Assembly (NCBI RefSeq): GCF_001544975.2
Contig: NZ_FCOG02000001.1
Location: 186,001 to 250,000, forward strand
DNA from: Caballeronia arationis
GTDB taxonomy: Bacteria > Pseudomonadota > Gammaproteobacteria > Burkholderiales > Burkholderiaceae
DNA length: 64,000 nucleotides
Direction of reading: 5' to 3'
A program made the position numbers and the translations under genes. Of this stretch, positions 1 through 64,000 are shown in pieces. Positions within the stretch are counted from its first letter, which is position 1. Every line of letters starts with the position of its first letter. The notes under the pieces were generated by a model. That model was not told where the DNA came from, did no database searches, and worked only from the letters and a program-made list of their open reading frames with translations.

Positions 1-29
1 TCGGCGCGTGCGTCCACCGAACTGCATGA
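1..29 (+). CDS. flhF: Probable 3' end of flhF (partial)
   Basis: Only the last eight codons and a TGA stop at 27-29 would lie in the window. The stop overlaps the ATG at 26 in an ATGA arrangement, the usual coupling between consecutive flagellar operon genes. The identity rests only on the standard order flhF-flhG-fliA; the residues themselves are too few to recognise. Confidence 0.3.
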
Positions 30-943
30 GGTTCACTTTGGATAAGTTCGTGCTCGATCAGGCGGAAGGTCTGAGACGGCTTCTGACGAACGCGGGATCG
101 CGCGTCGTCGCGGTGGCGGGCGGACCGGCCGGCATCGGCTGCACGTCGACGGTGGCGAATCTCGCCGCAGCCCTCGCGATCCACGGCAGGGACGTCCTCG
201 TGATCGACGAGCGCCAGAACGCCGGCTCGCTCAGCAAGATGCTCGGACTGAACGATACGGGCGCGCTCGCCTCGGTGATGTCGGGCCGGCGCTTCCTGCA
301 GGACGCGGTGACGCGCACGCCGTTCGGATTTTCGCTGCTGGCGGCGCCGCGCGACGAACGTATCAGCCACGACGCGGGCCAGTGCCGGGCACTGCTCGAC
401 GGTCCCGCCGACATCGTGCTGATCGACTCGCAGCTCGACCGGAATGGCGCGCTGTCGTCGCTCGCGGCGCAGGCGCATGACTTCCTGATCGTGACCCGCG
501 TCGCAGCGGCGGCGATCACCGAGGCTTATGCATGCATGAAGCGCCTGCACTACGCGCACGCCATCGGGCAGTTTCGCGTGCTGGTGAATCACGTGCAGAA
601 TGCAACCGACGCGGTCACCGCGTTCGAAAACCTGTCGGGCGTCGCGAGCCGGTATCTCGCCGTGTCGCTCGCACAGGCCGGATACGTGGCGGAGGATGCG
701 CGCGTATCGCGGGCGCGGGAACTCGCGCGCTGTGCCGTCGAAGCCTTCCCGGCGACACCGGCCGCGCGCGACTACCGGCAGATTGCAGCAGAACTCCTCC
801 ACTGGCCGATGCGGCCCGCGCCACTCCGGCGGGACGACATCGAAAGAGGCATGACAGCAATGAAGGGCGCGGGGGACGGACAGTCCGAATGCCGCGCCGG
901 GGCACCGGCCGCTCGCGAGTTGAGCAGCACGGCGTCGATGTGA
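26..943 (+). CDS. flhG: FlhG/FleN-type MinD-like ATPase, flagellar number regulator
   Basis: This is a MinD/ParA-family protein of about 305 residues that, with FlhF, limits flagellar number and placement. The N-terminus (DQAEGLRRLL) and the MinD-like core (VLVIDERQNAGSLSKMLGL, then ADIVLIDSQLD) fit FlhG. The nucleotide-binding loop reads GGPAGIGCTST, so both the signature lysine before GG and the usual GK(T/S) lysine are missing. The ATG at 26 was chosen because it overlaps a TGA likely to end flhF; a GTG at 8 is an in-frame alternative. fliA follows after 22 bp in the same direction. The C-terminal 40 residues are low in complexity and probably variable. Confidence 0.85.
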   Translation: MRFTLDKFVLDQAEGLRRLLTNAGSRVVAVAGGPAGIGCTSTVANLAAALAIHGRDVLVIDERQNAGSLSKMLGLNDTGALASVMSGRRFLQDAVTRTPFGFSLLAAPRDERISHDAGQCRALLDGPADIVLIDSQLDRNGALSSLAAQAHDFLIVTRVAAAAITEAYACMKRLHYAHAIGQFRVLVNHVQNATDAVTAFENLSGVASRYLAVSLAQAGYVAEDARVSRARELARCAVEAFPATPAARDYRQIAAELLHWPMRPAPLRRDDIERGMTAMKGAGDGQSECRAGAPAARELSSTASM

Positions 944-965
944 CATAGGGAAAGAGGGGATCAAG

Positions 966-1697
966 ATGTACAACGCCCAGGGAAAGCTCTCGCAATCCGA
1001 AGTGCTGACGCGCTACGCGCCGCTCGTGCGCAGGCTGGGGCTCCAGCTCGTCGCGAAGATGCCGGCGAGCGTCGATCTCGACGACCTGATCCAGGCCGGC
1101 ATGATCGGCCTGATGGACGCCGCGAACCGCTACAAGGAAGATCAGGGCGCACAGTTCGAGACGTACGCGAGCCAGCGGATTCGCGGCGCGATGCTCGACG
1201 AGCTGCGTGCCAACGACTGGCTGCCGCGCAGCATGCGCAAGACCTCGCGCGAGGTGGAATCGGCGGTGCACAAGGTCGAGCAGTCGCTTGGCCGCTCCGC
1301 GAGCGAGACCGAAATCGCCGAGCATCTGAAGATGCCGCTCGACGAATATCAGTCGATGCTGCAGGACCTGCATGGCAGCCAGCTCATCTATTACGAAGAC
1401 TTCGACCGCTCCGCCGACGACGAGCCGTTCCTCGACCGCTATTGCGTCGACCGTTCGGACCCGCTGTCTGCGCTGCTCGACGGCAGTCTGCGCTCGGCGC
1501 TTGTCGATGCCATCGACAAGCTGCCCGAACGCGAGAAGCTCCTGATGAGCCTCTACTACGAAAAAGGCCTGAACCTGCGTGAAATCGGCGCGGTGATGGA
1601 AGTGAGCGAGTCGCGGGTGTGTCAGTTGCACAGCCAGGCCGTCGCCCGCTTGCGCGCGAAGCTGCGCGAACAGGCGTGGTCGAGCGTGGAAGCCTGA
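966..1697 (+). CDS. fliA: RNA polymerase sigma factor FliA (sigma-28)
   Basis: At 243 residues it has the normal length of sigma-28, which directs late flagellar and chemotaxis genes. Region 2 is seen in LVAKMPASVDLDDLIQAG and YASQRIRGAMLDELR. Region 3 follows (VESAVHKVEQSLGR), then region 4 with LPEREKLLMSLYYEKGLNLREIG and the helix-turn-helix MEVSESRVCQLHSQA. A purine-rich AGAGGGGA lies about 7 bp before the ATG. It forms an operon with flhG. In other bacteria its activity is held by FlgM, which is not in this window. Confidence 0.96.
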   Translation: MYNAQGKLSQSEVLTRYAPLVRRLGLQLVAKMPASVDLDDLIQAGMIGLMDAANRYKEDQGAQFETYASQRIRGAMLDELRANDWLPRSMRKTSREVESAVHKVEQSLGRSASETEIAEHLKMPLDEYQSMLQDLHGSQLIYYEDFDRSADDEPFLDRYCVDRSDPLSALLDGSLRSALVDAIDKLPEREKLLMSLYYEKGLNLREIGAVMEVSESRVCQLHSQAVARLRAKLREQAWSSVEA

Positions 1698-1715
1698 GCG
1701 TCGCTTAAAGGACGC

Positions 1716-2804
1716 TTATTCGAAGTCGCCGCCGTCTGCGAAGACGGTCTGGCCCTGGCCCAGCGTCTTCGCGCGGTACATCGCGCGATCGGCGGCACGC
1801 ATGAGCGCCGTGATATCGCGATATTGCGCCGGCGCGCCGCCGTAGATCGGGCACGCCCCGATGCTCGCCGAGACGCTCACCGGCCGGTCGTCGACCGACG
1901 TCAGCGCGGCAAGGATCGCGTGGATGCCATCGGCGACGGCGAGCACCGCCGCCCGGTCGGGCACGTGGCGCGCGAGCACGACGAACTCGTCGCCGCCGAG
2001 GCGCGCGACGGTGTCGGTCTTGCGGATGCGCTTCGAGAGGAGCGCGCCGAAGGTCTTGAGCAGCAGGTCGCCGGTCGCGTGGCCATAGGTGTCGTTGACT
2101 TCCTTGAAGCCGTCGAGGTCGATCAGGAGCAGGGCGCTCATGTCGTCGTCGCCTTCGGAGATCGACATCATCGCGCGTCCGACGGTCTGTTCCAGCGCAT
2201 AGCGGTTGAATAGGCCGGTGAGCGGATCGGTCGACGCCTGGCGCGCGAGATCGCGGTTCGCGTTGCCAAGCCGGTCGACGAGCACGCTCAGATACACCGA
2301 CGCGCCGAGCACGGACAGCGCGACCCCGAGCGCCGCCGGACGATTGGCGACCCACCACGGCTGCCACGCCGCGAGCGCCGCGATGGCGGCAAGCGCGGTC
2401 GCGCAGGAGAGGGCGAGCGTCTGCTTGCCGTAACGGCAGCCCGATCCGATCAGAAACCAGAACACGACCCACAGCAGCGGCAGACCGATCGGTCCGCCGA
2501 TGGCGATCACGATCGCGACCAGCGCCTGATCGGCCACTGTCGTGATGACGAGCCGCGTGCGCGACGGCCCGGCCATCCTCCGCACGGCATGGAGACTGAG
2601 CGCGCCAAAGGCCACATAGAGCGCGACGAAGACGACGACCATCGCCGCATCGACGGACGGGCGGAACCACGTGTAGCCCAGGTACGCGATGAGCACTGCG
2701 CTGCCCATCCAGACGCGCAGCGTCGCCTGTTCCTGCTCGGGATTGCCGTGTCCCGACCATGCGAACGCAAAAGGTCGGCGCGCGGGTTCCTGCGCCTGCT
2801 CCAT
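1716..2804 (-). CDS. Membrane-bound diguanylate cyclase (GGDEF)
   Basis: This 362-residue protein makes cyclic di-GMP from two GTP. The first 190 residues hold several hydrophobic segments (for example around 33-50, 57-75 and 92-120), a membrane sensor region of unknown ligand. The GGDEF domain begins at STDPLTGLFNRYALE and has the intact active-site motif GGDEF at 270-274. RKTD five residues before it is an RxxD inhibitory site, so product feedback is likely. There is no EAL domain. It converges with fliA, and its position next to motility genes suggests, but does not prove, a role in the swimming/sessile switch. Confidence 0.92.
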   Translation of the reverse strand: MEQAQEPARRPFAFAWSGHGNPEQEQATLRVWMGSAVLIAYLGYTWFRPSVDAAMVVVFVALYVAFGALSLHAVRRMAGPSRTRLVITTVADQALVAIVIAIGGPIGLPLLWVVFWFLIGSGCRYGKQTLALSCATALAAIAALAAWQPWWVANRPAALGVALSVLGASVYLSVLVDRLGNANRDLARQASTDPLTGLFNRYALEQTVGRAMMSISEGDDDMSALLLIDLDGFKEVNDTYGHATGDLLLKTFGALLSKRIRKTDTVARLGGDEFVVLARHVPDRAAVLAVADGIHAILAALTSVDDRPVSVSASIGACPIYGGAPAQYRDITALMRAADRAMYRAKTLGQGQTVFADGGDFE

Positions 2805-3069
2805 GGTTGAATCCCCTGCTTTCGTCGATTGTTCTCGTTGGTCTTTTTGCTTTGTGTTCTATGCGCCCGTTGGACGAGGCGCTATTTTGCATTTTTTTGA
2901 GACGGTGCTGGGGCGTGCGGGTGCTGGCGCGAAGCGCTTTTTTAAAGCGTGGAAGTAGGATTTGCCGAGCTTTCGGGATGTAACGTGGGAGAGACTGAGC
3001 GCGCGCGACAGGCTCGCGTAAACGTACGCGATTCCGTACGTACGAAGGAGCGGCTGACTGCGGCTGTTT

Positions 3070-3145
3070 TGGTGCGCCCGGCTGGGATCGAACCAGCAAC
3101 CCCTGCCTTCGGAGGGCAGTACTCTATCCATTGAGCTACGGGCGC
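3070..3145 (-). tRNA. tRNA-Arg (anticodon CCG)
   Basis: The minus strand folds as a full cloverleaf of 76 nt. Acceptor GCGCCCG pairs with CGGGCGC, the D arm is AGCTCAATGGATAGAGT, the anticodon stem-loop is CTGCC-CTCCGAA-GGCAG with anticodon CCG, and the T arm is GCTGG-TTCGATC-CCAGC. The CCA end is encoded (TGG at 3070-3072 on the plus strand). No integrase gene lies beside it, so it does not seem to be in use as an attachment site. Confidence 0.97.
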
Positions 3146-3352
3146 TTCGGAGCGAAGGCGCTGGACGATTCAGCGTAAAGAAGCCTGAAAGCAGCGCCGA
3201 TGCGAGTCCGAGAGGATACCTGTTTTCCGCCGATCCGTCCATCTGGCGGCCTTCGGCAGCGGTTCGCAGCCAGCCGCGGCGCCTTCTAGCGCTCCGGGTA
3301 AACGCCCGCAACCGCCGTCCGGCGGCGCGTGCCGTCAGTTAAGCGTTCCGTC

Positions 3353-3358
3353 TATAAT
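3353..3358 (+). promoter_or_regulatory. Candidate -10 element for the cytochrome c gene
   Basis: A perfect TATAAT lies about 80 bp before the cytochrome start. No convincing TTGACA-like -35 element is found 16-18 bp upstream, so only the -10 is called. The 3146-3439 gap otherwise shows no gene. Confidence 0.45.
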
Positions 3359-3439
3359 CGTCCGTGCTGTACGGAAGTTGCCGTTGCTGTCACGCTGTCG
3401 CTGAACGGACTCACACTAAAAACGGGAGACGAGACAAGC

Positions 3440-4345
3440 ATGAGTGAAGCACCCCACGGAGCCCCGATCAAAACACCCGGCCAGCTTATCGCAGCGGTCA
3501 TCGCCGGGTTCGCCGTCCCCATCGTCATCATCATCCTGCTCGCTGTGTACGTGAACAACACGACGCGCACCGGCGCGGGCACCGATCTGTTTTCCGATGC
3601 CTCCGTCGCCTCGCGCATTGCGCCGGTCGCGCAAGTGGACATCCGCGACGCCAACGCGCCACGTGTCTTCAAGACGGGCGAGCAGGTCTACAAGGCCGTC
3701 TGTTCGACGTGTCACGCAGCCGGAACCGCAGGCGCACCGAAGTTCGGCGACGCCGGCAACTGGGCCCCGCGCATCGCCGAGGGCTACGACACGCTCCTGC
3801 ACAACGCGCTGAACGGCAAGGGCGCGATGCCCGCGCGCGGCGGCACGAGCCCCGACGACTACAGCGACTTCGAGATCGGACGCGCAATCGTCTACATGGC
3901 GAACAACAGTGGCGGCAAGCTCGAGGAACCGGCGCAGCCGGCGCCGGGTGCGGCAGCTGCCGCGGCGCCCGCGAGCGGTGCCCCGCCGGCTGCAACCGCA
4001 TCGGGTGCGCAGGAGAATTCGCAGGCTGCGGCGGCGGTCGCCGCGCTGGCCTCCGTGCCGCAGGCCGCTGCTGTGCCGGCGGCAGGTGCGCAGAGCGCGG
4101 ATGCTTCGCAGGCGGGCAAGGCGCTTTACACGCAGGTGTGTCAGGCGTGCCACGCAGCGGGCGTGTTGAACGCACCCAAGTTCGGCGACAAGGCCGCATG
4201 GGCCGAGCGCCTGAAGGAACCGATGGACACGGTCTACAACTACGCGCTGCACGGCAAGGGCGCGATGCCGCCGAAGGGCGGATCGAACGCCTCCGACGCC
4301 GATGTGAAAGCCGCCGTCGACTATATGGTGAGCGCGGCGAAGTAG
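3440..4345 (+). CDS. Membrane-anchored dihaem cytochrome c (c5-like)
   Basis: This 301-residue electron-transfer protein has a membrane helix at about 17-37 and two class I cytochrome c domains facing the periplasm. The haem-binding motifs are CSTCH (88-92) and CQACH (234-238). Each domain ends with a GKGAMP(A/P)(R/K)GG block that carries the axial methionine. A 60-residue Ala/Pro linker joins the two near-identical domains, which points to an internal duplication. The ATG at 3440 was chosen because it gives a proper N-terminal anchor; an earlier in-frame start at 3329 would add a non-hydrophobic tail. It resembles Burkholderia cytochromes annotated as c5 family. The electron partner is not visible. 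Confidence 0.9.
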   Translation: MSEAPHGAPIKTPGQLIAAVIAGFAVPIVIIILLAVYVNNTTRTGAGTDLFSDASVASRIAPVAQVDIRDANAPRVFKTGEQVYKAVCSTCHAAGTAGAPKFGDAGNWAPRIAEGYDTLLHNALNGKGAMPARGGTSPDDYSDFEIGRAIVYMANNSGGKLEEPAQPAPGAAAAAAPASGAPPAATASGAQENSQAAAAVAALASVPQAAAVPAAGAQSADASQAGKALYTQVCQACHAAGVLNAPKFGDKAAWAERLKEPMDTVYNYALHGKGAMPPKGGSNASDADVKAAVDYMVSAAK

Positions 4346-4365
4346 GCGGCGTGACACGCACAAAC

Positions 4366-4397
4366 AAAAAACCCTGCGCGGTCCGGCAGGGTTTTTT
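4366..4397. terminator. Bidirectional intrinsic terminator
   Basis: A-run 4366-4371, stem CCCTGC (4372-4377) with GCAGGG (4386-4391), then six T at 4392-4397. It sits between the convergent cytochrome and helicase genes and can serve both. Confidence 0.9.
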
Positions 4398-4412
4398 GTT
4401 TTCGAGCCGAAG

Positions 4413-6497
4413 TCAGGACTTCTGCAACATCGCCTTCAGCATCGCCATGCGATCCTTCGGCGTCATCGGCGCTTCCTCTTCGGTCGGTGGCGGCGCGTCG
4501 TCGAGCAGCATCTCGGGGATGAACCGCGACGGCTCGCACACCACCGTCTCCCGCGCGCGCTTTCTCTTCTTGCACCAGTTCAGATGCAGGCTGCGCTGCG
4601 CCCGCGTGATCGCGACGTACATCAGCCGCCGTTCTTCCTCGATGCGCCCCTCATCGACCGGACCGTCTTCCGAGCCGCCCCGATGCGGCATGATCCCTTC
4701 CTCGACGCCCACCAGAAACACGTGCGGATATTCCAGTCCCTTCGACGCATGCACCGTCGAGAGCCGAACCGCGTCAGGGTCTTCGTCCTTTCCTTCGAGC
4801 ATCGACATCAGCGCGACCGTCTGGATCAGGCCGAGCAGGTTCTTGCCTTCATCGCCGAAACCGTCGGCGTTGTCGTAGCCGGTCTGCTCCGCGTCAGACG
4901 ACGGCTCCGGCTTCGTGCCCTTCCGCTTGAGCCATTCGCAGAACTCCAGCACGTTCTGCCACTTCGACTGCGCCTGCCGCTCGTCGTGCGCGTCGTAGAG
5001 ATACGCCTCGTAGTGGATGGCTTCCATCATGTCGTCGAGGACGGTCGTGGCCGGATCGCGGGCGGCGCGGTCGGAGAGGCGCTGCATCCATTCGCAGAAC
5101 GTGCGCAGCGGCTCGACCTGACGCGCGGAAAGCCGCGCCTCGATGCCGCCCATGAACACCGCCTCGAACAGCGACACCTTCGCCGCACCCGCGAACGAGC
5201 CGAGCGCTTCGAGCGTCGTGTTGCCGACACCGCGCCGCGGCGTGGTGATCGCGCGGATGAACGCGGGATCGTCGTCGGGATTCGCGATCAGGCGCAGATA
5301 CGCGATGATGTCCTTGATCTCAGCCTTGTCGAAGAACGACTGGCCGCCCGAGAGCACATAAGGAATCCGCTCGCGGCGCAGGACCTGCTCGAAGATGCGC
5401 GCCTGGAAGTTGCCGCGATACAAGATCGCGTAGTCGCGAAACGCCGCGCGCCGCTCGAACTTGTGCGCCGACAGCCTGAAGACGACCGATTCCGCCTCGT
5501 GTTCCTCATCGTTGCAGCCGGTGACGGTGATCGTGTCGCCCATGCCGTGCTCGGACCAGAGCTTCTTCTCGAAGAGCTTCGGATTGTTCGCGATGACGTT
5601 GTTCGCCGCCGTGAGAATGCGCACCGTCGAGCGATAGTTCTGCTCCAGCTTGACCACATGCAGCTTCGGGAAGTCCTTGCCCAGTTGCGCGAGATTTTCG
5701 AGCGTCGCGCCGCGCCAGCCGTAGATCGCCTGATCGTCGTCGCCGACTGCCGTGAACGCTGCGCGCGGACCGGCCAGCAGCTTCAGCAGCTCGTACTGGC
5801 AGGCGTTGGTGTCCTGATATTCGTCGATCAGCAGATAGCGCAGGCGGTTCTGCCACTTGTCGCGCACTTGCTCGTTTTCCGCGAAGAGTTGCGCGGGCCG
5901 CAGGATGAGGTCGTCGAAATCGAGCGCCTGATACGCGTGCAGCGTCGCCGCATAGCTGCGATAGACGATCGCCGCCTGATGCTCGTCCTCGTTCGCCGCC
6001 AGCACGGAAGCCTGATCGGGCGACACCATCGCGTTCTTCCACAGCGAGATGATCGACTGAATCTTGCGGATCAGGCCCTTGTCGGTCGTGCCGAGCTGCT
6101 CCTGCACCATGCCGAAGCAGTCGTCGGCATCCATGATCGAGAACTGCGGCTTCAGGCCGACGTGCGCCGCCTCCTGACGCATGATCTGGACGCCGAGCGA
6201 GTGGAAGGTGCAGATCGTCAACTGGTTGACGGGCACCTTGCGGCCTTCCTTGCCGGGCGTCGTGAGCGTCTTGCCTTCGAGCAGCTTTGCGGTGCGCTCG
6301 CGCATTTCGAGCGCGGCCTTGTTCGTGAAGGTGAGCGCGGCGATGTGCTTCGGCTCGAAACCGCGCCGTTCGATCAGATGGGCGATCTTTTGCGTGATCA
6401 CGCGCGTCTTGCCGCTGCCGGCGCCGGCAAGCACGAGACAGGGACCATCGAGATAACGCACCGCTTCGCTTTGCGCGGCGTTCAGACCTGCGGACAT
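4413..6497 (-). CDS. rep: ATP-dependent DNA helicase, UvrD/Rep family (Rep-like)
   Basis: This superfamily 1A 3'-5' helicase has 694 residues from the ATG at 6497, the normal length for Rep. The order of motifs is complete: Q motif (LNAAQSEAV), Walker A GAGSGKT (25-31), TFTNKAA, Walker B as YLLIDEYQDTN, GDDDQAIYGWRGA, QNYRS, then late motifs VRLSTVHASKGLEYPHVFLVG and EERRLMYVAITRAQ. Rep is preferred over UvrD because the N-terminal block (GPCLVLAGAGSGKTRVITQKIAHLI) matches Rep and the protein lacks the UvrD C-terminal extension. Longer in-frame starts up to 6734 would overlap the divergent oxidoreductase gene and are not supported. It helps replication forks past obstacles. Confidence 0.92.
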   Translation of the reverse strand: MSAGLNAAQSEAVRYLDGPCLVLAGAGSGKTRVITQKIAHLIERRGFEPKHIAALTFTNKAALEMRERTAKLLEGKTLTTPGKEGRKVPVNQLTICTFHSLGVQIMRQEAAHVGLKPQFSIMDADDCFGMVQEQLGTTDKGLIRKIQSIISLWKNAMVSPDQASVLAANEDEHQAAIVYRSYAATLHAYQALDFDDLILRPAQLFAENEQVRDKWQNRLRYLLIDEYQDTNACQYELLKLLAGPRAAFTAVGDDDQAIYGWRGATLENLAQLGKDFPKLHVVKLEQNYRSTVRILTAANNVIANNPKLFEKKLWSEHGMGDTITVTGCNDEEHEAESVVFRLSAHKFERRAAFRDYAILYRGNFQARIFEQVLRRERIPYVLSGGQSFFDKAEIKDIIAYLRLIANPDDDPAFIRAITTPRRGVGNTTLEALGSFAGAAKVSLFEAVFMGGIEARLSARQVEPLRTFCEWMQRLSDRAARDPATTVLDDMMEAIHYEAYLYDAHDERQAQSKWQNVLEFCEWLKRKGTKPEPSSDAEQTGYDNADGFGDEGKNLLGLIQTVALMSMLEGKDEDPDAVRLSTVHASKGLEYPHVFLVGVEEGIMPHRGGSEDGPVDEGRIEEERRLMYVAITRAQRSLHLNWCKKRKRARETVVCEPSRFIPEMLLDDAPPPTEEEAPMTPKDRMAMLKAMLQKS

Positions 6498-6732
6498 CGT
6501 GTGTGGACTTTGAGAGGCGTTGGGCGGAAGGCTGCTGACACCGCCGGATGGACAGCGAAACCGGGCGTCGTCGAGGCGCGCAATTTCGAGAGACGCGATG
6601 TTAACACGGATAAATCGGGCGAATCGTGCCGCCGATCTGGCCCCTGTGCACGCACACCGACCGGTCAAAAATGCCGTCCCGCATTGCACGCCGTGCCACA
6701 ATATCGAGACACCTACGCAAGAGGATGCCCGC

Positions 6733-7776
6733 ATGAGTTCACTACTGAAAGTCGGCGTGATGGGCTACGGCCTGGCCGGCGCGACGTTCCACGCGCCCGT
6801 CATCGAGCATTGCGGACGCGCGACGGTCGCCGCCATCGCGACGAGCCAGGCTGAGCGCGCGCAGGCTGATTATCCGCAGGCCGCGATCGTCGCCGATTTC
6901 GATGCGCTCGTCGCCATCGACGAGATCGAGTGCATCGTGATCGCCACGCCCAACGACACGCACTTCGACCTCGCGCGCCGCGCGCTTGCGGCGGGCAAGC
7001 ACGTGGTCGTCGACAAGCCGGTGACGCTGTCGGCCGCCGACGCTCGCACACTCGCCGATCTCGCGGCGCAACGCGGTCTGCTGTTCGCGCCCTTTCACAA
7101 CCGGCGTTGGGACGGCGATTTCATGACGCTGCGCGCGCTGATCGAAAGCGGCCGACTCGGGCGCGTGACACACTTCGAATCGCATTTCGACCGTTTCCGC
7201 CCGAAAGTGCCGCAGCGCTGGCGCGAGGAGACGTCGCGCGGAGGCGGCCTGCTGTTCGACCTCGGGCCGCATCTGATCGATCAGGCGCTTACGCTGTTCG
7301 ATACGCCGCAGACCGTTTTCGCGACGGTCCGGGAGCATCGCGACCACGCGCACGCGCCGGATTACGTGCATCTGCTGCTCGGTTACGGCGACAAGGAAGT
7401 CGTCCTGCACGCGACCGCGCTGGCGGCGCTCGAACCGCCGCGGTTTGCCGTCCACGGAACGCGCGGCAGTTACGTGAAAAACGGGCTCGATACGCAGGAA
7501 GATCAGCTGAAAGCGGGCCTGCGTCCCGGCGACGCCGAATTCGCGAAGAATCCGCCCGGTCTCCTGCGCGAAGTGGACGGCGATCACGACCTGCGTCACG
7601 AATTCGCAACCCGCGACGGCGCCTACGCCGACTACTACCGCGCGCTGGCGGCGTCGATTCAGGAAAAGAAGCCGTTCCCGGTTTCGGCGCAGGACGCCGT
7701 CGATGTGATGACGATCATCGAACTCGCGATGCAAAGCGACGCCGAAGGGCGGCGTGTGCCGTTCGCCCGAATCTGA
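6733..7776 (+). CDS. Gfo/Idh/MocA family NAD(P)-dependent oxidoreductase
   Basis: 347 residues with an N-terminal Rossmann fold (VGVMGYGLAGATFHAPVI), the family motif VDKPVTL after GKHVV, and a C-terminal alpha/beta domain containing GGGLLFDLGPHLIDQAL, where the conserved histidine lies. The family oxidises or reduces sugars and cyclitols; the substrate is not evident. The layout resembles YdgJ/YhhX-type proteins. The ATG at 6733 has AGAGGA upstream. It is divergent from rep, and the riboswitch-controlled gcv operon follows on the same strand after 100 bp. Confidence 0.88.
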   Translation: MSSLLKVGVMGYGLAGATFHAPVIEHCGRATVAAIATSQAERAQADYPQAAIVADFDALVAIDEIECIVIATPNDTHFDLARRALAAGKHVVVDKPVTLSAADARTLADLAAQRGLLFAPFHNRRWDGDFMTLRALIESGRLGRVTHFESHFDRFRPKVPQRWREETSRGGGLLFDLGPHLIDQALTLFDTPQTVFATVREHRDHAHAPDYVHLLLGYGDKEVVLHATALAALEPPRFAVHGTRGSYVKNGLDTQEDQLKAGLRPGDAEFAKNPPGLLREVDGDHDLRHEFATRDGAYADYYRALAASIQEKKPFPVSAQDAVDVMTIIELAMQSDAEGRRVPFARI

Positions 7777-7874
7777 CGTGAAAGCGCGCGGCTCAGGCCC
7801 GCGCGCGCCCGTCACTCGGCGGTTTCCTAATCTGTTTGACAAGCCCAATACGGTCGCGTAAATTCGGCCGCACG

Positions 7875-8104
7875 CGTCGGGAGAGCGTGTGGCCGCAGGT
7901 TTTGCGCGCCGCGCCGCCGAAGGGGCACACCCGCAAACTCTCAGGCAAAAGGACCGACCGCGTCGAGGAAAATGCGCTCATCGAGCGGTTTTCTTCGCAC
8001 TCTGGAGAGCGGCACGGCTTTCACGCTGGTGCCCACCGAAGGGGCGCGCGATGGACCAGACGTCTAGGGTCCGCGCAATCTCTCAGGTACCGAGGACAGA
8101 GGGG
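7875..8104 (+). promoter_or_regulatory. Tandem glycine riboswitch (gcvT RNA, two aptamers)
   Basis: Two similar aptamers occur in series. The first begins at GGGAGAGCGTGTGG, has the core CCGAAGGGGCACACC, and closes with AAACTCTCAGGCAAAAGGACCG. The second begins CTCTGGAGAGCGG, has CACCGAAGGGGCGCGC, and closes with AATCTCTCAGGTACCGAGGACAGAGGGG. These are the diagnostic conserved blocks of the glycine riboswitch. It lies directly ahead of gcvT and should sense glycine to control the cleavage operon. Confidence 0.96.
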
Positions 8105-8143
8105 TCATGCTTCGATCCGCCACGCGGTTTGGGCTTTGCATGC

Positions 8144-8234
8144 TGCATTTGCGACTTCGCGCGAGCCGGGTCGAAACCGCAGCCTGAAAAGCCGAAACCG
8201 CCGGTGAAGTCGATGCATGGCCTTTTTTGTTTTT
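8144..8234 (+). terminator. Candidate attenuator terminator of the glycine riboswitch
   Basis: TGCAT (8144-8148) and CGACTTC (8152-8158) can pair with GAAGTCG (8206-8212) and ATGCA (8213-8217), a 12-bp stem with a small bulge. It is followed by TTTTTTGTTTTT at 8223-8234. It lies between the second aptamer and the gcvT start, where an expression platform is expected. The loop is long, so other pairings are possible. Confidence 0.5.
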
Positions 8235-8250
8235 GCGAACCGAGGCCCCG

Positions 8251-9372
8251 ATGACCGAACTTCAACACACGCCCCTCCACGCCGCTCACCTCGCGCTCAA
8301 TGCCCGCATGGTGGACTTCGGCGGCTGGGACATGCCCGTCAACTACGGCTCGCAGATCGACGAACACAAGGCCGTGCGCACCGACGCGGGCATGTTCGAC
8401 GTGTCGCACATGCGCGTCGTCGATTTCAACGGCGGCCCGGTCCGCGATTTCTTCAAGCTCGCGATCGCCAATAACGTCGACAAGCTCACCACGCCCGGCA
8501 AGGCGCTTTACTCCTGCCTGCTCAACAGCCGTGGCGGCGTGATCGACGACCTGATCGTCTACTACTTTTCCGAAGACCATTTCCGCGTCGTCGTGAACGC
8601 GGGCACCGCCGAGAAGGACATCGCGTGGTTCGGCCAGCTGAACGCCGAAGGTGAATTCGGCCTCACGATCACGCCGCGCCGCGATCTGGCGATCGTCGCC
8701 GTGCAGGGTCCGAACGCACGCGAAAAGGTCTGGCAAGTGGTGCCGGAGACGCGTGCCGCAACCGAATCGATCAAGCCGTTCAACGCCGTGACCTTCCCGT
8801 CGACGCCCTTCGGCGAACTGATGCTCGCCCGCACGGGCTACACCGGCGAGGACGGCTTTGAGATCGTCGTTCCGGCGGCGCACGTCGAAGCGCTCTGGAA
8901 CGCGCTTGCGGCGCAAGGCGTGAAACCGGCCGGCCTCGGCGCGCGCGACACGCTGCGGCTCGAAGCCGGCATGAATCTCTACGGTCAGGACATGGACGAA
9001 AACGTCTCGCCGCTCGACGCGGGCCTCGCGTGGACCGTCGACATGAAATCGTCGCGCGATTTCATCGGACGTACGGCGCTCGAAGCGGACGGCCAGAAGT
9101 CGAATTTCGTCGGATTGATCCTGCACAAGGAAAATGGCCGCGCCGGTGGCGTGCTTCGTGCTCACCAGAAAGTCGTCACGCCGGCGGGCGAGGGCGAGAT
9201 CACGAGCGGCACGTTTTCCCCTTCGATGCAGGAATCGATCGCGTTCGCCCGGGTGCCGGCGAGCGTGAATCCCGGCGACATCGTGAAGGTCGTGATCCGC
9301 GACAAGCAACTTCCCGCGAGCGTGGTAAAACTGCCCTTCGTGCGCAACGGCAAGGTGCTCGCGAGCCTTTGA
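8251..9372 (+). CDS. gcvT: Glycine cleavage system aminomethyltransferase (T protein)
   Basis: This 373-residue protein takes the aminomethyl group from lipoyl-GcvH and gives 5,10-methylene-tetrahydrofolate and ammonia. Family motifs are clear: [14 protein letters not shown] near the N-terminus, DVSHM, GEDGFEI, and [23 protein letters not shown]. The ATG at 8251 is the one that lines up with the family N-terminus; an in-frame ATG at 8227 falls in the T-rich leader. It is the first gene of gcvT-gcvH-gcvP under the glycine riboswitch. Confidence 0.97.
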
Positions 9373-9442
9373 CGAGGCCGCGTCGCACGGGCGGTGCGCA
9401 TGTCCGAACCATACCCTCAAGAACCACGCACAGGAGCATCCA

Positions 9443-9823
9443 ATGAGCATCCCGGCCGAACTGAAATACACCGAATCGCACGAATGGGTCCGCACCGAAG
9501 CTGACGGCACGCTCGCGATCGGCATCACCGATCACGCGCAGGAAGCGCTCGGCGACATCGTGTTCGTCGAACTGCCGGCGGCGGGCAAGACCGTCGCGGC
9601 CGGCGACGCGATTGCCGTCATTGAATCGGTGAAGGCGGCATCCGACATCTATGCACCGGTTTCGGGAGAAATCGTCGCGGCGAACGACGCGCTGACGAGC
9701 GGCCCGGACCAGATCAACGGCGCACCGTACGAAAGCTGGCTCTTCAAGATCAAGCCGGCCGCGGACGCCAGTCTCGACAAGCTGCTCGACGCCGCAGGCT
9801 ACGGCCAGTCGATCGGCGAATAA
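9443..9823 (+). CDS. gcvH: Glycine cleavage system H protein
   Basis: A 126-residue lipoyl carrier that shuttles the aminomethyl group between GcvP, GcvT and lipoamide dehydrogenase. The lipoylation site is Lys64 in [15 protein letters not shown]. The rest of the fold ([27 protein letters not shown]) is typical, and the length is normal. AGGAGCATCCA precedes the ATG. It lies 70 bp after gcvT. Confidence 0.97.
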
Positions 9824-9836
9824 TCTTTTAATCGAC

Positions 9837-9877
9837 GGTGCGGCTTTTCACGGGTAAAAGCCGCCGGAAACCGCACC
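9837..9877 (+). other. Intercistronic nested hairpin between gcvH and gcvP
   Basis: CGGCTTTT (9841-9848) pairs with AAAAGCCG (9856-9863) over a 7-nt loop. An outer pair GGTGCGG (9837-9843) and CCGCACC (9871-9877) can form instead. There is no T-run after it, so it is more likely a processing or stability element than a full terminator. It ends 13 nt before the gcvP start and may affect its translation. Confidence 0.5.
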
Positions 9878-9890
9878 TGCAGGAATTCAC

Positions 9891-12818
9891 ATGAAGCTCG
9901 ACACTCCGGATCGCCTGATGAACCGCTCATCCCTGTCCCTCGCCGCGCTCGAATGCCACGATGCATTCGCCGAGCGGCACATCGGCCCCGATTCCGCCGA
10001 CCAGCGCGCGATGCTCGACGCGCTCGGCTTCGCCTCGCGCGCGGCGTTCATCGACGCGGTGATCCCGGAATCGATCCGCCGCCAGGAGACCTTGCCGCTC
10101 GGCGCGTTCACGCAGCCGAAGAGCGAGGCGGAAGCGCTGGCTTCGCTCAGGAAGCTCGCGGATCAGAATCTGGTGTTCCGGACTTACATCGGTCAGGGCT
10201 ATTACGGCACGCACACGCCGGCCGTGATCCTGCGCAACGTGCTGGAAAATCCGGCCTGGTACACGGCGTACACGCCGTATCAGCCCGAGATTTCGCAAGG
10301 GCGCCTGGAAGCGCTCCTGAACTTCCAGCAGATGATCATCGATTTGACCGGCCTCGCAATTTCGAACGCGTCGCTGCTCGACGAAGCCACCGCCGCCGCC
10401 GAAGCGATGACGCTCCTGCAACGCGTCGGCAAGCCGAAGTCGAACGTGTTCTACGTCGCGGCCGACGTGCTCCCGCAGACCATCGAAGTCGTGCAGACGC
10501 GCGCGAAGCCCATCGGCGTGGAAGTGAAGGTCGGACCGGCGGCGGACGCGGCGTCGGCGAATGCGTTCGGCGTGCTGCTGCAATACCCGGGCGCGAACGG
10601 CGACGTGCGCGACTATCGCGCGCTCACCGAAGCGATTCACGCGGCAGGCGGTTACGTGGTTGCCGCCGCCGACCTGCTCGCGCTCACGCTCCTCACGCCG
10701 CCGGGCGAATGGGGCGCGGATGTCGCGATCGGCAATACGCAGCGTTTTGGCGTGCCGGTCGGCTTCGGCGGTCCGCACGCGGCTTACATGGCCGTGCGCG
10801 ACGAATTCAAGCGCCAGATGCCGGGGCGTCTCGTCGGCGTGACCGTCGATGCGCAAGGCAAGCACGCGCTGCGTCTCGCGCTGCAGACGCGCGAACAGCA
10901 CATCCGTCGCGAGAAGGCGACGTCCAACGTGTGTACCGCGCAGGCGCTGCTCGCGATCATGGCAAGCATGTACGCGGTTTATCACGGCCCGCACGGACTG
11001 AAGACGGTTGCGCTGCGCGTGAACCGCGTCGCGTCGATCTTCGCGGCGGGCGCGCAGAAGCTCGGCTACGCGCTGGCTAACGACACTTTCTTCGATACCG
11101 TGACGATCGAAAGCGGCGCGAACACGACCGCGCTGCATCAGGCCGCTTCCGCTGTGCACATCAACCTGCGCCATGTGGATGCGCAGCACGTGGGCGTGTC
11201 GCTGGACGAAACCACCACCCGCGACGACCTGATGAAGCTCTTCGCGCTGTTCGCGGAAGTCGCGGGCAAGACGGAAACCTTCGACATCGACGCGCTCGAC
11301 GGCGCGCTCAAGGATTCGCTGCCTGCCGAACTGCATCGCACGAGCGATTTCCTGACGCACCCGGTCTTCAACCGTCACCATTCCGAGCATGAAATGCTGC
11401 GCTATCTGCGCAGTCTCGCCGACAAGGACCTCGCGCTCGACCGCACGATGATCCCGCTCGGCTCCTGCACGATGAAACTCAACGCGACCTCGGAAATGCT
11501 GCCGGTCACGTGGCCTGAATTCGCGCAGATCCATCCGTTCGCGCCGGCCGAGCAGACGGTCGGCTACCGCACGATGATCGATCAGCTCGAACAGATGCTG
11601 GTTGCGTGCACGGGTTATGCGGCCGTCTCGCTGCAACCGAATGCGGGCTCGCAAGGCGAGTACGCTGGCTTGCTCATCATCCACGCGTACCATGAGTCGC
11701 GCGGCGAAGGGCATCGCAATGTCTGCCTGATTCCGGCGTCCGCGCACGGCACCAACCCGGCTTCCGCGCAGATGGCGGGCATGCAGGTCGTCGTCGTCGC
11801 GTGCGATGCGAATGGCAACGTCGATATCGAAGACCTCAAGGCGAAGGCCGGGAAGCATTCCGCGAATCTTGCCGCGATCATGATCACGTATCCGTCGACG
11901 CACGGCGTATTCGAGCGCAACGTCCGCGAAATCTGCGAGATCGTGCATGGCCACGGCGGCCAGGTGTACGTCGACGGCGCGAACATGAACGCGATGGTCG
12001 GCCTGACCGCGCCCGGCCAGTTCGGCGGCGACGTCTCGCACCTGAACCTGCACAAGACGTTCTGCATTCCGCACGGCGGCGGCGGACCGGGCGTCGGTCC
12101 GGTCGCGGTCGGCGCGCATCTCGCGAAGTTCCTGCCGAACCAGCACTCGACCGGCTATCAGCGCGACGAAAGCGGCATCGGCGCGGTGTCGTCGGCGCCT
12201 TATGGCTCGGCCGCGATCCTGCCGATCTCGTGGATGTACATCGCGATGATGGGCGCGAAGGGCCTCACCGCTGCGACCGAAAGCGCGATTCTCGCGGCGA
12301 ACTATGTCGCGAAACGTCTCGCGCCGCACTATCCGGTGCTTTACAGCGGCCCGGGCGGACTTGTCGCGCACGAGTGCATTCTCGACGTGCGGCCGATCAA
12401 GGAGTCGAGCGGCATCTCGGTGGAAGACGTCGCCAAGCGCCTGATCGATTTCGGCTTCCACGCGCCGACGATGAGCTTCCCGGTGCCCGGCACGCTGATG
12501 GTCGAGCCGACGGAATCGGAGTCGAAGGAAGAACTCGACCGCTTCATCGACGCGATGATCCGGATTCGCGAAGAAATTCGCGCGGTCGAAGAAGAGCGCG
12601 CCGATCGCGAGGACAATCCGCTGAAGCATGCGCCGCATACGGCGGCCGTCGTGACCGCCGACGAGTGGACGCACAAGTACACGCGCGAGCAGGCGGCGTA
12701 TCCGCTGAAGTCGCTCGTCGAGCGCAAGTACTGGCCGCCGGTCGGCCGCGCGGACAACGCCTATGGCGACCGCAACCTGATGTGCTCGTGTGTGCCGGTA
12801 TCGGAATACAACGACTGA
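9891..12818 (+). CDS. gcvP: Glycine dehydrogenase (decarboxylating), P protein
   Basis: At 975 residues it is the fused single-chain form of the PLP enzyme that decarboxylates glycine and loads the aminomethyl group on GcvH. The N-terminal half starts with [17 protein letters not shown]. The PLP lysine lies in [20 protein letters not shown] in the C-terminal half. Other blocks include [13 protein letters not shown] and [14 protein letters not shown]. It ends with the usual [20 protein letters not shown] terminator follows directly, closing the gcv operon. Confidence 0.98.
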
Positions 12819-12833
12819 CGTGGACGTTACAAC

Positions 12834-12860
12834 ACCGCCCGGAAGCTTCGGGCGGTTTTT
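12834..12860 (+). terminator. Intrinsic terminator after gcvP
   Basis: ACCGCCCG (12834-12841) pairs with CGGGCGGT (12849-12856) over a 7-nt loop, followed by a short T-run to 12860. Confidence 0.88.
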
Positions 12861-12923
12861 GCTTCAGCCGCCCAATCCCGGCTAACATCTCACCCCGAAC
12901 CAAAGCCAATCAAGGGAGTTCGC

Positions 12924-14039
12924 ATGGCGCTGAAGGTGCGAGTGGGGAACGAGGCGGGCCGCCGATGGCAAATGCAGGCCGCGCTCGCCGCGATTGCAGC
13001 GCTCGCCGCGATCGCGACGCAGGGCGCGCACGCCGCGATGAATTTCTGCGCCGCGCCCGCGATGCAGTCGAGCGAGCGGACCAACGCCGACCCCGGCGTG
13101 AGGGCGCTCGTGAAGATGGTGCAGTCGCACGTAAACGACCAGCCCAAAGCGCGCGCGAAGCTGCATACTGAAGGCACGCTGCCGCACGAGGGCATCTACG
13201 ACGAGAGCGTCGAAGCGGAGAAGGACCTGGGACTGATGCGCGACGCCGCGCTCGCCTGGCGCGCGACCGGCGACGAACGCTATCTGCGGCTCGTCGAGCG
13301 ATTCCTGCTCGCGTGGGTCACGACCTATCAGCCAAGCTTCAATCCGATCGACGAAACGAATTTCGAGTCGCTGATCCTCGCCTACGACCTGACCGCGAGC
13401 GCGCTGCCGGTCAAGACGCGCAATGCGGCGAACGCGTTCATCTCGAAGATGGTGGCGGGCTATGTCGAGGACATCGACAAGCAGAACCGGCCGCTCGAAG
13501 GCACATATCGCAACAACTGGCAGAGTCACCGCGTCAAGCTGATCGCGATGGGCGCGTTCACCATCGACGACCGCAAGATGATCAACGCGGCACAGCGTCT
13601 TTTTGTGGAACACGTCGGGGACAACATCGCGCCGGATGGCTCGACGGTCGATTTCGCGGAACGTGATGCGCTGCACTATGTCACTTACGACCTTCAGCCG
13701 CTCGTGACGGCGGCGCTCGCGGCGCGGCGTCACAACCGCAACTGGATCGCGGACCGCGCGCCTTCGGACGCGACGCTCGCCGCCGCGCTCAACTGGCTGA
13801 CGCCGTACGCGCTCGGCACGAAGACGCACGAAGAGTTCGTGCATTCGTCGGTGCCGTTCGACGCCAAGCGGCGCGAAGCCGGCCTGCCGGGCTATTCGGG
13901 CCAGTGGGACCCGAAGAATGCGGCGGAACTGTTTCATCTGGCGGCGCGTCTCGACGGCCGTTATGCGCCGGTCGCGCTGCGGCTCGCCGCGACGCCACCC
14001 GCCTGGCTTGCGGTCTGTCTGCCGCTGCCGGCGCGCTAA
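12924..14039 (+). CDS. Alginate-lyase-family periplasmic protein
   Basis: 371 residues with an N-terminal signal sequence (hydrophobic 17-37, cleavage after GAHA), so probably periplasmic. The body resembles the alginate lyase fold family, an alpha/alpha toroid. Seen motifs are NNWQSHR, DGSTVDFAERDALHYVTYDLQPL and THEEFVHSSVPFDAKR. Family members cleave uronic-acid polymers by beta-elimination, but a real substrate cannot be assigned. AAGGGAG precedes the ATG. It sits between gcvP and sdaA with no obvious link to glycine metabolism and has its own upstream terminator, so it is probably transcribed separately or with sdaA. Confidence 0.72.
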   Translation: MALKVRVGNEAGRRWQMQAALAAIAALAAIATQGAHAAMNFCAAPAMQSSERTNADPGVRALVKMVQSHVNDQPKARAKLHTEGTLPHEGIYDESVEAEKDLGLMRDAALAWRATGDERYLRLVERFLLAWVTTYQPSFNPIDETNFESLILAYDLTASALPVKTRNAANAFISKMVAGYVEDIDKQNRPLEGTYRNNWQSHRVKLIAMGAFTIDDRKMINAAQRLFVEHVGDNIAPDGSTVDFAERDALHYVTYDLQPLVTAALAARRHNRNWIADRAPSDATLAAALNWLTPYALGTKTHEEFVHSSVPFDAKRREAGLPGYSGQWDPKNAAELFHLAARLDGRYAPVALRLAATPPAWLAVCLPLPAR

Positions 14040-14075
14040 TCAATCCAACTCGCGATCAGACCCGCAGGAGCAGTC

Positions 14076-15464
14076 ATGGCAGTCAGCGTTTTCGATCTCT
14101 TCAAAATCGGCATTGGTCCGTCCAGTTCGCATACGGTCGGGCCGATGCGCGCGGCGCTGATGTTCGTGCAAGGACTCGAACGCGACGGACTGCTCGACGC
14201 GGTTGCGTCGGTGAAATGCGAGCTCTATGGGTCGCTCGGCGCGACGGGCAAGGGCCACGGCACGGATCGTGGTGTGATGCTCGGCCTGATGGGCGATGCG
14301 CCGGATACCGTCGATGCCCAGACGATCACGCCGCGGCTGGAGGCCGTCCGCACGTCGAAGAAGCTCGGGCTGCTCGGCAAACATGAGATTCCGTTCGTGC
14401 AGAAGGAGCACATCGGCTTTTATCGACAAGCGCTCGCCGAGCATCCGAACGGCATGAAGCTGCATGCTTTCGATGCGGGCGGCGTGCTGCTTCGCGAGGC
14501 GACCTATCTGTCGGTGGGCGGCGGCTTTGTCGTGACGGCGGGCGCGGCGAACACGGCGGTGCTGACCGCGCACGAGCACTTGCCGTATCCGTTCCAGACC
14601 GGCGACGAGTTGCTCGCGATGTGCGTCGAGTCGGGCAAGTCGATTGCGCAGTTGATGTGGGAGAACGAGCGCGTCTGGCGCAGCGCCGAGGACATTCGCG
14701 CGGGTCTGTTGCACATCTGGGATGTGATGCAGGCGTGCGTCGCGCGTGGATGCGGCATCGGCAATCCCGAAGCCGACGGCAACCTGCCCGGCCCGTTTCA
14801 GGTGAAGCGCCGGGCGCCGCAGTTGTATCGCGCGCTCGCCGGAAAGCCGGAACAGGCGCTGCGCGATCCGCTCTCGATGATCGACTGGATCAATCTCTAT
14901 GCCATCGCGGTGAACGAGGAGAACGCGGTCGGCGGACGCGTCGTGACCGCGCCGACCAATGGCGCTGCCGGGATCATTCCCGCGGTGCTGCATTACTACG
15001 ACCGGTTTATGCCGGGATCGAACGAGCAGGGCGTGATCGACTTCTTGCTGACGGCGGCGGCCATCGGCATCCTGTACAAGATGAATGCGTCGATTTCGGG
15101 TGCCGAGGTCGGCTGTCAGGGCGAAGTGGGTGTCGCCTGTTCGATGGCGGCGGGCGCGCTCGCCGCCGTGATGGGCGGCACGCCGACGCAAGTCGAAAAC
15201 GCCGCCGAGATCGGCATGGAACACAACCTCGGGCTGACCTGCGATCCGGTCGGCGGGATGGTGCAGATTCCGTGCATCGAACGTAACGCGATGGGATCGG
15301 TCAAGGCCGTCAATGCCGCGCGCATGGCGATGCGCGGGGATGGGTCGCACTATGTGTCGCTCGATTCGGTCATCAAGACGATGCGCGAAACCGGTGCCGA
15401 TATGAAAACCAAGTACAAGGAAACGTCGCGGGGCGGGCTGGCGGTGAATATCGTGGAGTGTTGA
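14076..15464 (+). CDS. sdaA: L-serine ammonia-lyase (L-serine dehydratase), 4Fe-4S type
   Basis: A 462-residue single-chain enzyme converting L-serine to pyruvate and ammonia. The N-terminus [21 protein letters not shown] is the family signature. The C-terminal catalytic domain has the cysteines that bind the iron-sulfur cluster, in [11 protein letters not shown] and [16 protein letters not shown]. It is 36 bp after the alginate-lyase-family gene. Placed beside gcvTHP it would complete glycine breakdown: methylene-THF plus glycine gives serine through GlyA (not in the window), and SdaA drains serine to pyruvate. Confidence 0.97.
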
Positions 15465-15540
15465 TTGCCCTGCCCGCGATGTTCAACGCCGTCTGATGCA
15501 GAAGCACATCCAACGGTGTTGAACCCTTGCCCGAGGCACA

Positions 15541-17637
15541 TTACGCGCCGATCAGATTCACCACCTTCACATTCCGCGTATCCGGCACTTCCGCATAGGA
15601 AAGCACCTTCAACTGCGGCAGGCTGCGCCGCAGGAACCGCGCGAGCATCGCCCGCAGCGAATGTTGCACGAGCAAGACCGGCGGCAAGCCGAGATTCTGC
15701 TGGCGCATGATCGCATTCTGCGTCGAATTCAGAAGTGTCTGCGCGAGCCCCGGTTCCAGCCCCGGATTCGCTCCCGTCGACAGCGCCTGCGACAACACCC
15801 GCTCAAGCGTCGGATCAAGCCCCATCACCTGCAGATCGCCGCCGCCCGGATACCACTGCTGCGAGATTGCGCGGCCCAGCGCAAGACGCACCGCCGCCGT
15901 GAGTTCGTACGCATCGCCGATCTTCGGCGCGTGCTCCAGCAACGAATCGAGGATGGTGCGCATGTCACGGATCGGCACGCCTTCGTCGAGCAGGTTCTGC
16001 AGCACCTTCTGCAGCGTCGTGAGCGAGACGGTCTTCGGCACGAGGTCGTCGGTGAGCGACGGCGTGTCCTTGCCGATGCGATCCAAGAGCGCCTGCACTT
16101 CCTGACGCCCGAGCAACTCGGCAGCATGCGTGACGACGAGATGGTTCAAGTGCGTGGCGACTACCGTGCTCGCATCGACCACCGTGTAGCCGTAGACCTG
16201 CGCCTGCTCGCGCATGTTCGTATCGATCCAGACGGCCGGCAGCCCGAACGCCGGGTCCTGCGTCTGCGTACCCGGCAGCGCGGCGGAGACCTGTCCCGGA
16301 TTGATCGCGAGCCACTGACCCGGGAACGCCTCGCCGACGCCCACTTCAACGCCCTTGAGCGAGATGCGATAGCCGTTCGGACGCAGTTCGAGGTTGTCGC
16401 GGATATGGATGACCGGCGGCAGAAAGCCGATTTCCTGCGCGAACTTCTTGCGAATGCCCTTGATGCGCTTGAGCAGTTCGCCGTCTGTGTTCTTGTCGAC
16501 GAGCGGAATCAGCCGGTAGCCGACTTCGAGGCCCAGCGGATCGATCAGCGCGACGTCGTCCCACGACGCTTCCGCGTTCTCGACCGGCGCGGCAGCGGCC
16601 GGCGAGACATCGGTGATGGCGCCCGTCCTCTTCTTTTCGGCGGCGCGCTTGTTCATCGAGCGCGCGGCGTAAATCAATCCGCCGCCGAGCAGCATGAACG
16701 CGAAGTGCGGCATGCCCGGAATCAGGCCCATGATGCCGATGATCACGCCCGTGATCATCAGGACGCGCGGGTTCGTGAACAACTGGCCGGTCAGCTGCGT
16801 GCCGATGTCTTCCTCGGTCGCAACGCGCGAAACGATCACGCCGGCCGCCGTCGAGATGATGAGCGAAGGAATCTGCGCGACGAGGCCGTCGCCGATCGTG
16901 AGCAGCGTGTAGTTCGTGGCCGCGTGGCCGAAGTCCATGTCGTGCTGGAGCATCCCGACGATCAGCCCGCCGACGATGTTGATCACCATGATCAGCAGGC
17001 CCGCGATGGCGTCGCCGCGCACGAACTTGCTCGCGCCGTCCATCGAGCCGTAGAACTCGGCCTCCTGCGCGACTTCCACGCGGCGCTTCTTCGCCTGCTG
17101 CTCGTTGATGAGGCCGGCGTTCAGGTCGGCGTCGATCGCCATCTGCTTGCCGGGCATCGCATCGAGCGTGAAGCGCGCGCCCACTTCGGCGATCCGGCCC
17201 GCGCCCTTCGTGATGACCATGAAGTTGATGATCATCAGAATCACGAACACGACGATACCGACCGCGAAGTTCCCGCCGACGAGAAAGTGCCCGAACGATT
17301 CGATCACCTGGCCGGCGGCGTCGGGGCCGGTGTGGCCTTCGAGCAGTACGATACGCGTCGACGCGACGTTCAGCGACAGGCGCAGCAAGGTCGAGAAGAG
17401 CAGCACGCTCGGGAACGCGGCGAAGTCGAGCGGCTTTTGCGTGTACATGCTGACGAGCAGCACCATCACCGAAAGCGCGATGTTGAAGGTGAACAGCAGA
17501 TCGAGCAGGAACGCCGGCAACGGCAAAATCATCATGCCGAGGATCATGCAGATCAGGATCGGGCCGGCGAGCGCCCGCAGGTTCTGGCTCCCGAGCGCGT
17601 CGGGCCGTTTGGCGAAAAATCCAGCGCGCGCGTTCAT
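15541..17637 (-). CDS. flhA: Flagellar biosynthesis protein FlhA
   Basis: 698 residues, the normal length of the inner-membrane export-gate ring protein of the flagellar type III system. The N-terminal half holds about eight membrane helices and the cytoplasmic FHIPEP-type loop (LRLSLNVASTRIVLLEG, then AGRIAEVGARFTLDAMPGKQMAIDADLNAGLI). The C-terminal half is the nonameric cytoplasmic domain (for example VDASTVVATHLNHLV). It overlaps flhB by 4 nt (ATGA). It converges with sdaA; flhF, which often follows flhA, is not here. Confidence 0.98.
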   Translation of the reverse strand: MNARAGFFAKRPDALGSQNLRALAGPILICMILGMMILPLPAFLLDLLFTFNIALSVMVLLVSMYTQKPLDFAAFPSVLLFSTLLRLSLNVASTRIVLLEGHTGPDAAGQVIESFGHFLVGGNFAVGIVVFVILMIINFMVITKGAGRIAEVGARFTLDAMPGKQMAIDADLNAGLINEQQAKKRRVEVAQEAEFYGSMDGASKFVRGDAIAGLLIMVINIVGGLIVGMLQHDMDFGHAATNYTLLTIGDGLVAQIPSLIISTAAGVIVSRVATEEDIGTQLTGQLFTNPRVLMITGVIIGIMGLIPGMPHFAFMLLGGGLIYAARSMNKRAAEKKRTGAITDVSPAAAAPVENAEASWDDVALIDPLGLEVGYRLIPLVDKNTDGELLKRIKGIRKKFAQEIGFLPPVIHIRDNLELRPNGYRISLKGVEVGVGEAFPGQWLAINPGQVSAALPGTQTQDPAFGLPAVWIDTNMREQAQVYGYTVVDASTVVATHLNHLVVTHAAELLGRQEVQALLDRIGKDTPSLTDDLVPKTVSLTTLQKVLQNLLDEGVPIRDMRTILDSLLEHAPKIGDAYELTAAVRLALGRAISQQWYPGGGDLQVMGLDPTLERVLSQALSTGANPGLEPGLAQTLLNSTQNAIMRQQNLGLPPVLLVQHSLRAMLARFLRRSLPQLKVLSYAEVPDTRNVKVVNLIGA

Positions 17638-18842
17638 GCTGCGGCTCCATCAGTAGTGTTGTCGGCAGAAAGCGCGTCAGCGGCTTCCTGTTCTGCGTCG
17701 GCGTCGGAGACGCTGCCCTTGTCGAGTTCTTTCGGGACGTCGAGATCGGACGGCTCGTCGGGCTTCGCGCCGCCGCCTTCCTGGAAGCGGCGCAGCTGAT
17801 AAACCCACGCCAGCACTTGCGCCACGGCGCCGTACAGCGCGCCCGGAATCTCGCGATTGATCTCGACGTTGTGATACAGCGCGCGCGCAAGCGGCGGCGC
17901 TTCGAGCAGCGGCACGTTGTGCTCGCGGCCCAGCTCGCGAATGCGCGCCGCCACGAGGTCCACGCCCTTCGCGACGACCTTCGGCGCGCGCATCTGCCCG
18001 TCGGTGTACTTGAGCGCGACGGCGAAGTGCGTCGGGTTGGTGACGATCACGTCGGCGGTCGGGATCGCCTGCATCATCCGGCGGCGCGCGGCGGCGCGCT
18101 GCTGCTGGCGGATGCGACCCTTCACATGCGGATCGCCGTCGTTTTCCTTGTGCTCGCGCTTCACTTCTTCCTTGCTCATGCGCAGCTTCTTCGCGTGCGA
18201 CCACATCTGATAGGGCACGTCGAGCGCGGCGATCACGAAAAGTCCGGCGATCGCCATGCCGCAGCACACGAAGATCATGTGCATCGCTTCGGCGAGCGCG
18301 AGGTCGAGCGGCTTGGTGACGAGCCCGAGCACCTCGGCCTTGCGGCTCCATATCGCCCAGCCGGCCATGCCACCAACGACGATCGTCTTCAGAAGCGACA
18401 TGCCGAGCTGGACCGGGCCCTGCACCGAGAAGATCTTCCCGAGGCCGCTCACCGGATTAAGCCGTCCGAAGTTCGGCGCGAGCGTCTTGGTGGTGAGGAG
18501 CCAGCCGCCGAGCGCCATCGGTGCGGCGAGGGCGGCGAGACAGGTCATCGCGAGCACGGGCAGGAGCGCCAGAAAGCCTTCCTTGCTGGAATTCGCTGCG
18601 CCGATCATCATCTGGTGCGTGTCGAGAACCGTTGCGCGGTCGAACGTGAACGCGCCGCGCAGGATGGACTGCAGATGCGTGCCGATGGAACCGGACAGCC
18701 CCCAGACACCGAAGAATCCGGCCGCCAGCAGGGCGAACGAGGCGAGGTCCCGCGAGCGCGCGACCTGGCCTTCCTCCCGCGCCTTTTCAAGACGTTTGGG
18801 AGTAGCTGACTCGGTCTTTTCGAGATCGCTTTCTTCTGCCAC
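17634..18842 (-). CDS. flhB: Flagellar biosynthesis protein FlhB
   Basis: 402 residues with four membrane helices and a cytoplasmic autocleavage domain carrying NPTH at about 268-271, the site of self-cleavage that switches substrate class from rod/hook to filament. The N-terminus DLEKTESATPKRLEKAREEGQV is characteristic. The C-terminal extension after VYQLRRFQEGG is acidic and about 40 residues longer than in the shorter homologues. It is the first gene of a flhB-flhA unit. Confidence 0.98.
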   Translation of the reverse strand: MAEESDLEKTESATPKRLEKAREEGQVARSRDLASFALLAAGFFGVWGLSGSIGTHLQSILRGAFTFDRATVLDTHQMMIGAANSSKEGFLALLPVLAMTCLAALAAPMALGGWLLTTKTLAPNFGRLNPVSGLGKIFSVQGPVQLGMSLLKTIVVGGMAGWAIWSRKAEVLGLVTKPLDLALAEAMHMIFVCCGMAIAGLFVIAALDVPYQMWSHAKKLRMSKEEVKREHKENDGDPHVKGRIRQQQRAAARRRMMQAIPTADVIVTNPTHFAVALKYTDGQMRAPKVVAKGVDLVAARIRELGREHNVPLLEAPPLARALYHNVEINREIPGALYGAVAQVLAWVYQLRRFQEGGGAKPDEPSDLDVPKELDKGSVSDADAEQEAADALSADNTTDGAAA

Positions 18843-19080
18843 TGCGCTATCGCTCCGTGCTCGCCGGCAAATTGCCTAATTTCGATGACGGTGATTATTG
18901 CGAATCGCGACGGGCGACGATCGGGGGATAAGGGGAGGGAAAAAGGGGTTATTCGGATGATGGGACGGGGCGGCCGCCGGTTTTCCACGGCGGATGCACA
19001 CAGGATGCGCGGCAGCCGCCATCGTCGAAGGGTGCGCCGGAAAATGCGCAACGCGCGTCAGCGGGTCCGGACCGCCTTCG

Positions 19081-20676
19081 CTAGGAGCCGGTGGCTGCCG
19101 TTTTTGCGGTTGCGCCGCCGGTCGCCGCCGTCGTCCGGCCGGGCGCGTCGCCTGCCGCCGCAGCCGAGGCTGCCACGGGCGCCGGCGCTTCCACGCCGCC
19201 CGTCTCGCGATTCATCTGCCCGATGTCCCAGCCGCCGCCGAGCGCCTTGACGAGGCCCACCGACGACACCATCCGCTGTCCAGCGATGTTTGCGAGCTTC
19301 TGCTGCGCGACGAACGCCGTGGTCTGCGCGGTCAGCACATTCACATAGCCGACGGTGCCGGCCTTGTACTGGTTGTTGACGATCGCGAGCGCCTGCTGCG
19401 CCGACTGGACCGCCTGCTGCTGAACGACGATCTCGTTTTCGAGGATGCGCAGCGAGGCCAGATTGTCCTCGACGTCCTGGAACGCGGTGAGCACCGTCTG
19501 CCGGTACGTCGCGACGTTCTGGTCGTAGGCGGCGCGCGCCGCTTCGGTCTGTGCGCGGCGCAGGCCGCCGTCGAAGATGGTCGCCGCGATGTCCGGCCCG
19601 AGCGTCCAGAAACGCGACGGCGCACGCAGCAACTGCGACAGTACCGAGCTCTGGAATCCGCCCGACGCCGAGAGCGTGAGCGTCGGAAAGAACGCCGCCA
19701 TCGCGACGCCGATCTGTTCGTTCGCCGCCGCCGCCTTGCGTTCGGCGGAGGCGACGTCCGGCCGACGCTCGAGAATCGCGGACGGCATCTGCGCCGGCAC
19801 GGACGGCGGCGTGGCGTCGAGCGGCACCGCGGGCAGCGAGAACGTCGAAGCCGGCTCGCCGACCAGCACCGCGATTGCGTGCTCGAACTGCGCACGCGCC
19901 ACGCCGTTATCGATCGCCGATGCCTGCGCCGACTGCAATTGCGTCTGCGCCTGAATCACGTCCGAGCGTGCGACGATGCCCTGCGCGTATTGGTTCTGCG
20001 TGAGCTGGAGCGATTGCTGATAGGCGGCGACGGTATCGTCGAGAAGCTTTTGCTGCGCATCCAGCGAGCGCAACTGGAAGTAAGTCTGCGCGAGGGTGGC
20101 CTGCGCGGAAAGGCGCGCGTTCGCGAGATCGGCGGCGGCGCTTTGCTCGCCGGCCTCCTGCGCGTTGACCGAGCGGCTCACGCTGCCCCACAGGTCGGGT
20201 TCCCAGGTGGCGTCGAGGGCGAGGCTGAAGCTGTTGCCGATCGACGTGCTGTTCGATCCAGTCGACGTGTTGCGCGCGTTGGTGCCCGTGCCGGAGCGCG
20301 AACCGGACGCCGACAGGCCGACGGTCGGGAAGTAGGCCGCGCGTGCTTCACCGACGAGCGCCCGCGCCTGCCGATACGCCGCCGCGAATTGAGCGATGCT
20401 CTGGTTCGACGCGTTCAGCCGGGCTTCGAGTTCGTCGAGTTGCGGATCGTCGTAGATGGACCACCAGTTTCCGCGATCGGCGCGATCGGCCGGCTGCGCG
20501 ACCTTCCAGCCCTCGGGCGCTTCCTTGTAGGTTGCCGGAACCGCGGCGGACGGCCGCTGATAATCGGGGCCGACCGCGCAGCCCGCGACGAGCAGGGTCA
20601 TCGCGGCGGCGAGCGCCAATGCGGGGAAGCGGACGGTGAAGCGGGGCGTGGCGGACTGAGTCTGGCTGAACGGCAT
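19081..20676 (-). CDS. Outer-membrane efflux channel lipoprotein (NodT/OprM family)
   Basis: 531 residues. A signal peptide with lipobox (VAGC, Cys33) and the family start VGPDYQRP identify an outer-membrane factor of tripartite efflux pumps. Two internal repeats, each with a long coiled region and the recurrent VARSDVIQAQTQL / VGYVNVLTAQTTAF pattern, form the barrel and tunnel. The C-terminal 50 residues are an Ala/Thr/Gly-rich tail that is unusual in length. It lies downstream of the 99-residue membrane protein gene on the same strand and may be read from the divergent promoter at 21.26 kb. Confidence 0.93.
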   Translation of the reverse strand: MPFSQTQSATPRFTVRFPALALAAAMTLLVAGCAVGPDYQRPSAAVPATYKEAPEGWKVAQPADRADRGNWWSIYDDPQLDELEARLNASNQSIAQFAAAYRQARALVGEARAAYFPTVGLSASGSRSGTGTNARNTSTGSNSTSIGNSFSLALDATWEPDLWGSVSRSVNAQEAGEQSAAADLANARLSAQATLAQTYFQLRSLDAQQKLLDDTVAAYQQSLQLTQNQYAQGIVARSDVIQAQTQLQSAQASAIDNGVARAQFEHAIAVLVGEPASTFSLPAVPLDATPPSVPAQMPSAILERRPDVASAERKAAAANEQIGVAMAAFFPTLTLSASGGFQSSVLSQLLRAPSRFWTLGPDIAATIFDGGLRRAQTEAARAAYDQNVATYRQTVLTAFQDVEDNLASLRILENEIVVQQQAVQSAQQALAIVNNQYKAGTVGYVNVLTAQTTAFVAQQKLANIAGQRMVSSVGLVKALGGGWDIGQMNRETGGVEAPAPVAASAAAAGDAPGRTTAATGGATAKTAATGS

Positions 20677-20868
20677 CTGCGTGATGATCCTGTCGGAGCG
20701 ACGCGAACGGAGCTGAAGCAGGCGGAATCGCGACGATCCGAGATGGTAACGGAACAGGGAGAACGCCCGCGAAAAGCGGGCGTCAGGCAGACGTTAGCGT
20801 AGCGGCTGGAAAGGGCGCGTGGGTTACCCGATCGCGCCAAAAGGTTACGGCGGTTTACGAGTCGCTTC

Positions 20869-21168
20869 TCAGCACTCGCCGTGCGAACAGGGCGTCGGGC
20901 CCGGCAGCAGTTTCGGCACGCGTGCTTGCGTCTGCGTTTTCATCTGCGCCTGCGACTGGCGGGGCTTCACTGCACGGCGCCGGTTCCGGTTCTCGAACCA
21001 GCCCATGCCCAGCACCACGAACGACCCACCCGGCAGCAAGAACACGAATACGTAGAGCGCGAGTTTCCACGACGTCAGATTAGGCGGAACGACGTGACGG
21101 GAAGCGCTGGCGATCGTGCTGCTGACATGGCCGAAGCGTCGGCGGGCGGTGCGTGCAAAGCGGGTCAT
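20869..21168 (-). CDS. Small single-helix membrane protein of unknown function
   Basis: 99 residues starting at an ATG with AAGGA five nt upstream. There is one membrane segment at about 36-56 (WKLALYVFVFLLPGGSFVVLG), preceded by an Arg-rich N-terminus and followed by a basic, Gln/Lys-rich tail ending in CSHGEC. I do not recognise a family. It lies between the MarR-controlled divergent promoter and the efflux channel gene on the same strand, so it may be co-transcribed with the channel. Confidence 0.6.
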   Translation of the reverse strand: MTRFARTARRRFGHVSSTIASASRHVVPPNLTSWKLALYVFVFLLPGGSFVVLGMGWFENRNRRRAVKPRQSQAQMKTQTQARVPKLLPGPTPCSHGEC

Positions 21169-21258
21169 GGGAATCCTTGGGGCATCGACTGAGCGATGCG
21201 GGCAAGCGGTCAAGACATGTTTCGGGCGGCGCAACGTGCGCATAACTCGTTGCGTTAA

Positions 21259-21296
21259 ATAATATTGACTGTGCAAGTATTTTTCAAGATACTTGC
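21259..21296. promoter_or_regulatory. Overlapping divergent promoters with palindromic operator (MarR site)
   Basis: On the plus strand TTGACT (21265-21270), 17 bp, GATACT (21288-21293) forms a promoter for marR. On the minus strand TTGAAA (21282-21287), 17 bp, TATTAT (21259-21264) forms one towards the small membrane protein and efflux channel. The perfect palindrome GCAAGTAT-8-ATACTTGC (21273-21296) covers the spacers of both promoters and the plus -10. This is the layout expected for MarR autorepression and joint control. Confidence 0.72.
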
Positions 21297-21355
21297 CGCA
21301 ACATTTTTGAGATCGTTGTTTTGACGACGCACGAGCGTCCCTATTCTCGACACTG

Positions 21356-21856
21356 ATGAACAGCGAACCTCTCTACGACCCCTCGACGATCCAGCTCCAG
21401 ACGAGCCTCGGCTACTATCTGGCGAAGGCGCGCAACGTGCTGATCGCGCGCACGGACCGGGCGCTCAGGCCGCTCGATCTGACGTCGCAGCAGATCGGCG
21501 TGATCCTGACGCTTGCGGACGGCCGCGCGCATACACCGCTCGAACTGTCGCGCGAGATGTCTTACGACAGCGGGTCGATGACCCGCATGCTCGACCGGCT
21601 GGAAAAGAAGGGCTTTGTGACGCGCGAGCGCAGCGAGTCGGACCGGCGCATCGTGGAGCTCAAGCTGACGCAGCGCGGCGCGGACGCCGCGGCGCAGCTG
21701 CCCGCCATCGGTGCCGCAGTGCTGAACGAGCAGTTGAAGGACTTCAGCCGTGCCGAACTCGATACGCTGACGAGCCTGCTCGCGCGCCTGATCGCGAACG
21801 TGCCGGCAGGCGCGGCGTCTGCTGCATGTGAGGTCGGCGAGGAAGACAGCGCCTGA
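21356..21856 (+). CDS. MarR-family transcriptional regulator
   Basis: 166 residues with the winged-helix MarR fold: LDLTSQQIGVILTLADG, the recognition region LSREMSYDSGSMTRMLDRLEKKGFVTRERSESDRRIVELKLT with the wing, and a C-terminal dimer helix. Regulators of this kind repress adjacent efflux genes and release DNA on binding phenolic or other toxic ligands. A palindrome suited to such a dimer lies 60-83 bp upstream. The transporter gene follows on the same strand. Confidence 0.92.
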   Translation: MNSEPLYDPSTIQLQTSLGYYLAKARNVLIARTDRALRPLDLTSQQIGVILTLADGRAHTPLELSREMSYDSGSMTRMLDRLEKKGFVTRERSESDRRIVELKLTQRGADAAAQLPAIGAAVLNEQLKDFSRAELDTLTSLLARLIANVPAGAASAACEVGEEDSA

Positions 21857-21955
21857 ATGCTGGCCGCACGGGCAAGTTTTGCGCGTGTATGCCTGTCTGA
21901 GCAGAGAATGCCGTTGCATCAAAAACAAGAACGTTTTTGCTGGAGATTTTCGACT

Positions 21956-23524
21956 ATGGCAGCATCCGCAGCGCATCCCGGCAGCGACGCCCCGCCGCGC
22001 GCGCCCGCACCGCTCACGGGCGGCGTGCTCGCGCTCCTGACGATGGGCCTCGCGCTCGGTACGTTCATGGAAGTCCTCGACACGTCGATCGCCAACGTCG
22101 CCGTGCCGACGATTTCCGGCAGTCTCGGCGTCGCGACGAGCGAAGGAACATGGGTGATCTCGTCGTATTCGGTGGCGTCGGCGATTGCGGTGCCGCTCAC
22201 GGGCTGGCTCGCGCGACGCGTCGGCGAAGTGAAGCTCTTCACGATCTCCGTCGTACTGTTTTCGATTGCGTCGGCGCTTTGCGGGTTTGCGCACAACTTC
22301 GAGTCGCTGATCGCGTTCCGGCTGCTTCAGGGCCTCGTTTCCGGGCCGATGGTGCCGCTATCGCAGACCATCCTGATGCGCAGCTATCCGCCCGAAAAGC
22401 GCGGCCTCGCGCTCGGCCTGTGGGCGATGACGGTGATCGTCGCGCCGATTTTCGGCCCGGTGATGGGCGGATACATCACCGATAACTTCAGTTGGCCATG
22501 GATTTTCTACATCAACGTGCCGATCGGGATTTTCTCGGCGGCGATCGCTTTCTTCTTGCTGCGCGGCCACGAAACGAAGACATCGAAACAGCGGATCGAC
22601 GCCGTCGGACTTTCGCTGCTCGTGATCGGCGTCGCGAGCCTGCAGATGATGCTCGACCTGGGCAAGGACCGCGACTGGTTCAGTTCGAACTTCATCGTGA
22701 CGCTGGCGATCGTCGCGGCCATCGCGCTCGCGTTCATGTTCGCGTGGGAGCTGACCGAAAAGGAGCCGGTGATCGACCTCTCGCTCTTTCGCGACCGCAA
22801 CTTCGCGATGGGCGTGCTGATCACGTCACTCGGATTTCTCGCTTTTTTCGGCTCGGTGGTCGTGTTGCCGCTGTGGTTGCAGACGGTGATGGGGTACACG
22901 CCGGGCCTCGCCGGTCTCGCGACGGCGCCGGTCGGTATTCTGGCGCTCGTGATCTCGCCGATTCTCGGGCGCAACATGCATCGGCTGGACCTGCGCGTGG
23001 TGGCGAGCTTCGCGTTTCTGGTGTTTGCGTTCGTGTCGCACTGGAACTCGACATTCACGCTCGATACGCCTTTCAACCAGATCGTGATCCCGAGGCTGAT
23101 ACAGGGGATCGGCGTGGCGTGCTTCTTCGTCCCGATGACGACGATCACGCTGTCGAGCGTCCCCGACGACCGGCTGGCGGGCGCCGCGGGGCTGTCGAAC
23201 TTCCTGCGGACGCTTTCGGGTGCGATCGGCACGGCCGTCAGCACGACGTACTGGGAGAACGACATGATTCGCCACCACGCGGTGCTGACTGAGTCGGTGA
23301 CCGCCTATTCGGCAAATACGAGCGCCTATTCGGGTGCGCTGTCCGACCTCGGGCTCGCCGGACAGTCGATTACGGCGCAACTCGAACGCGTCGTGACGGC
23401 GCAGGCGTACATGATGTCGACGAACGACTTCTTCCGGATTTCGTTTTATGGATTCGTCGGACTGGCGGTGCTCGTCTGGCTGACCAAGCCGAAAAAGGGC
23501 GCGGGGCCATCGATGGGCCATTGA
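21956..23524 (+). CDS. DHA2 family (EmrB/QacA-type) drug:H+ antiporter
   Basis: 522 residues from the ATG at 21956, with about 14 membrane helices. The family motifs are present: LDTSIANVAVPTISGSLG in helix 1 (motif D1) and the motif C-like stretch VAPIFGPVMGGYI in helix 5. The protein exports toxic compounds with proton entry. EmrB-type pumps usually work with an EmrA-type adaptor and an outer-membrane channel. The channel is encoded 1.3 kb away on the other strand, but no HlyD/EmrA adaptor gene lies between. An upstream in-frame start at 21857 would add 33 residues without family similarity. Confidence 0.93.
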   Translation: MAASAAHPGSDAPPRAPAPLTGGVLALLTMGLALGTFMEVLDTSIANVAVPTISGSLGVATSEGTWVISSYSVASAIAVPLTGWLARRVGEVKLFTISVVLFSIASALCGFAHNFESLIAFRLLQGLVSGPMVPLSQTILMRSYPPEKRGLALGLWAMTVIVAPIFGPVMGGYITDNFSWPWIFYINVPIGIFSAAIAFFLLRGHETKTSKQRIDAVGLSLLVIGVASLQMMLDLGKDRDWFSSNFIVTLAIVAAIALAFMFAWELTEKEPVIDLSLFRDRNFAMGVLITSLGFLAFFGSVVVLPLWLQTVMGYTPGLAGLATAPVGILALVISPILGRNMHRLDLRVVASFAFLVFAFVSHWNSTFTLDTPFNQIVIPRLIQGIGVACFFVPMTTITLSSVPDDRLAGAAGLSNFLRTLSGAIGTAVSTTYWENDMIRHHAVLTESVTAYSANTSAYSGALSDLGLAGQSITAQLERVVTAQAYMMSTNDFFRISFYGFVGLAVLVWLTKPKKGAGPSMGH

Positions 23525-23550
23525 GCGCTCATCTTCGCGCTACTCCATTT

Positions 23551-23590
23551 AAAAGCGGCTCCGCAGCGTTCAAGCTGCCGAGCCGCTTTT
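23551..23590. terminator. Bidirectional intrinsic terminator
   Basis: AAAAGCGGCTC (23551-23561) pairs with GAGCCGCTTTT (23580-23590), with an inner GCAGC/GCTGC pair. It separates the convergent transporter and lipoprotein genes. Confidence 0.9.
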
Positions 23591-23604
23591 CTTTACAGCG
23601 CGCT

Positions 23605-24171
23605 TTATTCCGGCGTCAGCGTCTGGCCCGATTGTCCCGGCTGCGCTTCGAGTGCGCGCGGCATCGGCTGGACCGGCGGATTCGACTGCGCGCGCGGCGG
23701 CGCAACTGGCGTGACGGGCGGCAGCGCATTGCCGGGATTGGTCGCCGCGGCGCCGGGCTGCGGCGACGGGCCGCCGCGCACAAACTGCTTGAAGTCCGCG
23801 CCCGCTTTCCACGGATTCGGCTCGCAGCCGAGCATGTTGTCGCAGTGAGCGGCGAAGCCGATGGTCGCCGTGCCTTCGTTGCTCGGCGTCTTCGTGATCT
23901 GGTAGGCGAGCGCGCGCTTGCCGCCAGAGGGGCCCGCCGTCTGGATGATCGAATCGGTGACGGTCTGAAGCTTGTATTCGGAGTGGTTCGTGACCCAGAC
24001 CTGCGCGCGGCCCCACCACGCGTCGCATTCCGCCTTGTTCATGCAGGTGAGCGGCGAGGTCGCCTGCTCCATCGTCTCGCCGCTGACCTGGCCTTGCGTC
24101 GAGCAGCCGACGACGAGCGCAATCGACGCCATTGCCGCCAGCGCCGATGCCGATAGCATCGTCTTTTTCAT
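23605..24171 (-). CDS. Putative lipoprotein of unknown function
   Basis: 188 residues with a signal peptide and lipobox (ALVVGC, Cys23). The central part (KAECDAWWGRAQVWVTNHSEYKL, later GFAAHCDNMLGCEPNPWKAG) has cysteines that could form disulfides. The C-terminal 60 residues are Pro/Ala-rich and probably disordered. I do not recognise the family; a similar protein is, from memory, common in Burkholderia. It lies downstream of gshA on the same strand, 160 bp away. Confidence 0.65.
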   Translation of the reverse strand: MKKTMLSASALAAMASIALVVGCSTQGQVSGETMEQATSPLTCMNKAECDAWWGRAQVWVTNHSEYKLQTVTDSIIQTAGPSGGKRALAYQITKTPSNEGTATIGFAAHCDNMLGCEPNPWKAGADFKQFVRGGPSPQPGAAATNPGNALPPVTPVAPPRAQSNPPVQPMPRALEAQPGQSGQTLTPE

Positions 24172-24270
24172 TTTTTCTCCTCAGAGCGTTGATCGATAAG
24201 ACACTAATTTTCGACCCGACCGGCGATCCGCGCGTTTCGGCAGGTTGCGCTCTGTTGCAAAAGGGGTAAG

Positions 24271-24295
24271 CCTTGCCGCCCGATGGGCGGCAAGG
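24271..24295 (-). terminator. Hairpin after gshA, possible terminator
   Basis: A perfect 11-bp stem CCTTGCCGCCC / GGGCGGCAAGG with a GAT loop. On the minus strand the downstream sequence CTTACCCCTTTT has only four T, so termination would be weak. Confidence 0.5.
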
Positions 24296-24335
24296 CAAGG
24301 AAAAAAGACGATATGGGATCGGGCGCGCCTGAAAC

Positions 24336-25955
24336 TCAGACGCTCACGCGATTGAGCGTATAAGCGCGGTACGCGGCGATAAAAGCGTCGAAAGAGCCGG
24401 CTTCGTCACGTTCGATGGCGGCTTGTTGTTCGAGAGACTTCGCCGCGAGCTCATCCAGTTCGCGCGTGATCGCTTCGGGAAGCGGGCGCGAGCGGAAGAA
24501 TGCGGCGTGCTGCTCGCTCAGATCGAGCGCGAACGCGCCGAAGCTCTGCTGCTTGTCGCGCATGATCTGCAGCACGCGCGCCGACGGTGTCAGTGCCACA
24601 TCGGCGAGCCGCGCGCGTTGCGTGGCGAGTGCGCGCATGTATTCGTCGGTGCCGTTGAGCGCGTCGAGCGTCTCGGCGACCGGTGCGATCCTGTCGAGCA
24701 ATTCGGTGCCCCACGCCTGCATCGGCACGGCGCGCCCATCGCGAGAGAGGTCGAGCCCCGGCTTGCGGCCTTCCTTCGCGACGCGGCTGAAGTTGTCGTT
24801 GGCTTCGGCGTTCGCCTCGCGCGGCAGGAGCGGGCTGTCATCGAGCGCGCAATAGAGCAGATAGGCGTCGAGAAAGCGCGACGTTTCGAGCGAAATGCCG
24901 CTCGGCTCGAACGGATCGATGTCGAGACAGCGCACTTCGATGTACTGCACGCCGCGCGCCGAGAGCGCATGCAGCGGCCGCTCGCCGGGCTGGATGACGC
25001 GTTTCGGACGGATCGTCGAGTAGAACTCGTTTTCGATCTGCAGCACGTTCGTATTGATCTGGACCCACTCTCCGTCGCGCTGCGTGCCGATCGCCTCATA
25101 CGGCGGATACGGCTGGCTGACGGCACGGCCGAGCACGTCGAGGTAGGCGTCGAGGTTGTCGTAGCTCGGCAGGAGCGCCGACTGCGCCGGATTGTTCGTA
25201 TAGCCCAGATCACTCATGCGCAGGCTCGTGGCGTGCGGCAGATAGAACGTGTCGGCGTCGAAGGTGTCGAGCGTGTGCGGCTTGCCGCGCACGAAACCCG
25301 CTTCGAGCGCCGGCGACGCGCCGAAGAGGTACATCAGGAGCCAACTCGTGCGGCGAAAATTCCGGATCAGCGCGAAGTAGCGCTCCGACTGGAAATCGAC
25401 CGCCGACAGCGTATTGCCCTTTTCCAGCGACTGCCACGCGCGCCAGACGTCCTCGCTCAGCGAATAGTTGTAGTGGATGCCGGCGATGCATTGCATGGTG
25501 CGACCGTAGCGCAGCGAAAGCCCGCGCCGGTACACGTACTTCAGCATGCCGATATTCGACGTGCCGTACCAGCCGATCGGGATTTCGTCGTCGGGCGGCA
25601 GTTCGCAGGGCATCGAATCGTTCCAGAGCAATTCGTCGCCGAGCTTGCCATAGACAAAGCGATGCAGCGTGTCGAGATGTTCGAGCGCGGCTGCCGAATC
25701 GGCTTTCGCGTCGGTGATCAGTTCGACGAGCGCTTCCGAATAGTCGGTCGTGATCTGTGGATGCGTCAGCGCCGAGCCGAACGCGCGCGGATGCGGCGTC
25801 ATGGCGAGCTTGCCCTCGCGCGTGACGCGCAGGCTCTCCCGCTCGATGCCGCGCAGGCCATGGCGCAGCGCATCGGCGCAAGAACCTGCGGCGAGCGCCG
25901 AGAGGCGATGCCGGAAGGCGTCGGTGGCGGGGTGGACGGAATTCTTGTTTGGCAT
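24336..25955 (-). CDS. gshA: Glutamate-cysteine ligase, type 1
   Basis: 539 residues, the size of the gammaproteobacterial-type enzyme that joins Glu and Cys as the first step of glutathione synthesis. Recognised blocks are GLRGIERESLRV, THPQITTDYSEALVELIT, IAGIHYNYS, SLRMSDLGYTN and QYIEVRCLDIDPF. gshB is not adjacent. The ATG at 25955 has no strong ribosome site but begins the conserved N-terminus. Confidence 0.97.
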   Translation of the reverse strand: MPNKNSVHPATDAFRHRLSALAAGSCADALRHGLRGIERESLRVTREGKLAMTPHPRAFGSALTHPQITTDYSEALVELITDAKADSAAALEHLDTLHRFVYGKLGDELLWNDSMPCELPPDDEIPIGWYGTSNIGMLKYVYRRGLSLRYGRTMQCIAGIHYNYSLSEDVWRAWQSLEKGNTLSAVDFQSERYFALIRNFRRTSWLLMYLFGASPALEAGFVRGKPHTLDTFDADTFYLPHATSLRMSDLGYTNNPAQSALLPSYDNLDAYLDVLGRAVSQPYPPYEAIGTQRDGEWVQINTNVLQIENEFYSTIRPKRVIQPGERPLHALSARGVQYIEVRCLDIDPFEPSGISLETSRFLDAYLLYCALDDSPLLPREANAEANDNFSRVAKEGRKPGLDLSRDGRAVPMQAWGTELLDRIAPVAETLDALNGTDEYMRALATQRARLADVALTPSARVLQIMRDKQQSFGAFALDLSEQHAAFFRSRPLPEAITRELDELAAKSLEQQAAIERDEAGSFDAFIAAYRAYTLNRVSV

Positions 25956-26254
25956 TGAGCGACGCGTGCGACCGGGTGCGATGAAACCAGGCCCGATACG
26001 ATATTTTGAGTAGCGGGCACTTTAACATCTCGGTGTTTCGCGTGCTTGAAGCCAGTTCCCACAAGGGTTTGCGGGGTTTTCGCGGGTGCTCTGCGGCCGC
26101 TTGCAAGGCGGTCTCCGACAAGAACTTCGTGAGGCGGACCGCAGTGCCGGTTTTGCATGGTCCCGGCGCGCGACCGATGGGAGTTTTTTCGATTGCTACG
26201 CGCCGCGCGTCCCGCGTAGAGACGCGGGGCGCGTGACTCGTCGTACTGCTTGCA

Positions 26255-27340
26255 TCACTTGTTTTCGCCGCGCTCCCGCTCGGTCTTCAGGAGCGCCGCC
26301 TTGCGCGGCGCGCCCCACCGATACCCCGACAGCCCGCCGCCTTTCTGCACGACGCGATGGCACGGAATCGCAAGCGCCACCGGATTCGACGCGCACGCGT
26401 TCGCCACCGCCCGCACCGCGCGCGGCGAGCCGAGCGCGTCGGCGATGTCGGTGTAGCTGCGGGTCTCGCCGTAGGGGATGCGGCGCAGCGCGTCCCATAC
26501 GCGCTGCTGAAACGCGGTCGCGCCGATGTCGAGCGGCAGGTCGAAGCGCTCGCGCGTGCCGTTCAGATACGCGCGGATTTGCGCAATGAACGGCTCGATG
26601 CGCTCGCGATCCTCGATGCGCTCGGCCTGCGACAACTCCGCCGCCAGCTCGTGCGCGAGCGTCTCCGGATCGTCGCCGAACGCGATCTTGCAGATGCCCT
26701 TCTCCGTCGCGGCGACGAGCACGGTGCCAAGCGGCGTCGGTGCGGTGGCGTAGCGCACGGCGAGCCCGGCGCCTTTTTTCCGGTACACCGAGGGTGCCAT
26801 CCCAAGCTCAGCCGACGCCGCTTCGTACATCCGCGAGGGCGAGCCGAAACCGGCGTCGTGGGTGGCGCGCGTCACGTTCTCGCCGCGTTGCAGGCCGGAG
26901 CGCAGGGCTTCCGCTCGACGCGCCGCCTGATATTGCCGCGGAGAAACACCGACTACCCGCGTGAACAGGCGCTGCAGGTGAAACGGACTGACGTGCACGG
27001 CGTCGCTCAGTTGCGCGAGCGTCATGCGCTGCTGCGGTTCGGCGTCGAGCGCCTTGCACGCCCGCTCGACGATCGCGAGTTCGCGCGGCAGGCTGGTCGG
27101 CTGGCAGCGCTTGCATGGACGATAGCCGGCGCGTTCGGCTGCGCTCGTCGTCGAGAAGAATTCGACGTTCTCGCGGCGGGGCGCCCGCGACGCGCACGAG
27201 GGACGGCAGAAGACGCCCGTTGTGCGCACGGCGAAGAAGAACGCGCCGTCGGCGTGGCTGTCGCGGTCGACGACGGCCTGCCAGCGGCTTTCGTCAGAGG
27301 AAAAGGCGGTTTCGGAAGGGATTTGGTAAGCGGTATTCAT
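26255..27340 (-). CDS. ada: Ada: bifunctional DNA methyl-acceptor and transcription activator
   Basis: 361 residues in the full three-part order. The N-terminal zinc domain takes methyl groups from phosphotriesters, with cysteines 45, 49, 76 and 79 (GVFCRPSC, YRPCKRC). An AraC-type helix-turn-helix region follows (VSPFHLQRLFTRVVGVSPRQYQ). The C-terminal O6-methylguanine methyltransferase has acceptor Cys327 in IPCHRVV. The ATG at 27340 was chosen; an upstream start at 27391 adds residues outside the family. The gene is not part of an alkB operon here. Confidence 0.96.
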   Translation of the reverse strand: MNTAYQIPSETAFSSDESRWQAVVDRDSHADGAFFFAVRTTGVFCRPSCASRAPRRENVEFFSTTSAAERAGYRPCKRCQPTSLPRELAIVERACKALDAEPQQRMTLAQLSDAVHVSPFHLQRLFTRVVGVSPRQYQAARRAEALRSGLQRGENVTRATHDAGFGSPSRMYEAASAELGMAPSVYRKKGAGLAVRYATAPTPLGTVLVAATEKGICKIAFGDDPETLAHELAAELSQAERIEDRERIEPFIAQIRAYLNGTRERFDLPLDIGATAFQQRVWDALRRIPYGETRSYTDIADALGSPRAVRAVANACASNPVALAIPCHRVVQKGGGLSGYRWGAPRKAALLKTERERGENK

Positions 27341-27489
27341 CACGACCTCGATGGCTCTGGGTACGCGATCACTGTAGAGCGCCGCCTCCAAGCGTACGCG
27401 CCGGTTCTTGCGCTGTCATTTCGCGCTTGCCCGCGCGAAGTGTCTCGCAGAAGCGACAAATCGGCGCCATAGGGGTTTTTACTACAATT

Positions 27490-27591
27490 TCTATTGCGTC
27501 GCACCAACCTGCTGTGTATTATTGGAAATGTCTCCTCCATGTCTCCTCCTGATATGGATTCAACCCGCTCCGCAACGAGCGGGTTTTTTTT
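27490..27591 (+). ncRNA. Candidate small RNA with tandem anti-Shine-Dalgarno repeat and terminator
   Basis: In the 338-bp gap between ada and the VOC gene there is a free-standing plus-strand terminator: AACCCGCTC (27562-27570) pairs with GAGCGGGTT (27577-27585), then T to 27591. Since ada is on the minus strand, no annotated gene uses it. TACAAT at 27483-27488 could be a -10 element, but a good -35 is not seen. Between them ATGTCTCCTCC occurs twice in perfect tandem (27528-27538 and 27539-27549). CUCCUCC is complementary to ribosome-binding sites. I infer an RNA of about 95-100 nt; it has no obvious coding potential. Confidence 0.5.
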
Positions 27592-27678
27592 CGCCTGCGC
27601 GTTTTGCGCGACGAGGCGTCGTGAGCCGTTCCAGCGACGGCGTTACACTCGTCCGCACCACCGGAACGAGGAGCGACG

Positions 27679-28086
27679 ATGCACTTCACCATCCGCGAAA
27701 TCGATCACGTCGTGATCCGCTGCGCCGATCTCGACAACATGGTGCGCTTCTACGGCGCCGCGCTCGGATGCCCCATCGAAAAGGAACAGCGTGATCTCGG
27801 CCTCGTACAGTTGCGGGCAGGCCGCTCGCTGATCGACCTGCTCGCGGTCGGCGCGAAGATCGACCGGCCGGACAGCGGCGCGCCGGGCGCGGGCCGCAAC
27901 ATGGATCATCTGTGCGTGCGCGTCGAACCGTTCGATCCGGCCGCGCTGCGCAAGCATCTCGCCGAAAACGGCGCGCGCATCGGCGAAGAAGCCAATCGAT
28001 ACGGCGCGGAAGGTTACGGCCCGTCGCTGTATCTGTTCGATCCGGAAGGCAACCTGATCGAACTGAAGGGGCCGCCCGACGCGTGA
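27679..28086 (+). CDS. VOC (glyoxalase/dioxygenase superfamily) protein
   Basis: 135 residues forming one vicinal-oxygen-chelate domain: IDHVVIRCADLDNMVRFYGAALG at the start and YLFDPEGNLIELKG at the end, which supplies the typical metal-binding glutamate. The first metal ligand would be the His in IDHVVI. These proteins include glyoxalases, fosfomycin-resistance enzymes and dioxygenases; the substrate is unknown here. It ends 12 bp from the convergent yaeQ gene. Confidence 0.85.
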   Translation: MHFTIREIDHVVIRCADLDNMVRFYGAALGCPIEKEQRDLGLVQLRAGRSLIDLLAVGAKIDRPDSGAPGAGRNMDHLCVRVEPFDPAALRKHLAENGARIGEEANRYGAEGYGPSLYLFDPEGNLIELKGPPDA

Positions 28087-28098
28087 AGCCGCCTCCGC

Positions 28099-28650
28099 TT
28101 ACTTCGACGCCTCTTTAAGCACCGTCCATTCGACCGCGACGGGATCGGCCGTCGCGCTGCCGAGCGACACCTCGCCGTCCTGCACGGTCATCTGCAGGCG
28201 CATCGTGCGTTCGGCGAGCTTGCCGAGCGACTCCGCCACGCCGTCCGCAAGCGACCACACGGTCACGTTCTGCATCCGCTCGACCTTGGCTTTGACGCCT
28301 TGCCACCAGATGTCGGCGGTGCGGCCCGCATAGGCGATCACGATCACGCGCGCCGCGCGCCCGCTCGCCTTCGCGATGCGCCGCTCGTCGGGCTGCCCCG
28401 CTTCGATCCACGTCTCGATCTGCCCGGTCAGGTCCTTCTGCCAGAGATCGGGCTCGTCGGTGTCGGAGAGACCTTTGCAGAATTCGAGCCGCTCGTCGGC
28501 AAACATGCCGAACGCCGCGACGCGCACCATCATCCGCTCGTCGGTTTCGGACGGATGACGCGCGATGGTCAGCGAATGGTCGCCGTAATAGTGCCGATCC
28601 ATGTCGGCAATCTGGAGTTCCGCTTTGTAAATCGTCGATTTGAGGGCCAT
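28099..28650 (-). CDS. yaeQ: YaeQ family protein
   Basis: 183 residues beginning MALKSTIYKAELQIADMDRHYY, the family signature, and containing LARHPSETDERMMVR-like and WQKDLTGQIETWIEAGQPD blocks. YaeQ has a PD-(D/E)XK nuclease-like fold, and in enterobacteria it was linked to suppression of an RfaH defect; its exact role is unsettled. The ATG at 28650 matches the family start. Confidence 0.92.
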   Translation of the reverse strand: MALKSTIYKAELQIADMDRHYYGDHSLTIARHPSETDERMMVRVAAFGMFADERLEFCKGLSDTDEPDLWQKDLTGQIETWIEAGQPDERRIAKASGRAARVIVIAYAGRTADIWWQGVKAKVERMQNVTVWSLADGVAESLGKLAERTMRLQMTVQDGEVSLGSATADPVAVEWTVLKEASK

Positions 28651-28692
28651 GCAACACCGGAAAACCGGCCGCACGGGCCGGTGTGGAAAAGT

Positions 28693-29670
28693 TCAAGCAG
28701 ATGAAGTATCGAAGGACGTGCCGTACACCTCGGCGGCCGCGTCGCGCAATGCGTTGAGCATGACCGTCGCCGCCGGCGACAGTAATTGCGTTTGCCGCGT
28801 GATGATACCGAAAGCGTCCATCCGGCACGGCAAATCGATCGCCAGCCGCTTCAGCACGCCGGATTCCTCGTACTGCTGCGCGACTTCCGCAGGGACGACG
28901 GCGAGCATGTCGCTTTGCAGGAGCAGGCTCGAAATTGCCAGAAAATTGTTGGTATTGACGACATTTTGCGGCGGATTGAGGCCGATTTGCGAAAACGCGA
29001 GATCGAACCGGTGACGCAGCACACTGCCCGGCGGATGCAAGACCCAGCTCGCGTTGACGATGGCGCGCAGCGTCAGGCCGGTCGTGAGCTCCATCGGATG
29101 GCCGGGGCGGGCGACGACACACAGCGGTTCGTCGGCGGCGAGCGGCTCGTAGCGTACGGCGTCCTTGAACTGGCCCTGTCGTTCGAGCACGCGGCCGATC
29201 ATGATGTCGAGTTCGCCCTCGGCGACGCGCGGCAGCATCACGTCCGACGTCTCCACCTGAAGCCAGATCTGCAGGTGCGGATAGCGCTCCTTCACGCGCG
29301 AGATCGCGACGGGAACCATCGTCGCGGCGGCGGTCGCGATCGAGCCGATCTGCACCTGGCCGACGAGTCCCGAGCGCAGCGCCGAGATCTCATCGTGCGC
29401 CTGGCTCAGATTCGAGAGCACCATCCGCGCGTGGCGAATCATCACTTCACCGTAGAGCGTCGCGTGCATGCCGTGCGGCGTGCGGTCGAAGAGGCGCACT
29501 TCGAGCACGTCTTCGAGTTCCTTCAAGAGGCGCGACGCCGCCGGCTGCGTCATGCCGAGCACGTCGGCGGCGCGGCGCACGTTGCCTTCTTCCTCCATCG
29601 CGGCGAGCAGCAGCAACTGACGCGTCTTCAGCCGCGCCCGCACGAACCAGTTCGAATAACTCTGCGCCAT
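28693..29670 (-). CDS. LysR-type regulator (GbpR-like) of the adjacent sugar genes
   Basis: 325 residues. The N-terminal winged helix reads LLLLAAMEEEGNVRRAADVLGMTQPAASRLLKELE, followed by a linker helix and a two-lobed ligand domain. It resembles GbpR-type regulators of sugar-transport operons. It is divergent from the aldehyde-dehydrogenase-like gene and araFGH, so it probably responds to L-arabinose, D-galactose or a product. The start at 29670 is preferred over 29754 or 29790 because the palindrome at 29704-29725 then falls in the intergenic region; no strong ribosome site decides it. Confidence 0.85.
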   Translation of the reverse strand: MAQSYSNWFVRARLKTRQLLLLAAMEEEGNVRRAADVLGMTQPAASRLLKELEDVLEVRLFDRTPHGMHATLYGEVMIRHARMVLSNLSQAHDEISALRSGLVGQVQIGSIATAAATMVPVAISRVKERYPHLQIWLQVETSDVMLPRVAEGELDIMIGRVLERQGQFKDAVRYEPLAADEPLCVVARPGHPMELTTGLTLRAIVNASWVLHPPGSVLRHRFDLAFSQIGLNPPQNVVNTNNFLAISSLLLQSDMLAVVPAEVAQQYEESGVLKRLAIDLPCRMDAFGIITRQTQLLSPAATVMLNALRDAAAEVYGTSFDTSSA

Positions 29671-29703
29671 TGCGTCGCCCGGAGGTGGAGTTGCGCCGAT
29701 GAT

Positions 29704-29725
29704 GCCATACCAGCCTTGATATGGC
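29704..29725. promoter_or_regulatory. Candidate LysR-regulator operator
   Basis: The dyad GCCATA-10-TATGGC lies between the divergent LysR gene and the sugar operon, 34 bp before the former and 87 bp before the latter. Position and symmetry suit a LysR-type binding site. Confidence 0.5.
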
Positions 29726-29811
29726 GATGGGCCGAAAACTGATTGGAAAGTCATCGCGCGACTGCTTAAGCTTCGAGCACTTCCAGCCACGAGCGCTTAC
29801 GTCTTTAGCCG

Positions 29812-31221
29812 ATGAAACGCGAATCCCATCTCCCGGAGCTTTTCAAGCACTACCTGAACGGTGGCTGGGAGACGGGCGCGACTGTGGGCCTCTCGTTGAA
29901 TCCGTCCGATCTCGACGAGCCCGTCGGCGAATACGTGCGTGCCGATGCCCACCAGACCGACGCCGCCATCGACGCCGCGTGCGCCGCATTTCCCGAGTGG
30001 TCGCAATCGGGCGGCACGCGGCGCGCCGAAGCGCTCGACGCGATCGGCGGCGAACTGCTTGCGCGCCGTGCCGAGCTCGGCCGGCTGCTCGCGCGCGAAG
30101 AAGGCAAGACGCTGCCCGAGGCGATCGCCGAAGTCACGCGCGCCGGGCACATCTTCAGGTTTTACGCGGGCGAGGCGCTGCGCATCGGCGGCGAGCATCG
30201 CAGTTGGGTGCGCCCGCATATCGATATCGACATCACGCGCGAGCCGCTCGGCGTGATCGGCGTCGTCACGCCCTGGAGTTTCCCGCTGGCGATTCCGGCG
30301 TCGAAGATCGCGCCCGCGCTCGCCTACGGCAACTGCATCGTGTTCAAGCCGGCGGAGCGCGTACCCGCCTGTGCGTGGGCGCTCGCCGACATCATCAGTC
30401 GCTCGGGCCTGCCCGCCGGTGTGTTCAACCTCGTGCTCGGCAGCGGGCGGCAGGCGGGCGCGCGGATCGTCGCGAATCCGCTCGTGCAGGGCGTGAGTTT
30501 CGCCGGGTCGGCCGCGACGGCGGCAGCGGTTCGTGAAGCTGCCACCGCGCGCCAGACGCGCGTGCAGCTCGACATCGGCGGCAAGAATCCGCTCGTCGTG
30601 CTCAACGACGCCGATCTGAACACCGCTGTCGACGCCGCCATCGACGGCTCCTATTTCGCGGCCGGCCAGCGCGCGACGGCGTCGTCGCGCCTGATCGTGG
30701 AGGCGGGCATCCACGACCGTTTCGTCGACGCGATGCTCGCGCGCCTCGCCACGCTCGACGTCGATCATGCGCTGAAGAAGGGCGTCGACATCGGCCCGCT
30801 CGCCGACGAAGAGCAGTTCCGCAAGAGCCTCGATTACATCGCGATCGGCAGGAAGCAAGGCGCGCACTTGCTGCACGGCGGCGAGCCGCTGGAACGCCCG
30901 ACGCGCGGATTTTTCATGCAGCCGGCGTTGTTCACCGGAACGCCCGAGATGCGCATCGCGCGCGAGGAGATTTTCGGGCCGGTCGCAGTCGTGATTCGCG
31001 CCGACGACGACGCCCACGCGCTGCACCTCGCGAATGAGACGCCGCGTGCACTGTGCGCCGGCATCTGCACGCGCTCGCTGCAGCACGCAACGCATTTCAG
31101 GCGCCACAGCCAGAGTGCCCTGGTGACGGTGAACCTGCCGACGACGGGCGTCGATCATCACGTGCCGTTCGACAATACCGACTTCTACACGACGACAAAA
31201 ACCGCCTACATGGCGAGCTAG
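29812..31221 (+). CDS. Aldehyde-dehydrogenase-fold protein, catalytic residues replaced
   Basis: 469 residues, closest in appearance to alpha-ketoglutaric semialdehyde dehydrogenase, the last enzyme of the non-phosphorylating L-arabinose/pentose pathway. The fold is complete (APALAYGNCIVFKPAE, GGKNPLVVL, EEIFGPVAVV). However the three catalytic positions differ from active enzymes: PWNFP reads PWSFP (Ser156 for Asn), the general-base Glu in ELGGK is Asp254 (LDIGGK), and the nucleophile in GQRCT is Ala288 (GQRATASSR). The C-terminal loop around the usual PFGG(R/K)xSSxGPREQG is also shortened. The reading frame is intact. It heads the araFGH operon, 81 bp before araF. I infer a pseudoenzyme, perhaps regulatory or structural, or a relic. 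Confidence 0.9.
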   Translation: MKRESHLPELFKHYLNGGWETGATVGLSLNPSDLDEPVGEYVRADAHQTDAAIDAACAAFPEWSQSGGTRRAEALDAIGGELLARRAELGRLLAREEGKTLPEAIAEVTRAGHIFRFYAGEALRIGGEHRSWVRPHIDIDITREPLGVIGVVTPWSFPLAIPASKIAPALAYGNCIVFKPAERVPACAWALADIISRSGLPAGVFNLVLGSGRQAGARIVANPLVQGVSFAGSAATAAAVREAATARQTRVQLDIGGKNPLVVLNDADLNTAVDAAIDGSYFAAGQRATASSRLIVEAGIHDRFVDAMLARLATLDVDHALKKGVDIGPLADEEQFRKSLDYIAIGRKQGAHLLHGGEPLERPTRGFFMQPALFTGTPEMRIAREEIFGPVAVVIRADDDAHALHLANETPRALCAGICTRSLQHATHFRRHSQSALVTVNLPTTGVDHHVPFDNTDFYTTTKTAYMAS

Positions 31222-31302
31222 GACCGAGAGAAGCAGCTGCAAAGCAGGCGAACGGGCTGACAAGCCTGCGCCCGCAACACGTATTCAACCCAAGGAGACA
31301 AC

Positions 31303-32307
31303 ATGAACCCGAAGCTTCGCCGTCTGACCCTCTCCGCGATTGCCGCCGCCACGCTCGCCGTGCCGTTCGCGACGCAAATGTCCGCTCACGCCGACGAGCC
31401 CGTCAAGGTCGGCTTTCTCGTGAAAATGCCCGAGCAGGCGTGGTTCATCAACGAGCAGAAGGCTGCGTCCGCGCTTGGACAGAAGGAGAACTTCTCGGTC
31501 GTGAACATCGGCACGCCGGACGGCGAGAAGGTGCTTGCCGCCATCGACAATCTCGGCGCGCAGGGCGCACAAGGCTTCGTGATCTGCGCACCCGACGTGC
31601 GTCTCGGACCGGCGATCCAGCAACGCGCGAAGCGCTACAACATGAAGTTCGTGACGGTCGACGACCAGCTCGTCGATTCGACCGGCAAGCCGCTGTCGAA
31701 CGTGCCGCATCTTGGCATGTCGGCGTTCAAGATCGGCAATCAGGTCGGCACGGCGATCGCCGACGAAATGAAGCGGCGCGGCTGGAAACCGGAAGAAGTC
31801 GGCGCGCTGCGCATCACGAACTACGAGCTGCCGACCGCGAAGCTGCGCACCGACGGCGCCACCGAATCGCTCGTCAAGGGCGGCTTCAAGAAGGAAAACA
31901 TCTTCGACGCCCCGCAGAAGACCACCGACGACGAAGGCGGCTTCAACGCGGCATCACCGGTGTTGTCGCAGCATCCGAACATCAAGAAGTGGGTGATCTA
32001 CGCGATCAACGAGGAAACGGTGCTGGGCGCCGTGCGCGCGACCGAGCAGTTGAAGATTCCCGGCGCGGACGTGATCGGCGTCGGCATCAACGGCGCGGGC
32101 GAAGCGTTCGCCGAGTTCCAGAAGAAGGAGCAGACGGGCTTCTACGGCACGATCGCGGTGAGTTCGACGATGCACGGCAAGGACAGCACGCAGAATCTCG
32201 TCGACTGGATCAAGAACGGCAAGCAACCGGCCGCCGACACGCAGACCACCGGCAAGCTGATGGTGCGCAGCAACTGGCAGGAAGTGCGCAAGGAACTCGG
32301 TATCTGA
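31303..32307 (+). CDS. araF: L-arabinose ABC transporter substrate-binding protein
   Basis: 334 residues with a signal peptide (cleavage near SAHA, residue 29). The mature protein closely follows the E. coli AraF pattern: VGFLVKMPEQAWF, TPDGEKVLAAIDNLGAQGAQGFVICAPD, KFVTVDDQLVD and GVGINGAGEAF. It binds L-arabinose, and possibly D-galactose or fucose, in the periplasm and hands it to AraGH. The gene symbol rests on this similarity. Confidence 0.92.
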   Translation: MNPKLRRLTLSAIAAATLAVPFATQMSAHADEPVKVGFLVKMPEQAWFINEQKAASALGQKENFSVVNIGTPDGEKVLAAIDNLGAQGAQGFVICAPDVRLGPAIQQRAKRYNMKFVTVDDQLVDSTGKPLSNVPHLGMSAFKIGNQVGTAIADEMKRRGWKPEEVGALRITNYELPTAKLRTDGATESLVKGGFKKENIFDAPQKTTDDEGGFNAASPVLSQHPNIKKWVIYAINEETVLGAVRATEQLKIPGADVIGVGINGAGEAFAEFQKKEQTGFYGTIAVSSTMHGKDSTQNLVDWIKNGKQPAADTQTTGKLMVRSNWQEVRKELGI

Positions 32308-32385
32308 GTTTCTTCGCGCGGGCGTCGCTCGCTCATTTGCGTTGAACGGCGGCGCCCGCTTTCTGTTCCTGCCACGAGGTTTTCC

Positions 32386-33894
32386 ATGACGGATACCGTG
32401 ACGGCCACGGCCGATCCCTATCTATCGCTCGACAACATCACCGTGCGCTTTCCCGGCGTGCTCGCGCTCGACGGCGTCTCGCTCGGCGTGCGCACCGGCG
32501 AAGTCCACGGCCTGATGGGCGAAAACGGCGCGGGCAAGTCGACTTTGCTGAAGGTGCTCTCGGGCGTCAACCAGCCGGCGGGCGGCGGCCTGTCGCTCGA
32601 CGGCGTCGAACAGCAGTTTTCGTCGACGAAAGCGGCGATTGCGGCAGGCGTCGCGATCATCTATCAGGAACTGCATCTCGTGCCCGAACTGACGGTCGCG
32701 GAAAACCTGATGCTCGGCGCGATGCCCAACCGCTTCGGCGTGCTCGACGAGAAAGCGCTGGTCAAGCGCGCGATCAGCGAACTCGACCGCCTCGGCGAGA
32801 AGATCGATCCGAACATGCCGGTGAAGCATTTGTCGATCGGCCAGCGGCAGATGATCGAAATCGGCAAGGCGCTGATGCGCAACGCGCGCGTGATCGCCTT
32901 CGACGAACCGACGAGTTCGCTTTCGTCGCGCGAGACCGAGCAATTGTTCCGGATCATCCGCGGGCTGCGCGCCGAGGGCCGCGCGATTGTCTATGTCACC
33001 CACCGGATGGACGAGGTCTACGAGCTGTGCGACCGCGTGACGGTGTTTCGCGACGGCCGGCGCATCGAAACCTTCGAGGAAGTCGACGGGCTCGATCGCG
33101 ACCGGCTCATCAGCTGCATGGTCGGACGCTCGATCCGCGATGTGTACGGCTACCGCACGCGTGACATCGGCGATGTCCAGCTTCAGGTGAAGGGGCTGAT
33201 GGGGCCGGGCCTGTCTGAACCGGCGTCATTCGAGGCGAGGAAGGGCGAGATCCTCGGGTTCTTCGGGCTGGTCGGCGCGGGGCGCTCCGAACTGATGAAG
33301 CTGATCTACGGCGCGGTGAAACCGGCGGCGGGCGAGATCGTCCTGAAAGGCGAGACGCGCCGTTTCAACACGCCGCGCGACGCCGTGCGCGCCGGCGTCG
33401 CGCTGTGTCCCGAGGATCGCAAGCAGGAAGGCATCGTCGCGATCGCGTCGGTGTCGGACAACCTCAATATCAGTTGCCGCCGCCATCACAACGCGCTGCA
33501 CATTCTCGACGCGAAGAAGGAAGCGGCCACCACCAGCGATTTCATCGCGAAGCTCGCCATCAAGACACGCAACGGCAATACGCCGATCGGCACGCTGTCC
33601 GGTGGCAACCAGCAGAAGGTGATCCTGTCGCGCTGGCTCGCGGAACAAATCGACGTCTTCCTGATGGACGAACCGACACGCGGCATCGACGTCGGCGCGC
33701 GCAGTGAAATCTACGGCCTGCTGTACGGACTCGCGGAAGCAGGGCGGACGGTCATCGTCGTGTCGAGCGATCTGGCCGAAGTGATCGGCGTCGCGGATCG
33801 CGTGCTCGTGATGCGCGAAGGAAAGATCGTCGGCAATTTGCCGAAAGCAGAGGCGTCGCCCGATCAACTGATCAAGCTCGCGCTGCCAAGCTGA
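32386..33894 (+). CDS. araG: L-arabinose ABC transporter ATP-binding protein
   Basis: 502 residues with two ABC domains, as in the sugar-import CUT2 family. The first has Walker [10 protein letters not shown] and signature LSIGQRQ with [11 protein letters not shown]. The second has the degenerate loop [10 protein letters not shown], signature LSGGNQQK and [15 protein letters not shown]. Two-domain ATPases of this type serve arabinose, ribose, galactose and xylose uptake; the araF partner favours arabinose. Confidence 0.94.
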
Positions 33895-33909
33895 CACGGA
33901 AGAGACATT

Positions 33910-34920
33910 ATGCAAACCACCAATACGCCCGTCACCAATCAACCGAACCCGAAAGAAAGCGTCGGCGCGCGTGCACGCGCGGCGCGGACCTGGGATCTCA
34001 TCAACAAGTCCGGCATCGTGATGGTGTTCGTGATCCTGTTCGTTGCGCTTTCGCTCTCGGTGCCCGGCTTTCTCAGTTCGCGCAACATGCAGGGCCTGCT
34101 GCTCTCGGTCACGCTGATCGGTTCCATCTCCGTCACGATGATGTTCGTGCTCGCGCTCGGCGAAGTCGATCTGTCGGTGGCGTCGATCGTCGCGTTCTCC
34201 GGCGTCACCGCCTCGACGCTCATCACCGCGACGCACAGCGTCACGCTCGGCATCGCAGCGGGCGTGATCGCGGGCGGCGCGGTCGGGCTCGTGAACGGCG
34301 TGCTGATCGCGCGATTCAAGATCAACTCGCTGATCGTCACGCTCGCGATGATGGAAGTCGTGCGCGGCCTTGCCTACATCACCTCGCACGGCGACGCGGT
34401 GATGATCTCCGAGGAATCGTTCTTCGAACTCGGCAGCGGCTCGTTTCTGGGAATTTCATATCCGATCTGGTCGAATATCGTCGGTTTTGTCGTGTTCGGC
34501 TTTCTGCTGAAGAAGACTGTGTTCGGCAAGAACGTCCTTGCGGTCGGCGGCAACAGCGAGGCGGCGCTGCTCGCCGGACTGCCCGTCACGCGCATCAAGA
34601 TCGCGGTGTTCGTGCTGCAGGGGCTTGTGACAGGCTTCGCGGGCGTGATGCTCGCGTCGCGCATGAGTCTCGGCGATCCGAAGACGTCGGTCGGACTGGA
34701 ACTGGGCGTGATTTCGGCGTGCGTGCTGGGCGGCGTGTCGCTGACGGGCGGCGTCGCGACGATATCCGGCGTGCTGGTCGGCGTGCTGATCATGGGCTCG
34801 GTGCAGGACGCGATGAGCCTCATGAATGTGCCGACGTTCTATCAATACCTGATTCGCGGCGGCATTCTGCTGCTCGCGGTTCTGTTCGATCAATTCCGGC
34901 GCAGCAAGCGCGTTGTCTGA
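33910..34920 (+). CDS. araH: L-arabinose ABC transporter permease
   Basis: 336 residues with about eight to ten membrane helices. The CUT2 permease motif GxxxLVNGVLIARFKINSLIVTLAMMEVVRGLAY is present, followed by NSEAALLAGLPV and GVSLTGGVATISGVLVGVLIMG. It starts 15 bp after araG and ends the operon before a strong terminator. Confidence 0.94.
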   Translation: MQTTNTPVTNQPNPKESVGARARAARTWDLINKSGIVMVFVILFVALSLSVPGFLSSRNMQGLLLSVTLIGSISVTMMFVLALGEVDLSVASIVAFSGVTASTLITATHSVTLGIAAGVIAGGAVGLVNGVLIARFKINSLIVTLAMMEVVRGLAYITSHGDAVMISEESFFELGSGSFLGISYPIWSNIVGFVVFGFLLKKTVFGKNVLAVGGNSEAALLAGLPVTRIKIAVFVLQGLVTGFAGVMLASRMSLGDPKTSVGLELGVISACVLGGVSLTGGVATISGVLVGVLIMGSVQDAMSLMNVPTFYQYLIRGGILLLAVLFDQFRRSKRVV

Positions 34921-34965
34921 ATATTTTCGCGAGTCCGGTTATTCAGTTTTCCGACGAGGGTGTTT

Positions 34966-35001
34966 CGCCGATGCGATTAATCATCGCATCGGCGTTTTTT
35001 T
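34966..35001 (+). terminator. Intrinsic terminator after araH
   Basis: A perfect 12-bp stem CGCCGATGCGAT (34966-34977) / ATCGCATCGGCG (34983-34994) with a 5-nt loop, followed by a T-run to 35001. Confidence 0.95.
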
Positions 35002-35025
35002 ATCGCCGATTTAAACGCGCTGATG

Positions 35026-35367
35026 CTATTGATCAATGAAGCGATCGGTTGTCCACATGCCTTGTTTGTCGTTATTCGCCGCATTGACGAATTCGACATC
35101 GTGGCCTACCACACGCAACACGCGGAAATGCGATTCGACGGGCGTCGAAATGCACTCAAAGCCTTCGAAGAATTGCTGCATCTTCTGCTGTTCGCCCGCC
35201 TGAGCGTGCTGGTCCGCAGAATCGAATTTGTCCTTCGAGAGGCAGCCGTATGAATTGGGCTTGAACTTGAAAGTCTGCTGGGGCTGGATCACGCTATCTG
35301 CGTGTGCCGCTGAAATCGCGGCGAACAAACCGACCATCGCAATGAGAGCACTGGCGCGTTTCTTCAT
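35026..35367 (-). CDS. Small secreted protein of unknown function
   Basis: 113 residues with a clear signal peptide (MKKRASALIAMVGLFAAISAAHA, cut after residue 23), so probably periplasmic. The mature part has two cysteines (SYGCLS and FECIS) that may pair, and a run VESHFRVLRVVGHDVEFVN. I do not recognise the family. It converges with araH and its upstream side faces an AT-rich gap. Confidence 0.65.
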   Translation of the reverse strand: MKKRASALIAMVGLFAAISAAHADSVIQPQQTFKFKPNSYGCLSKDKFDSADQHAQAGEQQKMQQFFEGFECISTPVESHFRVLRVVGHDVEFVNAANNDKQGMWTTDRFIDQ

Positions 35368-35768
35368 GTATTGCCTCCAAGCGGATTTGTATCGGGAATT
35401 AGCTATCTATTTAATAGGCTTAATCCGCAGCGTTTATCCTAGACCAGAAATTGCAAGTTACAAGCACATCTTGTGTGCGCTCGCAACACGACAGAATGTC
35501 GCAGGTATTTTTTAAAAAGACTGCTAATAATCAGACCGGCCCCATTCAACGCTTTCGCGCATCAATCATTGACTGAACGCCGTGCAGTTCGCTTGGTGCA
35601 TTGCAACCTTTGTCAGCAAAAACATGGCGATATTTCGGAATGCCGCGGGACTACGACTGCATCAAACGCACTCGCGAAGCCGTCACGAAACATGCCAGTT
35701 GCGACGAGGCTTGTCAGCTTCGTCGCTTCGTGGATAAATCGGCGCATGAACATCACGGAGAGACGCGT
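35368..35768. other. Intergenic stretch, AT-rich, no gene seen
   Basis: Positions 35368-35560 have much lower GC than either side, with runs such as ATCTATTTAATAGGCTTAA and TTTTTTAAAAAG. The remainder returns to normal composition. No ORF of convincing length, RNA fold or terminator is visible. It separates the small secreted protein from the LysE exporter and may contain promoters for both. Confidence 0.5.
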
Positions 35769-36401
35769 ATGACCCTTGCACAATGGCTGCCATTCGCCAT
35801 CGCCTCGGCGATTCTGGTGGCGATTCCCGGACCGACCGTCTTGCTGGTCGTGTCCTACGCGCTCGGACACGGACGCAAATACGCATTGGCGACGACGCTC
35901 GGTGTCGCGCTCGGCGACCTGACGGCGATGACGGCGTCGATGCTGGGCCTCGGCGTGCTGCTCGCGGCATCGGCCGAATGGTTCATGTTGGTCAAATGGG
36001 TCGGGGCGGCGTATCTGGTCTACCTCGGCCTCAAGCTGTGGCGCGCGCCTGTCGTGGACGCCGATGCCGCCGAAATGGAGGCGCCCGACGAGTTGCGCAC
36101 CTCGCGCATCGTCGCCCACGCGTATGCCGTCACGACGCTCAATCCGAAAAGTTTGATTTTCTTCGTCGCGTTCGTGCCGCAGTTCATCGATCCGCATCAG
36201 GCGAGCGTGTCGCAGATCGCGATTTTCGAGGCGACCTTCGTCGGCATCGCGGCGGCCAATTCGTTCGTTTATGCGCTCGTGGCGTCGGGTGCGCGGCGGG
36301 CGATCCGCAAGCCAGCGGTGCAGCGCGCGGTGAACCGCACGGGCGGCGCGCTTCTGATGGGCGCGGGCATTTTCGCGGCGGCATGGAAGAGGGCGACATG
36401 A
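35769..36401 (+). CDS. LysE/RhtB family amino-acid exporter
   Basis: 210 residues with five to six membrane helices and the family start WLPFAIASAILVAIPGPTVLLVVSYALGHG, plus the conserved NPKSLIFFVAFVPQF. Such proteins export amino acids or related small molecules; the substrate is not evident. The ATG at 35769 opens the family N-terminus; longer in-frame versions are not supported. It overlaps the next gene by 4 nt. Confidence 0.88.
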   Translation: MTLAQWLPFAIASAILVAIPGPTVLLVVSYALGHGRKYALATTLGVALGDLTAMTASMLGLGVLLAASAEWFMLVKWVGAAYLVYLGLKLWRAPVVDADAAEMEAPDELRTSRIVAHAYAVTTLNPKSLIFFVAFVPQFIDPHQASVSQIAIFEATFVGIAAANSFVYALVASGARRAIRKPAVQRAVNRTGGALLMGAGIFAAAWKRAT

Positions 36402-36865
36402 GCGACATCGACGACTGGACCGGCGCCGCGCGACGCGTATATTTCGCGCTCCTCGGTGCCTGGAACCGCCAGGACGCGCCTGCGATGGCCGCGCTGTTCC
36501 GCGAGCGCGGCAGCATGGTGGGCTTCGACGGAAGCGCCATCGACGGACGCACGGCCATCGAGGCGCATCTCGCACCGATCTTCGTGCAGCATCCGACGCC
36601 GCGCTTCGTCGCGAAAGTGCGCGAGGTGCGGCGCATGGCAGGCGGGCACACGCTGATGTTGCGCGGCGTCGCGGGAATGTGGCCGCGCGGCGCGGACGAT
36701 TTGAACCCGGACCTGAACGCGGTGCAGACGATGGTGCTGTCGCTGTGCGACGGCGTGTACCGGATCGAGATGTTCCAGAACACACCGGCCGCGTTTCACG
36801 GGCGCCCAGAGGCGAGCGAACGGCTCAGCGCGGAGTTACGCGAGGCAGGACGGCCGCAAGCGTAG
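36398..36865 (+). CDS. SnoaL-like / DUF4440-type protein
   Basis: 155 residues in an alpha+beta-barrel arrangement: WNRQDAPAMAALFRERGSMVGFDGS, then IDGRTAIEAHLAPIF, and a C-terminal strand block MVLSLCDGVYRIEMFQNTPAAFHGRPE. Members of this group (often called SgcJ/EcaC family) are usually of unknown function. The start overlaps the stop of the LysE-type exporter (ATGA), so the two are translationally coupled. Confidence 0.8.
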   Translation: MSDIDDWTGAARRVYFALLGAWNRQDAPAMAALFRERGSMVGFDGSAIDGRTAIEAHLAPIFVQHPTPRFVAKVREVRRMAGGHTLMLRGVAGMWPRGADDLNPDLNAVQTMVLSLCDGVYRIEMFQNTPAAFHGRPEASERLSAELREAGRPQA

Positions 36866-36874
36866 GCCAGCCCG

Positions 36875-38266
36875 TCACTTCCCGATACAAAACCGGCTGA
36901 AAATAACGCCCAGCAGATCGTCGGACGTGAACTCGCCCGTGATCGAATTGAGCGAATCCTGGCCGAGCCGCAGCTCCTCGGCGAAAAGGTCGAGGGCCTG
37001 GGCGTTCTGATCGGCATGATCCGCGGCGAGCGCGAAATGTTCCGCAGCCGTGCGCAACGCAATCAAATGCCGCTCGCGCGCGAGATAAACGCTCTCCGCG
37101 CCCGCCTGCCAGCCGGCGATCTTCAGCAGTTCGCCGCGCAGCAAGGCGATGCCGTCGCCGGTTTTCGCGGACAGCCGCACGTCGCGTGCATCGTCGCCTT
37201 CGGTTTGCGTCACCGACGCCGCCACGCCCGCCAGATCTGCCTTGTTCGACACGCGGACCACCGGAACGCCTGCCGGAAAGCGCGCGGCGATCGCCTCGTC
37301 TTCGGGCCCCACACCGGTGCGCGCGTCGAGCAGATGCAGCACGACATCGGCGCGCTCGATCTCGCCCCAGGTCCGCTCGATGCCGATCCGTTCGACTTCG
37401 TCCTCCGTCTCGCGCAGGCCAGCCGTGTCGATCACATGCAGCGGAATGCCTTCGATCTGGATCGTCTGCGTGACCTTGTCGCGCGTAGTGCCGGCAATCG
37501 GCGTGACGATCGCCAGTTCCGCGCCCGCGAGCGCGTTCAAAAGCGACGACTTGCCGACATTCGGCTGGCCCGCCAGCACCACCGAGAGTCCTTCGCGCAG
37601 GAGCGCGCCCTGCCGCGCGTCGGCGAGCACCGTCGCGAGCCGCTCGCGGATGCGCGCGAGCTTGCCGCGGGCGTCGGCGGCTTCGAGAAAGTCGATCTCT
37701 TCTTCAGGGAAATCGAGCGTCGCTTCGACCAGCATCCGCAGCGTGATCACGTCCTCGACAAGCGCGTGGATTTCGCGCGAGAACGCGCCGTCGAGGGAGC
37801 GTCCGGCCGAGCGCGCGGCCGCTTCCGTGCTCGCTTCGATCAGATCGGCGACGGCTTCCGCCTGCGCGAGATCGAGTTTGTCATTGAGGAACGCGCGGCG
37901 CGTGAACTCGCCCGGCTCGGCGAGGCGCAGGCCGAATTCGCGGCCGACCTGGATCGCCCGCTGCAAAACGAGCTGCAGCACGATCGGCCCGCCGTGGCCC
38001 TGCAGTTCGAGGACGTGCTCGCCGGTGTAGGAATGCGGCGCCGGGAAATACAGCGCGATGCCGCGATCGAGCGCTTCGCCGTTGCCGTCGAGGAAAGGCA
38101 CGTAACTCGCATGGCGCGCGGTCAGCAACTGGCCGCAGAGCGCGTGCATCGCATGCGAGGCCGCCGGTTCGCCCGCGCGCCCGAACGACAGCCGCACGAC
38201 GCCGATCCCGCCGCGCCCCGGAGCGGTGGCGATGGCGATGATCGGATCGGAGTCGTTGTTGAACAT
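36875..38266 (-). CDS. mnmE: tRNA uridine-5-carboxymethylaminomethyl modification GTPase MnmE
   Basis: 463 residues. An N-terminal tetrahydrofolate-binding domain ([21 protein letters not shown]) is followed by a helical domain holding a G domain with [28 protein letters not shown] and SNKADL. It ends in FCIGK, the conserved C-terminal cysteine motif. With MnmG it makes the cmnm5 group on wobble U34. MnmG is not in the window. It converges with the SnoaL-like gene by 9 bp. Confidence 0.98.
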
Positions 38267-38583
38267 GGTCGGCGGGGGCTCTGGTGCGGGATTGACGGTG
38301 CCCGCATTGTATCGCGGGGCTTTTCGCGCTCCTGGCGCTCAGGATGGTGCAGGAGTTTTCTGTCTTTATCTTAATTGAGATACGCTTTCGCTGAGGCGTT
38401 GCAGCGATAGTTGAAACAATCCAAGCGTAGATCTCGCCTAGAGACGGGGCGTCCGGTTCGCGCTGCGCTCATTGCTGATTCGTCAGTTCATTTTCTTAAA
38501 CAGGATAAGCCGGTTACGTTGTTCGCAAAATCTATCGTAGATGGTTGACGGCCAGTCAGCGTTTGCCTCGCACAATCGCGACC
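38267..38583. other. Intergenic region upstream of mnmE and the HTH gene
   Basis: 317 bp between divergent genes. The middle is relatively AT-rich (TTTATCTTAATTGAGATACG near 38370) and probably holds both promoters. No ORF, RNA or terminator is convincing. Confidence 0.4.
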
Positions 38584-39000
38584 ATGCCAACCGCAAAAGA
38601 AAAGGCCGATTTCTCGGATCGGCTCAAATTCTCAATGACCCGCGCTCCCGAGAAGATGCGGGGCGCGACGGACCTCGCACTGCGTTTCAATCTGCGCTAT
38701 CACGGCGAACCGGTATCGCCGCAGACTGCCCACAAGTGGCTCACCGCGCGCTCGATTCCGACCGTCGATAAATTGCAGACGCTCGCCGAGTGGTTCAAGG
38801 TCGATCAGCACTGGCTGCATTACGGGCCGCCGCCGAGCGGCAATCCGCAGAGCGTGCCGAAGCCGCTCGCACGGGATGAAAAGTATCCGGCGTCGGAAGA
38901 GATGCTCGAACTGGCGTCGAAGATCGAGGCGCTTTCGCCGCATCATCGGTATCTCGTCGAGCAATTGATCGAACAGTTTTATGGAGCGGGGAAACGGTAA
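38584..39000 (+). CDS. Helix-turn-helix transcriptional regulator
   Basis: 138 residues from the ATG at 38584. The N-terminal 80 residues form a lambda-repressor-like domain, with DLALRFNLRYHGEPVSPQTAHKWLTARSIPTVDKLQTLAEWF covering the helix-turn-helix. The C-terminal part (ASEEMLELASKIEALSPHHRYLVEQLIEQFY) is a short helical dimer region. It is similar to phage-type regulators widespread in Burkholderia. It lies between mnmE and yidC, which are usually neighbours in one run, on the opposite strand to both. Confidence 0.82.
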   Translation: MPTAKEKADFSDRLKFSMTRAPEKMRGATDLALRFNLRYHGEPVSPQTAHKWLTARSIPTVDKLQTLAEWFKVDQHWLHYGPPPSGNPQSVPKPLARDEKYPASEEMLELASKIEALSPHHRYLVEQLIEQFYGAGKR

Positions 39001-39020
39001 CCAAACGCCGGCCCAAAAGC

Positions 39021-39052
39021 AAAAACGCCCGGACTGAGTCCGGGCGTTTTTT
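39021..39052. terminator. Bidirectional intrinsic terminator
   Basis: AACGCCCGGACT and AGTCCGGGCGTT face each other within 39024-39048, with A and T runs outside. It serves the HTH gene and the convergent yidC. Confidence 0.95.
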
Positions 39053-39072
39053 CAAGCGAAGCAACGGGCGCG

Positions 39073-40740
39073 TCAAGCCGCCTTCTTCTTCGCCCCCATC
39101 ATGCGCGTGATGTAATACTGCTGCGCGATCGACAGCACGTTGTTCACCACGTAATACAGCACCAGACCGGCCGGGAAGAAGAAGAACATGACCGAGAACG
39201 CGATCGGCATGAACATCATCATCTTCGCCTGAACGGGGTCGGGCGGCGTCGGGTTGAGCTTCGTCTGCAGGAACATCGACACGGCCATCAGCACCGGCAG
39301 GATGAAGTACGGGTCCTGCTGCGACAGATCGTGAATCCAGCCGATCCACGGCGCGCCGCGCATTTCTACCGACGACAGCAGCACCCAGTACAGCGAGATG
39401 AACACCGGAATCTGCACAACGACCGGCAGACAGCCGCCAAACGGATTGACCTTCTCGGTCTTGTACAGCTCCATCAGCGCGGCGTTCATCTTCTGCGGAT
39501 CGCTCTTGAAGCGTTCACGCAACTGCTGCATGCGCGGCGTGATTGCCTTCATGCGCGCCATCGACTTGTAGCTCGCCGCCGACAGCGGGAAGAACACGGC
39601 CTTGATGAGCAGCGTCAAGAGCACGATCGACCAGCCCCAGTTGCCGACATAGCTGTGGATCTTCTCCAGCAGCCAGAAGAGCGGCTTGGCGATGATCGTC
39701 ACCATGCCGTAGTCCTTCACCAGTTCCAGCCCCGGAGCGATGCCTTCCAGCATGCGCTCTTCTTCCGGACCCGCGAAGAGACGCGCCTGCACGTTGGCGC
39801 TTTGTCCCGGCGCGATGGTCTGCACCGGCATCTGCACGCCCACGCGATACAACTGATCGATCTTCTGCACGTAGATGTCGCGCTTCACGCCCTGCTGCGG
39901 AATCCACGCCGACGCGAAGTAATGCTGCACCATCGCAATCCAGCCGTTGTCGGCGGAAGGCTCGAAGGTCGCCTTGTTCTTGTCGATGTCGCTGAAGTCG
40001 ATCTTCTGGAAGTGATGCTGGTCGGTATAGACAGCCGGCCCGATGAACGTGTGCGAGAAGCGCGGCGTTTCCACCGGCGTGTTGTCGCGCACGAGTTCCA
40101 TGTAGAGCTTCGGCGTGACCGGCGCGGTGCCGACGTTCTCGATCTTCGTATCGACGTTGATCACGTAGCTGCCGCGCGTGAACGTGTAGGTCTTCACGAC
40201 CTTCACGCCGCCCTTCACCGGCGATTCGAACGCGATGGAAAGCGTCTTGGCATCGCCCGAAAGCGACGTCTGGCCTGGAACCGGCGTGAAGACGTCGTTG
40301 TGGTTCGGAAAATCGCCGCCGAGCAGGCCCGTACGCGCGAGATACGTGTGCGTCGCGGTGTGATCGAAGAGGGTGATGTAGAGGTCGGGCTGCTTGCCGT
40401 CGCCTTCCTTCACGAGCGAGAGCTTGGACAGCGTGCCGCCGCGCGTATCGATTTCGCCTGAATAGACGTCCGTCGAGAACTTGACGAGCTGCGCGGCCGC
40501 GTTTGCGGGCGGCGTCGCGGCGCCGGGCGCGGCTGCGGTCACGCCGCTGGTGGCCGCGGGCAGGTCGGCGGGTTGCGTGCCCGGCGTCGTGGTTCCCGGT
40601 GCGGCGGTGCCGGCCGTCTTGGTCGGGACGGCGTTCGGGAAGAACATCGACGGGCGCCCATGGTCACGTTGCCAGTTGTCGAACAGCATGACAGCCGACA
40701 TGAAGAAGATGACCCATAGGACGGTACGTTTGATATCCAT
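39073..40740 (-). CDS. yidC: Membrane protein insertase YidC
   Basis: 555 residues. An N-terminal helix ([18 protein letters not shown]) is followed by the large periplasmic domain of Gram-negative YidC, then five helices of the insertase core ([45 protein letters not shown]). The signature around the conserved arginine ([25 protein letters not shown]) is present. It inserts membrane proteins with or without Sec. It lies 30 bp after yidD in the rpmH-rnpA-yidD-yidC order. Confidence 0.98.
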
Positions 40741-40770
40741 GCGTTGTCTCAGTGTCGATCGAAAAGCGCT

Positions 40771-41070
40771 TTAGCGCCGTTTGGTAGTGAGTTCTTCTGA
40801 TGCGGATTCGCCCGCCGGTCGGCTGACGGGCGGGCAATCGCGTCGTGAAGCCGGCGACGGTGGCGGGACCAGGTCGATGCCGCCAGCCGAGAACGGATGG
40901 CAGCGGCACAGGCGTTTCGCTGCGAGATACGTGCCGTGCGCGGCGCCATGATACTGGATTGCTTCGCGCGCGTAGTCAGAACAGGAAGGGAAAAAGCGGC
41001 ACCGGTTGCCGAGCAGAGGGCTCACAGCAAGCTTGTAAAAGCGCAACAACGCGATCAGTGCCGTTTGCAT
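40771..41070 (-). CDS. yidD: Membrane protein insertion efficiency factor YidD
   Basis: 99 residues with the family block [24 protein letters not shown] and a conserved [14 protein letters not shown]. It is a short amphipathic membrane-associated protein that aids YidC-dependent insertion. The C-terminal 30 residues are proline-rich and variable. Confidence 0.94.
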
Positions 41071-41128
41071 AAGCTTCGCGCCTCGGGTTTTTCAGGCTCG
41101 CGCGAGCGAACCGGACACCACGTGCGCC

Positions 41129-41662
41129 TCATTGCCCGGAGGGCTTCGGTGAATCGTCGACGGCCGGTGCTGCGTCGTCCTGCGCCGCGCGACGCGCCGC
41201 TTCACGCACCGCGCGGTCGATCAGCATGTCGATCTCGCCGCGCATCAGCGTTCTGAGCGTCGGCGACTTCGCGCTCGGCATGGCCTTGCGGTCGATCTTC
41301 GCGTGCAGCCTCAAAAGGATATCCCACCCGCCGAGTTCCGTGCGACGCAGCCGGAACGCATCGCGCGCGAGCCGCTTGATGAGGTTTCGCGTGACGGCGC
41401 GCGGTGCCTGCTTCTTGCCGATGACGAGCCCGAGACGCGCTTCGTTGCCGGTCGGCTTGCCGTACAGCACGAAGTGCGGGGAGCGTCGCCAGGGGCGCAA
41501 ACGAAAAACGGATGAGTATTCATCCGTTTTCAGTAGCCTTGCGGCCTTGGGGAACGCGGCCTGCGCTCGCAACTGAATGGTGTCCTGTGAGGAGCCTTCC
41601 GCGCGGCGCATGTCCGGGTCGAACGCAGGCGGGCGTGTGCCAGTGCGTGCCGACAAAAGCAA
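41129..41662 (-). CDS. rnpA: Ribonuclease P protein component
   Basis: Up to 177 residues; the conserved core ([20 protein letters not shown] to [16 protein letters not shown]) contains the RNase P motif [29 protein letters not shown]. It helps the RNA subunit trim tRNA 5' ends. The start is uncertain. The ATG at 41662 lies 2 nt after rpmH; an ATG at 41608, giving MRRAEGSSQ, is an alternative and nearer the usual length. The C-terminal Ala/Asp-rich tail is an extension over the family length. Confidence 0.93.
41504..41530 (-). terminator. Terminator-like hairpin inside the rnpA 5' region
   Basis: A perfect 11-bp stem (41505-41515 with 41520-41530) and a 4-nt loop. Read on the coding (minus) strand it ends in TTTTT before CG. 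It falls in the codons for [11 protein letters not shown] near the start of the RNase P protein. Confidence 0.5.
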
Positions 41663-41664
41663 CC

Positions 41665-41799
41665 TTAGACTGCCAGGCGCTTGCGGCCCTTCGCGCGACG
41701 TGCGTTGATCACTTTGCGGCCGCCAGCCGTCTTCATACGGACGCGGAAGCCATGGGTGCGCTTGCGGCGCGTCACGGAAGGTTGGTAAGTACGTTTCAT
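41665..41799 (-). CDS. rpmH: 50S ribosomal protein L34
   Basis: 44 residues, [18 protein letters not shown] to [11 protein letters not shown], the universal L34 sequence with its Arg/Lys-rich body. It is the first gene of rpmH-rnpA-yidD-yidC and is divergent from dnaA. Confidence 0.98.
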
Positions 41800-41891
41800 G
41801 GTGCTCTCACTTGGGTGTTGATCGACCGCGCGGGCATCCGCAGAAAGCGCAATGGCCGGTGGTTCAGGAATTCGGTTTTCGCGGAACCCGC

Positions 41892-41921
41892 TATTTAAAC
41901 CTTTTTCCTCTTGACCGTCAA
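41892..41921 (-). promoter_or_regulatory. Likely rpmH promoter
   Basis: On the minus strand TTGACG (41916-41921), an 18-bp spacer and TAAATA (41892-41897) form a sigma-70 promoter about 93 bp before the rpmH start. Confidence 0.55.
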
Positions 41922-42204
41922 TAGCTTACGCGAGATGTCAAGCGCTTCCGTACCGATCCCGCGCTGCGTGCACGATCGTTCGCCGTGCTGATTTGACCCT
42001 GTGGATAACTCGCGCTGCGGCGCCGTTTGGCGTTAGAATCTCGCCTTAATCCCAAGAATCTGCCCGCTGCTTCGGCCCGCATTTCGCCCGCAAACCCTTG
42101 CGGCGTAAGCCTCCGGAGCAATGTCTGCTGCCGCGCCGGAGCTTGTCGCAAATTTGCGACAGGATCGGCGGGAGACTGCGGCGCAACCATAACGACTGCA
42201 TTCG
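41922..42204. other. rpmH-dnaA intergenic region, candidate oriC / dnaA control region
   Basis: A perfect DnaA box, TGTGGATAA, lies at 42000-42008. The rpmH-dnaA gap with dnaN and gyrB behind is where many bacterial origins lie. Only this one perfect box is seen, so the stretch may hold the dnaA autoregulatory site and only part of the origin, or the origin may lie nearby. Confidence 0.4.
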
Positions 42205-43779
42205 ATGAACGATTTCTGGCAACACTGTTCCGCATTGCTGGAGCGCGAACTCACGCCGCAGCAGTACGTCACGTGGATCAAACCGTTGGCCCTGGTCGAC
42301 TTCGATGCCGATGCGAGCACCTTGCGCATCGCCGCGCCCAACCGCTTCAAGCTCGACTGGGTGAAAAGCCAGTTTTCGGGCCGCATCGCCGATCTGGCGC
42401 GCGAATTCTGGCACGCGCCCATCGACGTTCAGTTCGTCCTCGATCCAAAAGCGACCGCGCGCAATGCGCTCGGCGGCGCGTCGGCGTCGTCCGTGCCGAT
42501 GCCGCGTGCGCCGCTCTCGCGCACTGGTTCGACAGGCGCGCCCGGCATGCAGGGCGGCGCGCAGGTGAACCACGCGAACGCCAGCGCCCACGTGAACGCG
42601 CTCGCGGCCGAGGCCGCGCAGCACGCGCAGGCCACGCACGACGACCACGCCGACCTCGACCTCCCGAGCCTCGACGCCAACGAAGCCGCCGCGGCGCGCC
42701 GTACGTGGCGTCCGGGCGGCAATGTGGCGCCTTCCGGTGAAACCGATTCCGCGTACGAGCGCTCGAAGCTCAACCCGGTGCTCACGTTCGACAACTTCGT
42801 GACCGGCAAGGCGAACCAGCTCGCCCGGGCGGCCGCGATCCAGGTCGCCGACAACCCGGGCATCTCGTACAACCCGCTCTTTCTTTATGGCGGCGTCGGC
42901 CTGGGCAAGACGCACCTGATCCACGCAATCGGCAATCAGCTGCTGATGGACAAGGCCGGCGCGCGCATCCGCTACATCCACGCGGAGCAATACGTGTCGG
43001 ACGTGGTGAAGGCGTATCAGCGCAAGGCGTTCGACGACTTCAAGCGCTATTACCATTCGCTCGACCTGCTGCTCATCGACGATATTCAATTCTTCTCGGG
43101 CAAGTCGCGCACGCAGGAAGAATTCTTCTATGCGTTCGAGGCGCTCGTCGCGAACAAGGCGCAGGTGATCATCACGAGCGACACGTATCCGAAGGAAATC
43201 TCGGGTATCGACGACCGCCTGATATCGCGCTTCGATTCCGGCCTCACCGTTGCGATCGAGCCGCCCGAGCTGGAAATGCGCGTTGCCATCCTGATGCGCA
43301 AGGCGCAGTCCGAAGGCGTGAGCCTGTCGGAAGACGTGGCGTTTTTCGTCGCGAAGCATTTGCGCTCGAACGTGCGCGAACTCGAAGGCGCGCTGCGCAA
43401 GATTCTCGCGTACTCGAAGTTCCACGGCCGCGAGATCACGATCGAACTGACGAAGGAAGCGCTGAAGGACCTGCTGACGGTGCAAAACCGCCAGATTTCG
43501 GTGGAAAACATCCAGAAGACGGTCGCCGACTTCTACAACATCAAGGTCGCCGACATGTATTCGAAGAAGCGTCCGGCGAACATCGCGCGGCCGCGGCAGA
43601 TCGCGATGTATCTGGCGAAGGAACTGACGCAGAAAAGCCTGCCGGAGATCGGCGAACTCTTCGGCGGACGCGACCACACGACCGTGCTGCACGCCGTGCG
43701 CAAGATCTCCGCCGAGCGCGGCACCGACGCGCAACTGAATCACGAACTTCACGTCCTCGAACAGACGCTCAAGGGCTGA
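42205..43779 (+). CDS. dnaA: Chromosomal replication initiator DnaA
   Basis: 524 residues in four domains. Domain I is [25 protein letters not shown], then a long Ala/His-rich domain II (about 90-180). The AAA+ domain III has Walker A GGVGLGKT (229-236), LLIDDIQFF and sensor regions. Domain IV ends with the DNA-binding signature [19 protein letters not shown]. It binds DnaA boxes and opens the origin. Domain II is longer than in enteric DnaA, typical for Burkholderia. Confidence 0.99.
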
Positions 43780-44047
43780 TGAAGGGCTGATGCCGGGCTG
43801 AAGAACACGCGCCTCAAAAACGCCGTGGCGGACCTCTGTTTATTGACGAAAATGCCCCCATTTCTAGGGAGCGGTTCCGTTTTGAGGCACAATACGGGTT
43901 TGACCGCCCGCGGGCCTTGGGCGGCATCAGGCGCCAAGCTTTCGCGCGGAACCGGCGGGGGGCCGGCAACGCGTGTTACGAGGCTGTCCGAAGGCAAAAA
44001 CGGTGGCACGACCGTCGGACAGGCCGTCACATCAACGAAGGAACTCT

Positions 44048-45151
44048 ATGCAACTGGTCAAGACCGAACGAGATAATCTTCTAAGGCCGCTGCAAACCGT
44101 GAGCGGTATCGTCGAACGCCGTCATACGCTGCCGATCCTCGCCAATTTGCTGATCACCAAGAATGGCGCCGACGTGTCGTTCCTCTCGACCGACCTCGAG
44201 CTTCAGATCACCACACGCGCCGATTTCGGCGTCGGCAGCGATCAGGTCGCCACCACCGTTGCCGCGCGCAAGCTGCTCGACATCCTGCGCGCCATGCCGC
44301 CGGGCGAAGTCGCGCTCGACCTGTCCGACAAGCGCCTCACCGTGCGCTCGGGCAAGAGCCGTTTCGCGCTGCAGACGCTCGCCGCAGACGAGTTCCCGAC
44401 CGTCAACCAGTCTACTGACTTCGGCGCAAGCCTGTCGGTTCCGCAGAAGACGTTCCGCCAGTTGCTCGGCATGGTCCATTTCGCGATGGCCCAGCAGGAC
44501 ATCCGCTATTACCTGAACGGCATGTTGCTCGTCGTCGACGGCGACCAGCTGATGGCGGTCGCCACCGACGGTCACCGCCTCGCGTTTTCGTCGATGAAAA
44601 TCGAAGGTTCGTTCCCGCGCCAGGAAGTCATCATTCCGCGCAAGACGATTCTCGAACTTCAGCGCCTCTTGGAAGACATCGATGACAACCTGAAGATCGA
44701 CATCGCGCCCACGCAGGTGAAGTTCACCTTCGGCCAGATCGAACTGGTGTCTAAGCTGGTCGAAGGCAAATTCCCTGACTTCCAGCGCGTGATTCCGAAG
44801 TCGCACAAGAACACGTTCCTGATCGGCCGCGAAGAACTGCAGCGTTCGCTGCAACGCGCGGCGATTCTCACGTCCGACAAGTTCAAGGGCGTGCGCTGCC
44901 TCATCGAACCGGGTCAGCTGAAGATCATGTCGACCAACGCCGACCAGGAAGAAGCGCAGGAAGAACTGGAAATCGCCTATCAGGGTGACAGCGTCGACAT
45001 TGGGTTCAACGTCACGTATCTGCTCGACGTGCTCGCGAACCTGAAGGTCGACAACCTCGAAGTGAGCCTCGGCGACGCCAACTCCAGCGCGCTGATCACG
45101 ATTCCCGAGAACGAGGAATTCAAATACGTGGTGATGCCGATGCGCATCTGA
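44048..45151 (+). CDS. dnaN: DNA polymerase III beta subunit (sliding clamp)
   Basis: 367 residues made of three similar domains; the start QLVKTERDNLLRPLQTVSGIVERRHTLPILANLL and the end MPMR(I) are diagnostic. AGGAAC precedes the ATG at 44048. It follows dnaA after 268 bp, a gap that probably carries a separate promoter (TTGACG near 43843), with no gene seen. Confidence 0.99.
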   Translation: MQLVKTERDNLLRPLQTVSGIVERRHTLPILANLLITKNGADVSFLSTDLELQITTRADFGVGSDQVATTVAARKLLDILRAMPPGEVALDLSDKRLTVRSGKSRFALQTLAADEFPTVNQSTDFGASLSVPQKTFRQLLGMVHFAMAQQDIRYYLNGMLLVVDGDQLMAVATDGHRLAFSSMKIEGSFPRQEVIIPRKTILELQRLLEDIDDNLKIDIAPTQVKFTFGQIELVSKLVEGKFPDFQRVIPKSHKNTFLIGREELQRSLQRAAILTSDKFKGVRCLIEPGQLKIMSTNADQEEAQEELEIAYQGDSVDIGFNVTYLLDVLANLKVDNLEVSLGDANSSALITIPENEEFKYVVMPMRI

Positions 45152-45175
45152 CGCGTTCAGAACCGAAAACATTCC

Positions 45176-45199
45176 AAGGGGCGGCGCGCCCCTTTGGCG
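45176..45199 (+). terminator. Hairpin between dnaN and gyrB
   Basis: AAGGGGCG (45176-45183) pairs with CGCCCCTT (45187-45194), followed after GGCG by five T. This could be a partial terminator between the two genes. Confidence 0.55.
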
Positions 45200-45206
45200 T
45201 TTTTAA

Positions 45207-47735
<2,529 letters not shown>

Positions 47736-47752
47736 TGGTGAGTGTAGCGAGA

Positions 47753-47793
47753 CCCATAACCTGAGAAAAACGGACTCATAACTTGAGAAATTT
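47753..47793 (+). repeat. Tandem imperfect direct repeats at the island's left edge
   Basis: CCCATAACCTGAGAAAAAC (47753-47771) and CTCATAACTTGAGAAATTT (47775-47793) share 14 of 19 bases, with the GAGAAA core in common. They start 17 bp after the gyrB stop. A similar 19-mer at 57642 in the same orientation marks the other side. Confidence 0.5.
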
Positions 47794-47819
47794 ATGGTTC
47801 TCGCCTTTGAATAGCCACT

Positions 47820-48203
47820 GACACGGCGCGCGTTCATCAGTTGCTTGCCCCGCAATTTGCCCGACTCATAGGCGTGCCGGAGTGCAGCCTGCACTTCAGC
47901 GTCGTTGTCGCCAGCGGCAACCATCGTGACGGCCGCATTCAAGGGGACAAGACCTTTTTCCACCGCGACCACGAGTCGCTCTTCCCCTTGACGCAGAAAT
48001 GTCAGGATGCCGTGAACATACGTCGACGTGAGGCCTTTTTTTTCGACTATGTCCTTCGGCGCATACCCCTGCTGCTGCAATTGCCCGCCCATGCCGTTCC
48101 CGTGGGTTGATGACGGCAATCTGGGAGACGGGACCATCCGGATTTCTCCGGGCTGTTGCCACGCGTTCACGCTACTCGTCTTGGACGAGTCGCGCTCAGC
48201 CAC
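47820..48203 (-). pseudogene. Decayed RepB/ParB-type partition protein gene
   Basis: The minus strand encodes EIRMVP then, after a one-base frame change near 48130, VSQIAVINPRER, the N-terminal signature of ParB/RepB proteins. The rest of the nuclease-like domain is missing. From about 48092 the earlier frame resumes with GYAPKDIVEKKGLTSTYVHGIL and GEERLVVAVEKGLVPLNAAV, ending at GKLRGKQLMNARRV; this resembles the RepB C-terminal domain of plasmid partition proteins. There is one frameshift and an internal deletion, and the 3' end is cut. It is evidence that the island once carried a plasmid- or ICE-like module. Confidence 0.75.
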
Positions 48204-48380
48204 GCCATTGTGGAAGTCCAGCGTATCAAAGCGATAACTCTCAAACTGGCCGGGGTTCTGGTCGGCGAGATGGATGCGAGGTTGCCCAAATTTCAAATGT
48301 GGCAACAGTTGGTAGTCTGGCATCGATGCATTCGTCTGGTCGAGCCGAACGGCACAGTGATGGCCGGCAGAAGGCGCGTA

Positions 48381-49292
48381 TCAAAACGCACCCTCGCTCA
48401 GCATGTACGTCTCAACTTCTGACCGATTCTTTAGAACAATCTGCTGCGCCTCCGGCTTGGCTTCGCCTTCGAGGTCTAGGCGCAGATGTCGCAGAGCGTA
48501 GAAGAGAAATGCCTGTCTGCAATGGAACTCGACTTGCCCGTCCTCCATTCCAAAATCAAGTTCAATGGCAAGTCTGTGCGACTTGCTCAGTTCGGGATGC
48601 GGAATCAATACCAAAGGCACGATGGTGTGCCATTTCACATCATCATCCGGACTTGCGGCGGCCGGCTCAAAGCCGTCAACCTGCAGCATGCGCGCAACGA
48701 CGAAGTCCAGAAACTGGTTGCGCACATGACAGTAGGCGCGTGCGTGCCAGCGGAAGCCATCGTGAGCAAGTGCATGCGGAGAAATCGTACGCGGGGAGTG
48801 CTGTGGTCGCGTCATCGATTGGTACAACACGCGTATCGCGCAGCGTTCGCGAATGGCTCGAAGAAGCGCGACTAAGACATCGACGCGGATGGTTCGACCT
48901 GGATGTGGCACTGTTGCGACCGGAGGTGCCCAAGTGATGAAGCTGCTTTCCTCTGAGTCCAGTCCGGAAGCGTGCGACAACAACTCGTTGAGATAGCGAC
49001 CAGAGTCGCTCGATGGGTAAAGTGGCTTAAAGTCGGTAGGAGCTATGTAGACCCGGGAGCTGCGGTCGTAATTTAAGTTAGTCGACGCCAGTTCCGTATA
49101 TTTTGCGATGTCTAGCGACGCTTGAGGCACCGAAATGCCAAAGAAGTCGGTGAGGTCACTGCGGTTGAGACGGCCATCCCACCGAAGTCGAAAGTCGATG
49201 AATTCCAGGCGGCGGTCCTGGCTCCACCGACCAGGGGCGCGGCTGCTGGATGACCCTGTTGGGTCCAATGTGGTGGGCAAGCTTTTGGGCAT
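48381..49292 (-). CDS. WYL-domain transcriptional regulator (BrxR/CapW type)
   Basis: 303 residues. The N-terminal winged helix (FIDFRLRWDGRLNRSDLTDFFGISVPQASLDIAKYTEL) is followed by a linker and a WYL domain with IRVLYQSM, PHALAHDGFRWHARAYC and FLDFVVARML, then a C-terminal extension. This matches regulators placed beside anti-phage and anti-plasmid systems, where they repress the operon until a nucleic-acid or nucleotide signal is sensed. It is divergent from jetA with a 145-bp AT-rich gap between. Its GC content is clearly lower than that of gyrB. Confidence 0.88.
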   Translation of the reverse strand: MPKSLPTTLDPTGSSSSRAPGRWSQDRRLEFIDFRLRWDGRLNRSDLTDFFGISVPQASLDIAKYTELASTNLNYDRSSRVYIAPTDFKPLYPSSDSGRYLNELLSHASGLDSEESSFITWAPPVATVPHPGRTIRVDVLVALLRAIRERCAIRVLYQSMTRPQHSPRTISPHALAHDGFRWHARAYCHVRNQFLDFVVARMLQVDGFEPAAASPDDDVKWHTIVPLVLIPHPELSKSHRLAIELDFGMEDGQVEFHCRQAFLFYALRHLRLDLEGEAKPEAQQIVLKNRSEVETYMLSEGAF

Positions 49293-49338
49293 CGTCGGAA
49301 TTTTCTCACGACTAGGAAAAATATGTGCGATTAGAAAC

Positions 49339-49367
49339 TAGACGCATATAAAAAGTAGTCGTATAGT
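49339..49367 (+). promoter_or_regulatory. Candidate jet operon promoter
   Basis: TAGACG (49339-49344), 17 bp and TATAGT (49362-49367) make a plausible sigma-70 promoter 30 bp before a short leader. An imperfect dyad ATATGTGCG...CGCATATA (49321-49350) overlaps the -35 and is a candidate site for the WYL regulator. Confidence 0.4.
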
Positions 49368-49396
49368 AACTCCAGCAAATTGCCTTGGAGGTCCAA

Positions 49397-49441
49397 GTGG
49401 ATAGCGTCACTGTTTACCGTTTCGTCGGGAGATGGGCGTGA
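49397..49441 (+). CDS. Short leader ORF coupled to jetA (putative)
   Basis: GTG at 49397 has GGAGG five nt upstream and encodes 14 residues (VDSVTVYRFVGRWA) before a TGA at 49439-49441. That stop overlaps the GTG at 49438, the best jetA start, in a GTGA arrangement. The spacing suits translation coupling. No peptide function is evident. Confidence 0.4.
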   Translation: MDSVTVYRFVGRWA

Positions 49442-50900
49442 AGACGCTTCGGGGCGCAGCAGCTTTGCGTAATCTGCGCGAGCAACCCCTTTGGCGCCTG
49501 TTGGCGGCCACGAAGGCACCCGTGATAATTGCCGTGCTCCAGTCGCTTTTCACGGGCACTGACAAAGCGTTACCAAGTTCGGTGCTTCATGAGCGCCTGA
49601 GTCGTGACATCGATTCGCTTCGCTCAACCGGCGAAGACCTCCCCCAGACACCCCAGGCGTACGTTTCTGAGTGGCTCAATCAAGGCTGGTTGACGCGTCG
49701 GTTTCCCATCGGGGCTCCAGAAGAAGAGTACGAATTGTCGGCCGAAGCGCTTACTTCGGTGCGCTTTGTTGCGGGACTCTTGACGCCAAGAACGACCGCC
49801 ACAGAAAGTCGGCTTTCAGTGGTCATGCACCAACTGTCGCGATTAGCTGAAGAGACCAATACCAACCCCGAAGCACGCTTGGCAGCGCTGCGCGCTGAAC
49901 GCGAGCGTATCGACAAGGCCATCGCTGATGTCGAGCGTGGCGGCGCGAAGATTCTGACACCTGACCGCGCCATCGAGAGCGCTCGCGAAGTCATCGCTCT
50001 GGCACAAGAGCTTGCGGCCGACTTTCGAAGCGTCCGCGACGAGTTCGAGCGATTGAACCGGGGGCTGCGGCAAAGCCTGATGGAGAACGAAGGCAGCCGT
50101 GGCGACGTGCTTGAACGGCTTTTTGCTGGCGTTGACCTTATCGGTGAAAGCGATGCTGGTCGCACTTTCAACGCGTTTGGGGTTTGCTGACAGACAGCGA
50201 GCAAGCCGCCACCCTGCGAGAGTCGTTGGACGAAGTGACGAGCCGGCCCTTTGCGCGACAGTTGGAATCGCACGAACGCAAATTCCTGCATACGCTGACG
50301 GGCGCTCTGCTGACCGAAGGACGAGGGGTGCACGACGTGTTGCAGCACTTTGCACGAAGCCTAAAGAGTTTCGTGCAGAGCCGCGAATTTCTTGAGCACC
50401 GGCGCCTGCACGGCCTATTGAAAGAAGCAACGCAGGCGGCGCTGACCGCCAAGAATGCAGTTCGCCCTAATGAGCAGATTGGTTTCGAACTCATGCAGTC
50501 CAGCGGTCGCATCCGGTCAGTAGCACAGTGGGTACTCTATGACCCCGCGCAACGAGTGACCGATTCGTCAATGCGGATTGCAGAACCCTCTGAGCTGGAC
50601 CTGGAAACCGTGAGCGAGCTCGTCCGGCAGTCGGAAATCGACTTTCGAACGCTCAAAGCGCACTTGCGGACCATTCTCGAACGCCAGTCGCAGGTCACCA
50701 TTGGTCAGATACTGACCGAGTTTCCAGCGGAACAAGGTCTTGGCAGCGTCGTTGGCTATGTGGCGTTGGGTGCCAAGCACGGCGAGGTCACGGACGGCAT
50801 CGAGCTCGTCACATGGGAAGGCGACGACGCGACCCGGCGTCGCGCCAAGGTTCCGACCATCTATTTCATGAAGGAGCGCTATCTTGAACTCGTTGACTGA
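49438..50900 (+). pseudogene. jetA: Wadjet JetA (DUF3375, MukF-like kleisin), frameshifted
   Basis: Two consecutive open frames together encode one DUF3375 protein of about 487 residues: 49438-50190 and 50184-50900. The first frame stops at 50188 after RTFNAFGVC. Adding one base in the T-run at 50176-50178 gives RTFNAFWGLLTDSEQ and joins the frames without loss. The N-terminal winged-helix part (NLREQPLWRLLAATKAPVI), the coiled middle and the C-terminal KVPTIYFMKERYLELVD are otherwise complete. JetA links the SMC heads of JetC. GTG 49438 has GGGAG six nt upstream; ATG 49432 is an alternative. If real, the shift should abolish the system unless there is -1 slippage, and the site is not a classic slippery heptamer. 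Confidence 0.85.
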
Positions 50901-51621
50901 CCTCACCGACGAAAGCGTCGCCGACGAGCCCGCGCCCGATACGACAGTTGCTGATACTGCGACGTTCCGAGGTGACACCGGTTCGCTTCCAATGGATACC
51001 AGGCGGGTGCTTGTGCAACTGCTTCTCGGCCCATCGGTGGACGCCCGGCGCCAGTCAAAGCTCTGGCCCGTGCTGCTTCGCGATGAAGCCATCGTCCGCT
51101 CTCGCATGCATGAGCTCTTTCTCGAGGTCATCATTGACCACGAACAGCGAGTCGCGTTCACGCGGCAGGTCGTATCCGAGGACATCGATGTCCCCATCCT
51201 TCTTCGCAAGGCATCGCTCACCTTCTTGGATACAGCGTTGCTGCTCTTCTTGCGACAGCGCTTGACCCAAGCCGATGCGCAGGGCGAACGAGCTGTCGTG
51301 TCGCGTGATGACATGCAAGAACACCTGTCGGTGTTCGAACGGGGGAGCAACCCCGACCACGCAAAATTTGAAAAGCAAATCGTCAACGCCGTCGACAAGG
51401 CCAAGAAGCTCAGCCTGCTGCAATTCGTTCGCGGCTCTGGTGAGCGGTACGAAGTTTCACCCACGCTCAAGCTCCTCTTTTCGGCCGAAGAAATTCAAGA
51501 CTTGACACGAACTTATGCCGCTCTGGCGTCCTCGCATTACGCGATAAACACGGACGAAGGCAACGCCGCTGAAGACGATGCATCGGCCAGCAGTGCCGAA
51601 AACGAGGAGGACTCGCTATGA
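50884..51621 (+). CDS. jetB: Wadjet JetB (DUF4194, MukE-like kite subunit)
   Basis: 245 residues. The TTG start at 50884 is supported by AAGGAG seven nt upstream, inside the end of jetA, so the two overlap by 17 nt. The body has RRVLVQLLLGPSVDARRQSKLWPVLLRDEAIVRSRMHELFLEVIIDH and later LSLLQFVRGSGERYEVSPTLKLLFSAEEI, the winged-helix features of the DUF4194 family. The C-terminus is acidic. JetB binds JetA in the SMC complex. Confidence 0.9.
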   Translation: MNSLTDLTDESVADEPAPDTTVADTATFRGDTGSLPMDTRRVLVQLLLGPSVDARRQSKLWPVLLRDEAIVRSRMHELFLEVIIDHEQRVAFTRQVVSEDIDVPILLRKASLTFLDTALLLFLRQRLTQADAQGERAVVSRDDMQEHLSVFERGSNPDHAKFEKQIVNAVDKAKKLSLLQFVRGSGERYEVSPTLKLLFSAEEIQDLTRTYAALASSHYAINTDEGNAAEDDASASSAENEEDSL

Positions 51622-54600
51622 ACATCGACCAGCCCGTGTTGTTGGACGGCAGCGGTGACCAGTTCCGCCTTACGCGCCTACAGACGTTCAACTGGGGAAC
51701 CTTCTCCAACGTCTTCGACTTCCCCATCCCCAAGGAGGGCTACCTCTTCGTGGGGCCGTCTGGTTCGGGGAAGTCGACGGTTCTGGACGCTCACGCGGCG
51801 CTGTTGACGCCACCGAAGTGGTTGGACTTCAACGTTGCCGCGCGTGAAGCAGAGCGGCATGGGCGCGACCGCAGCGCCATGACCTACCTCAGGGGTGCTT
51901 GGGCGCAGCAGACGGGAGACGGTGGCGAATACGTTTCACAATACCTTCGCAGCGGCACAACCTGGTCCGCCATTGCAGAGACCTACCTCGATGGACAAGG
52001 TCGGGTGGTCGTGCTCGCTCAAGTCCTATGGGTCAAGGGCAACACCACGGCGTCAAGCGACGCCAAGCGGCTGTACCTCACGCTCGAGCGTGAGTTCGAG
52101 ATTCAGGAGCTGGAGTTCTTCGCCAAGAACGAGTTCGACACCCGCCGCTTCAAACACGACCTGCTCGATGCGAAGGTGTATACCGAATTCAGCGCATATC
52201 AGGAACGCTTTCGTCGTATGCTGGACATCGACAACGAGCGCGCCCTCCGCCTTCTGCATAAGACGCAGTCGGCGAAGAATCTCGGCGACCTCAACGTGTT
52301 CCTGCGGGACTTCATGCTGGATGAGCCAGAGACGTTCAGCATCGCCATCAGCCTAATCAAGGAGTTCGGGGAGCTGAACGAGGCACACCAGGAGGTCGTA
52401 GCTGCCCGGAACCAAATCGAAATGCTCAAGCCGGCGCGGGAGGAGCACATGGAGCTCGAACGTGGCAACAGCGACCGCAACGGGCTGCAGGCAATCCAGA
52501 CCGCCATTGACCAGTATCGAGAGCACCGTCGCAAGGTCCTCGTGGACGAGCGGATTGCAGAGCTGGAGGTCGACAAGGAAGCATCGCGGCAGGAAGTCCA
52601 ACTTCTCTCGCAGATTGTCGATGACGAGTTCGTCAAGCTGACGGACCTACAACGTCAGAAGCTCAAAATGGGGGCTGATGTCTTGGTCCGTCTCGAAGAA
52701 AATATCAAGGCGGCGGAGGCAGATAAAATCGTCCGCATGAACAAGCGTGACCAGGCGGCAGCCGCGTGCAAAGTCATGGGATGGGCGATGCCTGACAGTG
52801 TGGTCTGGTTCGTCCACCGAGTCGAAGCTGCCAAGCAGCGTGTCCTCAGGGCTCACGACCTGACGAAGGAAGTAGAAGACCGTAAGGACCAGCTCAAGGC
52901 AGACCATCGGCAGGCCAGCGAAGAATTCACCACGACGGTGGCCGAAGTCAAAGCTCTGGAGCGTCAAAGGTCCAACCTTCCGGCACGGCTCGTGGACTTG
53001 CGTGAGCGCATGGCCCGTGACCTTTCGATACCCGAGGCGAAGCTGCCTTTCGCGGGCGAACTGGTGGAAGTGCGTTCTGATTCGACCGAATGGCGGGGCG
53101 CCATTGAGCGCGTCCTCGGCGGTTTCGCGCGCTCTATCCTCGTGGATGAGAAGCTCTACCCGGCGGTCTCGGCTTACCTGAACGAGCGCAACATTGGCGA
53201 GCGACTGGTGTACTTTCGGACTGTCCAGCAGACATCCGGACGCACGCCTGGTCCCAATTCTCTGGTGCGAAAGCTGAACTTCGCGCAGGGAAGCTTTGGT
53301 GAATGGGTGCGGGAGGAGCTAAAGCGCTCATACGAACTTGAGTGCACCGACACGCTGCAGGCGTTCCGCAATGCCCCTCGTGCCGTCACCCGTGAGGGCT
53401 TGGTCAAGCACAACACGGTGCGGCACGAGAAGAACGACCGCCACTCAGTCAACGACCGCAGCCAGTGGGTACTGGGCTTTGACAATAAGGACAAGCTCAC
53501 TCTGTACAGGAACAAGGCAGCGGAGCTTGGCGGACGCATCGCTGAACTGCGGATGGCGCTGGACAAGATTGGGGATGAAGAAGTCCTCCAGCAACAACAG
53601 CTCTTGCACTGCCAGAACCTGTCGAACCTGACGTGGAACGACGTCGACGTCGGCGCACTTCTGGCCCGCATCGACGACTTGACGACACGCCTCAACGCGG
53701 AGCGGGACGCCAGGCCGGACCTTGCCATCCTGGATGACCGCATTAAGACGCAGGAGGACATCCACTCCAAGGCCGTTGGCAAGAAGAACGAAGAGGATGT
53801 CAAAGGTCGCTCCATCAAGTCCGACATCGAGAAGCTAAATGTCAAGCTGGCCGAGCTGGCTCGTTTGTGGCCCGCCTCTGACAGGCCACCGGCGTTCGCC
53901 GCCCAAATCGAAGCTCGGTATGCGGCCACCGGCAAGGAGATTACTCTCGAGAACCTTGACCCGGTGAACGGGCAGGTGGACCGGGGCCTCAGCAACGAAT
54001 TGCGTGCGATTGAGAGTCGCTTGAGCGAGTTGCGCAATGCTATCGTCCAGCGATTCGTAGAGTTCAACCGCTTGTGGCCTTCGGTTGCTGGTGGTCTGGA
54101 CGCTACGCTGGCCAGCGCCGACGACTATCTGGCAAAGCTCAAGCGGCTGGAGGACGACAACCTTCCAGCGTTTGAAGACCGATTCTTTGGGTTGCTACGC
54201 GAGCAGAGCGACCAAAACCTGACTCTTTTGGCGACCAAGCTCGACGAGGAGCGCTCGGCAATTCGCTCGCGTATGGAACTGGTCAATGAGAGCCTGGAGA
54301 CTGCGCCGTTCAACCCGGGAACGCACCTCGTCATCGAAACGACCGACAAGTCGCTCGAGGATGTGCGGCTCTTCCGCGCGAGCTTGAGGGAGTCGCTCAG
54401 CCACTCGTTCTCGAACGACCGAGACCTGGCCGAAGAGCGCTTCAAGACGTTGGCTGCCTTAGTTAAGCGCCTCGCCAGCCAAGAAACTGCGGACAAGAAC
54501 TGGCGAAATCTGGTGCTCGACGTCAGGCAGCACGTGGAGTTTGTTGCTCGCGAGCTTGACGAGGGCGACGTCGAGGTGGAGGTCTACCGCAGTGGAGCAG

Positions 54601-54971
54601 GTAAGTCGGGCGGACAGCGCCAGAAGCTGGCTGCTACCTGCCTGGCGGCCGCCCTGCGCTATCAGCTTGGCGGCCAAGACCGTGCGCTTCCGAGCTACTC
54701 CACCGTGGTGCTCGACGAAGCTTTCGATAAAGCCGATGCAGAGTTCACTGCGATGGCGATGAACATCTTCAAGGCGTTTGGTTTCCAGATGATTGTGGCC
54801 ACCCCTCTGAAATCTGTGATGACACTGGAACCTTTCATCGGAGGAGCATGCTTCGTGCATATAAAGGACCGCAAGAAATCTGCCGTCATACCCATCGAGT
54901 ACGACAGCGAGTCCAATCGCTTGAAGTTGACTCAGGACGTACGCAATGCCGAAGAAACTGCTGTCTCCTGA
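51618..54971 (+). CDS. jetC: Wadjet JetC (MukB-like SMC ATPase)
   Basis: 1117 residues. An N-terminal head has Walker A GPSGSGKST (46-54). Long coiled-coil arms run from about 220 to 430 and 600 to 900 around a hinge-like centre (SIPEAKLPFAGELVEVRSDSTEW...). A C-terminal head has the signature KSGGQRQKLA at about 997 and Walker B with VVLDEAFDKAD near 1030-1040. It dimerises and uses ATP to extrude DNA loops. The ATG overlaps the jetB stop (ATGA) and is preceded by GAGGAGG. The reading frame is intact. Confidence 0.95.
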   Translation: MNIDQPVLLDGSGDQFRLTRLQTFNWGTFSNVFDFPIPKEGYLFVGPSGSGKSTVLDAHAALLTPPKWLDFNVAAREAERHGRDRSAMTYLRGAWAQQTGDGGEYVSQYLRSGTTWSAIAETYLDGQGRVVVLAQVLWVKGNTTASSDAKRLYLTLEREFEIQELEFFAKNEFDTRRFKHDLLDAKVYTEFSAYQERFRRMLDIDNERALRLLHKTQSAKNLGDLNVFLRDFMLDEPETFSIAISLIKEFGELNEAHQEVVAARNQIEMLKPAREEHMELERGNSDRNGLQAIQTAIDQYREHRRKVLVDERIAELEVDKEASRQEVQLLSQIVDDEFVKLTDLQRQKLKMGADVLVRLEENIKAAEADKIVRMNKRDQAAAACKVMGWAMPDSVVWFVHRVEAAKQRVLRAHDLTKEVEDRKDQLKADHRQASEEFTTTVAEVKALERQRSNLPARLVDLRERMARDLSIPEAKLPFAGELVEVRSDSTEWRGAIERVLGGFARSILVDEKLYPAVSAYLNERNIGERLVYFRTVQQTSGRTPGPNSLVRKLNFAQGSFGEWVREELKRSYELECTDTLQAFRNAPRAVTREGLVKHNTVRHEKNDRHSVNDRSQWVLGFDNKDKLTLYRNKAAELGGRIAELRMALDKIGDEEVLQQQQLLHCQNLSNLTWNDVDVGALLARIDDLTTRLNAERDARPDLAILDDRIKTQEDIHSKAVGKKNEEDVKGRSIKSDIEKLNVKLAELARLWPASDRPPAFAAQIEARYAATGKEITLENLDPVNGQVDRGLSNELRAIESRLSELRNAIVQRFVEFNRLWPSVAGGLDATLASADDYLAKLKRLEDDNLPAFEDRFFGLLREQSDQNLTLLATKLDEERSAIRSRMELVNESLETAPFNPGTHLVIETTDKSLEDVRLFRASLRESLSHSFSNDRDLAEERFKTLAALVKRLASQETADKNWRNLVLDVRQHVEFVARELDEGDVEVEVYRSGAGKSGGQRQKLAATCLAAALRYQLGGQDRALPSYSTVVLDEAFDKADAEFTAMAMNIFKAFGFQMIVATPLKSVMTLEPFIGGACFVHIKDRKKSAVIPIEYDSESNRLKLTQDVRNAEETAVS

Positions 54972-56199
54972 GTCGGCGCGCGACTTCCTTGTTCGTCGCT
55001 TCAATAACCAGCACGAGAACTGGCTTGCTGGGGAGGGAGCTTGGCCTCTGGTCGTCTCGCTGGGTGCTCCCACCGACAAGGACATCGCCGAGGATGCTTC
55101 GGCGGTCCGTACATGGGCTTTCGCTTGGCAGTCGAGAGGCGGTCCGGGTGAAGTTGTCTTTGAAGAGCGGCAATTCGCGCGGTTTGGCAGGCATCGCCTT
55201 CCTGTCAGCCTGAGCTTCGCAAATGCGACTGCCGTTGCGACTGCCGTGGGTCAGACTAGGCGCTGGGAAACGGCAACGGAGCGCTACCAGCAGATGCTGA
55301 ATCGCTGGCCAGTGCTCGCACAAAGCAAGGTCTTGGCATCGAAGTTCGATGTGCTAGCCGACTACACTCCGGAAGACTTCGAGCGGTTGGTAACGCTCTT
55401 GACGTGGCTGGAAGCGAATCCCGATTCCGGACTCTACCTCCGACAACTTCCTGTCGAAGGGCTCGACACGAAGTGGTTGGAGAAGCGAACGGGCCTAGTG
55501 GCGGGGCTCCTTCGGTCGTTGCGCGAAGTTACTGTCGACGACAGCGACTTCCATACCTTGTGCGGGCTGAGGAAGCCTGCGCACAGGGTCCGAATCCGAC
55601 TGCTATGCCCAGCCTTGCGCGAACGAGTCGGCGGCCTCTGTGACATCGAGGCACCTATAGGTGAACTTGCGACGCTGCCTATTGAGCCCAAGGCAGTGGT
55701 TATCGTCGAGAATCTTGAGACGGGCGTGGCACTTCCGGACGTTCCGGGTACCGTGGCAATCATGCGCCTTGGCAATGCGGTGAGTGCGTTGCATGTCCTG
55801 CGATGGTTGCGAGGGCCAGAGATTGTCTACTGGGGTGACATCGACACCCACGGTTTTGCAATTCTCGACCGCGCCCGCAGGGTCATGCCTCAGCTTCGGT
55901 CGGTACTTATGGACGAAGCAACACTGATTTCGCACCGCCCGCTGTGGGTGGAGGAATCTTCACTGTGTCCCAATGTCCCGTTTGATGAACTGACGGCTGA
56001 AGAGCGGCGCGTCTACGACAACCTACGCGCTGGTAGCTGGGGGCAGCGCGTCCGTCTTGAGCAAGAGCGTCTGTACTGGGCTACGTCGATAGAAACGCTA
56101 GTGCATGCGCTTGAGGGTCAGACTAACGTCGAGGAAGGCGTGGGGCTATCCGTTTCTCCGAACGGGCTTTGCCGCGCGGCGCAGTCAACCGATGGTTAG
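54946..56199 (+). CDS. jetD: Wadjet JetD (TOPRIM endonuclease, DUF3322/DUF2220)
   Basis: 417 residues. The N-terminal arm (DUF3322-like) leads to a DUF2220 C-terminus with a topoisomerase VI-like TOPRIM fold: catalytic Glu255 in VVIVENLETG and the DxD pair Asp298/Asp300 in YWGDIDTHGFAIL. JetD cuts small circular DNA that the JetABC motor has fully traversed. The gene overlaps the jetC end by 26 nt. Active-site residues are all present. Confidence 0.94.
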   Translation: MPKKLLSPESARDFLVRRFNNQHENWLAGEGAWPLVVSLGAPTDKDIAEDASAVRTWAFAWQSRGGPGEVVFEERQFARFGRHRLPVSLSFANATAVATAVGQTRRWETATERYQQMLNRWPVLAQSKVLASKFDVLADYTPEDFERLVTLLTWLEANPDSGLYLRQLPVEGLDTKWLEKRTGLVAGLLRSLREVTVDDSDFHTLCGLRKPAHRVRIRLLCPALRERVGGLCDIEAPIGELATLPIEPKAVVIVENLETGVALPDVPGTVAIMRLGNAVSALHVLRWLRGPEIVYWGDIDTHGFAILDRARRVMPQLRSVLMDEATLISHRPLWVEESSLCPNVPFDELTAEERRVYDNLRAGSWGQRVRLEQERLYWATSIETLVHALEGQTNVEEGVGLSVSPNGLCRAAQSTDG

Positions 56200-56349
56200 C
56201 GACGGCCCCAAGGCACAGGGTTGACGACGCCTGTGTAGCAAATCGGCCGCATGGGATAACGCGCACTCGACTCAACGCGGCCCGAAGAAAGTTCTAGGCT
56301 TCCCCTTCTACCGGAACTCCGATAATAGAGCGGTTCAAATTCGAAAACC

Positions 56350-56994
56350 ATGACAGCAATCGTGAAACGCGGCATCACTGAAGACTGCTGGAGCCTCATG
56401 AGCGAGGACCGAAAGCTCGGCTGGGAACTGTTCACGAGGTGCTTGGCCATAGTCGCAGCTTGGTTCGTGGTGAAGACGGGCGTTACGGCTATCGATTGTG
56501 TTGTCGCAGCCTTCGCAGGATTCACGCCGCTCTTTATTATCCGGAGTCAACGGTCTTTTCGGAAATACAGCAAGAACATCCGAAAGCGTCTCCTTGGGGA
56601 AATTGTCTTTCTTGGCGGAACCGGTGCGGCCGTCCTCGGGTTGCTCTACTTTGGCATCGCACTCCTTAGTAGCGTAGCTCAGACCTACGCGACCGATGTA
56701 GCACCCTTCCGTCATCGCGCTGACCCACTCATGGCTAACGTGATGCTTGTGCTACTGCTTTTCACCGTACCCCTCGCCGGCGTGAAGGCGTGGCGTGGCC
56801 TCAAGATGAGTGAGCTCGTCTTTGATTTACCAAAGCGCTCGCTGAAGCGCTTGGTCCTTCAACGGAAATACGTGGCTGACACCTTCGCCACTTTTGCCCA
56901 TTTTGAACTGAGCGCCCAAATCGTCGGCTTCGCGTACGCGTCGACATGTGCACGAATCATCAAGGTCTATTTGAGCGTACTTGTCCATCAATAG
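56350..56994 (+). CDS. Four-helix membrane protein downstream of Wadjet, unknown function
   Basis: 214 residues with likely membrane segments at about 31-45, 48-64, 84-108 and 127-147, basic loops between, and a C-terminal soluble part. I do not recognise a family. It lies 150 bp after jetD on the same strand. Its base composition matches the island rather than the housekeeping genes. It could be an accessory or an unrelated passenger. Confidence 0.6.
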   Translation: MTAIVKRGITEDCWSLMSEDRKLGWELFTRCLAIVAAWFVVKTGVTAIDCVVAAFAGFTPLFIIRSQRSFRKYSKNIRKRLLGEIVFLGGTGAAVLGLLYFGIALLSSVAQTYATDVAPFRHRADPLMANVMLVLLLFTVPLAGVKAWRGLKMSELVFDLPKRSLKRLVLQRKYVADTFATFAHFELSAQIVGFAYASTCARIIKVYLSVLVHQ

Positions 56995-57641
56995 CCCAAC
57001 CGCTGGCCATGGCACGATGACGGACGACGCGGCTCGCGTTGTCAATGCTCCACGAATCGACAACGGCCGTTCGCGAAGCGTTCTCGCGTCCAGGTTGAAA
57101 GCGTCCTTCTTTGATGAATTGCGTCGCGCATCTAACGAAATCGGGACTTTGACCCAATCAGAGCCGGGTGACAGCAGAGCTGTCCAGCGAGCGGACCCCG
57201 CCCGAGGCTAAGGTAGCGGCTGGTACGGACTGCTTTTACGAAATTCTGCCCGACGCCTGGTATGCTAGGTCTTGGCCGACTCTGTTCCGAGTTAAATATT
57301 GGCCCATTACTCCTCTCGTCGGTGTGTGCCGACTTCATCAGAGAATCATGGCCAAATGCGGCGGTGGCGGAAAAGGTTAAGACAGTCGCTGTCGTTAAGG
57401 AGCTGATTTTGCTGCAAGTCTCGTCGACGGGCGCGCTGGCACGCCTTCGAGGAGCAATGCCGCTGACGGGGAGCACGCCGCAGCGGCACGAATGCATTGC
57501 TACAGGCAAGACAAAGGCGGGTCGATTTCGTGGGTCCCCTCCGTGTCGAGTCGAGACCGGCGCACGTGACCGTCTGACCCGCCAGCGAACCGCTGGCCTG
57601 AGAAGGGATAGGAAGCGCTGTTGACGCACATCTAGCGGATT

Positions 57642-57660
57642 CCCATCACCCGAGAAAATC
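57642..57660 (+). repeat. Distal copy of the island-edge motif
   Basis: CCCATCACCCGAGAAAATC matches CCCATAACCTGAGAAAAAC at 47753-47771 at 16 of 19 bases in the same orientation, 9.9 kb apart. Confidence 0.4.
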
Positions 57661-57681
57661 GCTAGAATTTCCTCATTTCAA

Positions 57682-57704
57682 GCGCAGTTTTTTGAAAACT
57701 GCGC
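57682..57704. repeat. Perfect 10-bp inverted repeat
   Basis: GCGCAGTTTT (57682-57691) and AAAACTGCGC (57695-57704) flank a TTG loop. No T-run follows on the plus strand, so it is more likely an old element end or protein site than a terminator. Confidence 0.5.
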
Positions 57705-57934
57705 GCGTGCGCAACCGTCGTCCACTGATGGGACATGTTCGACCAGCCACTCGCTTGGCACCCGGTTCGAGGCGGCCGCGGGCGGAATTCTCATTTTATG
57801 CGTCCCGCTTTCTCGGTTTATGGGTGCGCATCTCCCGCAAGTCCTTTGCCAGCAGGGCACTCTTTCTCACCTTTTGTATCCATCTACAGTGAGTCGGCCG
57901 TCGTCTCCTGACCGCCGGTCATCGCAACTCAGCA

Positions 57935-57967
57935 AAGCCAACTGATCTCCGATCAGTTGGCTTTTTT
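57935..57967 (+). terminator. Strong intrinsic terminator
   Basis: A perfect 11-bp stem AGCCAACTGAT (57935-57945) / ATCAGTTGGCT (57951-57961) with loop CTCCG, followed by T to 57967. No plus-strand gene ends directly upstream; it may originally have served gyrB. Confidence 0.93.
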
Positions 57968-58112
57968 TGTGCGCGTTCGAAAAACAACGTCAAACCCGCG
58001 GCTCACGCTCCGATTCCCGCCTCAAATCGTCAAATAACGTAAAGAAAGTATCGGCCCGCGCCTCATCACGCCTTAGAGTTTCGACCGCCCGAACCCGTCC
58101 GAAACTCCCGTC

Positions 58113-59402
58113 ATGAAAAAAACCGCCCTCGCCGCCAGACACGATGCCTCGCGCCCATTGTCCGCCGCCTCCGACGCACGCTTTTCCGCCGCCGCAGCGA
58201 ACTTCAATGCCGCGATGGCCCACAACGATTTCCGCGCCGGCGCACGATTCGCCGAAGAAGCCTTGCGGATCGTTCCAGGCCACATGATGGTGCTGTCGGA
58301 CTACGCGCGTTGCCTGATGCGCACCGGCGCGCACGAAGAAGCCTACAAGATCTACGCGAGCATCCTGAAAGCGCCGCCCGCGCAACAGCGACAGGCGTCC
58401 TCGACCTGGATTCACGGCCTCGTCGAACTGTGCGGCCTGATGGGCAAGCGCGACGAACTGCGTCGGCATGGTCTGCGCGCGCTGAACGAAGCCGACGCGC
58501 TGCATCGGGCGTCGGGCATCGAGATCGATCCGGCGACGAAGCCGCCCGCGTTCGACGCATCGAAGCCGCTGGAAAACGTCATCGCGTTCTCGTTGTTCGG
58601 CGCGAATCCGCGCTACTGCGAGCCGGCGGTGATGAACGTGCTCGTGGCGCGCGAACTTTTCGAGGGATGGACATGCCGCGTCTACCTCGATGCCAGTGTG
58701 CCGCAGCATGTGCATCGCCGACTGCGCGAAGCCGGCGCGCAACTCGTCGAAATGGACGGCAGTGGCCCGAAGCCGATCCATCCGCTGATGTGGCGCTTTC
58801 TCGTCATCGGCGATCCGGGCGTGAAGCGCTTCCTGCTGCGCGACGCAGACTCGCTGCTTTCGGAGCGCGAGGCCGCGGCGGTTCGCGCATGGATCGACAG
58901 CCCGTTTCTCTTTCATCACATGCGCGACTATTGCTCGCATACCGAGCTGATTCTCGCCGGCCTGTGGGGTGGATGCGGCGGTGTCCTGCCGAACATGGAG
59001 CAGGCGATGCGCGATTACAGCGAGCAAAGGAACAAGAGCAGCGGCCGCTTCGTCGACCAGCACTTTCTGCGCGAGCAAGTCTGGCCGGCGATCCGCCAGA
59101 GCCTCCTGAGCCATGACGAACTCTTCGGCTTTCACGACGCGCTGCCGTTTCCACCGCACGCGCCGGTGCGCTGGAAGACGGATGCGTTTCACGTCGGCAG
59201 CAACGCGAGCCATCGGGCAATCGGCGGCGCGAGTGCGCTGCCGGACGGCTCGCCGCAGCATCTGCTCTTCTGCAATTCGCAGGGCGACGTGCTCTTCGAC
59301 TACTCGGCCATCGTGCGCGGGAACGAGTGGCGGCTCGACATGCCGTTCTTCATCCTCGACGCCATTCAAGCAGGCCGCGTCCAGGTTCGCAACGCGCTGT
59401 GA
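58113..59402 (+). CDS. TPR-containing glycosyltransferase-like protein
   Basis: 429 residues. The N-terminus is a tetratricopeptide-like helical region (FNAAMAHNDFRAGARFAEEALRIVPGHMMVLSDYARCLM). From about 150 comes an alpha/beta domain with FSLFGANPRYCEPAVMNVLVARELFEGW and VKRFLLRDADSLLSERE, whose RDAD resembles the DxD metal site of glycosyltransferases. The acceptor and sugar are unknown. It converges with sbcC by 9 bp. Confidence 0.65.
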   Translation: MKKTALAARHDASRPLSAASDARFSAAAANFNAAMAHNDFRAGARFAEEALRIVPGHMMVLSDYARCLMRTGAHEEAYKIYASILKAPPAQQRQASSTWIHGLVELCGLMGKRDELRRHGLRALNEADALHRASGIEIDPATKPPAFDASKPLENVIAFSLFGANPRYCEPAVMNVLVARELFEGWTCRVYLDASVPQHVHRRLREAGAQLVEMDGSGPKPIHPLMWRFLVIGDPGVKRFLLRDADSLLSEREAAAVRAWIDSPFLFHHMRDYCSHTELILAGLWGGCGGVLPNMEQAMRDYSEQRNKSSGRFVDQHFLREQVWPAIRQSLLSHDELFGFHDALPFPPHAPVRWKTDAFHVGSNASHRAIGGASALPDGSPQHLLFCNSQGDVLFDYSAIVRGNEWRLDMPFFILDAIQAGRVQVRNAL

Positions 59403-59411
59403 GCAAAGGCG

Positions 59412-62400
59412 TCAGCCCGCCGAAACCTCGACGGTGGAAAACCCGATGCCCACGCTCTTCGCCACCCGGATCTGCAACGGGATGCGTTCCTTCAGCGCTT
59501 CCACGTGACTGATCACGCCGATGGTCTTGCCGGTCGCGTTGAGCGAATCCAGGGCGTTGAGCGCGATTTCCAGCGTCTCGCCGTCGAGCGTGCCGAAGCC
59601 CTCGTCGAGAAAAAGCGAATCGATCGACGTCTTGTGGCTCACGAGATCGGAGAGCGCCAGCGCGAGTGCGAGGCTCACGAGAAAGCTCTCGCCGCCCGAT
59701 AGCGTGCGCGTGTCGCGAGTGACATCGCCCTGCCAGGTATCGACGACTTCCATCTCCAGATCGCCTCCCGCCTTGCGGTTCAAAAGATAACGGCCGTGCA
59801 GATGCGCGAGTTGCCGGTTGGCGAGATAGACGAGATGGTCGAGCGTCAGCCCCTGCGCGAACTTGCGATACTTCGCGCCATCGGACGAGCCGATGAGGCT
59901 GCTCAGACGCTGCCACAGATCGTACTGTTTGCGCTGTCTTTCGATTTCCTCGAATAGCGACTGCTGATTCAGGCGCTGCTGCGTGTCGTTCTTCAGCGTC
60001 GCGCGAATTTCGCCGCGTCGCTGGTTCAGCGTTCGAAGCAATTCATCCAGATCGGTCAACTGCTGCTGCAGCGCCTCGGCCGGCTGATCCGTCTTCGGCT
60101 CGGCGAGGAGTTCGGCGCACCGCGCCTCCGCGGATCGTAGCAACGTGCGCGCTTCAGTGAGCCGCTTGTCGAGCGAAGCCTTCCGCGTCTGCAGCCGTTC
60201 ACGTTCATCGTGCGAGAGCAACGCGCGGACGAAGGCACTCTCTTCATCGAAAGGGCTGGTGAGGAGCGCCGCTTCCCACGCAACAGACGTCTTTTGCGCT
60301 GCCACAGTGTCGTCGGTCAGGCGATGCGTGAGCGTTTTCTCGGCACCTTCGAGCGCATTCGCGCGATCGCGCGTCGAGTGGTGATGCGATGCGGCCTTGT
60401 CGAAGTCGACCTGAGCGTCCGTCGACGCGGCGAGCGGCTCCGGTACGAGCGTCGCACCAGCCGCTTCATATCCGAGCCATCGCGCGGACCACGTAGCTTC
60501 TTCCTGTACCGCGGCGTCGACGTCCGCGCGCGCGGCTTTCGTCTGATGCGACAGCGTTTCGCTTCGTTGCGTGAAGGTCTGCCACGCGCGCCATTCGTTG
60601 TTGCGTTGCACGAGCCAGTCGCGCCAATCCGACGACTCATCGGGCGGAAAACGTCCCGCCTCGACGATCGCCGCATGCAGCGATCGCAGCGTGCGTTCGA
60701 TCGAAACCTGCTGCGAGGCGATCCGTTCGTTCGCTTCGTGGAGCGCCTTCTCGCATGCAGCGCGCTTCTCGATGATGAGCGCGAGATCGTGCCTGCTTCG
60801 CTCAGATACCTTCTCCGCCAGATGCCGGGCATCCGCACAGCGAGCGATGCTGAGATTCAACGCGTCGATGCGCGCGAGCGTCTGTTGCGCGTCAGCCAGC
60901 GTCGCCGTGTGCTGCTCGATGTGCCGGTCGAGCGCGCCGCGATCGCTCAGTTCGACACCGATCTGCTCGCAACACGCGCTCCAGTATTGCGCATGAACCG
61001 CTTCGTTCTGCGTCCAACGATCGATGCGCTTTTCAAGCTGCCCGATTGCCGCCTTCGCCACCGCCGCGGCGGTGGCCGACGCGTGCCGGCTGTCGGTCGC
61101 TTTCTGAAGCGCGACTTGCTTCGCATCGAGATCGCGCTGAGTCGTAGATGCTTCGAGTGCCTGATATTCGACGATTGCCGGATGCGCATCCGAACCACAC
61201 AGCGGACAGGCTTCGCCCTCGCGCAGCGCAGCGCGATGATCGGCGAGTTGCAGGATCACCTTTTCCTGTTCGAGCAGCTTGCGCTTGTCGGCGATTTGCT
61301 CGTTCAACGCACGGCATTCGTCGTCGATGCGTTTGATCTCGTCTTGTCGGGCGACGAGCGATGCGTGCTGCGTCGCGAGATCGGCGATGTCGGTGCGCTG
61401 CTGGCGGGTGCCTTCGTCGCGCGTTTCAGCCAGTTGAAACAGCCGGTTCAGGATGGACTGCTGCTGTTGAAGCTTATGGAATCGTGTCTTCAGTGCGGCC
61501 TCGTCGTGACCGCCGAGCGCTTGCTCAAGACGGCCGCGCTCTTCGGCCTCGGTGGTCTGCGCGGCCTCCAGCGCCGTCGTCGCTTGCCGGACGACACCGT
61601 GCTGCACGTCGATATCCTTCGCATGCTTGGCGATCGCTTCGGCGAAATCGCGCTGATTTTTGCGCGTCGCGTCGATGTCGTTCAGCACATGCTGGCGCGC
61701 TTCGAATTCCGATCGCCATGCCGCGATCTGTTCGCCGAGCCTGCTTCGTCGCGGATGCCGGTCGAGTGTTTCCTGCACGCGCTTCGTTTCAGCGAGCAAA
61801 TCGTCCATCGACGTGCGTCGCTCGGTCGAGATCTGCTTTCGCAGATGCAGCGCGAGGCGCGCGCTGCGCGCTGCATCGAGCGATGCGCGCTCGCGTTCCG
61901 CCTTCGCGTGCGCGAGAAGTTGCGACGTTTCATTGAACGCCTGCCGTGCATCGAGCATCGCGCGATGTTCGAGGCGCAGCTTTTCGGCCGGTTCGCTGAC
62001 GGCGAGCCGGTCGAGATCGTGCCGGGCGTCGGCGATCATCTGAAGCGCGCTCTGTTCGTCGATTGCAGCCTGCCGTACCTGCGCCTCAACCGTCGATACG
62101 TCCTTGCGCCATTGCAGCATCGCCTGTACCGAACGCTGCTCTGCGCCCAGCACACGGGCCCGGTCGTCGAGCGCCGCTTCTTCGAGCTTCAGCTCAGCAA
62201 GCTGCTCGGCGTCGAGCAACTGCACGCCTTCGACGCGCGCCTGCAGTTTGCCCAGCGCGTTCTCTTCATCGCGCATCCGCTGGAACACGTTCTGGGAAAT
62301 CAGTCCGTAGATATCGGTGCCCGTCAGTTCTTCCAGCAACTCGGCCCGCTCGTTGGCCTTCGCTTCGAGGAACGCCGCGAAGCCGCCTTGCGCTAGCATC

Positions 62401-62849
62401 ATCGACTTCGTGAAGCGCTTGAAGTCGAGACCCGTGATCTCTTCGACGAGCTTCAGTTTGTCGTTGATCTTCTCGGTGACGATGGTGCCATCGAGGCGCG
62501 CGAGTTCGACCTTCGGCGGCTGGAGATTGCCGCTCGCCTTGTCGCGCGCGCGGCGCTGGCTCCAGAACGCGCGATAGCCCTTGCCTTTCACCTCGAATTC
62601 GACTTCCGCGAGACACTCGAACGTATGCCGCGTCATCAGTTCGTTGGTACTCGCGGACACCGCTTCCATGCGCGGCGTGCGGTGATAGAGCGCGAGACAG
62701 ATGGCGTCGAGCAGTGTCGTCTTGCCGGCGCCCGTCGGACCGGTGATCGCGAAGAGTCCGTTGTCCTTGAACGGCGGCTGGCTGAAGTCGATCTTCCAGT
62801 CGCCCTTGAGCGAGTTCAGGTTGCGCAGTCGCAGCGACAGGATTCTCAT
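59412..62849 (-). CDS. sbcC: Nuclease SbcCD subunit C (Rad50-like)
   Basis: 1145 residues. N-terminal Walker A GPTGAGKTT (37-45) in FAITGPTGAGKTTLLDAI, long coiled coils, a zinc hook CPLC (548-551), and a C-terminal head with LSGGESFLVSLALALALSD and SLFLDEGFGTLD. With SbcD it cuts hairpins and processes DNA ends. The start at 62849 matches the family N-terminus MRILSLRLRNLNSL and overlaps the sbcD stop by 4 nt. Confidence 0.97.
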   Translation of the reverse strand: MRILSLRLRNLNSLKGDWKIDFSQPPFKDNGLFAITGPTGAGKTTLLDAICLALYHRTPRMEAVSASTNELMTRHTFECLAEVEFEVKGKGYRAFWSQRRARDKASGNLQPPKVELARLDGTIVTEKINDKLKLVEEITGLDFKRFTKSMMLAQGGFAAFLEAKANERAELLEELTGTDIYGLISQNVFQRMRDEENALGKLQARVEGVQLLDAEQLAELKLEEAALDDRARVLGAEQRSVQAMLQWRKDVSTVEAQVRQAAIDEQSALQMIADARHDLDRLAVSEPAEKLRLEHRAMLDARQAFNETSQLLAHAKAERERASLDAARSARLALHLRKQISTERRTSMDDLLAETKRVQETLDRHPRRSRLGEQIAAWRSEFEARQHVLNDIDATRKNQRDFAEAIAKHAKDIDVQHGVVRQATTALEAAQTTEAEERGRLEQALGGHDEAALKTRFHKLQQQQSILNRLFQLAETRDEGTRQQRTDIADLATQHASLVARQDEIKRIDDECRALNEQIADKRKLLEQEKVILQLADHRAALREGEACPLCGSDAHPAIVEYQALEASTTQRDLDAKQVALQKATDSRHASATAAAVAKAAIGQLEKRIDRWTQNEAVHAQYWSACCEQIGVELSDRGALDRHIEQHTATLADAQQTLARIDALNLSIARCADARHLAEKVSERSRHDLALIIEKRAACEKALHEANERIASQQVSIERTLRSLHAAIVEAGRFPPDESSDWRDWLVQRNNEWRAWQTFTQRSETLSHQTKAARADVDAAVQEEATWSARWLGYEAAGATLVPEPLAASTDAQVDFDKAASHHHSTRDRANALEGAEKTLTHRLTDDTVAAQKTSVAWEAALLTSPFDEESAFVRALLSHDERERLQTRKASLDKRLTEARTLLRSAEARCAELLAEPKTDQPAEALQQQLTDLDELLRTLNQRRGEIRATLKNDTQQRLNQQSLFEEIERQRKQYDLWQRLSSLIGSSDGAKYRKFAQGLTLDHLVYLANRQLAHLHGRYLLNRKAGGDLEMEVVDTWQGDVTRDTRTLSGGESFLVSLALALALSDLVSHKTSIDSLFLDEGFGTLDGETLEIALNALDSLNATGKTIGVISHVEALKERIPLQIRVAKSVGIGFSTVEVSAG

Positions 62850-64000
62850 GACGCCTCTGCCTCGCCGATACCCGCGACGACTTCGCGATACATCGATGTC
62901 AGTTGCGTTCGCAGTTCGTCGTCGAGCATTTCGGCCTGCAGGCGGCGGGCGAAGACATCGTCGGGCGTGAGTTCGTTGAGCGTCTCTTTGGCCTGCGCCT
63001 GCAATGCGTTCTGTTGCGCCGAGCGTTCGCGCCGGATGCGCAGGACTTCGACTGGCAGTCCCTTGGTGATGTCTTCGATGCGCGTCTGCAGATCGCTCAG
63101 GTAGTCGTCGGCGGAGACGATCACTTCGAGCCACACGGTCGCGCCTTCTGTTGCGCCGGCGGCGGCTTCGTGGATAGACGCGGCGAGTTCCTTCAGTGAT
63201 CCCTTCACCGAGAGCATCGGCTGGAAGCAGGGCACCTCGATCGGCGTGACGGCTTCGAGTCCGTCCGTCGAAACGTCGACCAGCAGCATTTGCTTGTGCT
63301 GGCGCGCTTCGTCGAAGCTGAGCGCAATCGGCGACCCGCTATAGCGAATGTGATCGAACCCGCCGACTTTCTGCGGCCGATGGATGTGCCCGAGCGCGAT
63401 GTAGTCGGCGGCAGGAAATGCGGCGGTCGGGAACGCTTCGAGCGAGCCGACGTAGATCTCCCGCACCGATTCGCTCGCGCTCGCGCCGACCGTCGTCAGA
63501 TGGCCGGTCGCGATGATTGGCAGGTGCATGCCGAGTTCCGCGCGCTTTCTTTCAGCAAGCGCGAAGAGCGCCTGATAGTGCGTCTGGATGGCATCCTGCA
63601 GCGACGCCTGCTTGTCGCGCGCGGTCTGTCCCGCGATGCTCAGCAGCACGTCGCGCGGACGAATGAACGGAATCGCGCAGACGATCGCGCCCGGAGTTCC
63701 GTCGCGTGTCTTTAGCACTTGCACCTGCTGGTTCGGATCTTCCTGCACCGACGGGATCACGAACGTGTTCAGCAACGCGAGCAGTTCGCGCGACTCCTGC
63801 AGCATCGCGACCGAATCGTGATTGCCGGCGAGCACGGTGAGTCCCACGCCCGCGTCGCGCAGCGCGAGGATCAGCTGGTTGTATAGCTCCCGTGCGTAGC
63901 TCGGCGGAGCGCCGGTGTCGAAGATGTCGCCGGCGATCAGGACCGCGTCGACGCGATGTGCCCTCGTCTGCCCGACGAGCCAGTCGATCAGCTTCTGATG
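62846..64000 (-). CDS. sbcD: Nuclease SbcCD subunit D (Mre11-like), 5' end outside window
   Basis: The visible 384 residues carry the metallophosphoesterase motifs AGDIFDTGAPP, AGNHDS, TGHLT and ALGHIHRPQ. The frame is open through the right edge, so the N-terminus with the first DxH motif lies outside. The C-terminus has the capping region. It supplies the Mn-dependent nuclease of the SbcCD complex and precedes sbcC in one operon. Confidence 0.96.
   Translation of the reverse strand, partial: HQKLIDWLVGQTRAHRVDAVLIAGDIFDTGAPPSYARELYNQLILALRDAGVGLTVLAGNHDSVAMLQESRELLALLNTFVIPSVQEDPNQQVQVLKTRDGTPGAIVCAIPFIRPRDVLLSIAGQTARDKQASLQDAIQTHYQALFALAERKRAELGMHLPIIATGHLTTVGASASESVREIYVGSLEAFPTAAFPAADYIALGHIHRPQKVGGFDHIRYSGSPIALSFDEARQHKQMLLVDVSTDGLEAVTPIEVPCFQPMLSVKGSLKELAASIHEAAAGATEGATVWLEVIVSADDYLSDLQTRIEDITKGLPVEVLRIRRERSAQQNALQAQAKETLNELTPDDVFARRLQAEMLDDELRTQLTSMYREVVAGIGEAEAS

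Follow-up and report, generated by a model that had tools for sequence, protein, structure and literature searches.

Directly downstream of gyrB, the window (the whole 64,000-nucleotide stretch of DNA analysed) holds the four gene families of a type I Wadjet system (JetABCD, also MksBEFG or EptABCD) together with a divergently transcribed WYL regulator (Table 1). The families were assigned by Pfam (JetA, DUF3375; JetB, DUF4194; JetC, SMC/SbcC-like; JetD, DUF3322 and JetD_C) and by the type I PADLOC models, in agreement with the preliminary description of this DNA.

Table 1 Features of the gyrB-adjacent element and its borders, in window coordinates.
Feature	Position	Strand	Basis
gyrB, intact host gene; 3' end the inferred attachment site	45264..47735	+	ORF
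Left target duplication GTGAG	47738..47742	.	identical to 57889-57893
Left transposon end	47743..47790	+	TGTAG and two transposase-site-like repeats
Relic of RepB/ParB-like gene (3' part), joined to left end	47819..48085	-	DNA identity to sister elements
Relic of RepB 5' / serine recombinase 3' region	48086..48395	-	78% DNA identity to G334 element 36507-36817
CapW/BrxR-family WYL regulator gene	48381..49292	-	PDB matches
Inverted repeat ACTAGACG...CGTATAGT between WYL gene and jetA	49337..49367	.	partly conserved, 5-locus alignment
jetA, frameshift between about 50172 and 50184	49432..50900	+	ORFs, Pfam, PADLOC
jetB (DUF4194, MukE-like)	50884..51621	+	Pfam, PADLOC
jetC (SMC ATPase)	51618..54971	+	Pfam, PADLOC; PDB JetC 8as8 E 9.7e-89
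jetD (nuclease subunit); E255, D298, D300 in place	54946..56199	+	Pfam, PADLOC, PDB
214-aa ORF, membrane-like by eye	56350..56994	+	no Pfam family; present in G118, G241
Right transposon end segment	57381..57888	-	inner repeats 57787-57825; outer TGTAG motif ends at 57888
Right target duplication GTGAG	57889..57893	.	exact pair of left copy
Native gyrB terminator-like hairpin, 10.2 kb from gyrB after insertion	57934..57968	+	same hairpin behind gyrB in G051

In line with type I Wadjet, JetC of the window matches a solved JetC over almost its entire length, and JetD, which matches MksG 8b7f (E 4.6e-34) and JetD 8q72 (E 1.3e-18), retains its catalytic residues: E255, D298 and D300 align with position 248 (an E248A mutant chain) and with the DxD of 8q72. 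Wadjet systems act by loop extrusion on small circular DNA, which JetD cleaves, and the type found in the window would be expected to have such anti-plasmid activity. The reading of jetA-jetB-jetC-jetD as one tightly overlapping operon held for the families and for the overlaps (17 bp for jetA/jetB, 4 bp for jetB/jetC and 26 bp for jetC/jetD), but not for jetA as one gene: two open reading frames, 49432-50190 and 50184-50900, match consecutive parts of the PADLOC model PDLC00460 (2-248 and 251-485 of 487), indicating that a frameshift splits jetA, which is open in one frame in three relatives (G118, G241 and G020). The anti-plasmid system, previously taken as intact, is thus broken in the assembly, and with this frameshift it is probably silent in the window genome unless the lesion is a sequencing error. 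That jetA is functional in the cell, through such an error or through bypass of the frameshift, and that the Wadjet system is active, strikes us as possible, if somewhat doubtful: the lone lesion in jetA lies beside short homopolymers, in a draft assembly of 629 contigs, and the remaining jet genes are open with low dN/dS (across the jet genes and the WYL gene, 0.11-0.22 versus G118 and G241); by eye, however, the sequence at the lesion is unlike a standard slippery site.

The divergent regulator gene was found as described, and its product is similar to solved CapW/BrxR proteins over nearly its full length (7tb5, E 4.1e-87; CapW 7tb6, E 7.8e-80; BrxR 7t8k, E 2.7e-49). For CapW/BrxR WYL regulators of defence islands, parts of PMC9122601 name Wadjet among the co-located systems; in the window, the WYL gene is divergent from the Wadjet operon, an arrangement seen in 6 of 10 family genomes with JetC identity of at least 49%, and the inverted repeat between the WYL gene and jetA is a possible operator.

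We found that this island is a transposon copy of 10,146 bp (47743-57888), with TGTAG...CTACA termini, paired inverted repeats (79% identity over 38 bp, E 5e-5) and an exact 5-bp target duplication on both sides. The matching repeats noted earlier near the edges were therefore confirmed as inverted terminal repeats and a direct repeat, while the island itself stood but its limits, first placed at 47736-57934, moved to those of the exact element. The paired end pattern, with up to three mismatches, has two matches in the whole draft genome, one per element end, and over its terminal 369 bp the right end shares 78% identity with that of a sister element (G334). TGT...ACA ends with several transposase-site repeats and a 5-bp duplication are Tn7-like features, the target duplication of Tn7 being 5 bp. 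The GC content of the element is, as reported before, lower than that of its flanks, at 58.2% versus 64.0% for the remainder of the window; outside the element, 151 overlapping segments of its length range from 62.1 to 65.7%.

In a close relative with an empty site (G051, gyrB 98%), gyrB leads directly into the terminator and then the TPR gene, the arrangement that the preliminary description had expected of an uninterrupted relative, supporting its view that a mobile element delivered the anti-plasmid system. Because the hairpin sits between gyrB and the TPR gene in this genome, the terminator at about 57934-57968 is host DNA and not part of the element. Far from being present at this site in all relatives, the four jet genes occurred in none of the 56 gyrB flanks fetched from 57 genus relatives (G032 not among them; 8 stretches shorter than 2.5 kb). 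gyrB was detected in 58 of 58 genus genomes, and its last 60 bp are strongly conserved across 56 relatives, in contrast to the sequence past the stop codon. The address would accordingly be the 3' end of gyrB, rather than the origin-proximal location emphasised at first. tRNA-directed integration was rejected, as the sole tRNA in the window lies at 3070-3145.

Across 398 family genomes, the left end was found 6-9 nt past the gyrB stop codon in 42, at exactly 7 nt in 32 of them, with a reversed-pattern control matching 1 genome; an order-wide search found the left-end pattern in 4 of 399 genomes (that of the window counted) against 1 for the control, which places it chiefly in Burkholderiaceae. 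With 9 more genomes and G247, the site behind gyrB is occupied in at least 52 of the 398. CTACA with an exact duplication was recovered in 11 of 36 elements, where 0.55 would be expected from a swapped-duplication control (rate 19/1250); no exact duplication was found in 25 of the 36, in many of which the right end may fall outside the fetched DNA. G197, G105 and G241 have the right-end motif without an exact duplication. Were the site a permissive spacer collecting unrelated insertions without targeting, one might expect the variation seen in the gyrB-TPR interval, which spans 0.2-8.4 kb across the genus (where the TPR gene was found) and in G053 and G013 contains unrelated genes, one of which looks porin-like by eye. 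Constant spacing, the same orientation, the same ends and linkage of the site to one TniQ clade speak against such untargeted accumulation, which we regard as barely credible.

This linkage is seen in the distribution of TniQ, of which 22 relatives were detected in the 398 family genomes. Of these, 19 share the strand of gyrB and lie 2-68 kb downstream of it, with tnsA-tnsB-tniB-tniQ in order at 18 of the 19 loci. In a tree, 18 gyrB TniQ cluster together, apart from 28 further TniQ of the genus, with 100/100 support. The three homologs away from gyrB are one on a different contig of a draft that does have a gyrB left end (G273) and two fragments (G177 and G040); at 1e-40, no TniQ homolog was found in 31 of the 42 left-end-pattern genomes. 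TniB and TniQ were assigned by Pfam. TnsB matches PseTnsAB (PDB profile, E 2e-11) and shows DDE spacing, with no Pfam match at 1e-4, and TnsA was named from position, length and motif only, with no Pfam match at 1e-4 and no meaningful PDB match. Right ends immediately behind tniQ were considered and rejected, being absent there; that of G028 lies 6.8 kb farther, and further right ends were located once more flanking DNA was included.

Cargo varies among the gyrB elements and includes Wadjet, BREX, Druantia, Zorya-like, type I restriction, Ssp and Avs2 systems. The same Wadjet unit as in the window lies in full-size, tns-bearing elements at gyrB in G118 (91.6% over 8878 bp) and G241 (94.2% over 9031 bp). 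The Wadjet set sits just behind gyrB because it is the cargo of a Tn7-like element that repeatedly lands there in related bacteria, carrying various defence genes.

In the window element, tblastn returned chance-level matches to tns genes only, on which basis transposase relics within it were rejected, and no TniQ was found in the window strain's draft genome at E 1e-5. The element's left end adjoins a RepB relic that shows 79-83% DNA identity with seven other gyrB elements; with G322, the identity is 70%. The decayed partition gene claimed earlier is present as this fragment, with a weak Pfam match under the family cut-off (E 0.0058) and clear relatives on plasmids, the best at 62%; intact ParB/RepB is absent from the window element, and the fragment falls short of a plasmid partition gene. 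RepB genes related to the relic adjoin a serine recombinase inside sister transposons, and the idea of an odd pairing is not supported: a functional partition/Wadjet pair was rejected because RepB is fragmentary and its relatives come from a recombinase/RepB module. From this anatomy, we infer an internal deletion that took out tnsABC-tniQ and brought the left end up against the RepB relic.

The same module raises the question of whether an integrative element, and not Tns proteins, placed Wadjet behind gyrB. Several sister elements carry, close to their right end, a 521-aa serine recombinase (Resolvase and Recombinase domains) with a RepB gene, a relic of this pair persists in the window element, and the same gene pair occurs on a Methylibium plasmid; however, whole elements are flanked by the 5-bp duplication and Tns-type ends, elements without a detected RepB ORF (e.g. 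G396, G118 and G028) occupy the same place at gyrB, and TniQ tracks gyrB, making this route very unlikely.

We propose with high confidence that a gyrB-reading Tn7-like clade inserted here, brought a CapW-regulated Wadjet system and lost tnsABC-tniQ, such that a non-autonomous 10.1-kb element retaining both ends would remain. The clade's TniQ would recognise the conserved gyrB 3' end and direct insertion about 7 nt past the stop codon, TnsA and TnsB would do the cutting and joining, TniB/TnsC would connect them with TniQ, and the insertion would leave 5-bp duplications and an intact gyrB. Such a clade would ferry exchangeable defence cargo, the window copy having a type I Wadjet unit in place of its sisters' serine recombinase before the later deletion; this cut-and-paste chemistry and order of events are proposed for the window element. 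A broader proposal, for and against which we see equal weight, is that of an undescribed Tn7-like clade whose 615-aa TniQ directly reads the gyrB 3' end, as in the parE clade. In this proposal, the left end would in many cases form an intrinsic terminator in place of the displaced one of gyrB, making the landing harmless, while the clade would move changing sets of defence genes, at least two Wadjet subtypes among them, around the Burkholderiaceae.

Targets of Tn7-like TniQ/TnsD proteins include glmS, and Tn7017, a type I-F3 CAST, has a TniQ-targeted parE site (parts of PMC11406308). The gyrB family resembles these elements in its TnsA-TnsB-TnsC/TniB-TniQ order, its 5-bp duplication, its landing immediately beside a conserved host gene and its defence cargo, but it uses gyrB rather than glmS or parE and, unlike Tn7017, showed no CRISPR protein among 26 scanned cargo proteins. 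gyrB and parE are paralogues, and gyrB would be a second topoisomerase gene serving as a Tn7-like address. Wadjet as Tn7-like cargo is already known, with JetD in 34 transposons (PMC8649781), and those elements share the pairing of Wadjet and Tn7-like carrier with the window element; the words gyrB and gyrase are absent from the main text of that paper, and gyrB as an attachment site was not found in the literature listings and paper passages covered. Compared to type I Wadjet, the window system differs in its frameshifted jetA, its deleted Tn7-like carrier and the adjacent CapW-type regulator.

A single defence island thereby becomes a rule, the DNA behind gyrB being a docking site in Burkholderiaceae, and, with no fewer than 52 of the 398 genomes occupied there, reading it is a cheap route to defence systems with exact borders. 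The TniQ clade could teach rules of gene-end recognition and perhaps give a site-specific insertion tool, and an anti-plasmid system on a transposon class thought to move via plasmids is a potential conflict.

Between jetD and the right end lies a 214-aa ORF, which was rejected as a Wadjet component, having no match in the G130, G081, G247, G228, G020, G113 and G188 stretches; its dN/dS is 0.19 versus G118 and, on very few changes, 1.4 versus G241.

The window element begins with TGTAG at 47743 and ends with CTACA at 57888, is flanked on both sides by GTGAG (47738–47742 and 57889–57893) and carries paired inverted repeats at its two ends (38 bp, 79%, E 5e-5); beyond these ends, the paired end pattern (up to three mismatches) was absent from the 9.38-Mb draft genome. 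In a relative whose gyrB is 98% identical to that of the window (G051; G-numbers denote relatives' genomes), gyrB and the TPR gene, the host gene beyond it, are separated by 213 bp, and the match of its DNA to the window runs as far as the gyrB stop, then resumes from 57897. G051 thus represents the empty site, supporting the delivery by a mobile element proposed in the preliminary description, which had suggested looking for gyrB followed directly by the terminator and the TPR gene.

By surveying DNA 3′ of gyrB from 56 of 57 Caballeronia relatives (G032 left out; eight stretches shorter than 2.5 kb), we observed the same transposon end after the gyrB stop in five more genomes (G047, G030, G041, G028 and G025), 7 nt from the stop (8 nt in G025). 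Across the family, the combined gyrB-end and transposon-end pattern occurred in 42 of 398 genomes (window included) from 9 of 25 genera, at 6 nt (n = 7), 7 nt (n = 32), 8 nt (n = 2) or 9 nt (n = 1) from the stop, while a reversed-pattern control matched one genome; in the order, 4 of 399 genomes (window included) carried the pattern, with one control match. Among 36 elements read, 11 showed CTACA with an exact copy of the left duplication, compared to 0.55 expected from swapped duplications: the window (10.1 kb), G396 (3.1 kb) and nine others (27.8–76.9 kb). The right-end motif was seen without an exact duplication in G197, G105 and G241, and for the remaining elements the DNA read contained no recognisable right end. 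The G396 copy (fetched stretch L157), a 3117-bp mini-element 3′ of gyrB that retains its two ends and is flanked by an exact 5-bp duplication, indicates that small non-autonomous copies do occur behind gyrB.

Wadjet is already known as Tn7-like transposon cargo, JetD being reported in 34 transposons in the consulted part of PMC8649781, and the attachment sites named in the consulted parts of PMC10293859 and PMC11406308 are glmS, tRNA genes, comM, yhiN and parE. None of the three main texts contains the word gyrB, nor do those of PMC8649781 and PMC10293859 contain the word gyrase, and both gyrB passages in the consulted part of PMC12452197 concern phylogeny. Judged by title and abstract start, no paper among the matches listed treats gyrB as an attachment site; an earlier mention may exist, for instance in supplements or the subscription papers, most of which lay outside this scope.

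Insertion has displaced the native gyrB terminator, which now lies at ~57934, 10.2 kb from gyrB. A palindrome resembling an intrinsic terminator, frequently accompanied by a T-run, occurs in many left ends, the ends next to gyrB. Stems of at least 8 bp were present in 33 of 49 left ends versus 455 of 2450 shuffles preserving base composition alone, 31 of the 33 beginning at positions 20–40, around the second repeat; a stem followed by at least four T in six was found in 17 of 49 versus 44 of 2450. The window's own left end (47743–47837) has no such stem or palindrome. It may be that the left-end stem substitutes for the displaced terminator.

In the G028 and G041 elements, four genes (256, 677, 328 and 615–623 aa) lie ~27–34 kb into the element. 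Pfam identified the third as TniB and the fourth as TniQ; the second gave a profile match to the PseTnsAB fusion (E 2e-11), and its invariant D285, D343 and E378 we take to be a DDE pattern with 35-residue spacing. The first, a TnsA candidate, returned nothing useful from Pfam or PDB; its invariant E50, D106, E120 and K122 presumably fit TnsA. Using this TniQ as query, homologs at E 1e-40 or better were detected in 22 of 398 family genomes. Nineteen are encoded on the gyrB strand, 2–68 kb downstream of that gene; all 19 have an element end at the gyrB stop, and 18 belong to a complete, ordered four-gene set. Of the other three, one (G273) sits on a separate contig in a draft also containing a gyrB left end, and two (G177 and G040) are fragments elsewhere. 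In a TniQ tree, a single branch with support 100/100 separates the 18 gyrB rows from 28 other TniQ, eight of which fill less than half of the columns; five end branches, including G322, are long. The other rows derive from 46 genus matches, of which 30 had loci; two of those 30 were themselves gyrB rows. A left end lacking a close TniQ is a frequent situation, seen in 31 of the 42 pattern genomes.

PADLOC analysis of 26 chosen large cargo proteins, four without a match at E 1e-20, revealed Druantia III and a type IV restriction enzyme (G028), BREX (G041, G323), type I restriction (G133, G087, G161, G293, G197), a Zorya ZorD-like protein (G161), SspC/SspH (G368), SspC (G047), Avs2 and Dsr2 (G118), and a second, different Wadjet (G334; JetA PDLC00462, JetC PDLC00507). 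The latter (1037–6842 of L246, the fetched G334 stretch) is of a different type I subfamily, with a DUF5716 JetA, and just upstream lies a WYL-like ORF with 29% identity to the window's WYL. JetC at E 1e-300 (at least 49% identity) was found in 10 of 398 family genomes, on a gyrB element in four (window, G118, G241 and G247, where Wadjet is reversed and adjoins the left end); the other six loci had no gyrB or tns gene in the 20–30 kb read around each.

ORF and HMM results bore out the previously described type I Wadjet operon 3′ of gyrB.

Features of the window element (window positions)
Feature	Position	Basis
RepB 3′ part	47819–48085	
RepB/recombinase junction region	48086–48395	
WYL gene, divergent from jet operon	48381–49292	ORF + HMM
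jetA	49432–50900	ORF + HMM
jetB	50884–51621	ORF + HMM
jetC	51618–54971	ORF + HMM
jetD	54946–56199	ORF + HMM
Right-end segment	57381–57888	

JetA is split over two frames, whose parts match positions 2–248 and 251–485 of one 487-position PADLOC model; it is open over 487–489 codons in G118, G241 and G020. JetC resembles solved JetC 8as8 (E 9.7e-89), JetD retains the residues that correspond in alignment to the DxD pair of solved JetD and to its catalytic glutamate position, and the WYL protein belongs to the CapW/BrxR family. For WYL and jet genes, dN/dS was 0.11–0.22 (window versus G118 and G241), indicating constraint during the evolution of the unit. The interval separating the CapW-like gene from jetA holds an inverted repeat (49337–49367) that is partly conserved in five loci and may be an operator. 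Additionally, a 214-aa ORF without a Pfam family lies 3′ of jetD in the window (56350–56994), G118 and G241; a conjugative plasmid of Burkholderia plantarii carries a 62% relative.

From the left, the window element comprises the RepB 3′ part, the RepB/recombinase junction region, the Wadjet unit and the right-end segment. The decayed partition gene noted earlier is present as a remnant of RepB, a ParB-like partition protein; sister elements place the RepB gene beside a serine recombinase near the right end. Left end and RepB are fused at the letters TGA, common to the RepB side and G041/G323-type left ends. The simplest reading is that an ancestor resembling the G118 or G241 element, carrying the Wadjet unit, would have lost all the DNA from its left end to RepB, and with it the tns genes. 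TniQ is absent from the strain's own draft genome, so the window copy would be mobile only if helped in trans. The recombinase/RepB module is found repeatedly towards the right end in gyrB elements (e.g. L246 10967–13434; window relic 47819–48395) and may be a second cargo-exchange device; in the window, the Wadjet unit occupies its place.
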